IMG/VR virus record: IMGVR_UViG_3300025168_000263
Coordinates: 1 to 36,303 of that record
From: a virus
DNA length: 36,303 bases
Reading direction: 5' to 3' (one strand)
Shown here: positions 1 to 36,303 of the stretch, piece after piece
Layout of the letters: each line of letters opens with the position of its first letter
How positions within the stretch are numbered: position 1 is the stretch's first letter
Notes under the pieces: generated by a model
What the model was told of the DNA's origin: nothing
What the model saw: the letters and a program-made list of their open reading frames with translations, nothing else
The model's database searches: none
Position numbers and translations under genes: made by a program

Positions 1-60
1 TACAACGAAGTCAAACTTTCCATAGTCTCCACTATTCTCGTTAAGATATTTCGTTTTCAT
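1..60 (-). CDS. Partial CDS, first gene after the major capsid gene
   Basis: The reading frame starts with ATG at 60-58 and runs off the left edge, so only 20 residues are visible (beginning MKTKYLNENSGDYGKF). It starts one base after the stop of the capsid gene and has a strong ribosome site (GGAGGGA, about 8 bases upstream). Both points support a real, translationally coupled gene. In podovirus late operons this place usually holds a head-completion or tail-tube gene, but the visible residues do not identify it. Confidence 0.7.
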   Translation of the reverse strand, partial: MKTKYLNENSGDYGKFDFVV

Positions 61-61
61 C

Positions 62-1432
62 TTATAGTCCCTCCACATTAAATAGAGCGTGTGATTCTGG
101 TAATGTGATTTCAAGACCTGCTTCTGTAAGAATCATATCTTTTCTCAAATCTTCATCTGCACTTTGTACATTTGTCATAATTTGAGTATCACGATTTAAA
201 CCATTACCTACTAGTGGTCTGTATGCTAACTGACTCATGTCAGCCATCATCATCATTCCACTTGCCACTCCTCTAAATAGAGGTTGTTTTACCAGATACA
301 TACTTCCGTGCACAGTATTGATTTCCATCAATTTGTGACCAAAGTTACCTTCAACGTTGCTCATATTTACCCTGTAAGGTGAATTTGAGTAGCCGGCAGA
401 TGAATCGATAAACGCACCGTCGCCCATTTTGTTAAAGAATGAAATTACTGGTAAAGAAGCCATAACAAGTTTTTCGCTTGCTCCGCCTCTTGCTGGGTCA
501 AATATTACTTCTAAGTCTGATAGTAATCTATCATATGTTAACTCAGCTGTAGTACAACTTCTGTAATATCCTTTTCCTGAAGAATAAGATAATGCAGAGT
601 CGTCTATGACTGGAGTTACATTTTTTAAGATATTTCCTACTAGACCTTCAGTATACTGAACGCCATTAACGCGAGCTTTTTGACCGAAGAGCATAGCTCT
701 TTCAATGTCAATTTTATGTTCACGTAGTTTTTGAGCCCAAATTCTATCGAACTCATTAGCATATCCACGGTGACGTGTTGCTATTGCTGTATTTGTTAAT
801 TCACAGGCTGTTTTAAAGATTTGAGTATAACCGTAGTCGTCATCTAATGTGTCTGAAAACGTATCTGGTGATGCTGTTCCTTCTTCAAATGATGTACCAA
901 TAATTTGGCAACCATCGTTATCTGAAAGAATATTATAACCAGATGTTGTCACACTAGATAGTTCAATGATTCTACCTTGGAAGGTAGTATCGGCGTCACC
1001 GACTGTAGGTCCTGACTCAACTCTAACTAACACTTGTGAGTATCCTGCTGTTGAATCTAATACTCCTACTGCAAATACCATTCCTTTTGTAAGGAATCCA
1101 ATTGCTGCACCAGCACCATCATCAACTTGGAATGCGTGTACGCTGTTTGCCGTTACGGCTGACCCGCCATTTACGTCTGCATCTAAATTAAAGTTTCTAG
1201 AAGTGTAGTTGACAGTTGTTCTGTTTTCGAGAAAACGGAACACATTATCATCTGTTGGGTTCTTTGAAACTTGGTTCAAGTATACGAAAAACGGTGACTC
1301 TTCTGGGGCAAGTTCTGCAACTCTGTCAGAGAAGTCATACAGTTTTCTTTGGTCCGGAGCTGTTCCGTAACCAGCACTTGTAGATGCGGCAGTAATGTTG
1401 GAAGCCTTTAGCTGTCCTTGATTAAAAGCCAT
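62..1432 (-). CDS. Major capsid protein
   Basis: This 456-residue protein is the likely major capsid protein. The assignment rests on size, the scaffold gene just upstream with portal and terminase before that, and the N-terminal stretch containing DRVAELAPEESPFFVYL, which resembles capsid proteins of marine tailed phages. The C-terminal part (LTEAGLEITLPESHALFNVEGL region) also fits that group. An HK97-type fold is inferred, not shown. A strong Shine-Dalgarno (AGGAG) lies before ATG 1432. The protein is free of long basic or hydrophobic segments, as expected for a shell protein. The phage GroES at 16341 may serve its folding. Confidence 0.88.
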   Translation of the reverse strand: MAFNQGQLKASNITAASTSAGYGTAPDQRKLYDFSDRVAELAPEESPFFVYLNQVSKNPTDDNVFRFLENRTTVNYTSRNFNLDADVNGGSAVTANSVHAFQVDDGAGAAIGFLTKGMVFAVGVLDSTAGYSQVLVRVESGPTVGDADTTFQGRIIELSSVTTSGYNILSDNDGCQIIGTSFEEGTASPDTFSDTLDDDYGYTQIFKTACELTNTAIATRHRGYANEFDRIWAQKLREHKIDIERAMLFGQKARVNGVQYTEGLVGNILKNVTPVIDDSALSYSSGKGYYRSCTTAELTYDRLLSDLEVIFDPARGGASEKLVMASLPVISFFNKMGDGAFIDSSAGYSNSPYRVNMSNVEGNFGHKLMEINTVHGSMYLVKQPLFRGVASGMMMMADMSQLAYRPLVGNGLNRDTQIMTNVQSADEDLRKDMILTEAGLEITLPESHALFNVEGL

Positions 1433-1456
1433 TTTAATCTCCTAGTTTTATGTATG

Positions 1457-2215
1457 TTATTTTTTTAACTTGCTACGAGAACCTGACTTCATAATTCTAT
1501 CCCAAGCTTGGTCTGCTTCATTTTTCTGAGGGATTTCTCCACCCTGTAAAACTCCAGCAGGCTTAGGTATTGATTTAGCTTTTTGAACAGCTTTTCTGTT
1601 TTCATTTTGTGGGCCACTTTCGCCTCTGTCTTCTCTCCAAACCTTTATTAAGGTTTCTATAGGTAGATTAGCTTTTGGTTGAGTAGCAAACTTTAAAAAC
1701 TCTTCTGCATCTTGTTTTCCAAGATTATGTTCTGAAACTAATTCGCTTTTTAAATTATTCATTGCCATTTGTCCTTTTAACTTAGCAAGTTCTTTATCGA
1801 CTGTGTCGTGCACAAGCTTTTGTTCGTTCGACACCCTATATTTATAAGATGCTGATTCTGGCTTGTGATAGGCTTCCCAAGGGTCAAAACTTTCAGGACT
1901 TTCAAGTCCGGAATTGTTTTGAACATTAGATTCTCCAGCAAGTTCTCTTTCTATTGTATCTACAAGTTCAGGACGTTCTTCTAGAAGTCCTTTTAGCTGT
2001 CTTAACTGTTCAGACTCTGTGTCATTCTTGTTAAGCTCAACTGTTTTTTTGTCATACATAGATTGAAACTTTTTAGCTTCCGCTTCCCAATTCACTTCTT
2101 CTGATGCTTCTACACCTTCTTCTACGGTTTCCTCTACTAATGAAATTTCTTGTTCCACTGTAGATTTAACTATTGGGTCTTGCTCTACAACCTTTACTTC
2201 TTGTTCTGTTGCCAT
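1457..2215 (-). CDS. Putative head scaffolding protein
   Basis: A 252-residue, strongly charged protein between portal and capsid genes, the standard place for a scaffold. The first 45 residues are very acidic (runs of E and V). The middle (about 45-95) is predicted helical or coiled coil, with NWEAEAKKFQSMYDKKTVEL near 42-61. The tail is basic, ending SGSRSKLKK, as in scaffolds that bind the shell through a basic C-terminal helix. A GGAGAAAAAA ribosome site precedes ATG 2215. The scaffold role is inferred from position and composition. No protease domain is visible. Confidence 0.75.
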   Translation of the reverse strand: MATEQEVKVVEQDPIVKSTVEQEISLVEETVEEGVEASEEVNWEAEAKKFQSMYDKKTVELNKNDTESEQLRQLKGLLEERPELVDTIERELAGESNVQNNSGLESPESFDPWEAYHKPESASYKYRVSNEQKLVHDTVDKELAKLKGQMAMNNLKSELVSEHNLGKQDAEEFLKFATQPKANLPIETLIKVWREDRGESGPQNENRKAVQKAKSIPKPAGVLQGGEIPQKNEADQAWDRIMKSGSRSKLKK

Positions 2216-2234
2216 TTTTTTCTCCTTCCCTGAT

Positions 2235-4262
2235 TTAACCTTGTGGTTCTGAACCAGGAATTTGTTCTTGTTGTTTTAACTTGTCTTCTTCATCTACAGA
2301 TTCACCAAGACGTTTCGCAAAAAACTCTAAGTCCATTTGTTTGCCTTTTTGTTTTGACTTAGCATCTTGGAGAACTTCATTTAACTGAGTTTTGAATTTT
2401 TCTGTTTCTACTCTTTTACGAGCTCCAACAGTTTCTCTCTCAGATGTTTGTAAGTCTCCGCTAAGTTTCTTTACTTGATTTTCAAGTGTTGCTATGTAAC
2501 TTTGCATTTGCGATACTTGGCTCTTTCTTTGAAGAACACCTTCTTTGTCGAAGATTTCACTTTTCTTTAAAACCTCGACGTCGTCTACCAACCCAAGTTT
2601 ATAAGCATCAAGGTACATATTATATTCTGCCACCTTGTTACTCGGTAAAGTTGAACCTGATATTATACGAATATCATGCTGACCCAATGATATATCATTT
2701 TGAATCGTCATTAATTCGTTTGTTTTGTCATCATATAACCTACTATTAACTGTAAATTCAGTTAAATCGTTATTTGGTTGTACAATTCTAAAAGTCTTTT
2801 TAAATTTATAATGGTCTTTAGCCATATTATAAATAACTTGGCCTACAGTAGCCAAAGCCATTTCAATATCTCTTAATTTTGATTTACCTCTAGATTCTCC
2901 CATTTCTGATAAAAGCATTGTACCTCTAACAGACTCCGGGGCTCCTTCTTTAAATCCTTGTAATAATTCTGGTATACCAAAATTTAAATCTATATATTTT
3001 TCTACCCTGTCAATTAAATAATAAAACTCGCTAGTTAAAGGAGCTGGTTGTGGGTAGTGAGGCTCACCAAATTCTGGATTATATTCAATAACCGCATTTG
3101 GATTAGCCCAATCTTTTTCTAACTGACTTACACTATCTACACTTCCTTCAGGAATTAAAAGTTTTAATCCTGCTGCGGACTGAGCGTGTGACAAAGTTAA
3201 AGAGAATAGCTTGTTTAAAAGCCTTTGAGAGTCTTTAACTTTGTTCACATCTGATTTGGGATAGGGAGTATTAGTCCAAATATTCGTAAATGGAATAATT
3301 GGATATATATCAGTATTTAGAACACGCTCGAATAATAAAACATCGCCTACTGACGAACATTGTTTAATTCTAGTTTGCATTACTTCTTCAACTTCTACTG
3401 CTCCAGAGGTAAATGCCTCTCTACTTGAAGGGTCTTCTAGTGCAGCCGTATAAAATTCTTCGTTAAGTATTTTTTCACTTCCATCTAAAGTATTGAATAC
3501 TCGATAGAAAGGAACCTTAACTTTATAAAACCTATCTAAAACTTGGTATTTTTGATTAAGTTGGTAATCTAAATTTTTTGCTTCAGATGGAGTTATGATA
3601 TTATTGCTATTTTTTAAAGCAGAAGTTGGATAATCTTCTCCATGTAAAGAATTTGTTCCTACTTCAATATCGTCAATTATTTCTTCTAATTCTGAATATG
3701 TATCCAATAACTGTTGCTTTGTTAAAAACGTAGAAAGAATAATTCCAGAAGCATCTGTAAAAAATCTATCTCTAGAAGCCGGGTCTACATAAACCCTAAA
3801 AGGGTCTACATTTTTATACATAACCTCACCTCTGCCGTAATCTGCTTCTGGGTCTATATAAACATACATATACCCAAGTCCCTGTACAGCATAATCATGA
3901 ATTACTTGCTTAAATACTCCATCTCCTTTTGAAATATCCCATATATATTCTAAAATGGTATTCCAAACATTAGATATTCTATTATCAGAGTCTTCCCTAG
4001 CAATAGTGTTAAATCTTGCTGGTCTAGCTGTCAAAAGAGATTTTAATTTATCTACAGCAGCATAAACTCTATCAATAACAAAATCTGCTTGCCCTACAGA
4101 ACGTAAGGCATTAGATTCTTCTGATGTAAAATGATTTCCAAGGACAAAGTCAACTGCATCCCTTGCATCTAAATCCCAAGTTTGCCTTGCATCTCTCCAT
4201 CTTCTAAATAAGCTTTTACTAATTTCAGGCTTGCTTAAGCCTTGATATTCGTCGTATTTTAT
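2235..4262 (-). CDS. Portal protein (P22-like), likely ATA start
   Basis: Portal ring protein through which DNA is packaged and ejected. The frame is open from 4277 to 2235, but the first ATG/GTG/TTG in it is TTG at 4034. The 76 codons upstream of that TTG still read as typical portal N-terminus (WDLDARDAVDFVLGNHF, then RVYAAVDKLKSLLTARP), so translation must begin earlier. The sequence GGGAG at 4273-4269 sits six bases before an ATA codon at 4262-4260, which would give 675 residues. Later sequence (QGFKEGAPESVRGTMLLSEMGESRGKS and flanks) and a coiled-coil C-terminus (about 585-650) fit the family. An ATG-to-ATA sequence error is the alternative. Confidence 0.9.
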   Translation of the reverse strand: MKYDEYQGLSKPEISKSLFRRWRDARQTWDLDARDAVDFVLGNHFTSEESNALRSVGQADFVIDRVYAAVDKLKSLLTARPARFNTIAREDSDNRISNVWNTILEYIWDISKGDGVFKQVIHDYAVQGLGYMYVYIDPEADYGRGEVMYKNVDPFRVYVDPASRDRFFTDASGIILSTFLTKQQLLDTYSELEEIIDDIEVGTNSLHGEDYPTSALKNSNNIITPSEAKNLDYQLNQKYQVLDRFYKVKVPFYRVFNTLDGSEKILNEEFYTAALEDPSSREAFTSGAVEVEEVMQTRIKQCSSVGDVLLFERVLNTDIYPIIPFTNIWTNTPYPKSDVNKVKDSQRLLNKLFSLTLSHAQSAAGLKLLIPEGSVDSVSQLEKDWANPNAVIEYNPEFGEPHYPQPAPLTSEFYYLIDRVEKYIDLNFGIPELLQGFKEGAPESVRGTMLLSEMGESRGKSKLRDIEMALATVGQVIYNMAKDHYKFKKTFRIVQPNNDLTEFTVNSRLYDDKTNELMTIQNDISLGQHDIRIISGSTLPSNKVAEYNMYLDAYKLGLVDDVEVLKKSEIFDKEGVLQRKSQVSQMQSYIATLENQVKKLSGDLQTSERETVGARKRVETEKFKTQLNEVLQDAKSKQKGKQMDLEFFAKRLGESVDEEDKLKQQEQIPGSEPQG

Positions 4263-4293
4263 AAGAAACTCCCAACTTTATTAATTTACCTAG

Positions 4294-4323
4294 AAAATAA
4301 TGATTTTTTTATATTGTTGTCAA
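4294..4323 (-). promoter_or_regulatory. Candidate leftward promoter before portal
   Basis: On the minus strand TTGACA (4323-4318) is followed after 18 bases by TATTTT (4299-4294), in the gap between terminase stop and portal start. The -35 lies inside a 15-base word, GTATTGACAACAATA, that is repeated exactly at 9154-9168. The -10 match is only moderate. It would drive portal, scaffold and capsid. Confidence 0.45.
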
Positions 4324-4331
4324 TACAAATC

Positions 4332-5918
4332 TTAAGTTTTTTGTCCTGTTATCCAAGAAATTATTGAATTAGAATAACCCTCTTCTTTTTTTGTCATTCT
4401 TTCTTCAAAGCTATTTGCGTCAATTGCAGAACTTTTAGGAGGTTTTGCCGTATTAATAGCATACCACATTCCATCAAGAAGGTCATCATTTTTTCCTTTT
4501 GGAAACTGAAACATTTCATCTATTAACTCTTGGTGTTCTTTTTTAATAAATAGTTTTCTCGAGTTAACTATAGGACAAAGAAGTGCTTCTATTCTGTCTT
4601 CTTTTTTTATTCCATTAGGAGGTCTAATTCCTTGAGCTAGTCCAGGAGCTAGTCTTCTATCTGTACCTACAAGTCTATTTACATAATCTTTAATTACTCC
4701 CTGTGCCCCGACTTTTTCAACATTGACCCTTCTAACGGGGCTAAATCTTTTAGCGTATTCAAAAATCCTTTGAGGCATATCATATAGCGGAGACCTTTCT
4801 CTGTAATAATCTATTAAATATACATTTCTATCTTTGTCCATTGCTATTGTTAATATAACTTGATAGTCGCTAGTAGAATTTGCTTCATAAGCAAGGTCTA
4901 CTCCTATATATACATTAACAGGTATGGCGGATTCATCTACCATCATATAGTTAAATCCATTCCTTGACTCCATATTACCCCTATAATAATTTATTCTATC
5001 TATTTTAAATTTAGCAGAATCTAAGTCTCTTGCTTCATTAAGATACTCTTGTGCAAATTTATGTACAAGTCCCATATCAGAGAATCGTCTTCTAATATCT
5101 GATAGCTTTTTTTTGCTAAAATAATTTGGCCACAAAGGAATATCATCTTCAATAGCTTTTTTATACATTACCCTCCAAGCATATTCTCTTTTTTCTTTGT
5201 TTGCTAAAATATGTCCATCATAAATAGTTTGTAAAAAAGAATCATAGTGAACTATTGTTCCGATTAACCAAATAGAACCCTCGTCTTCTTTAGAGTTTTC
5301 TAATGCCGGTTCTACTGTAGACATTACCCATTCTTTGATTTCTCTTCTTCTATCTACTGTTTTTGTATTTAACTCCGACTCAAAGTCGTCAAGAACAATT
5401 TTGGTATATCTTAACCCTAACTGAGAACGACCACGCAATCTTTGGGATGTTCCTTTTGCTATAACTCTATCTCCCCTAGTGGTTGTAAATTCTTTTTCAG
5501 TCCACTTAGGTCCTTTTAAGTCTCCGAAGTAATATTGTAAAGCAGGATTAATATCAATATGATGTTGAATATATTTTATATGGTCTATTGCTTGAGACTG
5601 TTCTTCAGATACCCAAGCTATAAATTCTTTTTTATCTTTAGGGTTGAAATATAGTTTATGCAATAATGCTGTTTTTGCTAAAGTAGATTTTGCGTGACCA
5701 CGAGGTAATATAATACAAGCTCTTTTTTCGTCACCTAGCAATAGGTCGCTTAACTCATATTGGTATGGTGCTGGAAGAGATTTCATAAAATCTTCTGGTA
5801 AAAACATTTGACCAAAAGAAATAATGTCCCTACTAGCAACTTCCAAAGCTTTTTCTTTTGCTGAAAGGTCTGGAGGTATTATATTAAATATTTCAGGCTT
5901 CTTTGTATTCTTTTTCAT
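4332..5918 (-). CDS. terL: Terminase large subunit
   Basis: DNA-packaging motor and headful/cos nuclease, 528 residues. The ATPase domain has a Walker A variant LPRGHAKST at 71-79 and Walker B IVLDDFE at 174-180; the PRGHAKS form is typical of T7-like terminases. The RNase H-like nuclease domain follows with IGVDLA (338-343, Asp341), Glu401 in NVEKVG, and the acidic cluster NDDLLDG near 477-483. The length is normal and no catalytic residue appears lost. The start at ATG 5918 overlaps the end of the upstream gene by 26 bases, so translation is probably coupled. Confidence 0.95.
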   Translation of the reverse strand: MKKNTKKPEIFNIIPPDLSAKEKALEVASRDIISFGQMFLPEDFMKSLPAPYQYELSDLLLGDEKRACIILPRGHAKSTLAKTALLHKLYFNPKDKKEFIAWVSEEQSQAIDHIKYIQHHIDINPALQYYFGDLKGPKWTEKEFTTTRGDRVIAKGTSQRLRGRSQLGLRYTKIVLDDFESELNTKTVDRRREIKEWVMSTVEPALENSKEDEGSIWLIGTIVHYDSFLQTIYDGHILANKEKREYAWRVMYKKAIEDDIPLWPNYFSKKKLSDIRRRFSDMGLVHKFAQEYLNEARDLDSAKFKIDRINYYRGNMESRNGFNYMMVDESAIPVNVYIGVDLAYEANSTSDYQVILTIAMDKDRNVYLIDYYRERSPLYDMPQRIFEYAKRFSPVRRVNVEKVGAQGVIKDYVNRLVGTDRRLAPGLAQGIRPPNGIKKEDRIEALLCPIVNSRKLFIKKEHQELIDEMFQFPKGKNDDLLDGMWYAINTAKPPKSSAIDANSFEERMTKKEEGYSNSIISWITGQKT

Positions 5919-6288
5919 ATACCCTGTCTAACATTGTAAGAGTTTTTCTTGAATGCCAGTCTCCATCTGGAACTTCAGTAAATGATTGTGAATTTTGCCA
6001 TAGGCTAGGTCCGGCAACATATATCCACACTTTTTCTTCTTTTCCATTATCTAAAGTTACTGGAACTGTTGTTCTGATATATAATCCTGTGCTAACGCTT
6101 TCATATTCGTCGTACATATTAAGGTCTTCCGGAGTTGCATCCATTAGTTCAACTACAACACCTTTTCCTTTATTGTTTTTAATAATAGCAGGAAAAGACT
6201 TTGTTCCCGGAAATACCAAGCTAAAATTTTCTACTAGCCCCGTTTCTGGATATCCTCTTCTTAGTGTTCCATATACAGCTAATCTCAC
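5893..6288 (-). CDS. Gamma-glutamylcyclotransferase-like (AIG2/GGCT) protein
   Basis: A 131-residue protein with the hallmarks of the GGCT/AIG2-like fold: VYGTLRRG at 5-12 (substrate-binding loop) and MYDEYESVSTGLYIR at about 58-72, where Glu63 is the likely general acid/base. Family members cleave gamma-glutamyl amides, releasing 5-oxoproline and a free amine. The gene lies between small and large terminase genes and overlaps both neighbours (4 bases with the preceding gene, 26 with terL). It is not a packaging gene by family, so it is a moron-type insertion or has an undescribed role. Its relation to the amidoligase at 13204 is discussed in the findings. Confidence 0.82.
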   Translation of the reverse strand: MRLAVYGTLRRGYPETGLVENFSLVFPGTKSFPAIIKNNKGKGVVVELMDATPEDLNMYDEYESVSTGLYIRTTVPVTLDNGKEEKVWIYVAGPSLWQNSQSFTEVPDGDWHSRKTLTMLDRVYEKEYKEA

Positions 6289-6512
6289 GAATAACCTACA
6301 TCTCTAGGTAATCCTAAATCTTTTATTGCAAAACTTGATGAGTACACTGTTAAGCAGTTAATACACTTAATAGAGTCAGCGTCTTGTATTTTTGTATTCC
6401 AAACCAATACTCCCGTATTTTTAAGAGCATGATGACAAATGTGACATCTATTATTATTTGATATCTTTTTTAACTTCTTGAAGTTTCTTGTGCTCGGGTT
6501 CTTGAATTGCAT
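6285..6512 (-). CDS. Small zinc-finger-like protein
   Basis: A 75-residue basic protein with two CxxC-type pairs: CHICHH (residues 23-28) and CINC (about 50-53), consistent with one zinc site. It begins inside the terminase small-subunit gene (59-base overlap in another frame). The start is well supported because AAAGGAG lies 7 bases before ATG 6512. The last four bases overlap the next gene, giving coupled translation. Function unknown; nucleic-acid binding is plausible from fold type only. Confidence 0.75.
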   Translation of the reverse strand: MQFKNPSTRNFKKLKKISNNNRCHICHHALKNTGVLVWNTKIQDADSIKCINCLTVYSSSFAIKDLGLPRDVGYS

Positions 6513-7212
6513 TTAACTGCTCCTTTGTAAATCCTTGAAAAACTGTCAAAGACTCTGTTTTTTTCTCAGTATCCATCATACCTGAAATTTTCATTAATGT
6601 ATTTAAGGCTGTAATCTTATCTCTATCCGTAGATTCTTGTTTATCTATAATATCTCTCATTCCTTCCAAAAGATATTTTGGAGTAATTTCAGCTTCATCT
6701 AAATATTTATTTATTTCTTCTCTTACCAAACTTTTTATCCTGTCCGTTTTTAATAAAACTTTTGCTTGCGAAGAAGCATAGTTTTTGTTTTTACTAGGAA
6801 ACACTTTCATGTAAGCGTCTACAACATCATCTCCTTTTGCTACATACTTAGCAAACAAAAATTCTTTCGATGTAGCGTGCTTTCTTTCTCTTTTACGTAC
6901 TGAAGGAGATTTTCCGTCTGTAGCAAAGGTATGCATATTAACTCGCATCTTTCCTTGCATCTTAACATTCTTATTACAAATAAAAGAACCTATTATAGTT
7001 CTTATAAAAGTAGTTTCTTTTATTCTATCCGACTTTTTCATTACACCAAGATGTAATACTTGGCATACTTTCTTATCATCGGTAATTATCCAATCTCCTT
7101 TATTAGAATGCCTCCAGTCCGAAACCATAGAAACGCTATTGTGATGGTTTCGGAATTCGGCGACATTTTCGTAAAGATAATGGTTAACACCTTTTATAAT
7201 CCGTGTTTCCAC
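6454..7212 (-). CDS. Putative terminase small subunit with N-terminal extension
   Basis: A 252-residue protein starting at GTG 7212. Residues about 115-215 resemble small terminase subunits: KEFLFAKYVAKGDDVVDAY, then FPSKNKNYASSQAKVLL, then a helical region containing YLDEAEITPKYLLEGMRDII. This pattern (short helices, A.Q.A..LL, E.t...ll) is that of DNA-recognition domains. Residues 1-95 are an extra domain (WRHSNKGDWIITDDKKVCQV) that I do not recognise; it may be a small beta domain. Position two genes ahead of terL supports the call. The small-terminase role is inferred from weak similarity and context. Confidence 0.7.
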   Translation of the reverse strand: METRIIKGVNHYLYENVAEFRNHHNSVSMVSDWRHSNKGDWIITDDKKVCQVLHLGVMKKSDRIKETTFIRTIIGSFICNKNVKMQGKMRVNMHTFATDGKSPSVRKRERKHATSKEFLFAKYVAKGDDVVDAYMKVFPSKNKNYASSQAKVLLKTDRIKSLVREEINKYLDEAEITPKYLLEGMRDIIDKQESTDRDKITALNTLMKISGMMDTEKKTESLTVFQGFTKEQLNAIQEPEHKKLQEVKKDIK

Positions 7213-7221
7213 TTAATTTAC

Positions 7222-7455
7222 CTATTTACTCTTCTTGCTGTCAACATCTTTATCTAATTCACTAACTACAAAACCTACGTAGTTATTTAAAAGAAATCGT
7301 TTTTCCATAAGGTCTTGTTCCATTTGGACGCAAGCTGCTCCTATCTGGTTAGCTCTTTGAAATTGTGCTCTTGATTCTTCTGATAGTTCAGAAGCCAAAA
7401 ACTCATATTCTTTCTCATTGTGCATTATTTTCATCGGTCTTTCTTTTTCAGCCAT
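7222..7455 (-). CDS. Small hypothetical protein, helical
   Basis: A 77-residue protein, start chosen at ATG 7455 because AAAGGAG lies 5 bases upstream; a frame extension to 7494 would overlap the exonuclease gene and lacks such a site. It is charged, with a helical middle (SEESRAQFQRANQIGAACVQ) and a KKSK end. The pattern of a short beta N-terminus followed by helix resembles small phage packaging-operon proteins, but no family is recognised. It lies between the exonuclease and small terminase genes. Confidence 0.7.
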   Translation of the reverse strand: MAEKERPMKIMHNEKEYEFLASELSEESRAQFQRANQIGAACVQMEQDLMEKRFLLNNYVGFVVSELDKDVDSKKSK

Positions 7456-7465
7456 TTTTACTCCT

Positions 7466-8194
7466 TTATATTGGGTTAACTGTTGGACATACATATTCTT
7501 CTATTTTTCTATGTAGTTTTTCCAAAATAACAACATCTGCTTTATTGTGCTCAAAAATACGCTTTAATGATTTTTTGTCACCCCAACGAGCTTTTTGCCA
7601 ATATTTTGGTTCTACTCTTGTTTTACCTTTAATTCCAAAGAATTCAGTTGCAGCCATCAATGATGAGCGATGCAGCTTTAACTTTGACTTTACAGCATAA
7701 TACAAGTCTTTGTGAGATTTTTGCTTATACATAGGAAAGTAAGTTCCATGATATAATGCTCTAGTACGAATAAACGGAATATCAAAGCGAGTTCCGTAAT
7801 ATGTATATACAACATCATATTTATTCATTTCTTCTACTAATAACTCTACAATCCTAGCATCTTGATTTTCAGACATTATCTCTTCTCTAGTAATATATTC
7901 TCCAGATACTTTTTTATCTCCTCTACCTTTTAAACACCAAGATAGCATTATATCAATATTAGCACTAAATCCAGTAGATTCAATATCTAAGTATCCAATA
8001 CTAATTTCGTGGCCCGAAGTATATCTTTCTGGCTTACGATACCCTAGAGATTCTATTTTTCTAGTAACAGCCTTATATGTTCTGTTATATCCAGCTAATC
8101 TCACTTCTTGATATAACGCAAACGCAGACTTGATTGATGTCTCGTATTGGTCTAATATTTCGGTTTCTTCATTTGTCCACCTATGATTAGCCAT
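7466..8194 (-). CDS. HTH-linked DEDD-type 3'-5' exonuclease
   Basis: A 242-residue protein in two parts. Residues 5-50 (RWTNEETEILDQYE, ending TRKIESLG) look like a Myb/SANT-type helix-turn-helix, a likely DNA-binding module. Residues 64-230 form an RNase H-like exonuclease: motif I YLDIEST with Asp70 and Glu72, motif II YYGTRFDIPF with Asp138, and motif III HNKADVVIL with His216 and Asp220. This set resembles the YprB / PolB-exonuclease-like group. It probably removes or trims DNA ends or RNA during replication or packaging. The ATG overlaps the preceding stop (TAATG). Confidence 0.85.
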   Translation of the reverse strand: MANHRWTNEETEILDQYETSIKSAFALYQEVRLAGYNRTYKAVTRKIESLGYRKPERYTSGHEISIGYLDIESTGFSANIDIMLSWCLKGRGDKKVSGEYITREEIMSENQDARIVELLVEEMNKYDVVYTYYGTRFDIPFIRTRALYHGTYFPMYKQKSHKDLYYAVKSKLKLHRSSLMAATEFFGIKGKTRVEPKYWQKARWGDKKSLKRIFEHNKADVVILEKLHRKIEEYVCPTVNPI

Positions 8195-8304
8195 TACTTA
8201 GCTCTCGGTGAAAAGAATTTCTTACAACCTCGTGCTACTTTATCCCAAAAGGTCATCTTTTTTTTACTAGACTTGCTTGTGGTTTTTTTCTTAGCTTTTC
8301 CCAT
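8194..8304 (-). CDS. 36-residue basic protein
   Basis: A tiny frame beginning MGKAKKKTTSKSSKKK, then MTFWDKVARGCKKFF and SPRAK. It is very lysine-rich in the first half with a short amphipathic second half. It is framed by TAATG stop/start overlaps at both ends: with the gene before it at 8304 and the exonuclease gene after it at 8194. Such double coupling is unlikely for a chance frame. Role unknown; nucleic-acid or membrane binding would suit the composition. Confidence 0.65.
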   Translation of the reverse strand: MGKAKKKTTSKSSKKKMTFWDKVARGCKKFFSPRAK

Positions 8305-8747
8305 TACTTACCCCATTTATTGTTTTTGACTACTAACGCCATTACTGCATATATAGCAGTATCTAGAAACGCATCTTCGATTGGTTCGTTCTGAGCCTTG
8401 AAGCTATGTTTCGTTGATAGGTTAACTAGTCGGTTTATCTTATCATTCATCCTTACTATAATACCTAATAAGGACATATTGACCTCTTCCTCAGTTCTTA
8501 ATTGAGTGCCCATAGCAATATTGCCCGGACCGTAGTCAAATTGTTTTTTACAGAATGTCATATACATTGTATTTAATACTTTCTGAAACTCGTGTTCTGT
8601 TTCAGGAAAGTTGTCTTTTATATGTAATACCACATTTTCGCCGGTTTTTTTCTTTTGAGGCATATCTGTAGCTTGTTGCAATTTCTGTACAAGCTCTCTA
8701 TTTCCCCTTTCTTTGGCTTTTATTATTTCTTTGTTGATTTTTTCCAT
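8304..8747 (-). CDS. Nucleotide modification associated domain 1 (DUF1599-like) protein
   Basis: A 147-residue protein whose residues 60-140 match the Nmad1/DUF1599 pattern: KQFDYGPGN (68-76), GIIVRMNDKINRL (95-107) and NEPIEDAFLDTAIYAVMAL (120-138). The conserved acidic residues and the R..DK motif resemble all-alpha MazG-like nucleotide-binding folds. In phages these proteins are linked with nucleotide or base-modification gene sets, though the biochemical activity is not settled. The first 45 residues are charged and variable. The start has TAGGAG upstream and overlaps the metallopeptidase gene by 25 bases. Confidence 0.8.
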   Translation of the reverse strand: MEKINKEIIKAKERGNRELVQKLQQATDMPQKKKTGENVVLHIKDNFPETEHEFQKVLNTMYMTFCKKQFDYGPGNIAMGTQLRTEEEVNMSLLGIIVRMNDKINRLVNLSTKHSFKAQNEPIEDAFLDTAIYAVMALVVKNNKWGK

Positions 8748-9028
8748 AGAAAATCTCCTACTCCTAGTTGATGTAATCCGTTAGATATTGCTTCTATTTG
8801 GCGTTCATTGTGTTCTAAGCCAGTATTGAAGTATATTGCGTGTAAAACCTCGTGTACTAAGGTCTCTACCTTCCTTGAATGGGTAACCTCTTCATTAAGT
8901 CTGATAATATTATGTTTTACTGCGTGTTGGCCGTATAACTCTTTATTTTCTTCTTTATGAACGAGTTGTTGCTCTACTACTTCATATAAGTGTCCACCTA
9001 TATTTAAACTCCTATTACTTTTTTTCAT
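8723..9028 (-). CDS. Small zinc metallopeptidase-like protein (HExxH)
   Basis: A 101-residue protein with VETLVHEVLHAIYF: the HExxH zinc motif is His59-Glu60 to His63, and Glu79 in ERQIEAISNGL is a likely third ligand. This is the arrangement of ImmA/IrrE-like and related gluzincins, here in minimal form without a DNA-binding domain. It is the first gene of the leftward operon, next to the control region, with GGGAG before ATG 9028. In phages such proteins may cut host or phage regulators. The substrate is unknown. Confidence 0.8.
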   Translation of the reverse strand: MKKSNRSLNIGGHLYEVVEQQLVHKEENKELYGQHAVKHNIIRLNEEVTHSRKVETLVHEVLHAIYFNTGLEHNERQIEAISNGLHQLGVGDFLWKKSTKK

Positions 9029-9070
9029 TTTTACTCCCTTTTTATGTTAAATAATTAGTTGTGTATGCAA

Positions 9071-9098
9071 TATATACATAAAATACTACACAAGTCAA
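9071..9098 (-). promoter_or_regulatory. Candidate leftward promoter for the 9028-62 operon
   Basis: On the minus strand TTGACT (9098-9093) is followed by TATATA after 16 bases, or TATATT after 18 bases. Transcription would start near 9060, giving a leader of about 35 bases with a GGGAG ribosome site before the metallopeptidase ATG. Confidence 0.6.
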
Positions 9099-9153
9099 TA
9101 CATTAGTAAATTAATTGTTAATAAAAATATATTTTACAATAACATATATAAAA

Positions 9154-9168
9154 GTATTGACAACAATA
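9154..9168 (+). promoter_or_regulatory. Shared 15-base -35-type element
   Basis: GTATTGACAACAATA containing a perfect TTGACA (9157-9162) on the plus strand. The same 15 bases occur on the minus strand at 4326-4312. The -10 at standard spacing (TAACTT, 9180-9185) is weak, so it may be an activator-dependent promoter or a protein site. Confidence 0.4.
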
Positions 9169-9215
9169 AGATATTTCCTTAACTTGGAAAGTCTTTGGGA
9201 CGAAAAAAAACCCTA

Positions 9216-9281
9216 ATGTTCGATGTTCTTAAAAAGCTTAATTAACTCTTATCTATTTTTAAACATTATGTTCGATGTTCT
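9216..9281 (+). repeat. Two direct copies of ATGTTCGATGTTCT
   Basis: Identical 14-mers at 9216-9229 and 9268-9281, 52 bases apart (about five helical turns). Each contains GTTC twice with three bases between. The second copy runs into GTTCTAGAGAAC (9277-9288), an inverted pair GTTCT/AGAAC. The arrangement suggests a cooperative operator or replication-initiator site in the divergent control region. Confidence 0.55.
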
Positions 9282-9578
9282 AGAGAACCCTCTTAATTTT
9301 TAAAAAAATTTTTAATATCACCTAAAAAAACACCACCTCACGAATATTACCCGCCGATTTTCATTATTGTTGAAAAAAATGCAGGATTTTGCGTGTCCCT
9401 CTTGTATTCCGAGAGGGGGCCGGGTACGAAAGTTTTTCCATATATGAGGATTAGGTTGAAAATTCCAAAAAGTTTTCAATAAGGTTTAATATTTGTAATC
9501 TTTTTTACACTCTGGTCTATAATTATTTTCATTTATTTGCATTATATACTTGACTCTAAATATTATTCGCCGTAGAAT

Positions 9579-9588
9579 CTGGTATGAT
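9579..9588 (+). promoter_or_regulatory. Extended -10 promoter for first rightward gene
   Basis: CTGGTATGAT contains TG-n-TATGAT (9580-9588), an extended -10 box that needs little -35 sequence. Transcription would start near 9595, ahead of the ATG at 9626. The box overlaps the alternative ATG at 9584, which argues against that start. A related TATGATAG occurs upstream of the minus-strand gene at 10369-10836. Confidence 0.45.
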
Positions 9589-9625
9589 AGGAAACAACCA
9601 GAACACGAAAGGGACAGGGACAGAG

Positions 9626-9865
9626 ATGAAACAAGACGATATAATGCATTTAGCTACTATGTTTGAGAGAGTGGCTAAGCTATTAAAGTCAGGTGTTAAG
9701 CCTTCAGACTTACAATCAGTAATTATTGCTATGGGCGGTACATACACTAACGGACTACATTATGAGTGGCAACAAGTTATTGAGAGATTGGTACAGTATT
9801 ACGGTACTGACTTCAATGACAATACATTCAAGTGTAACTTGTATGACATTAAGAAGCGTAAATAA
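9626..9865 (+). CDS. Small early protein, unknown
   Basis: A 79-residue protein starting MKQDDIMHLATMFER. I chose ATG 9626, preceded by GGGACAGAG, because the upstream in-frame ATG (9584) lies within the probable -10 box. The sequence is mostly helical (EWQQVIERLVQYYG) with a GGTYTNGLHYE turn and a basic end, DIKKRK. It is the first rightward gene, where phages often encode host-takeover or regulatory proteins. No family is recognised. Confidence 0.65.
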   Translation: MKQDDIMHLATMFERVAKLLKSGVKPSDLQSVIIAMGGTYTNGLHYEWQQVIERLVQYYGTDFNDNTFKCNLYDIKKRK

Positions 9866-9872
9866 CAACAAC

Positions 9873-9894
9873 GGCGGGGGCTTCGGCCTCCGCC
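9873..9894 (+). other. Nine-pair hairpin with UUCG loop
   Basis: GGCGGGGGC (9873-9881) pairs with GCCTCCGCC (9886-9894) around TTCG, with one G-U pair. The closing C(UUCG)G is the extra-stable tetraloop. No T run follows, so it is not a classic terminator. It sits between two small genes and may protect mRNA ends, pause transcription or insulate translation. Confidence 0.75.
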
Positions 9895-9914
9895 ACAACA
9901 AATAAGGAAGTAAC

Positions 9915-10106
9915 ATGGAATTTACAATAATGGTTTTAGGATTTAGTACACTGATATTAGGTTGCTGGGCAATAGAGGAAATAGGGTTCAAGAGAGGCCA
10001 GGCCTATGCTAAGAGGAACCAATGTAGCTGTTGCGGTTGTTGCATAGATGATATGCATGAATGCAATACTATGAATAAAGAAATGTCTAAGATATTCAAT
10101 AAATAG
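9915..10106 (+). CDS. Small membrane protein with Cys cluster
   Basis: A 63-residue protein. Residues 3-22 (FTIMVLGFSTLILGCWAIEE) form one likely membrane segment. A basic linker follows, then a cysteine cluster CSCCGCC at 37-43 and another Cys in HECN. The ribosome site AAGGAAG is close to ATG 9915. A metal-binding or disulfide-linked cytoplasmic/periplasmic patch next to a single TM helix would fit, but no family is recognised. It is the last gene before a terminator. Confidence 0.65.
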   Translation: MEFTIMVLGFSTLILGCWAIEEIGFKRGQAYAKRNQCSCCGCCIDDMHECNTMNKEMSKIFNK

Positions 10107-10112
10107 ACAACA

Positions 10113-10146
10113 AGCCCTGGGAATAAAATCCTGGGGCTTTTTCTTT
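10113..10146 (+). terminator. Rho-independent terminator
   Basis: AGCCCTGGGA (10113-10122) pairs with TCCTGGGGCT (10129-10138) around ATAAAA. TTTTTCTTTT follows immediately. It closes the short transcript 9626-10106. Confidence 0.85.
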
Positions 10147-10235
10147 TGTTAGTCCCAAAAAAATGCTGTAGAAGCTAAATGCTACGTCAGCTAAATGTTT
10201 CGCTCCGCTAAATGCAACGCCTCTAATATACCCCC

Positions 10236-10267
10236 TTTTAGCCAAATGGCTTCGCATTTGGCTAAAA
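10236..10267 (+). other. 13-pair perfect hairpin carrying the repeat word
   Basis: TTTTAGCCAAATG (10236-10248) pairs fully with CATTTGGCTAAAA (10255-10267) around GCTTCG. It contains the AGCYAAATG repeat in both arms. Without a T run beyond the stem it is not a standard terminator on either strand. Confidence 0.7.
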
Positions 10268-10328
10268 AACCCCCGCCGAAATCGTCAGAATTGGCAAAAT
10301 TTGCCGTCTGCGGTTATTTAATAGAGGT

Positions 10329-10352
10329 ATAGCGGGGAATTACCCCCGCTAT
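10329..10352 (+). other. Nine-pair GC-rich hairpin after the minus-strand gene
   Basis: ATAGCGGGG (10329-10337) pairs with CCCCGCTAT (10344-10352) around AATTAC. It lies 17 bases beyond the stop of the leftward gene at 10369, where a terminator is expected, but no U tract follows on that strand. It may act as a 3'-end stabiliser. Confidence 0.6.
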
Positions 10353-10368
10353 TGATAGGATACAGCCG

Positions 10369-10836
10369 TTATTTACTTTCGGGCTGTTGTGAGATGTCTG
10401 CGGAAACTTTAAATTTCGCAATTCGTTTTGTCTGTGTTCGTGAAGAATCACGGGCTACAGATGTTAATGTTTCTTTATTATCGGAACATAATCTGTTAGC
10501 TTCTGTAACACTATCTAAAGCACTCTGTAATAGGTTGTTAATTGCTTGGCGGTTCTTATTGCCTTCTGACCAACTTTTACTAGTGAATAGATTAATACCG
10601 GAATCTTGACGGCCTTGTACGACTCTATAGGATAGGTCGTATTGTGTCATCTTGTTAGCTACGAATCCGTCAGCTTCTGCATTGGTGTCTTTAAGTATGC
10701 TTTTGGCGGTTCGGCCTTGTGGTACTTTGACACTATTATACAGAGCGTAGTCGTCGTAATAGGAAGATTCCATAGATACGCGGTTGTCTGCTGATACTTT
10801 AACACGCGAATCTGTGCTATTTGCTTGTCTTGTCAT
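10369..10836 (-). CDS. Hypothetical protein with SAD...SYYD motif, opposite strand
   Basis: A 155-residue protein starting at ATG 10836, chosen for the GGAG site 8 bases upstream; a longer frame to 10911 has none, and its ATG lies in a TATGATAG box that may be the -10. The N-terminal part has SADNRVSMESSYYDDY (residues 15-30), closely related to a segment of the 80-residue protein at 11673. A second VSAD lies near the C-terminus (about 146-149). The middle is helical and rich in N, S, Q and R. It is the only minus-strand gene within the rightward region, so it is transcribed separately. No family is recognised. Confidence 0.72.
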   Translation of the reverse strand: MTRQANSTDSRVKVSADNRVSMESSYYDDYALYNSVKVPQGRTAKSILKDTNAEADGFVANKMTQYDLSYRVVQGRQDSGINLFTSKSWSEGNKNRQAINNLLQSALDSVTEANRLCSDNKETLTSVARDSSRTQTKRIAKFKVSADISQQPESK

Positions 10837-10966
10837 ATTGATTTCTCCTTTGTTTAAGAGGTCGCAATTCTCACGACCAATATTTGGTAAATCGTTATTC
10901 TTAACTATCATAAATCAATTTAGTGAACTTAGACCAAAGGCACAAGGACTATATAAAATAAACCAG

Positions 10967-10990
10967 ACCGACCAGTCGGTTTAATTTTTT
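10967..10990 (+). terminator. Inverted repeat with T tract, terminator or operator
   Basis: ACCGAC-CA-GTCGGT (10967-10980) followed by TTAATTTTTT. As RNA the stem would be five pairs with a four-base loop, a weak terminator on the plus strand. Its place upstream of the leftward gene also suits an operator. Confidence 0.4.
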
Positions 10991-11056
10991 ATAAGCCCGT
11001 GATAGACCCGACGGGACGGCCTTTAGCTAAATGATACAGCAATAAGACCTAGTGTT

Positions 11057-11079
11057 TATAGCCAAATGTTTTGGCTATA
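11057..11079 (+). other. Ten-pair hairpin carrying AGCCAAATG
   Basis: TATAGCCAAA (11057-11066) pairs perfectly with TTTGGCTATA (11070-11079) around TGT. It repeats the AGCYAAATG word also found in the hairpin at 10236-10267. Confidence 0.65.
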
Positions 11080-11087
11080 AGTTGCTC

Positions 11088-11176
11088 CCGACCGGAGACA
11101 CGCCGACCGGAGGATAGTCTTTTTTTACTTCTTAAGCTAAATGCAAAAGCTCCCGACCGGAAGGTTCCCGACCGGA
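11088..11176 (+). repeat. Four copies of CCGACCGGA
   Basis: Exact copies at 11088-11096, 11103-11111, 11153-11161 and 11168-11176. They form two pairs with 15-base internal spacing, 50 bases between copies 2 and 3. Related CCGACCAG occurs at 10969 and 11270. The paired spacing suggests binding sites for a multimeric protein. Confidence 0.65.
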
Positions 11177-11267
11177 GGTATGCCGACAAAGAAAGTTCAT
11201 ATAACTATTGTAGGTATCGTCTATTCTCCGTAACTTGATTTATGCGGAACAACTGCAGCCGGTACTA

Positions 11268-11423
11268 ATGCCGACCAGAGATACCGCGACAGTAAATATG
11301 ATGACTAGAGAATATAACTATAATAGATATCACGACACACAGACGGATAGACATCGTATAATCGGACTACATACCCCGTGTCTGGGAATTGTAGACGGAA
11401 AGGTAGTACAATATGTTAGATAA
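11268..11423 (+). CDS. Possible small protein (uncertain)
   Basis: A 51-codon frame beginning MPTRDTATVNMMTREY and ending GKVVQYVR, overlapping the next gene by 11 bases. There is no good ribosome site at this ATG or at the two internal ones (11298, 11301), and the frame continues upstream to a TTG at 11235. The overlap with a following gene is the main support. It could be a chance frame. Confidence 0.3.
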   Translation: MPTRDTATVNMMTREYNYNRYHDTQTDRHRIIGLHTPCLGIVDGKVVQYVR

Positions 11424-11634
11424 ACAGCTAAAAGAAAAAAGACGAATAGTAAATGAAATTGCCCGTATTAAACAAGCAATACTAAATGTTAGAGTAGACG
11501 CAAATATCTTAGTCGCAGAGTTAGAGATTAACGAGAAAGACGCGGTCAAGATGGCTAACCTTATTAGTGATGGTTACGACTTGTTAGATGACGGACTAAA
11601 GATGTTCTATAAGATGATGAAGGACAGGTTTTAG
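11413..11634 (+). CDS. Small helical protein, first of amidoligase cassette
   Basis: A 73-residue, highly charged, almost wholly helical protein (MLDKQLKEKRRIVNEIARIK region, then KDAVKMANLISDGYDLL). Coiled-coil formation is likely in residues 3-45. GGAAAGG lies upstream of ATG 11413. It is the first well-supported gene of the run that ends with the amidotransferase and amidoligase. Function unknown. Confidence 0.6.
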   Translation: MLDKQLKEKRRIVNEIARIKQAILNVRVDANILVAELEINEKDAVKMANLISDGYDLLDDGLKMFYKMMKDRF

Positions 11635-11672
11635 AATGTTTAAGATAAATAATAATAGACTGGAGGTCTAGA

Positions 11673-11915
11673 ATGAGTAAATCAATAGTTAATCAAAATA
11701 TATCTGCCGATATGAGAAGTCAAGAAGATTCTTATTACGACGGGCATATTTCTGACCCTTGTGATGTGTGTACATACGATGAGGGCGTAAGAACAATAGA
11801 CCAAGAGGTCTACTATATACAAGATGATAATGGTCGTCTTGTTGTAGATGTACAATCTACTATGGACGAGTTTGAGAACAGACTAGCTAATCTTAACTTG
11901 AATAAGAGTAGATAA
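11673..11915 (+). CDS. Acidic small protein with SAD-R-SYYD motif
   Basis: An 80-residue acidic protein with a strong site, GGAGGTC, before ATG 11673. Residues 10-23 (ISADMRSQEDSYYD) match a segment of the protein encoded at 10369-10836 although the codons differ. This points to protein-level conservation. Next come CDVC (about 30-33) and an acidic middle (DDNGRLVVDVQSTMDEFENR). Such short acidic proteins beside amidoligases could be substrates, but this is inference. Two genes downstream is the amidotransferase. Confidence 0.7.
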   Translation: MSKSIVNQNISADMRSQEDSYYDGHISDPCDVCTYDEGVRTIDQEVYYIQDDNGRLVVDVQSTMDEFENRLANLNLNKSR

Positions 11916-11920
11916 TTATA

Positions 11921-12115
11921 ATGAATAGTTACAAAAATATAACGGCGGTCGCCTTATTAGGTAGAGATATGCAAACAAGTCCAATTAGTGCAGACTTCTC
12001 TTCCTCAGACCGCCGATTTTTGTCAAAGAATTTGCTTATATATATAGCAAGTAAAAAGATAGTTAGCCTTGACGGGTTAGCTATAAATATTAACACTAAA
12101 GACAAAGGAAAATAG
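11921..12115 (+). CDS. Small hypothetical protein with ISAD sequence
   Basis: A 64-residue frame filling the gap between the 80-residue gene (ends 11915) and the amidotransferase (starts 12119). It contains PISADFSSSDRRF (about 21-33), again with SAD, then a hydrophobic stretch LLIYIASKKIV and a basic tail. It lacks a clear Shine-Dalgarno, so translation may depend on coupling to the upstream stop five bases away. Tight packing is the main support. Confidence 0.5.
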   Translation: MNSYKNITAVALLGRDMQTSPISADFSSSDRRFLSKNLLIYIASKKIVSLDGLAININTKDKGK

Positions 12116-12118
12116 ACT

Positions 12119-13204
12119 ATGTGTGGAATATACGGAATAGCAAAAAGTCCAGAACCTTATACTAAGAAGCAATTAAAAACTGCCAAAAAAGTATTAAGAC
12201 AGATAGCAATAGACAGCGAAACTAGAGGTAGTCACTCGTCGGGTATTGCTTCAGTTGGACTAGAAACTAATATATATAAATCATTACTCAAGTCTAGCAA
12301 ATTTGTGACTTCTAAAGATTATGCAAGAGCATTAGCTTCTATAGCTAAAAACTCTAGTCAGATTCTATTAGGACATACAAGATTTGCGACTGAAGGTGCA
12401 GTTACCGTCCAGAACGCACACCCATTTAAAGTTGGTGGTGTGGTCGGTGCTCATAATGGCTGTGTTTATAACATAGACGAGATGAAGACCAAACTGAACA
12501 AAGACTGCCCGGTAGATAGTCAATTAATCTTTAAATCAATAGACAAAGCAGACGGGATTCAAGATGCAGTTAAGTATTTTGAGTCTGATTTTGCTTTATC
12601 TTTTGTTAAAGATAATCCTCAAATACTGCATTTATGCCGTGAGGATAACAGACCGCTGTTTGTTGCCTATGTAACCAGTCTTAAAACTCTATTCTATGCT
12701 AGTGAAGGCGACTTCATTGAGGACGCATTAATTATGGCTGGAATAAGCGATGTAGAGGTGTATCAGTTAAGTAAAAATAACTTATATAGCTACAATGTCA
12801 ATCAGTTTACAGACAAAGAAACAAATGTAACAAAAACATCTTTTGACTATGAAAGTATGCAACACTATACACCTACTTATTTAAATAACTATACTAATAA
12901 GACTACACCAGCGACACAGATTAATGCAGGTCAGTATGATTATAGTTGGATTGATAACGACGGAAAGTGGCATGATGGTAAATCTGAACTTATAGAAGAT
13001 GTAGACCATGTTGCATTAGAAGCAGATAAATATGCTCTAATTAGTATGTATGGCGGTAATGAAGAGGACTGGATTTTTGATGAATGGGATAGAACTTGGT
13101 TTTATATCCGTCCAGACGGAGCTCTCTTATCAGTAGATACAGTAGATAGAATGGAAAGAGAAGCTGACGGTATTACTGACGGCTATAATCAGGAGGTCAA
13201 ATAA
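12119..13204 (+). CDS. Class II glutamine amidotransferase
   Basis: A 361-residue protein with an Ntn-type glutaminase domain. Cys2 would become the N-terminal nucleophile after Met removal (MCGIYGI). Other family signatures are RGSHSSGI (36-43), GHTRFAT (85-91), NAHPF (99-103) and AHNG (111-114, oxyanion hole). This domain hydrolyses glutamine to glutamate and ammonia. Residues about 230-361 are not an asparagine-synthetase or GFAT synthase domain but a short acidic tail with WIDNDGKWHDGK and WIFDEWDRTWFYIRPDG repeats of W and D. So it has no acceptor domain of its own. It ends in a TAATG overlap with the amidoligase gene, suggesting the two work as a pair. Confidence 0.9.
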   Translation: MCGIYGIAKSPEPYTKKQLKTAKKVLRQIAIDSETRGSHSSGIASVGLETNIYKSLLKSSKFVTSKDYARALASIAKNSSQILLGHTRFATEGAVTVQNAHPFKVGGVVGAHNGCVYNIDEMKTKLNKDCPVDSQLIFKSIDKADGIQDAVKYFESDFALSFVKDNPQILHLCREDNRPLFVAYVTSLKTLFYASEGDFIEDALIMAGISDVEVYQLSKNNLYSYNVNQFTDKETNVTKTSFDYESMQHYTPTYLNNYTNKTTPATQINAGQYDYSWIDNDGKWHDGKSELIEDVDHVALEADKYALISMYGGNEEDWIFDEWDRTWFYIRPDGALLSVDTVDRMEREADGITDGYNQEVK

Positions 13205-14940
13205 TGACGCCACTTAACACAAGTCCGACAGAAATAGTCTTCGTTGATTGTTCGTCCTGTGCAGATAGTACATTGCCAGAAGATGTAAGAGTAGATGACA
13301 ACGGTGACAACTTCTGCGAGGACTGCTATTATGAGGTCTATGAACAATGCGGTACTTGTGGCGATGAAATGTCTTCAGAAGATAGTCATAATATTGGCGA
13401 CGATGTACTCTGTGAGGGTTGTTTCTACGACTATAATACCTATTGTAATGATTGTGGCGACGCTACATCCTTAGACTATACTAATGATGACGGCGTTTGT
13501 GACGATTGCGACGAAGACAACAGACAAGAATATCACGACTGGAATGTCTACGACACTAATACTATAGAATATGGGCATAGTTTCCTTAGTCCAGACAGAG
13601 ATTGTTACAATCTTAAAGACGGACAGATGGTATCGCCACACGGAATACCTTCACACGACAGATTAGATAGTTTCTCATTAATACCGTCTAGGCGTTATCA
13701 AGGCGTAGAAATTGAGGTCAATGACAAGGGTAATTACGACCGCGATTCAATGAGAGATATAGTTAATGCAGATATTCAGGACACTAGAGGTGGAAATGTT
13801 AGACCTAGTGTAGATGTTGTTTATGACGGCTCTGTTACTGGTGGCGAACACGAGTACGGCTTTGAATATGTGTTACACCCAAGACGCGGCGACCTACTTG
13901 TACACGACTTAAAAGTTGTGTCAAAGTCAGTTAGTCAGCACGGAGGATATATATCTAGCAAATGTGGATATCATCTACATATAGACACTAGAGATTATGA
14001 CTGGTATCATTTTGCAGTCTTAACTCTTATGACTAAGATGATTGAGCCGCATATATATAGTTGGATAGCACCTTCTAGACAAAGTAGTCGCTGGTGTAAA
14101 CCTATTAGTCAATCTCTTGCTAGTTTTAGCGATATTTATGACAGAGATAGCTTTATGGAGTTCTATTACGACGAGTGTAGGTATAGTCACGACAAGTATA
14201 ACGACAAGCGTTATCACGGACTGAATTTACATAGTCACTTTCAAGCCAATCAAGGTACTGAACTAAGATACCATTCCGGCACTTTAAATCCGGACAAAAT
14301 GGTACATTGGTCTATATTTTGGGGTAATGTGATTGATAGATGTAAGGTTATTGCTGACGAATTGTATGAATCTGGAGATATAAGAAACGGACTTAGGAAT
14401 AGTAAGTTTTACCAAAGTCTAGTCAATCCTTATCCTGACACCATACTAAGTAAAGAGTCAATAGACGAGATTTATACTTCATTAGTATCAGCCTCGGACA
14501 GAAAGGATTGGTCTAATGAGTCCTATAATCGTATGTCCGACTCTATGGTTACTATACTTACTAACGGCGACCATAACGAGTTTGACGGCACACCAAGAGT
14601 AGAATCAATATTGGCTTTACTTAAGGGGTCTAGACAATACGGATTGCCTGTGATTTCATATAGGTCAATGTGTCAGGTCTTTGATATTCCTGATAAAACA
14701 ATGCTGTTTTATAGGCAAAGAGCTATGCAGTTTAGTAACGACGAAAATTCTGTTGCAGGATTTGAAAAAGTTACTAGCTTTGCAACCTTTGACACAAATA
14801 CTAATACATTCAATCATATAGATTGGTTACTCCATAGACTGCAAAAAGTGTCTAATGGAGATATTAGTAGGAATGCGTACTTTGATAACTATAGTAGGCT
14901 GAGAATAAATCCTAGACAGATATTAAGATATATTGGATAG
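13204..14940 (+). CDS. Amidoligase with three N-terminal zinc ribbons
   Basis: A 578-residue protein. Residues 16-102 hold three CxxC...CxxC zinc ribbons: Cys16/19/38/41, Cys49/52/70/73 and Cys81/84/99/102. Residues about 160-400 form a glutamine-synthetase-fold amidoligase (amidoligase_2 type): GVEIEV (167-172, metal-binding Glu169 and Glu171), DGSV (208-211), GFEYVLHP (219-226), CGYHLHID (254-261) and ELRYHSGTLN (353-362). These enzymes are ATP-dependent COOH-NH2 ligases. The remaining 180 residues are helical and unassigned. AGGAGGT precedes ATG 13204 and the start overlaps the amidotransferase stop. The neighbour can supply ammonia, so amidation of a carboxylate is a natural guess. The zinc ribbons may choose a protein or nucleic-acid target. 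Confidence 0.88.
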   Translation: MTPLNTSPTEIVFVDCSSCADSTLPEDVRVDDNGDNFCEDCYYEVYEQCGTCGDEMSSEDSHNIGDDVLCEGCFYDYNTYCNDCGDATSLDYTNDDGVCDDCDEDNRQEYHDWNVYDTNTIEYGHSFLSPDRDCYNLKDGQMVSPHGIPSHDRLDSFSLIPSRRYQGVEIEVNDKGNYDRDSMRDIVNADIQDTRGGNVRPSVDVVYDGSVTGGEHEYGFEYVLHPRRGDLLVHDLKVVSKSVSQHGGYISSKCGYHLHIDTRDYDWYHFAVLTLMTKMIEPHIYSWIAPSRQSSRWCKPISQSLASFSDIYDRDSFMEFYYDECRYSHDKYNDKRYHGLNLHSHFQANQGTELRYHSGTLNPDKMVHWSIFWGNVIDRCKVIADELYESGDIRNGLRNSKFYQSLVNPYPDTILSKESIDEIYTSLVSASDRKDWSNESYNRMSDSMVTILTNGDHNEFDGTPRVESILALLKGSRQYGLPVISYRSMCQVFDIPDKTMLFYRQRAMQFSNDENSVAGFEKVTSFATFDTNTNTFNHIDWLLHRLQKVSNGDISRNAYFDNYSRLRINPRQILRYIG

Positions 14941-14965
14941 GTTGCTATTGATAGGTAGTAGATAT

Positions 14966-15009
14966 AGGGTCGGTAATAATGCCGACCCTGTATTTGCGGT
15001 CTTTTTTTT
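14966..15009 (+). terminator. Terminator-like hairpin after amidoligase
   Basis: AGGGTCGG (14966-14973) pairs with CCGACCCT (14982-14989) around TAATAATG. A run of eight T follows only 12 bases later (15002-15009), so the terminator is imperfect. It lies 26 bases beyond the amidoligase stop and probably ends that transcript. Confidence 0.55.
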
Positions 15010-15028
15010 GCTTAGTTATATCTTTGTC

Positions 15029-15065
15029 CAGCTAAACGTGAAAAGGTTCAGCTAAACGTAAAAAG
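15029..15065 (+). repeat. Tandem CAGCTAAACGTRAAAAG repeats
   Basis: Copies at 15029-15045 and 15049-15065 differ at one base (G/A) and are spaced by 20 bases. Their core AGCTAAACG is related to the AGCYAAATG words at 10173-11143, placing the family on both sides of the amidoligase cassette. Confidence 0.6.
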
Positions 15066-15128
15066 AAAATATTAAAATAAATAAAAAAAACACTAGGAAT
15101 TATCAAAAAAAATGCGTAATATAAAAAT

Positions 15129-15299
15129 ATGAGAAAAGATATGGCGGACAGAAATAAATATAAACAATTAACGACTGGAAATAGGCAGTCGTCGGTAACC
15201 AATCCGACACTCGTTACCTTCATTATAATTGCAAATATATTTGGTTGGCAAACCTCTGTCCGTCGTAAAAAATTAAATAACATAACCGTAGGAGATTAA
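15129..15299 (+). CDS. Possible 56-residue protein (competes with RNA element)
   Basis: A frame from ATG 15129 to TAA 15299, one base before the next gene. It has a short hydrophobic stretch (PTLVTFIIIANIFGW) and a basic end. There is no Shine-Dalgarno at this ATG and only GAGAAAAG before a second ATG at 15141. Because base pairing constrains the same bases, I think a structured RNA is the likelier explanation. Confidence 0.25.
   Translation: MRKDMADRNKYKQLTTGNRQSSVTNPTLVTFIIIANIFGWQTSVRRKKLNNITVGD
15140..15267 (+). ncRNA. Candidate structured RNA, 128 nt, closed multi-stem
   Basis: The ends pair over 13 continuous positions, 15140-15152 with 15255-15267, including GGCGGACAGA with TCTGTCCGTC; two pairs are G-U only if the plus strand is the RNA. 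Inside are a seven-pair hairpin ACGACTG (15171-15177) with CAGTCGT (15186-15192), a six-pair stem GGTAAC (15194-15199) with GTTACC (15213-15218) that competes with GTCGG/CCGAC, and GGTT-GGCA-AACC (15243-15254) next to the closing stem. It ends 33 bases before the ATG at 15301, so it may be a cis-regulatory leader or a separate RNA. No known family is recognised. Confidence 0.55.
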
Positions 15300-15300
15300 A

Positions 15301-15630
15301 ATGAGTAAGAGATATAAAGTAAGAGTAAGTATTCCAATTGAGTATGACACTTCGGAATTAAATAGTTATTTTGAATCTAATGTAGATGTAGAAGCAGATA
15401 GTCAAGAGGGAGCAGTTAATATTGCTATACGTGAGTTTAATGAAAACTACGACATAGACGCAATATATGATGAAATATATGAGGACTTAAAGTCTCAGAT
15501 GTTAGTATGGTTAGACGGAGAGTATGAGCCTGACACCTTTGACAACGACTACTACTTTGCAGAAGAACAAAAACCTAGACCTTTTCCAGGAATGGAAGGC
15601 AAGGGAATAGACGGAGGCAGTAATGAGTAA
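15301..15630 (+). CDS. Acidic hypothetical protein
   Basis: A 109-residue acidic protein with AGGAG before ATG 15301. The N-terminus reads as a beta strand (RYKVRVSIPIEYDTS), followed by a helix (EGAVNIAIREFNENYDI) and an acidic tail ending GKGIDGGSNE. Its stop overlaps the next start as ATGAGTAA. It is the first gene of the run of small early genes and directly follows the structured element. No family is recognised. Confidence 0.7.
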   Translation: MSKRYKVRVSIPIEYDTSELNSYFESNVDVEADSQEGAVNIAIREFNENYDIDAIYDEIYEDLKSQMLVWLDGEYEPDTFDNDYYFAEEQKPRPFPGMEGKGIDGGSNE

Positions 15631-15817
15631 GAAAATAACATCGGGATATCTTAGACAAAAAGCAGAGTTAAGTGGAGTCTTTATATTTATAGACGGAGTA
15701 GAGTATCAAGTAAATACAAGCGAGTTAGACTTAAATCATATTATAGAAGATATAAGTATGGCAGGAGACGATAATGATATGTCAGAGTATCTAAATGAGA
15801 GAGGTAGTAATGAGTAA
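15623..15817 (+). CDS. Small hypothetical protein
   Basis: A 64-residue protein (MSKKITSGYLRQKAELSGVF start) with GGAGG upstream. A short beta segment, GVFIFIDGVEYQVN, is followed by an acidic tail ending NERGSNE. Both its start and its stop are ATGAGTAA overlaps with neighbours, and the SNE ending is the same as in the preceding protein, showing a repeated gene-junction sequence. Confidence 0.65.
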   Translation: MSKKITSGYLRQKAELSGVFIFIDGVEYQVNTSELDLNHIIEDISMAGDDNDMSEYLNERGSNE

Positions 15818-16175
15818 AGAAGCAATTAAACTACAAGCAGACATAGTAAATGCGACTGCAAAACTATATGAATTAGGATTTAGAATACAATGCAATTACA
15901 TATACGGGGCAGGTTGGGCAAGTGAGATAATCAATATCAATGAAATGGAGCAAATTGAATTAGAATCAGAGTCTCGTAATGTTACTCCTGAAACTATAGT
16001 TAAAGATTGGAGCGGAGAATCTTTCCAAGACGACTATCAAGCTAAGTTAGACGCAGAGCAAGAAAAGAATAATGACTATGCTATAGACAATATGACTTGC
16101 GACGATGAAATGGTAATTGACGATGTTGGTCAGATGTATGACCCGACAGAAAGACTAAAAATGGAGGAAGAATGA
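15810..16175 (+). CDS. Acidic hypothetical protein
   Basis: A 121-residue protein. I chose ATG 15810 (GAGAGGTAGTA upstream, and ATGAGTAA overlap) rather than ATG 15795. Residues 1-35 are helical (KEAIKLQADIVNATAKLYELG); the rest is very acidic (NMTCDDEMVIDDVGQ). The stop overlaps the next start as ATGA. No family is recognised. Confidence 0.65.
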   Translation: MSKEAIKLQADIVNATAKLYELGFRIQCNYIYGAGWASEIININEMEQIELESESRNVTPETIVKDWSGESFQDDYQAKLDAEQEKNNDYAIDNMTCDDEMVIDDVGQMYDPTERLKMEEE

Positions 16176-16348
16176 GAACAATAGTAAAATGGAAAGTAGA
16201 TAATGCTATTACGCACTTACAAGAACTACAAGATATATTGAAAGAAATGCAACAAGATAAATCTGGAATAAAGCCTACGACTATAAAATGGTTGTCAGGA
16301 GAAATTGGAATGGCAATAGAAATTCTAGGAGGAAAAGAAGATGAGTAA
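16172..16348 (+). CDS. Small hypothetical protein, 58 residues
   Basis: Begins MRTIVKWKVDNAITHLQEL and ends GMAIEILGGKEDE. Mostly helical. The ATGA overlap at its start, GGAGGAAG ribosome site and ATGAGTAA overlap with the GroES start support a real gene. No family is recognised. Confidence 0.65.
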   Translation: MRTIVKWKVDNAITHLQELQDILKEMQQDKSGIKPTTIKWLSGEIGMAIEILGGKEDE

Positions 16349-16616
16349 AATAAAACCACTAGACAATAGATTACTAGTACAAGCAGACGCAGTAAAAGAG
16401 AAGACCAATAGTGGTATCTTAGTATCTTCTGAGACTCAAAAGAAACCAAACACTGGAGTAGTAGTTGCAGTCGGACCAAAGGTTAAAGCTCTTAAGTCTG
16501 GCGACTATATTACATATCCAGATTATTCAGGAACTGTTGTTGTAACAGACGGAAGCGAATACTTAATAATGAGAGAGACTGAAGTCTTAGCAATTATAGG
16601 AGAATATACAGCATGA
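16341..16616 (+). CDS. groES: Phage GroES-like co-chaperonin
   Basis: A 91-residue Cpn10 protein of normal length. It starts with the family sequence IKPLDNRLLVQ, then the mobile loop region EKTNSGILVSSETQKK (about 20-35) that binds GroEL, then TGVVVAVGP (38-46) and the C-terminal YLIMRETEVLAIIG. It would cap host GroEL; no GroEL is encoded in the window. By analogy with T4 gp31 it may adapt GroEL for folding the phage capsid protein. It sits in the early rightward run, not with head genes. GGAGGAAAA is upstream. Confidence 0.94.
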   Translation: MSKIKPLDNRLLVQADAVKEKTNSGILVSSETQKKPNTGVVVAVGPKVKALKSGDYITYPDYSGTVVVTDGSEYLIMRETEVLAIIGEYTA

Positions 16617-16783
16617 CATTAAAAGACGATTTGATTGAAGACAAATCATTTGAGCCTACACAAATAGTCTCAATGAATAACGAACATATTCAGCTAAAGG
16701 CTGAGGTGGAGGAATCTATAAAAATATTAAACAAGCTAGGATTTGACATAAAGATATGCGACTGTAAGGAGGAGTGTAAATAA
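16613..16783 (+). CDS. Small hypothetical protein, 56 residues
   Basis: Begins MTLKDDLIEDKSFEPTQ and ends ICDCKEECK, with a helical middle and three closely spaced Cys (CDC...C). Starts inside the GroES stop (ATGA) and ends in a TAATG overlap. Unknown function; a metal site is possible but incomplete. Confidence 0.6.
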   Translation: MTLKDDLIEDKSFEPTQIVSMNNEHIQLKAEVEESIKILNKLGFDIKICDCKEECK

Positions 16784-16875
16784 TGGAATTTATTGTAATA
16801 ATAGTTTTAGTTTTTTTATTAATAGTCTATGCAAAGAAAGGCTTAGAAAAACTAGATAAAATGGGAGATGAATAA
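16783..16875 (+). CDS. 30-residue single-span membrane microprotein
   Basis: Nearly all of the first half is a membrane helix (FIVIIVLVFLLIVYA, residues 3-17), followed by KKGLEKLDKMGDE. AAGGAGGAGT lies upstream of the ATG and TAATG overlaps occur at both ends. The positive residues after the helix suggest N-out/C-in orientation. The role could be inhibition of a membrane process or superinfection, but nothing shows which. Confidence 0.6.
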   Translation: MEFIVIIVLVFLLIVYAKKGLEKLDKMGDE

Positions 16876-17048
16876 TGATAGAACACGAAGAGGGAGTTAT
16901 AGAAGTCAAAGATAGAGACGACTGTGTTTGGATGTCAACTTGTTGTGGTGGTAACTCAATGACAGAAGTTATGGAAGACGGCGACATAGGAGTCGCTATA
17001 TGTAGCGAATGTCGTGATTGGGCAGACTTTGAATTAGAGGAAGAATGA
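16875..17048 (+). CDS. Small zinc-ribbon-like protein, 57 residues
   Basis: An acidic protein with Cys17, CC at 23-24, and CSEC at 43-46, enough for one zinc ribbon. TAATG overlap at the start and ATGA at the end. Function unknown. Confidence 0.6.
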   Translation: MIEHEEGVIEVKDRDDCVWMSTCCGGNSMTEVMEDGDIGVAICSECRDWADFELEEE

Positions 17049-17200
17049 CAAAACTGAATAAAGGTGCAGTACCTAGACTCACGCAAGAGATATATTTTAA
17101 GTGTGGCTCAAACGGGTCTAAAAAAATAAACAGACAATTAACTTTAAAAAGATTTGATAAAAAGCTTGGAGAGTTAATGCAATCAACGGAGATTAAATGA
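17045..17200 (+). CDS. Small basic hypothetical protein, 51 residues
   Basis: Begins MTKLNKGAVPRLTQEIYF and is basic and helical in the second half (QLTLKRFDKKLGELMQ). ATGA overlaps at both ends and AGAGGAAGA upstream of the start support translation. No family is recognised. Confidence 0.58.
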   Translation: MTKLNKGAVPRLTQEIYFKCGSNGSKKINRQLTLKRFDKKLGELMQSTEIK

Positions 17201-17448
17201 AAAAGATAGACAATAGAACTACTGGCGACAAGTTAATAGACAGCCTAAAAGTAGAAACAGAAGTGATAGGTTTTAGTCAACAACAGCTAACTTTATATAT
17301 AGCACAGATAGAGGAACTAGTTAGAAAGTTGGCTCACGACTTAGATAGACATAAAGAAGGTTGTAGTATTTTGTCGGAATATTTTAAATATATACCTGAT
17401 GATGAAAAGCAAGAAGTTGATAAAAAGCTAATGAAACTTAATGTATAA
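17197..17448 (+). CDS. Helical hypothetical protein
   Basis: An 83-residue protein, helical throughout (QQQLTLYIAQIEELVRKLAHD), with one Cys and a basic end. It starts in an ATGA overlap. A coiled coil is likely around residues 27-50. No family is recognised. A chance or leader-sized frame follows at 17441. Confidence 0.6.
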   Translation: MKKIDNRTTGDKLIDSLKVETEVIGFSQQQLTLYIAQIEELVRKLAHDLDRHKEGCSILSEYFKYIPDDEKQEVDKKLMKLNV

Positions 17449-17509
17449 AGTTTTAAAGTTTGTATTGCTTAAAGCAAATAAAATTACTAAATTAAAAAAT
17501 GAAAAATAG
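17441..17509 (+). CDS. Possible 22-residue peptide
   Basis: MYKVLKFVLLKANKITKLKN and two more residues. It overlaps the upstream stop and the downstream start, filling an otherwise empty 50-base gap, in keeping with the style of this run. No ribosome site is clear, so it may be chance. Confidence 0.3.
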   Translation: MYKVLKFVLLKANKITKLKNEK

Positions 17510-17681
17510 ATATCAAACATCTTTTGTTATAGACAAAAAGCTTTGGGTAAAGTTTAAGTCTAAAACATTGGAAGAGGGAGTCTCAATCAAGGATAAGTTG
17601 GAGTTTTTAATAACTCAATACGTTAAAGAAAAAAAGGAGAGTAATAATGGGAGCCGTTGGTTTCATATATCCAAGTGGTAA
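17499..17681 (+). CDS. Ribbon-helix-helix-like small regulator
   Basis: A 60-residue protein with the Arc/MetJ-type layout: a beta strand (YQTSFVIDKKL, residues 5-15), helix A (WVKFKSKTLEEG) and helix B (IKDKLEFLITQYVKEKK) separated by a short turn. Such proteins are dimeric DNA-binding repressors. It overlaps the nuclease gene by 35 bases in another frame. The ribosome site is weak. It is a candidate regulator of the recombination module that follows. Confidence 0.6.
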   Translation: MKNRYQTSFVIDKKLWVKFKSKTLEEGVSIKDKLEFLITQYVKEKKESNNGSRWFHISKW

Positions 17682-18528
17682 AAAAGTTACCTTTGAACAA
17701 GTAAATAAAGGCGATGTAGATGTAGTCGAAATGGGTATGTCTTTGCCTACCTTACTTGAAATGTCCAAAGAAAGAGACCCGAATAGAAAGCCGTCCACTA
17801 CGGAGCTACTAACAGGAACTTGCGAGGCGTATCTTAAGAGAACGCAACAGTATTTCATAGACCCACAAGATAGAGCATTTTCTCTAGCTGGAACTATGCA
17901 TCACGCAAGACTGGAACAGCATAGTGATGATAACCTACTTCTTGAGAAGGAATTAGAAGAGTTTAATATAACTGGTATAGCAGACTTATACGATAAAAAG
18001 AATAAGATGTTACTAGACTATAAAAATACTGGCTCTTATAAATGTTCTAAATTATTAGGTATGAATTATAGATTAATACCAGACCCAAGCGGTGCTAAGT
18101 ATAAAATCTCTGGAAGGTGGGGGAAAAAAGGTTCCTCAAAAATGATAAAACAGTGGTACAGAGATGAAGGACTAGCAGATTTTGGAGACTGGGGTTGGCA
18201 GCTAAACTGGTATAGATACCTACTTAGTAAATCCGGACACGAAGTTGATAAGATGTATGTACAAATTACATTGAGAGATGGAGGTATTGCGGTAGCTAGA
18301 GATAGAGGTTTAGATAAGAATATATACTTAATTGAAGTACCTAGATATGATGATAAGGTTCTTGAAGATAAGTTTATATCAGCTAGGGATAAGTTAGTAG
18401 AGTCTTTAGAGACTGGAAACTTACCTAGTAAGTGTACAACCGAAGAAACATGGAACGGACTAAAGTGTAAGTCTTATTGTGAAGTAAGATACTTATGTCC
18501 ATATAACAATGGGAGTATAAATGGGTAA
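17647..18528 (+). CDS. Cas4/AddB-like PD-(D/E)XK nuclease
   Basis: A 293-residue RecB-family nuclease. Active-site motifs are GIADLYD (Asp113) and LLDYKNT (Asp124, Lys126), followed by WGWQLNWYRYLL (Gln185). Cys59 plus Cys274, Cys278 and Cys284 make the four-cysteine set of the iron-sulfur cluster seen in Cas4 and AddB. Family enzymes resect DNA ends to single strands, which suits the annealing and single-strand-binding proteins next in line. AAAGGAGAG precedes ATG 17647. There is no CRISPR array or cas gene nearby, so a recombination role is far likelier than spacer acquisition. Confidence 0.9.
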   Translation: MGAVGFIYPSGKKVTFEQVNKGDVDVVEMGMSLPTLLEMSKERDPNRKPSTTELLTGTCEAYLKRTQQYFIDPQDRAFSLAGTMHHARLEQHSDDNLLLEKELEEFNITGIADLYDKKNKMLLDYKNTGSYKCSKLLGMNYRLIPDPSGAKYKISGRWGKKGSSKMIKQWYRDEGLADFGDWGWQLNWYRYLLSKSGHEVDKMYVQITLRDGGIAVARDRGLDKNIYLIEVPRYDDKVLEDKFISARDKLVESLETGNLPSKCTTEETWNGLKCKSYCEVRYLCPYNNGSING

Positions 18529-19165
18529 AATGAGTGAATTGGACTTAAAAAGACAAGAAGTGGAAGCGATGGAAGTGTCAAAAGGACACTACAATCCAGA
18601 AATATTCGAAGAGACTTCTTTGATTCATAAGCACCAAAATGTCTCAGAAGCACCTACTCCTCAAGACGTAGTTAAAAGTAGAAATGGTTTTGATTATGTA
18701 GACGAAGGATATATGCGTTGGCGTTTAAACCAACATTATCCTATCTGGTCTTGGGAAGTAATAAAGTATGAGACACTTGGAGACAAGGCTATAGTAGTAC
18801 ACGGACGTCTAAAGATTATGGACGAAGGTATACCACGTAGTTTTGACTCAGTAGCAGCACATAGAATAGCACAAGCTAGAAGTGGTTCTGGATATGTAGA
18901 CTTAGGTAATGACCTTAAAGCCGCAAATTCAGACGCATTTAAAGTTGCAGTGAATAGACTATGTAATGTTGCAGACGATGTATATAGGAAACAGTATGTT
19001 GATAAGACTCTTAGTCAAAATCAATATGATAAAATGTTACTTATTATGTCACAACTAGATGTACAAGAAGCAGAGAAAGTAGAAATTGCTTTAGCTGCTG
19101 GTAAAATAAACACAGACAACTACGACAGTGTAGTGTCTAAACTTACGATTAAGGAGAGTAAATAA
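18521..19165 (+). CDS. Rad52-like single-strand annealing protein
   Basis: A 214-residue protein matching the Rad52/Sak-type fold: YMRWRLNQHYPIWSWEV, HGRLKIMD, SFDSVAAHRIA and VDLGNDLKAANSDAFKVAVNRL (about 60-155). These phage proteins pair complementary single strands during recombination-dependent replication. It has a GGGAG site before ATG 18521 and overlaps the nuclease gene by 8 bases, so resection and annealing enzymes are made together. The C-terminal 50 residues are helical and variable. Confidence 0.85.
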   Translation: MGKMSELDLKRQEVEAMEVSKGHYNPEIFEETSLIHKHQNVSEAPTPQDVVKSRNGFDYVDEGYMRWRLNQHYPIWSWEVIKYETLGDKAIVVHGRLKIMDEGIPRSFDSVAAHRIAQARSGSGYVDLGNDLKAANSDAFKVAVNRLCNVADDVYRKQYVDKTLSQNQYDKMLLIMSQLDVQEAEKVEIALAAGKINTDNYDSVVSKLTIKESK

Positions 19166-19725
19166 TGAGTGATGTTGAACAAATGTTAGGAGAACTTGAC
19201 AATAATGTTGCGTACTATAATCCTTCAGACGATACTAGTGGTAAAAAATATGCTACTATCGAAGAAGGTTCATATGAAGCGACTGTTAGTAAGCTAATTA
19301 TTAAGAAAGATGTTATTATAAAAGGTAAATATCTATCTGACATATTTGAAGCAAGCTATACATTAGATGATACTAATCACCCTGATTTAAAGGGTAGAGA
19401 AGTTAAGTCTAAGGGATACTTTAGGTTTAAAGAACCTGATAGTAAAAAATATCCTAACTTAGAATCAAATGACGGAAACAACAAGGGATATATGATATTT
19501 TCAGAAGCTTGTGGATTTGAGATGAAAAAAGATGACCAAGGTAGATATCTTTTGCCTTATGTTATGGAATCTGACATAGCTGGAAATTCAGTAACTATCA
19601 AAGTAATACATGATACATGGAAAGACCAATCTGGAGAAGATAGAGTTACTCCAATTGCTATCAATGTATTTAAATCTAATAGAGTGGTCGATAAGCCATT
19701 ATCTGAAGATGAATTGCCATTCTAA
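19165..19725 (+). CDS. Putative ssDNA-binding protein with SSB-type tip
   Basis: A 186-residue protein, mainly beta in residues 25-165 (an OB-fold is plausible), ending in an acidic tail whose last residues are SEDELPF. The tip resembles the DDDIPF tail through which bacterial SSB recruits partner proteins. Its place between annealing protein and helicase supports an SSB role. AAGGAG lies before the start, which overlaps the preceding stop (TAATG). The fold is inferred. Confidence 0.75.
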   Translation: MSDVEQMLGELDNNVAYYNPSDDTSGKKYATIEEGSYEATVSKLIIKKDVIIKGKYLSDIFEASYTLDDTNHPDLKGREVKSKGYFRFKEPDSKKYPNLESNDGNNKGYMIFSEACGFEMKKDDQGRYLLPYVMESDIAGNSVTIKVIHDTWKDQSGEDRVTPIAINVFKSNRVVDKPLSEDELPF

Positions 19726-19958
19726 TGAAGTATAATATTCAGTTAGATGAAGAGCAGTTTATGGCTTTGATTGAGATGATTGAGAAGCATAGGTGTGAAG
19801 GAGAGGAAGAACTATGTTCTTCAATAAGAACATCTATAAAATCTCAGTTTCAATCTCAGTTCCACAAACATGAAGAAGAGTTAAATTTAGAGGTAGACGA
19901 CATAGTAGAGTCTACTAAAAAAACTCTTGGTCCTGGATATTGCGACAACTGCGACTAA
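19725..19958 (+). CDS. Acidic helical hypothetical protein
   Basis: A 77-residue protein (QLDEEQFMALIEMIEKH, then many E/D) ending GPGYCDNCD, with two paired Cys at the end. It is linked by TAATG overlaps on both sides, so it belongs to the recombination operon. No family is recognised. Confidence 0.6.
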   Translation: MKYNIQLDEEQFMALIEMIEKHRCEGEEELCSSIRTSIKSQFQSQFHKHEEELNLEVDDIVESTKKTLGPGYCDNCD

Positions 19959-20179
19959 TGGAAATATCTGAGTGGAATAAGATAATGAGTTCCTTTCAAG
20001 ACTTGATGGGTTGGGAAAAGGGAATGACAGAGGTGATTCTAACAAAAAGAAGCTCCTTTGGCAATACGAACATAGAAGATATAAATGGACGGGAACTAAA
20101 AGCTCTCGTCCATATTCTTCGCAAACGATATAGGGAGATATTGAATGTCAAATCAAGAAAGAGTAAAGCAAAGACTTGA
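19958..20179 (+). CDS. Basic-tailed small hypothetical protein
   Basis: A 73-residue protein. I chose ATG 19958 (TAATG overlap) rather than the upstream TTG. It reads MEISEWNKIMSSFQDLMG, then INGRELKALVHILRKRYRE and a lysine-rich end. The basic tail could bind nucleic acid. It overlaps the next gene by 35 bases. Confidence 0.55.
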   Translation: MEISEWNKIMSSFQDLMGWEKGMTEVILTKRSSFGNTNIEDINGRELKALVHILRKRYREILNVKSRKSKAKT

Positions 20180-20354
20180 AGAAAATGGGATTGTTTCTAG
20201 TCTTAACTTATTATTTAATTATGGTATTTTACCAAAAGAAAGTACAAAAGCTATTAAAAATCTTAAGAAAGATGGATATATTATATTTTCTACTAAAACT
20301 ACCTGGAACTACACTCATGTATGGCCAGATTGCATTAATAATAGTATATTTTAA
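20145..20354 (+). CDS. Small winged-helix-like protein
   Basis: A 69-residue protein with AGGGAGA before ATG 20145. Residues 15-60 (SSLNLLFNYG, then STKAIKNLKKDGYIIFST and WNYTHVW) read like helix, recognition helix and beta wing of a small winged-helix domain. This is a pattern call, not a family match. A longer frame at 20176 is an overlapping shadow. Confidence 0.5.
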   Translation: MSNQERVKQRLEENGIVSSLNLLFNYGILPKESTKAIKNLKKDGYIIFSTKTTWNYTHVWPDCINNSIF

Positions 20355-20462
20355 ATATAAAGAACTAGAAGATATCTATATGACTACATACATACTTAGG
20401 CGATACTTATATCCAATAAATAATTTTAAGAGCATATAGAGGCATTCTAGAAAGGAAAATTT

Positions 20463-20870
20463 GTGAAAGACTTAATAAAACATAGAAAAAGGTTTAATCA
20501 GCCTATAGTTTTTAATAAACTACAAGATGGAGTTATATCTCCTACAGATATAGATTTTTGTTTTGAAGTTGATAATAAATTCTTACTAATAGGAGAATGC
20601 AAAGTAGAGGGTAAGGCTTTAACCGTTGGACAAAGACTGGTAATGGAAAGAATAGTGGATAGCTGGCACAACTCTGGCTATAAGAAATTAGCTATAGCAT
20701 ATTTTGTTACTCATAATTTTGATACATCGGAAGATATTGTATTAGCTGATACTAGAGTAGAATCTGTTTACTATAATGGAGAGTGGATAACTAAGAATAT
20801 AAGATTTAAAGATAGTATTAAACTACTAGCAGAAAGATGGGATATAAATAAATTAAAAAATTTGAAATAA
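20463..20870 (+). CDS. PD-(D/E)XK-like small nuclease
   Basis: A 135-residue protein starting at GTG 20463, with AAAGGAAAA upstream. It carries TDIDFCFEV (Asp31) and LLIGECKVEG (Glu45, Lys47), with Gln57 next, the D...ExK...Q pattern of PD-(D/E)XK enzymes. The motif spacing is short but normal for small resolvase or restriction-like folds. It lies just before a second small nuclease. A structure-specific or repair nuclease is likely; the substrate is unknown. Confidence 0.65.
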   Translation: MKDLIKHRKRFNQPIVFNKLQDGVISPTDIDFCFEVDNKFLLIGECKVEGKALTVGQRLVMERIVDSWHNSGYKKLAIAYFVTHNFDTSEDIVLADTRVESVYYNGEWITKNIRFKDSIKLLAERWDINKLKNLK

Positions 20871-20906
20871 GTTGACTATAATAAAGGCAAATTATTAAAT
20901 TAGAAT

Positions 20907-21248
20907 ATGGCAAGCAAATCAAAAGCAAAAGGTAATAGGTTCGAAAAGGAATGCGTCCAAATAGCTGAACAGCTAGGATTCTCTTCTAAGAGAGCTTGGG
21001 GAAGCGACGGGAGAAGCTTAGGTCTTTCCTCTGAAGTAGATATAGTTATTAATTACTTACTTGACAATGAAACTTCTAGAGAGATGAAGGTTCAGTGTAA
21101 GGTTAGAAATAAAATAGCACAGTATTTATTACCTCCAGATGATTGCGACATTACCCTTGTAAAGCAAGATAGGGGTGAAATATATGCCACCATTCGATAT
21201 AAAGATTTGTTGGAATTAATTCAACTAACTTTTCAATTACAGAAATAA
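20907..21248 (+). CDS. Hjc-like Holliday junction resolvase
   Basis: A 113-residue protein with KGNRFEKECVQIAEQLG (Glu13 region), then VDIVI (Asp45) and KVQCKVRNK (Gln63, Lys65), the signature of Hjc-type phage and archaeal resolvases. It would cut four-way junctions from recombination or before packaging. The ribosome site is poor. A TTGACT at 20872 suggests an internal promoter of weak quality. The neighbouring 20463 protein has a related catalytic pattern. Confidence 0.78.
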   Translation: MASKSKAKGNRFEKECVQIAEQLGFSSKRAWGSDGRSLGLSSEVDIVINYLLDNETSREMKVQCKVRNKIAQYLLPPDDCDITLVKQDRGEIYATIRYKDLLELIQLTFQLQK

Positions 21249-21271
21249 CATAATAAAGAAAGGGAGTTGTT

Positions 21272-21622
21272 ATGACAGATGGCTATTATAAGTCCAAGGA
21301 AGCTTGGCGACAAGAAAAATCAGAGTTTATGTCTAAATATTTATACATGAAACAAATTGACCCCAAGGGGTACAAAGATTGGTTTGATAAAGAAGCAATA
21401 AATAAATATATTAATGGAGAGATTAATGCATACTGGAACACCCAGTTTAAAAAACCTTCACACGAAAAATACTCTATGGTAAGAGTTCCAACTAGATGCC
21501 CTAAGTGTAAAAGAGCTTGGGCTATTGAATTAAAAAGAAATAGATTTAGTCCCGCATTTTTAGACCGGGAGGTTTATCACAATATTCCAATGATAAAAGG
21601 AGATTGTCATGAATGTAAATAA
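21272..21622 (+). CDS. Zinc-ribbon hypothetical protein
   Basis: A 116-residue protein with CPKC (75-78) and CHEC (near the C-terminal end, 112-115), a single zinc ribbon, and a helical N-terminal half (YKSKEAWRQEKSEFMSKY). GGGAG lies 5 bases before ATG 21272. It overlaps the helicase start by 14 bases. A role as helicase or primase partner is suggested by position only. Confidence 0.65.
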   Translation: MTDGYYKSKEAWRQEKSEFMSKYLYMKQIDPKGYKDWFDKEAINKYINGEINAYWNTQFKKPSHEKYSMVRVPTRCPKCKRAWAIELKRNRFSPAFLDREVYHNIPMIKGDCHECK

Positions 21623-22937
21623 GCAACAAGCTTTATCTATACATAGTCCTGAGTCAGAACAAGCATTGCTAGGTTGTATATTAGTAGATGAATCTTGTTT
21701 TGATATAGTAAAAGACTGGATTCCAGAGAAAGATGTGTTTTATGAACTACAACATCAGGAGATTTGGGAATGTATAATATCTTTAAAGAAAGAGAATATA
21801 CCAGTAGATTTTGTTAATGTTTCATCTAAGTTAGATGGAATGACATATTATCTAACAGGATTAGCCGAGAAGGTTCCTACTACTGCTAACTCAGAGTCTT
21901 ATGCAAGGCAGCTTAATCAAGACTGGTTAAGAAGGAAGCTTGTTACTCAATCTGAACAAATAGCAGAAAAAGCTTTGGACAACACTAGGGATATTAATAC
22001 TTTGTTAGTAGATGTACACGATACAGCTAGTTCTCTTCTTAATTTAGAACCTGGACAGAAGTTTGACTTAGAATCACTATTAGAGGCAACTAAGGCTTCT
22101 ATGTTTGACAGAAAGAATATGACAAAAACAGGATTGAAGCCTCTTGATGATATAATAAGTGGAATGACAAAGGGAGAAATAACTATATTTGCTGGAAGAC
22201 CTGGTAATGCTAAAACTACTTGCGTCGCAAACATAGCTAGAAACCTAGTTCTTTCAGGTAAAAAAGTTGTTATGTTTAATAGAGAAATGCCTAATACTGA
22301 AATGATGAAGAAATTTATTGCTATGGAAGCAGATGGAGTAACATATCATATGTTAAGGCATAATGCAGTTACTAATAAAGATATAATTCAAAAAAGTTTA
22401 AACGTAATTAAAGAAAAATATACTAACAAGTTATTTATGTTTGATAATATTCGTAATTTAGAGGGAACTTTTAGGGAGATTAGACGTATAAAGCCTGATA
22501 TAGTTATCGATGACCATATAGGACTTATTGAGTATGCTAATAATGATATGAGAGATTTAAGACATAAGATAGCGGACACATCGAGAAGATATAAATGGTT
22601 ATGTAAGTCAGAGGATATATCAGTTATTCTCGTATCTCAACTTAATCGTAATATAGAGTATAGAACAGAACGTATTCCTAAGCTTAGTGACTTAGCTGAA
22701 TCTGGTAATCTAGAGCAAGACGCAGAGATAGTAGCATTTACACACTACCCTTGGACAGTTAACTTTGAGCATTCAAAGCATGGAAGATATGGATTAGATA
22801 TAGTAGTAGCAAAGAATAGATATGGTTCTACTGGAAAGGCAACTGTAGGATTCTCTCCTGACACTTGTACTTTATACGATACGGTTGAGCAAGCAGAAGC
22901 TTGTGATGCCGGACCTATGCCCGACGTTCCGTTTTAA
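21609..22937 (+). CDS. DnaB-like replicative helicase
   Basis: A 442-residue protein. The N-terminal domain (SPESEQALLGCILVDESCF, about 13-31) is the DnaB helical domain. The RecA-like domain has Walker A GRPGNAKT (196-203), Walker B IVIDDHIGLI (298-307) and LVSQLNR (341-347, sensor Gln344). It unwinds DNA at the fork as a hexamer. There is no DNA polymerase or primase in the window. The C-terminus ends MPDVPF, similar to the tip of the SSB-like protein. AGGAG lies before ATG 21609. Confidence 0.93.
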   Translation: MNVNKQQALSIHSPESEQALLGCILVDESCFDIVKDWIPEKDVFYELQHQEIWECIISLKKENIPVDFVNVSSKLDGMTYYLTGLAEKVPTTANSESYARQLNQDWLRRKLVTQSEQIAEKALDNTRDINTLLVDVHDTASSLLNLEPGQKFDLESLLEATKASMFDRKNMTKTGLKPLDDIISGMTKGEITIFAGRPGNAKTTCVANIARNLVLSGKKVVMFNREMPNTEMMKKFIAMEADGVTYHMLRHNAVTNKDIIQKSLNVIKEKYTNKLFMFDNIRNLEGTFREIRRIKPDIVIDDHIGLIEYANNDMRDLRHKIADTSRRYKWLCKSEDISVILVSQLNRNIEYRTERIPKLSDLAESGNLEQDAEIVAFTHYPWTVNFEHSKHGRYGLDIVVAKNRYGSTGKATVGFSPDTCTLYDTVEQAEACDAGPMPDVPF

Positions 22938-22938
22938 T

Positions 22939-23934
22939 TTATTTCTTTCCTCTTTTCCAAATACGGTTGTATAGCTTTTGACCTTCTGGATTATTGTTTA
23001 CAAAATTCCAAAACTGTTTGTTAGTCATTCTAGCAATTTGGTCCATTTCACTTCTTTTTAATTTATTCCAAGAAGATGGTAATGTATTAGTAAATCTATT
23101 TGATAGGCTTTTCGCCATCTCTTCTTTATATACAGGCCAATATCCTTTTTGAAATCCTGAAGATTGTTTACCACCTTTTAGTACTTCATCTGCTATATCT
23201 ATAATTCCCTTTCCAGATTGCCTAGACTTTAGCATCCTAGATAAATCATTGAGTCCTTCAGGATTTATACGTTCAGGATTTATACGTCTGATAGGACCTT
23301 GTGATAGATTATTTATAGGACCTTTTCCATATGGAACTAAGTCCGTTACTGCATCTGGATTCACAATTTTTTGCATTCTAGAATTTAATCCTTTTATAAT
23401 TGCTTCAGTTTCCTCACTACGAGTTAATCCTCGAGGCATACGACTAGGAACCCTAAGACTACTTTCTTGTCCTAGTGAAAATACTTCATCTCTACTTCTT
23501 CCAGGTATTTGTTTACCCGCTCCCTCAAATGGAGGTCTGTTCTTATATCTTTCAACAAGGTCGTCTAAAGTACTTCCAGAAGACTTATTCGGTGCTTTTA
23601 TAAGCCCCATTTCTTTCATTAAATCCGTAACAACCTTTTTACTTCTTCTTAGGTTAGCTGGTAACTGACTCAATGCTTTCAAAAATCCTTGTGCTTTCTT
23701 AGGTGCAGTAGAAAGACCTAAAGGAGTAACTCCCATAACAATATCCATCATCTCTTGTTCAGACATACCTCCCATTTGCTGTTGATTAAAATCATCTGTA
23801 GACATAATAGACGGCAAACCATCGGATGGTTCTGAGTATCCTCTATCAGACGTTTTGTCTCCAAAAAGCTCTTGTAGAAGTTTGTCTCCTTCTATATCTA
23901 AAGACTCCATTAATGTTCTTTTATTTTTTGCCAT
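22939..23934 (-). CDS. Hypothetical virion-operon protein
   Basis: A 331-residue protein, last gene of the right-hand leftward block. It is basic at both ends (MAKNKRTLMES start, IWKRGKK end), low in hydrophobic segments and rich in G, S, R and P. A five-residue unit RINPE is repeated at the tandem 15-base duplication. Position after the internal virion proteins suggests a structural or ejected protein. Its stop is one base from the stop of the convergent helicase gene. Confidence 0.65.
   Translation of the reverse strand: MAKNKRTLMESLDIEGDKLLQELFGDKTSDRGYSEPSDGLPSIMSTDDFNQQQMGGMSEQEMMDIVMGVTPLGLSTAPKKAQGFLKALSQLPANLRRSKKVVTDLMKEMGLIKAPNKSSGSTLDDLVERYKNRPPFEGAGKQIPGRSRDEVFSLGQESSLRVPSRMPRGLTRSEETEAIIKGLNSRMQKIVNPDAVTDLVPYGKGPINNLSQGPIRRINPERINPEGLNDLSRMLKSRQSGKGIIDIADEVLKGGKQSSGFQKGYWPVYKEEMAKSLSNRFTNTLPSSWNKLKRSEMDQIARMTNKQFWNFVNNNPEGQKLYNRIWKRGKK
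23257..23286 (-). repeat. Tandem 15-base in-frame duplication
   Basis: TTCAGGATTTATACG occurs twice without a gap (23257-23271 and 23272-23286), adding five residues to the encoded protein. It looks like a recent slippage event. Confidence 0.85.
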
Positions 23935-23956
23935 TTTTATTCCTTGTTATATTAAA

Positions 23957-26900
23957 TTAGTCTGGGTTAGTAACGTCTTCATCAAAAGACCTCATAATTA
24001 AATCATCTTGTTTTTCTAAATAGGGTTTAATAAATTGTTCTTGTTTCTTAATAATTTCTGCTTGAATATCTTCGTCTGATGGAAAATCATCAAACTCATC
24101 AATCACTAATGTAGGATATAAATGATAGTACTTTTCATTAAAGTCGTACTGAAGTTGTGCGGCTTTTATTGGTTGATTATCATATATGATAAGATTTTTT
24201 ATTTCATTAATTATACGACCTCTTTGATATTCAGCTTTCTCTCTATCCGTTCCTAATAGAGCATCGACCCTTGGTACCCATTTAAGGTATCCAGCGTCTA
24301 CAGCTGCTTGTAATTCTACTTGACTCATTCTTCCTGGAGTTTTAAAACCAGCTTTTCTCATATTTTGAAAACCAACTTCAGTTGATTCCATTCCAGTTGC
24401 TGCGTCAACCCCGGCAACTACTTGCCATGTCATTCCAAACCCTGGCATCTCTTTAAGAAGTCTTGTTGATGAATAAGAGTTAATAATACTACCAAAAATA
24501 GGCATTAGTTCTTTTATAGCTAATCTAATTGGAGCATAAATATTGCTATCTCCTCTGTAGTCTGTAGCTAGTTTTGAGCTTTGAGACTTATATGTTGAGA
24601 TTGCTGATTGAACTCTTTTATAGTCAGAAATCCATACAGGTTCTACTTCGTGTAAGAACTCATTAAATAACCAATCTTGTTTTTTAGTTTGAGGTCTTCC
24701 TCCAGCCATTCCTGCTCCTACAGATGTTTCTGCTAGTCCTCCCATTAATCCACCTACCGAAACTATATTTAAAAGCATTTCAGGGGTAATCTCATTTATA
24801 GTATATTTACCATCTTTATTTGCAAGCCAATTTTGTCTTCCTCTTTCACTAGAGAATGTTTCTTCTCCAGAGACTGCTTGTTTAACCCACTCTCTAGCAG
24901 CAACAGATACAGCTCCACTAAACATTCCTCCTGCACCGGCTACTAAAGGAGCCATAAAATTACCATGAATCATTTCCCATTTCATTACATTGTAAATGAA
25001 TCCAGCTTGTCTATAAGGGAATCTTTTAAATAAGAATACTAATTTTGTTGCAGGGTCATTAAAAAATATAGGGTCATATTCAAAAGACCTACCTTGCTGA
25101 GTCTCTGATGCAAATTTTTCCATACCCATCAGTACTTTAGTCTTCATCTTCATTTCTCCTTTGGTTTTATATGTTCTTGAGATAACTGCATCTAAGTTAT
25201 TAAGGAAATCCTTTTCATTGATACCATACAATCTTCTTATTTTCTCTTTGTAGTAAAAAAATTGTCTTCTCTTAAATTGATTTACAAGGTCATCAGGGGC
25301 TATTTTTTTTGGATTATTCATTAAATCCATATCCATTTTTTTAAATTTTTTAGCTACACTTATCATGTGAGATTCTGCACCCATTGCTCCGTATATCTTA
25401 TTAAACATATTAATGTAAATAAATGGTTGAAGAGCGGCACGACCAATAAATTCAGCTACATTTCCTGTACCCTTGACAGAAGTATCAACAAGACCCTCTT
25501 CTTTAACCTGTTTTACCATTTCATCTACAAAATCTCTCACTACAGTTGTAAGTGGTGTGTCAGAAGATGTTCTTTCTAATGTTCTCCTAAGTGTTTGTCT
25601 GTCAGCTCCCATATTTATAGCTCTATTTTCTTGAACAAGCTCATCTCCAAGGTTTATTAAAAGAGCTCCACTTTGGTGAAGATGTTGTACAGCTTTGTCA
25701 CTATCTCTTAAAGACCTTGTAAGGTTTAAGTAAGGTTTTACAAATGTATTTGTAAATCCTATGTTTGGAAGAACAGATATAAACAACTGTAAAGCATTTT
25801 GAATCTCAGCTAATCCACCAGCAATTTTAAAACCTAGTTCTCCAAATGCTATTTTATGTGCAGCTTCTCCATTTAATGCAAACTGCCTAGTATAAGCATC
25901 TTCTCCTGTAAAGCTTTCTTTAATTAGTTGACCAATATGCCTCTCTGAAGAAATAAAAGCTGGAACTGTTTGGTCGAAACCTACAAGTCCTCCTTTAGTT
26001 TCTGTAAACTTACTTTTTAACTGATTACCAACTAAAGGAACGGCTCCAGAAACTGCGGCAACACCACCTGGAATAATTGCGTCTTCTGGAATAGCTTTTA
26101 GTAGGTCATCAAAATATTGTCCACTAGGAGTGAAAGCCCTCGCTAATTCTATTCTTTTAGTTGCACCCATAAAATAATCTGTCCATACAGTTACTAAATT
26201 TTTATCCATCATGTCAAATTGAAATTCAAGTAAAGCTTTTTGTATGTCAACACTACTTGTATTTGTTCTTCCCATTCTTCTAGGTTTTTCTAGTTGAGGA
26301 TAAGGTTTAAATCCTTCTGTAAACAAATTCATTTGAACGGCAGAAATAACATCATACCAAGGTATCTCACCGTCTTGAAGATAAGTCTTCTGTAAATGTT
26401 TTTTCATAGCTTCAAGATAATCATTAGCAGTCCTTGATGTTTTATCTTTCTTTTTTGCCATATTTTCAATTTGGTCTGATAAAACTTTTTCTATTTCTGC
26501 AGCTAACTTTGGTTTAATTTGCTTTACTTTTGCGATATCAAGAGTGTGTCCTAAATCAGTCATTCCTTTTATTGCGTTTGTTTTTTGAGTAAGACTTAAT
26601 GTAGTATTATATATAATTTGTTTTATTTCTGGTTTTATCATTATAGGAAGATAAGCAGATTCTATTTTACCGGCTAAATTCATTCCCGTTGTTCCAGCAT
26701 CATTATATACCTCATCTGTTAACTTCTTCATTTCATCTATAAAATCTAGCGTTCTTCTTAAGAAGTTAACTTCAGCCTTCAATTGAGGATTAGTCTTAAA
26801 TCCTGGAGTAGCTTCTATTGCCGCTATTTGTTTTCTTCTAGATGATTTTAAATTCTTTCTTCCTGTTCTGCTTTTCATCATAGTAACATAGTCATCAAAG

Positions 26901-29275
26901 CCACTTACTATCCAGGAACCGTCTACCTGGTTAGACTTATTAATTAACTTACCTGAGCTAAGTAAAGCACCATTGTCTCTATTTGTAAGCCAATTTTCAA
27001 AAAGAGGGTCGTGGAAAGGACTTAATAATTTATTTATTTTTCCAGCAGTTTTTCCTGGAATCAAAGATGTTGCCCAATATCCTACTTTTCTTGCACTAAA
27101 AACTGATGTATCCATTCCCATTACCTGTTGCATTGCATGAATTCTTTTTGAAGTCGTTTGAGTCACAATCCTGTCTAATCCAGCCATCATTCTTATGATT
27201 GTTTTACCTTCTTTTGTCTGCATGTTACTATAAGCGGGCATTAAACCTCCTAGAACATCTCTAGTAAGAGTTCTAGTTCTCTCATTTATATCTTCTTGTC
27301 TAACCCATTTTTTAAGCGTAAAATCAAATTTTTCTGTAACGGTTGATTGAAAGTTTTGAACATATTGCCTGTCTTGTAATCCTTCTTTTAAAAATTTAAC
27401 TTCAGCAGCAGTCATATCGGATACTTTAGGAAACTTTTTTTCAGCTCTCATAGCAAGCCATTTTTCATGACCTAGATATGTAGCTACAGTATCAAAAGCA
27501 ATATCAAAATCGTTTTTATAAAACCCATTTTTACCAGCAATAGCATCATCTCTAAGCTCTCTTAATATTTGTCTATCTATAGTTGTTTTTTTAAAGTATT
27601 TTTGTGTTGGTTTTAAAGGGTTTTTAACAGCTTTAACTAGTGCGGCTTTGTTACTTTTCTCAAAGATAGCCCTTACATCTGGGTCTGATGAAAAAAACTT
27701 TGTAAATAAATCAGAATTTTTAGAATCTAGTTGATATTTTCTTGGACCTATTTGAATGTGAAATTCAACCTTACCACTTTTATCCATCTTAATAGTATCA
27801 TAAATAATTTTAGCGTCACCAATTAAAGGAACTTCTTCTACTTGAAGTATCCTTGGAACGTTTCTACCATCTTCTACTGGTATGTCAAAAGATGTTTCCG
27901 TAGAACCTTCTTGTGTTCTAGATTTTCTAGTTCTAGCATTCAAAGGTTTACCATATATAACTGTATTCCCATATACCCCACTAGGAACTTCATCTGGAAG
28001 ATATCTTTTATTTATATGTTTAATAATTTTTTTAGAAGCATCATCTGAAGCACCAGTTATAGTGGGCTTTCCTTTATTGTCAAATGTTATTTGTCCAGCT
28101 TCTCCTCTAAGACCTTGAATTTCAGCTGCAGCCGCCAAAGGTTCTTCTATATTATTATAAATAGCTTGAGACCTTCTTTTTCTCCTGTCTTCTGCAGCAG
28201 CTTTTTTCTGAAGTTGAGTTTCAGTATTAGGCTCTATCTCCGACCTATATATTCCATCTTTTGCTATCCTATATTCTTTTTTAACATATCTTGCAACGGA
28301 GGTTGGGGTTTGTAAGGCTGCTACAAGACCTATGGCAGTCGCAACGTCTGCCACTTGTGGAGCTCTTTGATATAATACAGGACCAATTCCAGCTCCTATT
28401 ACACCTGCCTCTGTCAACAGTCCAGCTTCAAATGTTCCTCTACCCATTCCAAGAAAACCTGCTCTTCTACCAAATTGTCTACCAAATCCACCACCAACTG
28501 ATAATGCAAATCCTTTTGCGTAATCTTGCCATTTTGATTCTGTCATTACTTTGTTTAAAGCAGCGTAATATAAATCATCTCCTTCTAACCCATATAAATC
28601 TTCTAATCCTTTCTGGCCTGTTGAAAAATCTTCATTGGCAATCATTTCATCTCTTATAGTATGAGCAGATTCATACAATCCGTGAGTCAAACTAAATATT
28701 CCACCTTGAGTAAGTCCTACTTCCAGAACATCTTCTACTGCCTGATATGCAAGCTTTGGTCTCAGTATTTTCTTTTTTATAAGATGTTTAGCTACTCCTT
28801 GTGCTACATTTCTTTGTACAACTTTTTTAGCTCCAAATCCAAGAACACCACCAGTACCAATCATTGCTATGTCTTCCTTAGATGAAAAGAATTGCAAAAA
28901 TCCAGAAAATATATCAAAAGCATAACCCCTAGGAACATCATTCATTTCCGGGTTCTTTTTGTCTCCTGTCATAAGCTCGTGAATCATTCCTCCCATACCT
29001 TCATTTTGAGCTTGTTTCCAAGCAGATGGTATAGCTTCGCTCATAGATTCACTGAACTCAAATATTTTCTTAGGACCTACTTGATTGTATCCAGGCATAT
29101 TGTCAGGTTCCACTCCTAAATTATCAAACTGATAAAGAGTAGTATCTATATTAGCTGACTGGTCATCATTACCTTCTCCATAAATATTAAACTCAAACTT
29201 AGTTAAGTCTATATCTGTAGAATCTTGGGTAGTAGTATTATCTTCGTTTTTTAATATGTCTTGTTGAGTTGCCAT
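23957..29275 (-). CDS. Very large internal virion / ejection protein
   Basis: A 1772-residue protein, mostly helical and charged, with a few glycine-rich hydrophobic segments: near 142 (IAMIGTGGVLGFG), near 292, near 1072 (GGVAAVSGAVPLVG) and near 1445 (APLVAGAGGMFSGAVSVAA). These could insert in the host envelope during DNA ejection, like the large T7-type core protein gp16. Size, place behind two smaller internal proteins and before the end of the operon support that role. I see no polymerase or lysozyme motif. The start is coupled to the upstream stop (TAATAATG) without a strong Shine-Dalgarno. Confidence 0.75.
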   Translation of the reverse strand: MATQQDILKNEDNTTTQDSTDIDLTKFEFNIYGEGNDDQSANIDTTLYQFDNLGVEPDNMPGYNQVGPKKIFEFSESMSEAIPSAWKQAQNEGMGGMIHELMTGDKKNPEMNDVPRGYAFDIFSGFLQFFSSKEDIAMIGTGGVLGFGAKKVVQRNVAQGVAKHLIKKKILRPKLAYQAVEDVLEVGLTQGGIFSLTHGLYESAHTIRDEMIANEDFSTGQKGLEDLYGLEGDDLYYAALNKVMTESKWQDYAKGFALSVGGGFGRQFGRRAGFLGMGRGTFEAGLLTEAGVIGAGIGPVLYQRAPQVADVATAIGLVAALQTPTSVARYVKKEYRIAKDGIYRSEIEPNTETQLQKKAAAEDRRKRRSQAIYNNIEEPLAAAAEIQGLRGEAGQITFDNKGKPTITGASDDASKKIIKHINKRYLPDEVPSGVYGNTVIYGKPLNARTRKSRTQEGSTETSFDIPVEDGRNVPRILQVEEVPLIGDAKIIYDTIKMDKSGKVEFHIQIGPRKYQLDSKNSDLFTKFFSSDPDVRAIFEKSNKAALVKAVKNPLKPTQKYFKKTTIDRQILRELRDDAIAGKNGFYKNDFDIAFDTVATYLGHEKWLAMRAEKKFPKVSDMTAAEVKFLKEGLQDRQYVQNFQSTVTEKFDFTLKKWVRQEDINERTRTLTRDVLGGLMPAYSNMQTKEGKTIIRMMAGLDRIVTQTTSKRIHAMQQVMGMDTSVFSARKVGYWATSLIPGKTAGKINKLLSPFHDPLFENWLTNRDNGALLSSGKLINKSNQVDGSWIVSGFDDYVTMMKSRTGRKNLKSSRRKQIAAIEATPGFKTNPQLKAEVNFLRRTLDFIDEMKKLTDEVYNDAGTTGMNLAGKIESAYLPIMIKPEIKQIIYNTTLSLTQKTNAIKGMTDLGHTLDIAKVKQIKPKLAAEIEKVLSDQIENMAKKKDKTSRTANDYLEAMKKHLQKTYLQDGEIPWYDVISAVQMNLFTEGFKPYPQLEKPRRMGRTNTSSVDIQKALLEFQFDMMDKNLVTVWTDYFMGATKRIELARAFTPSGQYFDDLLKAIPEDAIIPGGVAAVSGAVPLVGNQLKSKFTETKGGLVGFDQTVPAFISSERHIGQLIKESFTGEDAYTRQFALNGEAAHKIAFGELGFKIAGGLAEIQNALQLFISVLPNIGFTNTFVKPYLNLTRSLRDSDKAVQHLHQSGALLINLGDELVQENRAINMGADRQTLRRTLERTSSDTPLTTVVRDFVDEMVKQVKEEGLVDTSVKGTGNVAEFIGRAALQPFIYINMFNKIYGAMGAESHMISVAKKFKKMDMDLMNNPKKIAPDDLVNQFKRRQFFYYKEKIRRLYGINEKDFLNNLDAVISRTYKTKGEMKMKTKVLMGMEKFASETQQGRSFEYDPIFFNDPATKLVFLFKRFPYRQAGFIYNVMKWEMIHGNFMAPLVAGAGGMFSGAVSVAAREWVKQAVSGEETFSSERGRQNWLANKDGKYTINEITPEMLLNIVSVGGLMGGLAETSVGAGMAGGRPQTKKQDWLFNEFLHEVEPVWISDYKRVQSAISTYKSQSSKLATDYRGDSNIYAPIRLAIKELMPIFGSIINSYSSTRLLKEMPGFGMTWQVVAGVDAATGMESTEVGFQNMRKAGFKTPGRMSQVELQAAVDAGYLKWVPRVDALLGTDREKAEYQRGRIINEIKNLIIYDNQPIKAAQLQYDFNEKYYHLYPTLVIDEFDDFPSDEDIQAEIIKKQEQFIKPYLEKQDDLIMRSFDEDVTNPD

Positions 29276-29277
29276 TA

Positions 29278-30480
29278 TTATCTATTGTGTAACATTTTAA
29301 TTGGAACGCTTAGAAGGCCTGCTGGCGAGGCACCTAATTTTTGGTAATAATCTAATCCACTTTCACCTAAGAAATTCTTAATAGACCTTACAAAACTTTT
29401 ATTCTTATCTGGGTCCTTCATTATTAATGTGTAAGCATCTTCCATATTCAAACCTTGTAGGTCTGGGTCTAAGGCCATCAATAGGCCTGCATGTCTTTGC
29501 CATAGTAACTTTTTATTAGAGTCACTTGAAACACTAAACAACTCTGGGAGACCAGATGTAACTTTTATATTTTCTAAAGTTTCTCTTGTTCTTGTAACAA
29601 CATGGTCTCTCCATGCTTCGTTTTCTTTCGTTCCTATCACAAACGACCTATCCATACCCGTAGAAATATTGCCAATATATGGTTGTCCAAAATTGTCTTT
29701 TAGTCCTGAATTTGCCACCCAAGCCTTAACATACTCTCTTGAATGGTCATCACTTTTGCTGTATTTCACATAACCAATATCTTTCTTAAGTGCTGCTATA
29801 GAACCTGATAGTTCTTTAAATTGTCCTTCATATCTTGACGGTGTCATTCCATTAGTAGTTGTTGTCTTCACACCAAAATCAAGTTTAAAACCTTTTCCCT
29901 GTGCAAAACTTTGCATTTTTACAAGCTCAGTATAAGGAATCTTTTCATCTCTATAAAGTTCAGTTTGTTTGTTATAAGCCGCCATTCTAGTTTCTTGGGT
30001 TCCATTGGGGTCTATAAAGTCTATATAATTACTACTAGATTTTGTCATTATAGTTTGAGAGTTATTTATTTGAGCGAACTTATCATCTGGAGTCATATAT
30101 CTAGATTTGTCTTCAAGAGATAAGTTGTTGTAATAATAAGAATATCCAGTATTATTTTCAATACTTCCAAACCTACTTTCAGCTTCTGCCATTCCTGCAG
30201 GCGTATTGTTATGTCTTGCTTTATCTATGCTATTATTATAGCTGTCCATCTGTGTAATAGACTGGTTTCTTTTTTTTTCTAATTCTTGAGCATCAGATTT
30301 ATCTATACTAGCAAGAGTAACTTGATACTGTGCTTTCCATTTTTTATCTGCTACTTGGTCTCGTTCACTTCTATATTTTGCATCTTCTCTTTGAGAGATG
30401 ACCCTAGGTAATGTTTGATTTAAGAATCTATCTACTACATTTTCTCCAGGTGTTTTTGGGAATATTGGATTTCTAGCCAT
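29278..30480 (-). CDS. Putative internal virion protein
   Basis: A 400-residue soluble, helical, charged protein (coiled-coil-like region around 30-90: SERDQVADKKWKAQYQ and KKRNQSITQMDSYNN). It lies between the Gly/Ser-rich protein and the 1772-residue protein, in the order of T7-type core proteins. GGAGGAAAC precedes the ATG and TAATG couples it to the gene before. The role is inferred from order. Confidence 0.65.
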   Translation of the reverse strand: MARNPIFPKTPGENVVDRFLNQTLPRVISQREDAKYRSERDQVADKKWKAQYQVTLASIDKSDAQELEKKRNQSITQMDSYNNSIDKARHNNTPAGMAEAESRFGSIENNTGYSYYYNNLSLEDKSRYMTPDDKFAQINNSQTIMTKSSSNYIDFIDPNGTQETRMAAYNKQTELYRDEKIPYTELVKMQSFAQGKGFKLDFGVKTTTTNGMTPSRYEGQFKELSGSIAALKKDIGYVKYSKSDDHSREYVKAWVANSGLKDNFGQPYIGNISTGMDRSFVIGTKENEAWRDHVVTRTRETLENIKVTSGLPELFSVSSDSNKKLLWQRHAGLLMALDPDLQGLNMEDAYTLIMKDPDKNKSFVRSIKNFLGESGLDYYQKLGASPAGLLSVPIKMLHNR

Positions 30481-31430
30481 TAGTTTCCTCCGCTTTCTTC
30501 GTCGCCTTGATACTGAGCATAAACAGATTGTGCTAGTTCAGCTAACTGTGTTGAATTTAAATTTGTATGTGCTAAAGAAACAAAGTACTCATAGGCTGCC
30601 GTTGCATTAGTAAGGTCTGAAAAAACAGACTGATATGCAGTAACAGCGGAATCACCTGCTCCATAAGGATTTCCTTTTGGTTGCTGAGTCCATGAACTTC
30701 CGTCTCCGGTAGGTCCTCCAGTAGATGTAGGGTCTGCTAATTGAATTTGAAGTGCTTGTTGTGCAGCTCCAGATAAGAAGTCTACTACAGAGCTTTCTAG
30801 CTCACCCATTCTTGCTCCTACATTTTCTTGAACATCTAGATATCTACTTCTAGTGTCTTGGCCTAATCCCAATAAATTCTCTTCTCCAACTTCTCTAACG
30901 TCAGACATTCTTCTTTTGGTAGAACCCATTTGAAGGCCAGTAGCACTTGACTTATCTAATACTTCGTCTAATTTACTTCCTATTTGTCCTCTAGCTTTAT
31001 CTCTTTGTCTTGTATATCCTTCAGATATTCCTGTAAATAAATTTTGTTCCATTTCTTTTAAAGCAGAAACACTTTCATTATAACCTTCTGTGTCAAAAGG
31101 TTCAAAATATCCAGCATATTCACTACCAGCTCCAAAACCATATTGTGCTCCAGGGTCTTGTAATGCACCAGCGGGTGCATCTAAATCTCCTAATAACCCT
31201 GTTAAATTTCCATAAGACGTTCCATAAGAACCACTACCAGCCTGAGCACCTGAAGGAGTAAATCCTGGAGTGCCAGTGTCTGAAGTATCTCCTGGATTAG
31301 CGTCATCATCTCCCATGTTAGATGTACTACCAAAATTATAAGGGTCTAATTTCTGATTAAATTGAGAGCTTGGGCTGTATAAGCTAGTGCTCATTTTGCT
31401 TAAAATATCTTTATAAGGGTCGTATGCCAT
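30480..31430 (-). CDS. Gly/Ser/Asp-rich virion protein
   Basis: A 316-residue protein. Residues 10-115 are low complexity (G, S, D, P, T) and probably disordered. Residues 115-230 are helical (VSALKEMEQNLFTGISEGYT), and the end returns to low complexity. This layout resembles internal or flexible virion proteins beside the core genes. It is coupled by TAATG on both sides. Confidence 0.6.
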   Translation of the reverse strand: MAYDPYKDILSKMSTSLYSPSSQFNQKLDPYNFGSTSNMGDDDANPGDTSDTGTPGFTPSGAQAGSGSYGTSYGNLTGLLGDLDAPAGALQDPGAQYGFGAGSEYAGYFEPFDTEGYNESVSALKEMEQNLFTGISEGYTRQRDKARGQIGSKLDEVLDKSSATGLQMGSTKRRMSDVREVGEENLLGLGQDTRSRYLDVQENVGARMGELESSVVDFLSGAAQQALQIQLADPTSTGGPTGDGSSWTQQPKGNPYGAGDSAVTAYQSVFSDLTNATAAYEYFVSLAHTNLNSTQLAELAQSVYAQYQGDEESGGN

Positions 31431-32092
31431 TATGAATTCTCCATTCCTTGATATATGCCTTGATATATGTTATTAAATCTTTGTAATCTATCTTCTTGTT
31501 GCCCTGTTCTTCCTTGCATATTAATACTACTTTCAAGGATTGAAGATAAATCTAATCCTTCTTCTTTTGGAATTTCAAAAGCAGGTGCTTTGCTGGCAAA
31601 AGTATTACCCATTCTATATACGTTCGTTGCATCTGTTAAAGCTCCAGCCCAATTGACAAGGCTTTGTTGGTCTCCTATCATAGCGTAATAGTCATTACTA
31701 ATTTGAATATTATCTGAAAGAGCCGCTCTTCTATTTTTACCAAATTTTCCTGATTTTAAATTTACTGCTACAGAGTATCTTCTATCGTTTCTACTTCTAC
31801 CAAATAAAGAACCAAGACCTGCTAGTCCTGCTCCGACTAATGGGTTAACTGCACCAGCTGCGGTAGCAAGGGTTCCAGCTCCAGTTGCCATTGCACCGAC
31901 TGATGAATCTTTTAATGCATCACGCTCTAGTCCCATTTGATTTCTGTATGTTTGTCCTTCGTAATCATCTTCTGCTGCTTCAATTTCTTGACTTTCTACA
32001 GCGATGTCACTTCCTAGTCTAGCTCTCATTAAAGCTTCATCTAGTTTACTTTGATTTTTTAGCTTACTTAAAGCTCTTGCAAAACTTGCCAT
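31430..32092 (-). CDS. T7 gp14-like internal virion protein
   Basis: A 220-residue protein with helical charged ends and a small-residue hydrophobic segment (GAMATGAGTLATAAGAVNPLVGAGLAGLGSLFG split over residues about 66-98), like the membrane-inserting gp14 type that forms a pore in the outer membrane on ejection. Gene order (transglycosylase before, larger internal proteins after) fits. The start has AAAGGA and a TAATG overlap. Confidence 0.65.
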   Translation of the reverse strand: MASFARALSKLKNQSKLDEALMRARLGSDIAVESQEIEAAEDDYEGQTYRNQMGLERDALKDSSVGAMATGAGTLATAAGAVNPLVGAGLAGLGSLFGRSRNDRRYSVAVNLKSGKFGKNRRAALSDNIQISNDYYAMIGDQQSLVNWAGALTDATNVYRMGNTFASKAPAFEIPKEEGLDLSSILESSINMQGRTGQQEDRLQRFNNIYQGIYQGMENS

Positions 32093-32580
32093 TATATTTT
32101 TCCTTTTGTTAATAATAAAAAATGTTCGACACTACCAGCACCCTCTTCTGTGTTATAGTGTTCTTTCCAATACTTTGCTAACCCTTCTGGACTATGTTCG
32201 ATATCCTCTGGTACACGCCAGTACTTAATACGACAATGCAAGATACCAGCAGCAATATTAGTACGAAGAATCCAGTCCCAATTATCAGGCTGAGGGTCAA
32301 TAAAATGGTAAGGGTCAATGCCAAGAATATCTGCAGCCCTTTGCATAAGCTCAGGACGAGCTGATATAAAATTTCTACAATTGTCCACGGCTGTGCTGGG
32401 TTCCACTTGCCAAAAACTTCTAGCCGGACCAGGTCCAATCTGTTCAATGTATTCGTACTTACTCTCCACAAGTCCAGTTGCATAGACAATATCCAAAGCC
32501 TCAATTTTTGCATATTTTTCTCCTAGTTGAACGCAAACGTCTTTAATAAGTCTTTTCATTTGATTAGTATTAACGCTCAC
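32092..32580 (-). CDS. Lytic transglycosylase-like virion enzyme
   Basis: A peptidoglycan-cleaving protein with ATGLVESKYEYIEQIG (likely catalytic Glu in VES) and GPARSFWQVEPSTAVDN, a pattern shared with SLT-type phage proteins. I chose GTG 32580 (162 residues) because AGGAG stands 5 bases upstream. The frame extends to ATG 32643 with no ribosome site and would add a hydrophobic stretch (YIQILLIAVVLNI) that could act as a signal anchor. Its position next to internal virion genes suggests a virion enzyme that opens the wall on infection, although a lysis role beside the holin cannot be excluded. Confidence 0.8.
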   Translation of the reverse strand: MSVNTNQMKRLIKDVCVQLGEKYAKIEALDIVYATGLVESKYEYIEQIGPGPARSFWQVEPSTAVDNCRNFISARPELMQRAADILGIDPYHFIDPQPDNWDWILRTNIAAGILHCRIKYWRVPEDIEHSPEGLAKYWKEHYNTEEGAGSVEHFLLLTKGKI

Positions 32581-32687
32581 ATTATCTCCTGTTATATTTA
32601 ACACTACTGCTATTAACAGTATTTGTATATACTTCATTAGCATAAAGTACTAAATTATTCTTATTTATGTCAAGGATATAGTCCATA

Positions 32688-33098
32688 TTACCTCGGTATA
32701 ACATTACTTCCATCGGCTGACTTTTGAAATTCTCCAGCTTTAGTAGAACTATCTCCAGAATCTGGGATAGCACCATAAAACTTATTAGCTGTTGTTGGAG
32801 TTAATCCTCCACCAGCTACTCTTACTCCACCTTTAATAATCTTGAATGCATTCTGTTGAGGAGATTTAATATCAGAGTTCTTAGCAAATGTTTTTAATTC
32901 TTTTTGTTCTGCAGGCCCTTTTGCTTGTACAAATTCTAGTTCAAATATCTTACCAAATTCTTTTCTAATTACTTTAAGTCTACCATTATGATATTGTAGA
33001 ACTTCTTGTCCGTTTTTTAAATCGGATTTAGCAACCGCACCTTTTCTAATTTGCTTACTACTTCCAGAAACTGTTTTTCTTCCCCTAGTTAAAGACAT
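32688..33098 (-). CDS. Small structural hypothetical protein
   Basis: A 136-residue basic protein. Residues 25-60 (KNGQEVLQYHNGRLKVIRKE) look like a beta domain; the rest is flexible, rich in G, T and S. TAATG couples it to the tail gene. A virion accessory role is guessed from place only. Confidence 0.6.
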   Translation of the reverse strand: MSLTRGRKTVSGSSKQIRKGAVAKSDLKNGQEVLQYHNGRLKVIRKEFGKIFELEFVQAKGPAEQKELKTFAKNSDIKSPQQNAFKIIKGGVRVAGGGLTPTTANKFYGAIPDSGDSSTKAGEFQKSADGSNVIPR

Positions 33099-35476
33099 TA
33101 TCTTTGTCCTTTCGCTCTTAGTATTACAGAGATATCATGTATTTCAAATCCAGAAGCAACTGCACCTGAAATTCCAAGTTGAATGCTTTTTGCTGCTCTA
33201 TGACTAGAATCTATTATAAACTCTTCAGTAACCAAACTTCCACTATCTAATAAATTTTCATTTCCACTTCCTGTAAATTTATCTGTAAGACTACCTCCAT
33301 CTTTTCCAAGTGTTAATATAGCATTGTTACCAGAAGTATAAGTTATAAATACAGAATAAAATCTTTTATCAACTGAAGGTAATTTAAAGTCCATCTCTTT
33401 TGTTTTAATATCTACTGTTTGTATTACTGCATCAGGTGAATATTTTTTCCCTATACCTGCACTACTACTCTTACCCATTCCTAACAACTCTTCACCATAA
33501 AGAACAAAATTACTTAATGATTCGTTAAACAAAACGCTACCAGTATCTATGCTAACCAATGACGTTGTTTTTATGTCATAGAGATATCCTTTAGAATTAG
33601 TTGCATCTGCTTGTCCTAAAACAATAACTTGATTTTTTTCTGGAATATAACCTACCTGAGTAGTTGTTGCATCATCACCTACGTCCGTTTTAAATGTAGA
33701 ATCTTTTATGTTGCTAGAAATTGTTGGCACTCTCAATGTTACTGACGGTGCACCTAAAGCTTCTACCCCATAAGAGAATAAACCAAACTTATTAGCAAAG
33801 TAAACTCCTCTAGCAGCTTTACAAACAGCTGCAGGATTGGATATCCCTCTATTTGGGAACACTCCATCTACATACCATCCCGCATCAGAACCAGTAGAAA
33901 TGTTAATAGCATATAATGTTTTTTCTTTAAATACTAATAAAGTGTCATCTAATTCTATTATTTTAATTATTTCATCTCCGTCATTAGTACCTATATCTAT
34001 GTAATAGCTTTGTGGAAATGTATCATATTTCCTAATAGGAGTATATTGTATCCTGTCTCCCATAACTTTTGTTTTTCCTTCAGAGTCTTTATACAGAACA
34101 TTGCCTACAAAAGCTCTTTGGTTTGCTACGACCGCTGTTTTATATCCATAATTAGCATTTCCGTTAAAAGTAATTTCTTTTTCTTGAACATCATATCCAT
34201 TTATACTGGAATAGGTATCAAAGTTAGGTGCTTTTATTTCATAAGCAATAGCATTAGTACTAGTTGCATTAGTTGATTTTGAGTCACTTGTAACTAAATG
34301 TATTTTAAATATATCTCCACCATCACCGTGAGCTGTTGCAGTTGTTCCAGCATATCCTCTTGTTACTGTTAAGTTATGAGTAGATATACCTGTTACTAAC
34401 ATTTTTTCATCGTTTATTTTAATTACATTATTAACCGCAAATTGAGTACCATCTTGCACGGTTAACGTTAAATCATCATCTGCATACTCTGCACCTTCAT
34501 TAATATTTGTACCAGAATCGGTAGCTTCTTCTACAAAAGCGTCAAATGAGTCTGATAAAGATATTCTAGAGCCTTGTTCAAAATCTATATCTAATAATAA
34601 GGTATATTCATCATCTGGATTGTTAATATCTCTAACATACAAACGAGCTCCTTGTTTAAATTTTCCTGCAGAGTCGTGACCTATATCTCCTATTGAAACA
34701 CTTAATTGTATTATTTGTGCATCTGTCAAGGCCATTACTCCAAGAACGTCTGACACTAAAGACTCCTGTCCTCCATAATATACATATGACATACCAATAC
34801 TATAATCTGCAGCTGGCCATAATCCAGTTGTGCCAGCAGCTTCAATTTCTACTTTTATATCTGCTGTAGGTAGAGTACCAGCTTCTTCTGCTGTAGGGTC
34901 TGCCACCGTAGTTGAAAGAGCATCTATATCTGCATCGGCTGGTATTGGAAATCCTCCAGAGTAATCATGCATTGCATCTGCTACTACAGCATATGGAGTC
35001 GCAGTTCTTTCAGCTCTAATTATTCCTATTTGCTTATTTCCCGTATTCGAGAAATTAGAGTCTGCTATACGAAGTCCTCCATCAGCATAATAATATACTG
35101 GTCTAGTATTTGTGTTACTAGAGCCTAGGTCAGATGAATTGAATGCTGCTAAAGCAGCTGCATTACTTACCTTTACTACTCCGGCACCATCAGTATAAAC
35201 TAAATATTCTCCCGCATCGTTTCCATCTTCTGGACCTACATCTGTTCTAAAACTAAACAATCCATAGCCTGGTTCAAAATCTGTGATAGCAGCTACCGTT
35301 ATATTTGTACTAGATATTTGAGCAGTTACAAAAGAACCTAAAGCAGTAATCTTTCCAGCAGAATGTAAGTCTACGTTAAGAGCTTCAGCTAAAAAACCGT
35401 CTCCTAAATCTTTAGGAGAGTCTTTATCATTCAATCCTTTATTAAAGTCTTTAAGTGGTTGAGATAGTTTAGGCAC
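33098..35476 (-). CDS. Tail/stabilisation structural protein
   Basis: A 792-residue, mostly beta protein starting at GTG 35476. The N-terminus (FNKGLNDKDSPKDLGDGF, then ALNVDLHSAGKI) is like the tail-tube or P22 gp10-type nozzle and stabilisation proteins, which read as beta-propellers. The middle (TLTVQDGTQFAVNNVIKIND, then TVTRGYAGTTATAHGDG) is an inserted Ig- or carbohydrate-like beta region. Acidic composition and size support a tail hub/nozzle role. The start overlaps the holin gene by 8 bases. Confidence 0.72.
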   Translation of the reverse strand: MPKLSQPLKDFNKGLNDKDSPKDLGDGFLAEALNVDLHSAGKITALGSFVTAQISSTNITVAAITDFEPGYGLFSFRTDVGPEDGNDAGEYLVYTDGAGVVKVSNAAALAAFNSSDLGSSNTNTRPVYYYADGGLRIADSNFSNTGNKQIGIIRAERTATPYAVVADAMHDYSGGFPIPADADIDALSTTVADPTAEEAGTLPTADIKVEIEAAGTTGLWPAADYSIGMSYVYYGGQESLVSDVLGVMALTDAQIIQLSVSIGDIGHDSAGKFKQGARLYVRDINNPDDEYTLLLDIDFEQGSRISLSDSFDAFVEEATDSGTNINEGAEYADDDLTLTVQDGTQFAVNNVIKINDEKMLVTGISTHNLTVTRGYAGTTATAHGDGGDIFKIHLVTSDSKSTNATSTNAIAYEIKAPNFDTYSSINGYDVQEKEITFNGNANYGYKTAVVANQRAFVGNVLYKDSEGKTKVMGDRIQYTPIRKYDTFPQSYYIDIGTNDGDEIIKIIELDDTLLVFKEKTLYAINISTGSDAGWYVDGVFPNRGISNPAAVCKAARGVYFANKFGLFSYGVEALGAPSVTLRVPTISSNIKDSTFKTDVGDDATTTQVGYIPEKNQVIVLGQADATNSKGYLYDIKTTSLVSIDTGSVLFNESLSNFVLYGEELLGMGKSSSAGIGKKYSPDAVIQTVDIKTKEMDFKLPSVDKRFYSVFITYTSGNNAILTLGKDGGSLTDKFTGSGNENLLDSGSLVTEEFIIDSSHRAAKSIQLGISGAVASGFEIHDISVILRAKGQR

Positions 35477-35840
35477 TACGTTTCACCTTTTCAAAGCTAC
35501 GCATCCCACCAAGACCTAACAATCCCATCAAAACAGTCATTAAGGTGCTCATATCAAATTCAGGTAATATCATTGGATACCCAGATGCAGCTAATACAAA
35601 AGCTAACATAGGTTGTAATACAAAATGATAACATAAAGCAATAGCACAAACCCAGCCGACAAATGGTCTCCAGCCACTTTTAAATAAACTAGAAGAACCT
35701 GATTCTATCTTATTGACTTCTATTTGTGCCTTGTTAATTTCCATAATTAACTGAGCTTTCTCTTCTTTGTCTAAAGTAAACTTGTCTACATGACCAGCTA
35801 CTTTATCAATAATATTGCCTATCATATTTAACTTAGGCAT
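35469..35840 (-). CDS. Holin (3-TM, GTA-holin-like)
   Basis: A 123-residue protein if started at ATG 35840 (MPKLNMIGN); ATG 35825 is an alternative. Residues about 60-118 contain KSGWRPFVGWVCAIALCY, FVLQPMLAFVLAASGYP and STLMTVLMGLLGLGGMRSFEK, the features of the 3-TM holin family named from gene-transfer-agent release. It forms holes in the inner membrane at lysis. The N-terminal 50 residues are a charged amphipathic helix. It lacks a strong Shine-Dalgarno of its own; a short Cys-rich frame overlaps its start. Confidence 0.85.
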   Translation of the reverse strand: MPKLNMIGNIIDKVAGHVDKFTLDKEEKAQLIMEINKAQIEVNKIESGSSSLFKSGWRPFVGWVCAIALCYHFVLQPMLAFVLAASGYPMILPEFDMSTLMTVLMGLLGLGGMRSFEKVKRSA

Positions 35841-35866
35841 AATCCACATCCACATTCACAATTCAT
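35828..35866 (-). CDS. Possible Cys-rich 12-residue leader peptide
   Basis: ATG 35866 has the best ribosome site of the neighbourhood, AAAGGAG 5 bases upstream. It opens a frame MNCECGCGLCLS that ends by TAA at 35828, three bases before ATG 35825 of the holin frame. Four Cys sit as CxCxCxxC. It may be a coupling leader for the holin. A chance frame is possible, since it is so short. Confidence 0.45.
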   Translation of the reverse strand: MNCECGCGLCLS

Positions 35867-35876
35867 AATGTCTCCT

Positions 35877-36182
35877 TTATCTACATTTCCATCTTCTACG
35901 TGCTTGTCTTATTCTAGAATTAGGATTATTCCTAGTTTTAGCAGAGCTTCTTTTCAGTTGCCCTAAAGACCTTGCACAATAAGATTTTCTTCTTTTAGCT
36001 GCCTTGCTACCTTTCTTTACTTTACCAGTAACAGCAGTTTTTAATTTACTACCAGGGTTTGCTTTTCTATAAGCTCTAACGCCCTTAGCAGTCATTCCTG
36101 CTCCAGACTTAGTTTTTCTATAGTTAGCTCCCTTTCCTTTGGTAGTCTTTCGTATAGCTTTTTTTCTTTTTCTTTTAGCCAC
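35877..36182 (-). CDS. Very basic DUF6321-like protein
   Basis: A 101-residue protein, over a third Lys and Arg, starting with GTG 36182. The centre (GAGMTAKGVRAYRKANPGSK) and C-terminal TRNNPNSRIRQARRRWKC are characteristic of a basic protein common in uncultured marine phages. Two Cys (about 69 and 100) are present. It probably binds nucleic acid or is packaged. The start codon overlaps the preceding stop as TAGTG. Confidence 0.75.
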   Translation of the reverse strand: MAKRKRKKAIRKTTKGKGANYRKTKSGAGMTAKGVRAYRKANPGSKLKTAVTGKVKKGSKAAKRRKSYCARSLGQLKRSSAKTRNNPNSRIRQARRRWKCR

Positions 36183-36303
36183 TAATATATTAACCAGTTT
36201 AATCCAACCTTCGATTCGTATGATTGTACGTCATACATCGAAAGAAATCTTCCTTCTAAAAATACTCCAAACTTTTTAGTTAACTTCCAACCATAAACTA
36301 AAC
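36182..36303 (-). CDS. Partial: C-terminal end of outer-membrane beta-barrel-like protein
   Basis: Only the last 39 residues are visible; the gene runs past the right edge. They read LVYGWKLTKKFGVFLEGRFL, then MYDVQSYESKVGLNWLIY, with alternating hydrophobic residues and a terminal aromatic, as in small outer-membrane barrels (OmpX/Lom type). The stop overlaps the next gene (TAGTG). The fold is inferred from two or three strands. Confidence 0.55.
   Translation of the reverse strand, partial: LVYGWKLTKKFGVFLEGRFLSMYDVQSYESKVGLNWLIY

Follow-up and report, generated by a model that had tools for sequence, protein, structure and literature searches.

An uncultured phage lineage encodes an overlapping glutaminase and zinc-ribbon amidoligase, a reduced variant of a described phage module

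What might a phage make with a glutaminase gene that runs directly into the gene of an amidoligase? The question is raised by the IMG/VR record IMGVR_UViG_3300025168_000263, an uncultured phage whose 36,303 nt represent the window analyzed here. Two overlapping genes on the plus strand encode a class II glutaminase (GATase; 12119-13204, 361 aa) followed by a zinc-ribbon amidoligase with a predicted glutamine-synthetase (GS) fold (13204-14940, 578 aa). The coordinates, the sequence motifs and the overlap of both genes proved to be as given in a preliminary description made from the DNA letters alone: within the TAATG at 13202-13206, the glutaminase stop codon and the amidoligase start codon have one base in common. 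A Shine-Dalgarno sequence, AGGAGGT, precedes the amidoligase start at 13191-13197, and the whole element as read from the plus strand (13191-13206) implies translational coupling of the two genes.

The pair is present in 45 of 46 dereplicated, related uncultured phages, the single exception being a contig that ends 13 nt past the glutaminase, and the stop/start overlap is the usual arrangement among these relatives. From this recurrence we conclude that the pair is not a product of chance, and we regard it as a confirmed observation. A separation of the two genes in relatives, named beforehand as evidence against a common function, was not encountered.

The glutaminase begins with M-C-G, Cys2 being the predicted nucleophile, and carries the motifs RGSHSSGI (aa 36-43), GHTRFAT (aa 85-91) and AHNG (aa 111-114). 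It matches Pfam GATase_6 above the cut-off (8e-15) and PHROG 4736 (1.5e-41); all NCBIfam matches were sub-threshold. The residues characteristic of class II (Ntn) glutamine amidotransferases, i.e. a Cys after the initial Met, an Arg, an Asn-Gly and an Asp, are all found, and the predicted glutamine-site residues R88, T91, N113, G114 and D133 are, together with C2, invariant in 33 relatives. In a 14-way alignment including E. coli GlmS, C2, R88, N113, G114 and D133 were invariant and T91 nearly so, and the equivalents of GlmS C1/R73/T76/N98/G99/D123 are retained. Since the chain indeed has no acceptor domain, as had been described, and its gene overlaps that of the amidoligase, we infer that the amidoligase is the acceptor partner.

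The amidoligase matches Pfam Amidoligase_2 (PF12224) over aa 205-372 (2.9e-16; 60.5 bits vs a cut-off of 22), and the GS-like catalytic residues of this family (ExE, HxH, ExR) are present. Its predicted catalytic core (13699-14340, plus strand, aa 166-379) contains the motifs GVEIEV (aa 167-172), GFEYVLHP (aa 219-226), CGYHLHID (aa 254-261) and RYHSGT (aa 355-360) as well as the core residues G-x-E169-I-E171, D208-G-S210, E221, G255-x-H257-x-H259, N341 and E353-x-R355. These core residues, among them E169, E171, D208, E221, H257, H259, E353 and R355, do not vary across 36 relatives with identities as low as 27%, nor in a 13-way alignment with unrelated, remote phage amidoligases, so that the ATP- and metal-type residues, whose loss would have spoken against an active ligase, are retained. 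With respect to the fold, a Foldseek search of the PDB with the structure model (pLDDT 80.9, pTM 0.73) returned YbdK as the best match (1r8g/1tt4; E 2e-4, prob 0.98-1.0), with glutamine synthetases next. Low whole-chain TM-scores against YbdK and GS (0.2-0.35) count against this assignment, and no signal emerged when the amidoligase profile was aligned by hhalign to E. coli YbdK or GlnA as single sequences. On the basis of the model, the enzyme is assigned to the GS-fold amidoligases, which agrees with the preliminary description.

Six CxxC motifs at the N-terminus are predicted to form three four-Cys zinc ribbons on the plus strand, located at 13249-13326 (aa 16-41; C16-x2-C19 ... C38-x2-C41), 13348-13422 (aa 49-73; C49, C52, C70, C73) and 13444-13509 (aa 81-102; C81, C84, C99, C102). 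None of the 12 Cys varies in a 7-way alignment of relatives that are about 40% identical, which bears out the three ribbons proposed earlier, and all six motifs are retained in most of 36 relatives, ribbon 2 being broken or missing in a few of them (L056, L069, L074, L095, L097). A PDB profile search indicated a weak likeness to LIM domains (E 0.0027). LIM domains consist of two zinc fingers that show the LIM spacing of Cys/His and are joined by two residues, whereas the window protein has three CxxC-x(14-18)-CxxC ribbons with 7-residue linkers, and an identity as LIM domain was rejected. The ribbon region is strongly acidic, with a pI of about 4 (4.05-4.57 in 36 of 36 relatives), a property better suited to binding protein than to binding DNA. 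The mostly helical C-terminal extension (14371-14937, plus strand) is the least conserved region of the amidoligase, which is itself the most divergent large gene of the lineage (median identity 36% vs 78-80% for terminase, portal and helicase).

In a tree, the amidoligases whose N-termini are rich in Cys group in a single clade, to which the window protein belongs along with a set of loci (L120, L121, L127-L176) on contigs from IMG/VR and on one from an Elusimicrobia MAG. These loci share the Cys-rich N-terminus, the GS-fold core and the adjacent class II GATase, but differ in their Cys arrangements (up to 29 CxxC motifs) and gene orders (GAT-AL, AL-GAT and AL-GAT-AL in the Cys-rich clusters), with two amidoligases often flanking one GATase. 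A glutaminase is encoded within 3 kb in 16 of 16 Cys-rich amidoligase clusters vs 14 of 41 clusters without ribbons. Since all Cys-rich clusters fall into a single clade, this association is not statistically independent, and a Fisher test was rejected as independent evidence. The clade with its constant nearby glutaminase is newly described here. Many phage amidoligase records contain no glutaminase at all, which counts against an explanation by paired enzymes. For the Cys-rich enzyme of Elusimicrobia, our search found no viral relatives that are closer; PADLOC found no defence families, an Rfam search gave no match, and the PHROGs of the genes next to the Elusimicrobia and L134 loci offered no further clue.

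A third gene, which lies outside the coordinates of the preliminary description and had been missed there, encodes a GGACT-family gamma-glutamyl cyclotransferase (5893-6288, minus strand, 131 aa; Pfam PF06094, 7.4e-16) and is flanked by the genes of the small and the large terminase subunit. Both the YGxL motif and the catalytic Glu of the GGACT/GGCT family are present, as YGTLRRG and as E63 in YDEYES, which aligns with the family Glu. The gene was found in 17 of 17 lineage records and in 45 of 46 relatives; the remaining relative has no flank. As it is located on the opposite strand, 6 kb from the pair, and most records of the more distant Cys-rich relatives lack it, its link to the pair is proposed rather than observed.

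Together, the pair and the cyclotransferase are a reduced three-enzyme, zinc-ribbon variant of a phage module already described, a status which had also escaped the preliminary description. This 'peptidoglycan modification' module of the phiEco32/LUZ24/RIO-1/PSA-HP1 type goes back to Iyer et al. 2009 and Hardies et al. 2013, both cited by PMC5498523 and PMC11945000, and its role is assigned in the literature without a test; the papers searched contained no report of a direct test of peptidoglycan action by any module member and no biochemistry for this family. The window shares with the module an Amidoligase_2 enzyme, a class II GATase and a GGCT/AIG2 protein, the genes of the first two being adjacent or close. 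It differs in that the GATase gene comes first and overlaps the amidoligase gene, that the amidoligase bears three zinc ribbons and a C-terminal extension, that the GGCT is encoded apart, among the terminase genes and outside the pair's cluster, and that the lineage has neither ATP-grasp enzyme (0 of 17 records, protein query) nor COOH-NH2 ligase (PF14395; 0 of 17), both controls being found in each case. Some Cys-rich pairs (L133, L134, L136) adjoin ATP-grasp and COOH-NH2 ligase genes, which ties the Cys-rich pairs to the published module (PMC5498523, PMC11945000, PMC3890496). The pair of Arthrobacter phages (Ottawa, Laroyevirus) resembles that of the window in its adjacent genes and in having no adjacent ATP-grasp or COOH-NH2 ligase annotated, but its amidoligase is shorter (324-338 aa), has no ribbons and is encoded in the opposite gene order.

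With both catalytic sites intact and the genes travelling together, the amidation or conjugation suggested at the outset, dependent on glutamine, is the natural reading, and an amide-forming chemistry of the pair is well supported by these sequence features. With moderate confidence, we favor the explanation that glutaminase and amidoligase are subunits of one glutamine-dependent, ammonia-fed enzyme with a ribbon-selected substrate, which together with the cyclotransferase makes up the reduced module. It builds on the gene content, the intact catalytic sites, the fold, the co-conservation of the genes and the structure of the clade; complex formation, ammonia transfer, a common product for the cyclotransferase and the target are what it would add. 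The glutaminase would hydrolyse glutamine at Cys2 and pass ammonia to the amidoligase, which would activate a carboxylate with ATP to give an amide; the acidic, LIM-like ribbons and the variable C-terminal part may select the substrate, and the cyclotransferase may act on the product. A similar logic of a ligase with a glutamine-amidotransferase-type partner is known from PuuA/PuuD, EgtA/EgtC and MurT/GatD, which are not homologous as pairs, GatD and PuuD being class I and MurT a Mur ligase. Our tentative candidate for the target is a cell-wall precursor peptide; a host or phage protein is possible though rather unlikely, a small metabolite unlikely and a nucleic acid very unlikely.

Alternatively, the amidoligase could join the gamma-carboxyl of glutamate to an amine, as do gamma-glutamylputrescine synthetase and YbdK-type ligases, with the cyclotransferase and/or an EgtC-like GATase removing the gamma-glutamyl group, so that the GATase would be a gamma-glutamyl hydrolase instead of an ammonia donor. 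This is consistent with the closest solved fold, YbdK, being a weak gamma-glutamylcysteine ligase, with the conserved cyclotransferase, with the existence of GGCT-linked amidoligases without any glutaminase, and with a GATase that has a weak EgtC match and is predicted to bind a free gamma-glutamyl group anyway (R88 and D133 retained). However, the best matches of the GATase are to glutamine-hydrolysing enzymes (GlmS-type 4.9e-17 vs EgtC 5e-4), the tight overlap of the two reading frames points to a stoichiometric complex and not to opposed activities, and a hydrolase besides a cyclotransferase would be redundant; we consider this alternative unlikely. Even less probable is a reversible marking of macromolecules, in which the ribbons would recruit a protein, the ligase would write an amide or gamma-glutamyl mark early in infection and the terminase-grouped cyclotransferase would erase it late.

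An auxiliary role, in which the genes raise host nitrogen or amino-acid metabolism and no macromolecule is modified, was proposed for Planctomycetes phage ZRK32, which has the same enzyme classes and is reported to have promoted growth with nitrate or ammonium (PMC10945688). The growth effect is reported there for the phage and not gene by gene; moreover, a metabolic enzyme has no need of conserved zinc ribbons, and the divergence of the amidoligase is unlike that of a housekeeping metabolic enzyme, which makes this role improbable here.

The preliminary reading thus stood with regard to chemistry and pairing, but not for two substrates it had considered. Three small ORFs do precede the pair on the same strand: a helical-looking 73-aa protein (11413-11634), an 80-aa protein (11673-11915) and, directly 5' of the glutaminase, a 64-aa ORF (11921-12115). 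A RiPP- or Pup-like role of such a protein as dedicated substrate or carrier would fit this position, and relatives have a different, ~155-aa CPxC protein upstream of the pair in 31-36 of 46 cases. Possible homologs of the 73-aa protein occur in only about 9-10 of 46 relatives, the 80-aa protein recurs only in L006/L050 and the 64-aa ORF had no homologs, and this poor conservation argues against a dedicated substrate; in addition, none of the three has a Pup-like GGE/GGQ end or a family match, and the ~155-aa protein is absent from the window and has only two invariant residues in its family, both Cys. We consider such a role highly improbable. The ~155-aa protein was also rejected as a ubiquitin-like partner (poor model, pLDDT 69; no fold match). 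Modification of phage or host DNA is equally hard to credit: amidated or amino-acid-linked bases occur in phages and the pair opens the block of replication genes, but the acidic ribbon region is unlike DNA-binding domains and a scan of window proteins gave no known base-modification or base-hypermodification enzyme.

Annotations of phage amidoligase/glutaminase modules go back to 2009, and our search found no paper that shows their target. The lineage described here carries a minimal, invariably conserved version of the module that includes a cyclotransferase and, within the amidoligase itself, a candidate domain for recruitment; its simplicity suits co-expression and mass spectrometry, which makes direct testing possible now. 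Should a substrate come to light, it would represent an amidation or conjugation reaction, driven by a phage, of a new kind and would settle the superinfection-exclusion idea repeated in genome papers.

The glutaminase (GATase) and the zinc-ribbon amidoligase are encoded on a linear 36.3-kb IMG/VR virus contig. Its minus strand carries the terminase, portal and major head genes, and its plus strand a block with exonuclease, RusA-like and DnaB-like genes, ahead of which the pair is located. Both genes could be clearly assigned using Pfam and PHROG. The glutaminase ORF (12119-13204, plus strand) and the amidoligase ORF (13204-14940, plus strand) have a single base in common, which bears out the TAATG overlap reported in the preliminary description, and AGGAGGT is found six bases ahead of the amidoligase start. 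Since the best match of the lineage's terminase among phage records is only about 25% identical over most of its length, the phage lineage is without a close cultured relative. The window also encodes a GroES-like co-chaperonin (16341-16616, plus strand; NCBIfam 1.4e-21, below the family cut-off) with about 79% identical homologs in 5 relatives, and a small HExxH protein (8723-9028, minus strand), which resembles IrrE/SprT-type metallopeptidases below the cut-off and is kept in 45 relatives.

Among 46 dereplicated glutaminase loci from IMG/VR scans, the window included, the amidoligase follows the glutaminase in 45, and the contig of the remaining one stops 13 nt past the glutaminase. No variation was seen among 36 sequences at the amidoligase residues E169, E171, D208, S210, E221, H257, H259, N341, E353 and R355, nor at the corresponding positions of a 13-way alignment that included other phage amidoligases; in the GATase, C2, R88, N113, G114 and D133 are invariant and T91 nearly so (14-way alignment including E. 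coli GlmS). With these residues kept and the genes paired, neither the loss of the amidoligase's ATP- and metal-binding residues nor the separation of the two genes, which the preliminary description had named as refuting its candidate system, is seen. Judging from the median identities to the window (amidoligase 36%, glutaminase 55%, terminase, portal and helicase 78-80%), the amidoligase is the fastest-diverging large gene of the compared set. In one relative (L046:10049-11789) it is split into two overlapping ORFs, reflecting a frameshift or an assembly error.

Several features surround the pair. The 9-mer AGCTAAAYG occurs 7 times in the window (0.8 expected), in gaps flanking the pair (10173-11143 and 15030-15058), and 7 times in the relative L050; nearly all other relatives lack it, and some carry different repeated 9-mers, e.g. 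AGCTAGACT. Five near-copies of CCGACCGGAG (chance about 0.2 across the whole window) lie at 11088-11280, just upstream of the small genes. The otherwise unrelated-looking ORFs 10369-10911 (minus strand) and 11673-11915 (plus strand) share a similar stretch (SYYDD/SYYDG), which was detected as an inverted repeat. Of the 46 relatives, 31-36 encode, upstream of the pair, a protein of about 155 aa with an N-terminal C-x-x-C (L010:6179-6643 and equivalents), which matched no known family or fold; the window lacks it.

The amidoligase model (pLDDT 80.9, pTM 0.73) matched YbdK and then glutamine synthetases best in the PDB; since the TM-scores were low over the whole chain, this backs the fold of the amidoligase core only. 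The ribbon part weakly resembles LIM domains, and the second-best match in the viral structure library was an uncultured-phage 'LIM domain containing protein', so that ribbon-plus-amidoligase chains are already in databases; our literature search found no paper on them.

For the partnership with the glutaminase, searches were seeded with amidoligases only and loci reached via GATase queries were removed, which left 57 informative clusters at 50% core identity. In each of the 16 Cys-rich clusters (at least 3 CxxC motifs ahead of the core), a GATase lies within 3 kb and no GGCT lies that close; among the 41 clusters below the CxxC threshold, 14 have a GATase and 17 a GGCT at this distance. Since all Cys-rich clusters fall into one clade (SH-aLRT 86), together with the near-Cys-rich L189, the Fisher p of 2.7e-6 for the association is not independent evidence. 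The weight for the pairing rests on its survival while the core diverged to below 40% identity and the gene order changed: the window has GAT-AL, other loci have AL-GAT, and a sister phage lineage (terminase 61-70% identical in records with the complete gene) has AL-GAT-AL, in which two ribbon amidoligases flank one GATase (L138, L142, L151, L165, L166, L169, L172, L185, L200). ATP-grasp and COOH-NH2 ligase genes adjoin the Cys-rich pairs of L133, L134 and L136, which ties such pairs to the published peptidoglycan modification module. The loci L120 and L121, whose N-termini are extremely rich in Cys (22 and 29 CxxC) and which have a GATase next to them, lie on JAGWUP010000007.1, a 165-kb Elusimicrobia MAG contig with three amidoligase loci, possibly a misbinned large phage.

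The best reading is that the two subunits would form one glutamine-dependent amidoligase, with the zinc ribbons as its recruiting module. All 36 relatives have a very acidic region ahead of the core (pI 4.05-4.57), which favours binding of protein or peptide rather than nucleic acid; a few remote relatives (L141, L167) have basic ribbons, and acidity is therefore not a clade-wide rule. The main rival is a gamma-glutamylation that is followed by hydrolytic removal. A GGACT gene (PF06094; 5893-6288, minus strand; Pfam 7.4e-16) is located between the terminase subunit genes and was found in 17/17 lineage records, in 45 of the 46 relatives (the flank of the other is too short) and in most sister-lineage records. 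Its catalytic-type E63 (YDEYES) aligns with the family Glu in the profile alignment, which we preferred because MAFFT displaces this residue by three positions. Since almost every more distantly related Cys-rich record lacks a GGACT (L104 has one), we propose a functional tie to the pair only tentatively. Neither a COOH-NH2 ligase nor an ATP-grasp gene was detected in the lineage records, which are possibly fragments, while the positive controls were recovered.

Such modules have been proposed to modify the cell wall and to bring about superinfection exclusion (PMC5498523, PMC11945000, PMC10580990), and a further paper puts forward nitrogen metabolism (PMC10945688). We conclude that the enzyme set is real and well conserved, and that the set in the window is a new variant of a known module whose role is proposed.

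Follow-up and report, generated by a model that had tools for sequence, protein, structure and literature searches.

The locus and its phage group

The window, that is, the whole stretch of DNA analysed, is the IMG/VR virus record IMGVR_UViG_3300025168_000263, 36,303 bases long. PHROG matches in the window were to major head protein, portal, terminase, DnaB-like helicase, GroES, glutamine amidotransferase and amidoligase, and at 17647-18528 to an exonuclease / CRISPR-associated protein, here termed Cas4-like. The element described below (15140-15267, plus strand) lies 3' of an operon with the amidotransferase and amidoligase genes and 5' of a gene without PHROG or Pfam match. An earlier sequence-only reading had pointed to paired repeats upstream of the element and to a gap of 33 bases before the gene at 15301, and both are present. 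The features of the region, all on the plus strand, are as follows.

14958..15007, plus strand: intrinsic terminator ending the upstream operon (amidotransferase and amidoligase genes), an 18-pair stem (14958-14997) and then a T run
15029-15039 and 15049-15059, plus strand: paired direct repeats CAGCTAAACGT, 20 nt apart, 5' of the element, candidate operator
15129..15299, plus strand: leader ORF of 56 aa, beginning with an ATG at -11 relative to the P1 foot, with another in-frame ATG at 15141; its TAA stop and the next ATG are one base apart
15140..15152, plus strand: closing stem P1, 5' strand (fold, covariation)
15165..15170, plus strand: CAAUUA, pairing with UAAUUG 15226-15231 in the predicted fold, within a conserved AUAAACAAUUA block (fold, alignment)
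15172..15191, plus strand: hairpin P2, CGACUG-GAAAUAGG-CAGUCG, loop ending in a conserved AGG (covariation)
15192..15207, plus strand: hairpin P3, UCGG-UAACCAAU-CCGA (covariation)
15217..15219, plus strand: CCU, candidate pseudoknot partner (PKa) of the P2-loop AGG 15183-15185 (complementarity against shuffles)
15241..15247, plus strand: UUGGUUG, candidate pseudoknot partner (PKb) of the P3 loop UAACCAA 15196-15202 (complementarity against shuffles)
15243..15254, plus strand: hairpin P5, GGUU-GGCA-AACC, stacked on the P1 3' strand and holding a nearly invariant UGGC (fold, alignment)
15255..15267, plus strand: closing stem P1, 3' strand (fold, covariation)
15290..15294, plus strand: AGGAG, Shine-Dalgarno of the gene that follows, unpaired in the predicted fold (0.89 for AGGA)
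15301..15630, plus strand: first gene 3' of the element, 109 aa

The direct repeats 5' of the element are a possible operator. Short repeats of other sequence lie 5' of P1 in some relatives, and L131 and L148 carry GAGCTCGAATA repeats at a similar position. The 38 bases before the gene 3' of the element (15266-15303) are 82% identical to 1430-1467 of the minus strand, before the major capsid gene, and the two stretches are perhaps a common ribosome-binding leader.

None of the INPHARED phage records matched the element DNA or the Cas4-like protein, and for the terminase, helicase and amidotransferase all phage matches were below 60% identity. On these grounds the phage clade appears to be uncultured. 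OM43 phages are reported to carry amidoligase and amidotransferase genes (PMC10580990), a likeness that may serve as a host lead and is no test of the host. A host search over species genomes gave six contigs by scan, with a best covariance-model match of E 0.31, and named no host.

Fold, covariation and distribution of the element

The plus-strand fold of 15140-15267 had a predicted free energy of -40.8 kcal/mol, compared with a mean of -22.4 (sd 3.5) for shuffled sequence (z -5.28), and 0 of 200 shuffles were as low. The minus-strand fold was weaker (z -4.3). The sequence-only reading had proposed a closing stem of 13 pairs with two G-U pairs that would work only on the plus strand; the stem is present as described, and over the conserved stems of the relatives G-U cells outnumbered A-C cells by 20 to 6. 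The seven-pair hairpin of that reading corresponds to P2, and its GGCA-capped stem is kept as a short hairpin with the nearly invariant UGGC. Its six-pair stem with a competing alternative fared differently: the minimum-energy fold does contain GGUAAC/GUUACC, but the hairpin that is conserved and covaries is P3, the alternative that overlaps it. Exact GGUA(A)/(U)UACC pairing was found in 6 of the 22 sequences scanned (the window, L130, L102, L084, L132 and L093).

Relatives were collected by viral contig scans, which gave 12 loci through the next-gene protein, 8 through the amidoligase, 11 through a core DNA pattern and 49 through a Cas4-like protein alignment. A covariance model, R1, was built from an alignment of 21 distinct elements. 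It scored 67-117 bits on the plus strand of 22 distinct long elements between the amidoligase and the next gene (site 1), while the minus-strand match of the same element, where present, scored 17-29 bits.

Across these 22 elements, 95.2% of the 483 cells of P1, P2 and P3 were paired and 20 of the 22 pairs were doubly changed, in an alignment fitted to the structure, with 0 of 500 shuffles as high. Doubly changed cells numbered 128 against 40 in shuffles. When the partner strand was slid, pairing in this structure-fitted alignment dropped to 31-49%. A MAFFT alignment, which was not fitted to the structure, gave 93.0% paired cells, 20 of 22 pairs doubly changed and 30-49% pairing when slid. The number of further pair types showed no excess over shuffles (176 of 500 as high; 488 of 500 for the MAFFT alignment). 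P2 was paired in 98.2% of cells, with double changes in all five consensus pairs, and P3 in 97.3%, with double changes in four of five. The letters of P1 are almost wholly different between groups, for example GGCGGACAG/CUGUCCGUC as against GUGGUGGAUA/UAUCCACCAC. The RNA fold formed by P1, P2 and P3 is thus under selection.

Two pseudoknots are suggested by complementarity against shuffles, rather than by strong covariation. PKa had a cluster-weighted score of 83.5 against 72.5 (sd 5.1) in shuffles, 15 of 1000 being as high; its scoring region started one column late, so that some PKa scores are low estimates. PKb scored 86.5 against 66.7 (sd 7.3), with 1 of 1000 shuffles as high. The AGG-CCU pairing of PKa is absent in L117 and L137, and PKb is down to three pairs in L132, L135 and L084. 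PKb overlaps the GGCA-capped hairpin P5, so that the two would compete and may alternate.

R1 matched 29 of 50 whole phage records at E 0.01 or better. There was one copy in 28 of these records, and two only in that of L132. Long forms measure 114-135 nt and occur mostly at site 1; across all forms the length is 62-135 nt. In seven loci (L108, L109, L116, L119, L120, L132 and L140) a copy lies at another site (site 2), some 1.45 kb past the Cas4-like gene, with a P1 that differs from that of site 1 (UUAUUCCCUUCUC/GAGAAGGGAAUAA and variants). L132 has the element at both sites, and the sequence of L108 stops short of site 1. In the other five site-2 carriers (L109, L116, L119, L120 and L140), which had no hit at site 1, inspection of site 1 revealed no visible element. 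L120, which carries its copy at site 2, has a terminator-like hairpin and no element at site 1 (3700-4200).

Short forms of 62-66 nt, with only P1, a hairpin and UGG, occur at site 1 in L104, L105, L107, L115, L118, L131, L136, L148 and L150, and further short forms in L106, L125, L129 and L139; these were assigned by position, P1 and the UGG core, since R1 was near chance where it matched (E 0.11-2.1). Divergent forms (E 0.001 to 1.9) lie at site 1 in L133/L134 and further downstream in L144-L147. The next genes at site 1 fall into seven sequence clusters, and the element is retained throughout.

The core pattern GCAAATA..TTGGTYTGGCR was found in 40 loci, 10 of which carry a long or short element by covariance model (L153, L163, L164, L173, L176, L178, L180, L181, L183 and L186); the remaining loci look like chance. 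A P1 DNA pattern with a free gap was tried and rejected: it returned 68 viral contigs, which were taken as chance inverted repeats because none of them resembled the element in a blastn search.

A leader frame across the element

An ATG at -16 to +2 of the P1 foot opens a frame past P1 in 29 of the 35 site-1 copies listed, which come from chosen records; identical or near-identical copies (e.g. L073-L076, L085, L112, L114, L123 and L127) were left out, as were L134 and L150. The six exceptions are L084, L107, L115, L131, L148 and L133, and in four of these (L107, L115, L131 and L148) other frames are open, beginning at GTG, TTG or an ATG further away. A next start was assigned in 28 copies; relative to it the leader stop ends at -8 to +11 nt in 27 of them, and in the remaining copy the overlap is 29 nt (+29). 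The commonest arrangement is a four-base ATGA overlap. Under dinucleotide shuffles the probability of such openness was 0.008-0.13 in 14 representatives, which are related, so that these values are not independent and their product would be invalid.

The encoded peptides are under far less constraint. Substitutions at the three codon positions numbered 195, 163 and 249, a weak bias to the third position, and pN/pS of the frame was 0.72 overall and 0.38-1.02 by cluster. Compensating indels keep the frame within clusters A and E; relatives in which this is seen include the window against L130 and L141 against L143. The peptides are unlike between clusters and vary in hydropathy (highest 17-residue mean 0.26 to 1.85). 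The frame is thus kept open and ends at the next start, while the peptide is nearly free to vary.

An ATG-started leader ORF is absent in L084, L133, L144-L147 and the site-2 copies other than L108, so the ORF is not essential everywhere. L084 keeps the helices with no frame open across the element. In L133 and the site-2 copies of L116, L119, L120 and L140, the search made found no start codon that opens a frame across the element; at site 2 of L132 the frame starts from TTG, and in L108 from an ATG near P1. Because the fold is kept in L084 and in site-2 copies that lack the frame, we regard it as the more general feature.

The sequence-only reading had treated the RNA and the overlapping 56-codon frame as alternatives, the latter as the feature that might be conserved in place of the stem. 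Most site-1 relatives do keep the frame open, but its amino acids show little constraint and the fold persists where it is missing. The RNA is therefore best read as the primary feature, and the frame as a coupled leader ORF additional to the fold.

Possible function and relation to known systems

The sequence-only reading had left open whether the element is a riboregulator, a separate ncRNA or a processing signal, and knew of no family that fits. Covariation supports a functional plus-strand RNA, and the absence of a known family held in the searches made. Rfam 15 at the gathering score had no match for the whole window or for six whole loci; with E-value thresholds there were chance-level matches only (snR57, E 0.6; mir-651, E 9.3) and none for L121. 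A ribozyme, a reading raised by the architecture, likewise had no match among the Rfam models, and ARAGORN found 0 tRNA or tmRNA over the window. No description of such an element appeared in the titles and abstract openings covered by a literature search, and one may have been published elsewhere. Of the options named, a cis-acting leader has the most support, since predicted promoters are close by and a gene starts directly 3' of the element.

In 12 of 30 site-1 copies the best promoter match has a TTGAC[A/T] -35 box, a spacing of 17 nt and a -10 box whose end is 5-31 nt upstream of P1; the match of the window itself is weak (score 4.7). The Shine-Dalgarno of the next gene was recognisable in 25 of 30 copies, with a median unpaired value of 0.79 and values of 0.5 or more in 21 of the 25. 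Shine-Dalgarno sequestration at site 1 was not supported, since the Shine-Dalgarno is mostly unpaired in the predicted folds, and no terminator was found between element and gene. The element resembles riboswitches in its compact 5' leader fold, candidate pseudoknots and conserved core, but with the Shine-Dalgarno unmasked no classical expression platform is visible at site 1. It differs from them also in having next genes of several clusters and no Rfam match. In contrast to site 1, the site-2 copies L119:8247-8381 and L132:8310-8442 have the next-gene Shine-Dalgarno in the 3' strand of P1, predicted fully paired (unpaired 0.0).

Predicted accessibility from the AUG to +17 averaged 0.65 for the first 60 nt and 0.38 for the full leader, which gave the lower value in 12 of 16 copies; the comparison is partly circular and ran in the opposite direction in 4 of 16 (L132, L113, L141 and L143). 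The predicted drop fits co-transcriptional loading followed by closure.

We propose that the element is a structured, promoter-proximal, cis-acting leader RNA of the early operon which, with its leader ORF, acts as a fold-or-ribosome switch, a reading to which we give slightly less than an even chance. The leader start codon sits at the foot of a P1 of 10-14 pairs, no further from this stem than a ribosome footprint, and the transcript would start near the P1 foot. A ribosome could load at the leader AUG on the nascent RNA, translate through the element and hand over to the next gene. With P1 closed, and with P2/P3 and the pseudoknots formed, the leader start would be masked and the folded RNA would set expression. 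Fold and ribosome transit would be mutually exclusive, giving a switch for early-operon expression that might be tipped by a ligand, by a protein, by growth state or solely by kinetics. Control through the leader ORF, and not through direct masking, is proposed because the Shine-Dalgarno of the next gene is mostly free. The element is taken to serve the operon and not one gene because the site-1 next genes fall into seven clusters.

The proposed switch shares with leader-peptide and uORF-coupled operon leaders, for which the short uORF of iraD is an example (PMC5574718), a short upstream ORF with predicted translational coupling to the next gene, the stop adjoining or overlapping the next start in nearly all copies. 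However, the ORF is here embedded in a covarying multi-helix RNA that is also found without it.

A 5' stability or processing element is a possible, though rather improbable, alternative. P1 would then sequester the 5' end of the early mRNA at site 1, or form a cleavage or protection site within the operon at site 2, and shield the downstream RNA from nucleases. The P1 foot near predicted starts, the site-2 copies between genes of one operon without an obvious promoter, and the retention of P1 as the most widely kept part, down to the short forms, are all in its favour. However, a simple protective stem needs no conserved UGGC, AGG and CAAU loops, nor a leader frame ending at the next start.

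An independent small RNA that acts in trans after excision from the leader or the operon would be consistent with the single copy in nearly all matched records, the alternative sites and the closure by a stem of its own. We consider it unlikely, since no terminator follows the element, which lies just 5' of a gene and is crossed by the leader frame, and since interiors and total length differ among copies.

A processive antiterminator that, as the put RNA of phage HK022 does, acts on RNA polymerase appears less plausible still. The put RNA (putL, putR) is described as about 70 nt long, with two stem-loops, and as binding RNA polymerase (PMC9378689). Like put, the element would be a structured RNA that acts in cis close to where early phage transcripts begin; its length of 62-135 nt and its independence of the gene that follows also favour this reading. 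However, its enclosing stem, three covarying helices, candidate pseudoknots and leader ORF, and the 114-135 nt of its long forms, are unlike put, and there is nothing obvious to read through, since no terminator-like site was found on the plus strand at 15300-22937 of the window.

A small-protein gene whose mRNA folds by chance would account for the open frame in most site-1 copies, but covariation far above controls, a pN/pS that reaches 1.02 in one cluster and the persistence of the fold in L084 and at site 2 in the absence of the frame make it very improbable. Type I toxin mRNAs, of which hok is one, hold a short ORF within a structured RNA, as the element does. In others such as timP the translation of this ORF is described as set by structure and a pseudoknot (PMC11228461). 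However, the leader peptides of the element are not conserved small hydrophobic toxins, their sequence and hydropathy being varied, and the ORF is followed by an operon. A structure acting as single-stranded DNA, for example in replication or recombination, is hardly credible: G-T pairs are tolerated in DNA too and the region lies 5' of replication genes, but the cumulative GC skew, with extremes near 9 and 23 kb and not at 15 kb, does not support a replication origin, and the element is closely associated with a predicted promoter and a start codon.

A second structured RNA (E2) lies just upstream of the glutamine amidotransferase gene.

11943-12015, within ORF 11921-12115: E2, counterpart in the window
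L131:1547-1627, L150:1521-1601, L121:1676-1757 and L135:1265-1345: E2 copies in relatives

Thirteen aligned copies of E2 have 21 predicted pairs, 14 of them with at least one double change, and the invariant blocks GUCG and UCCUUUC. UCCUUU is complementary to the AAAGGA Shine-Dalgarno of several copies. An ORF often runs across E2 as well, and in many copies its end falls 3 nt short of the next start. The L131 copy had no match in Rfam.

Two different folds with the same layout suggest that the layout itself matters. We tentatively suggest a family of fold-or-translate leaders, in which different RNAs stand at two early gene blocks (the element and, before the amidotransferase, E2), often threaded by an ORF whose openness and stop position would matter and whose peptide would not; ribosome transit would be the signal that sets early operon output. 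The element represents an RNA family, unrecognised in four Rfam scans, in an apparently uncultured phage group. It is under an unusual double constraint, in that the helices are kept by compensatory changes and the crossing frame is kept open without its amino acids being kept, so that a natural phage leader offers a direct test of the proposed competition between ribosome and fold. That these genomes also carry E2, with its matching layout, points to a general strategy and not a single case.
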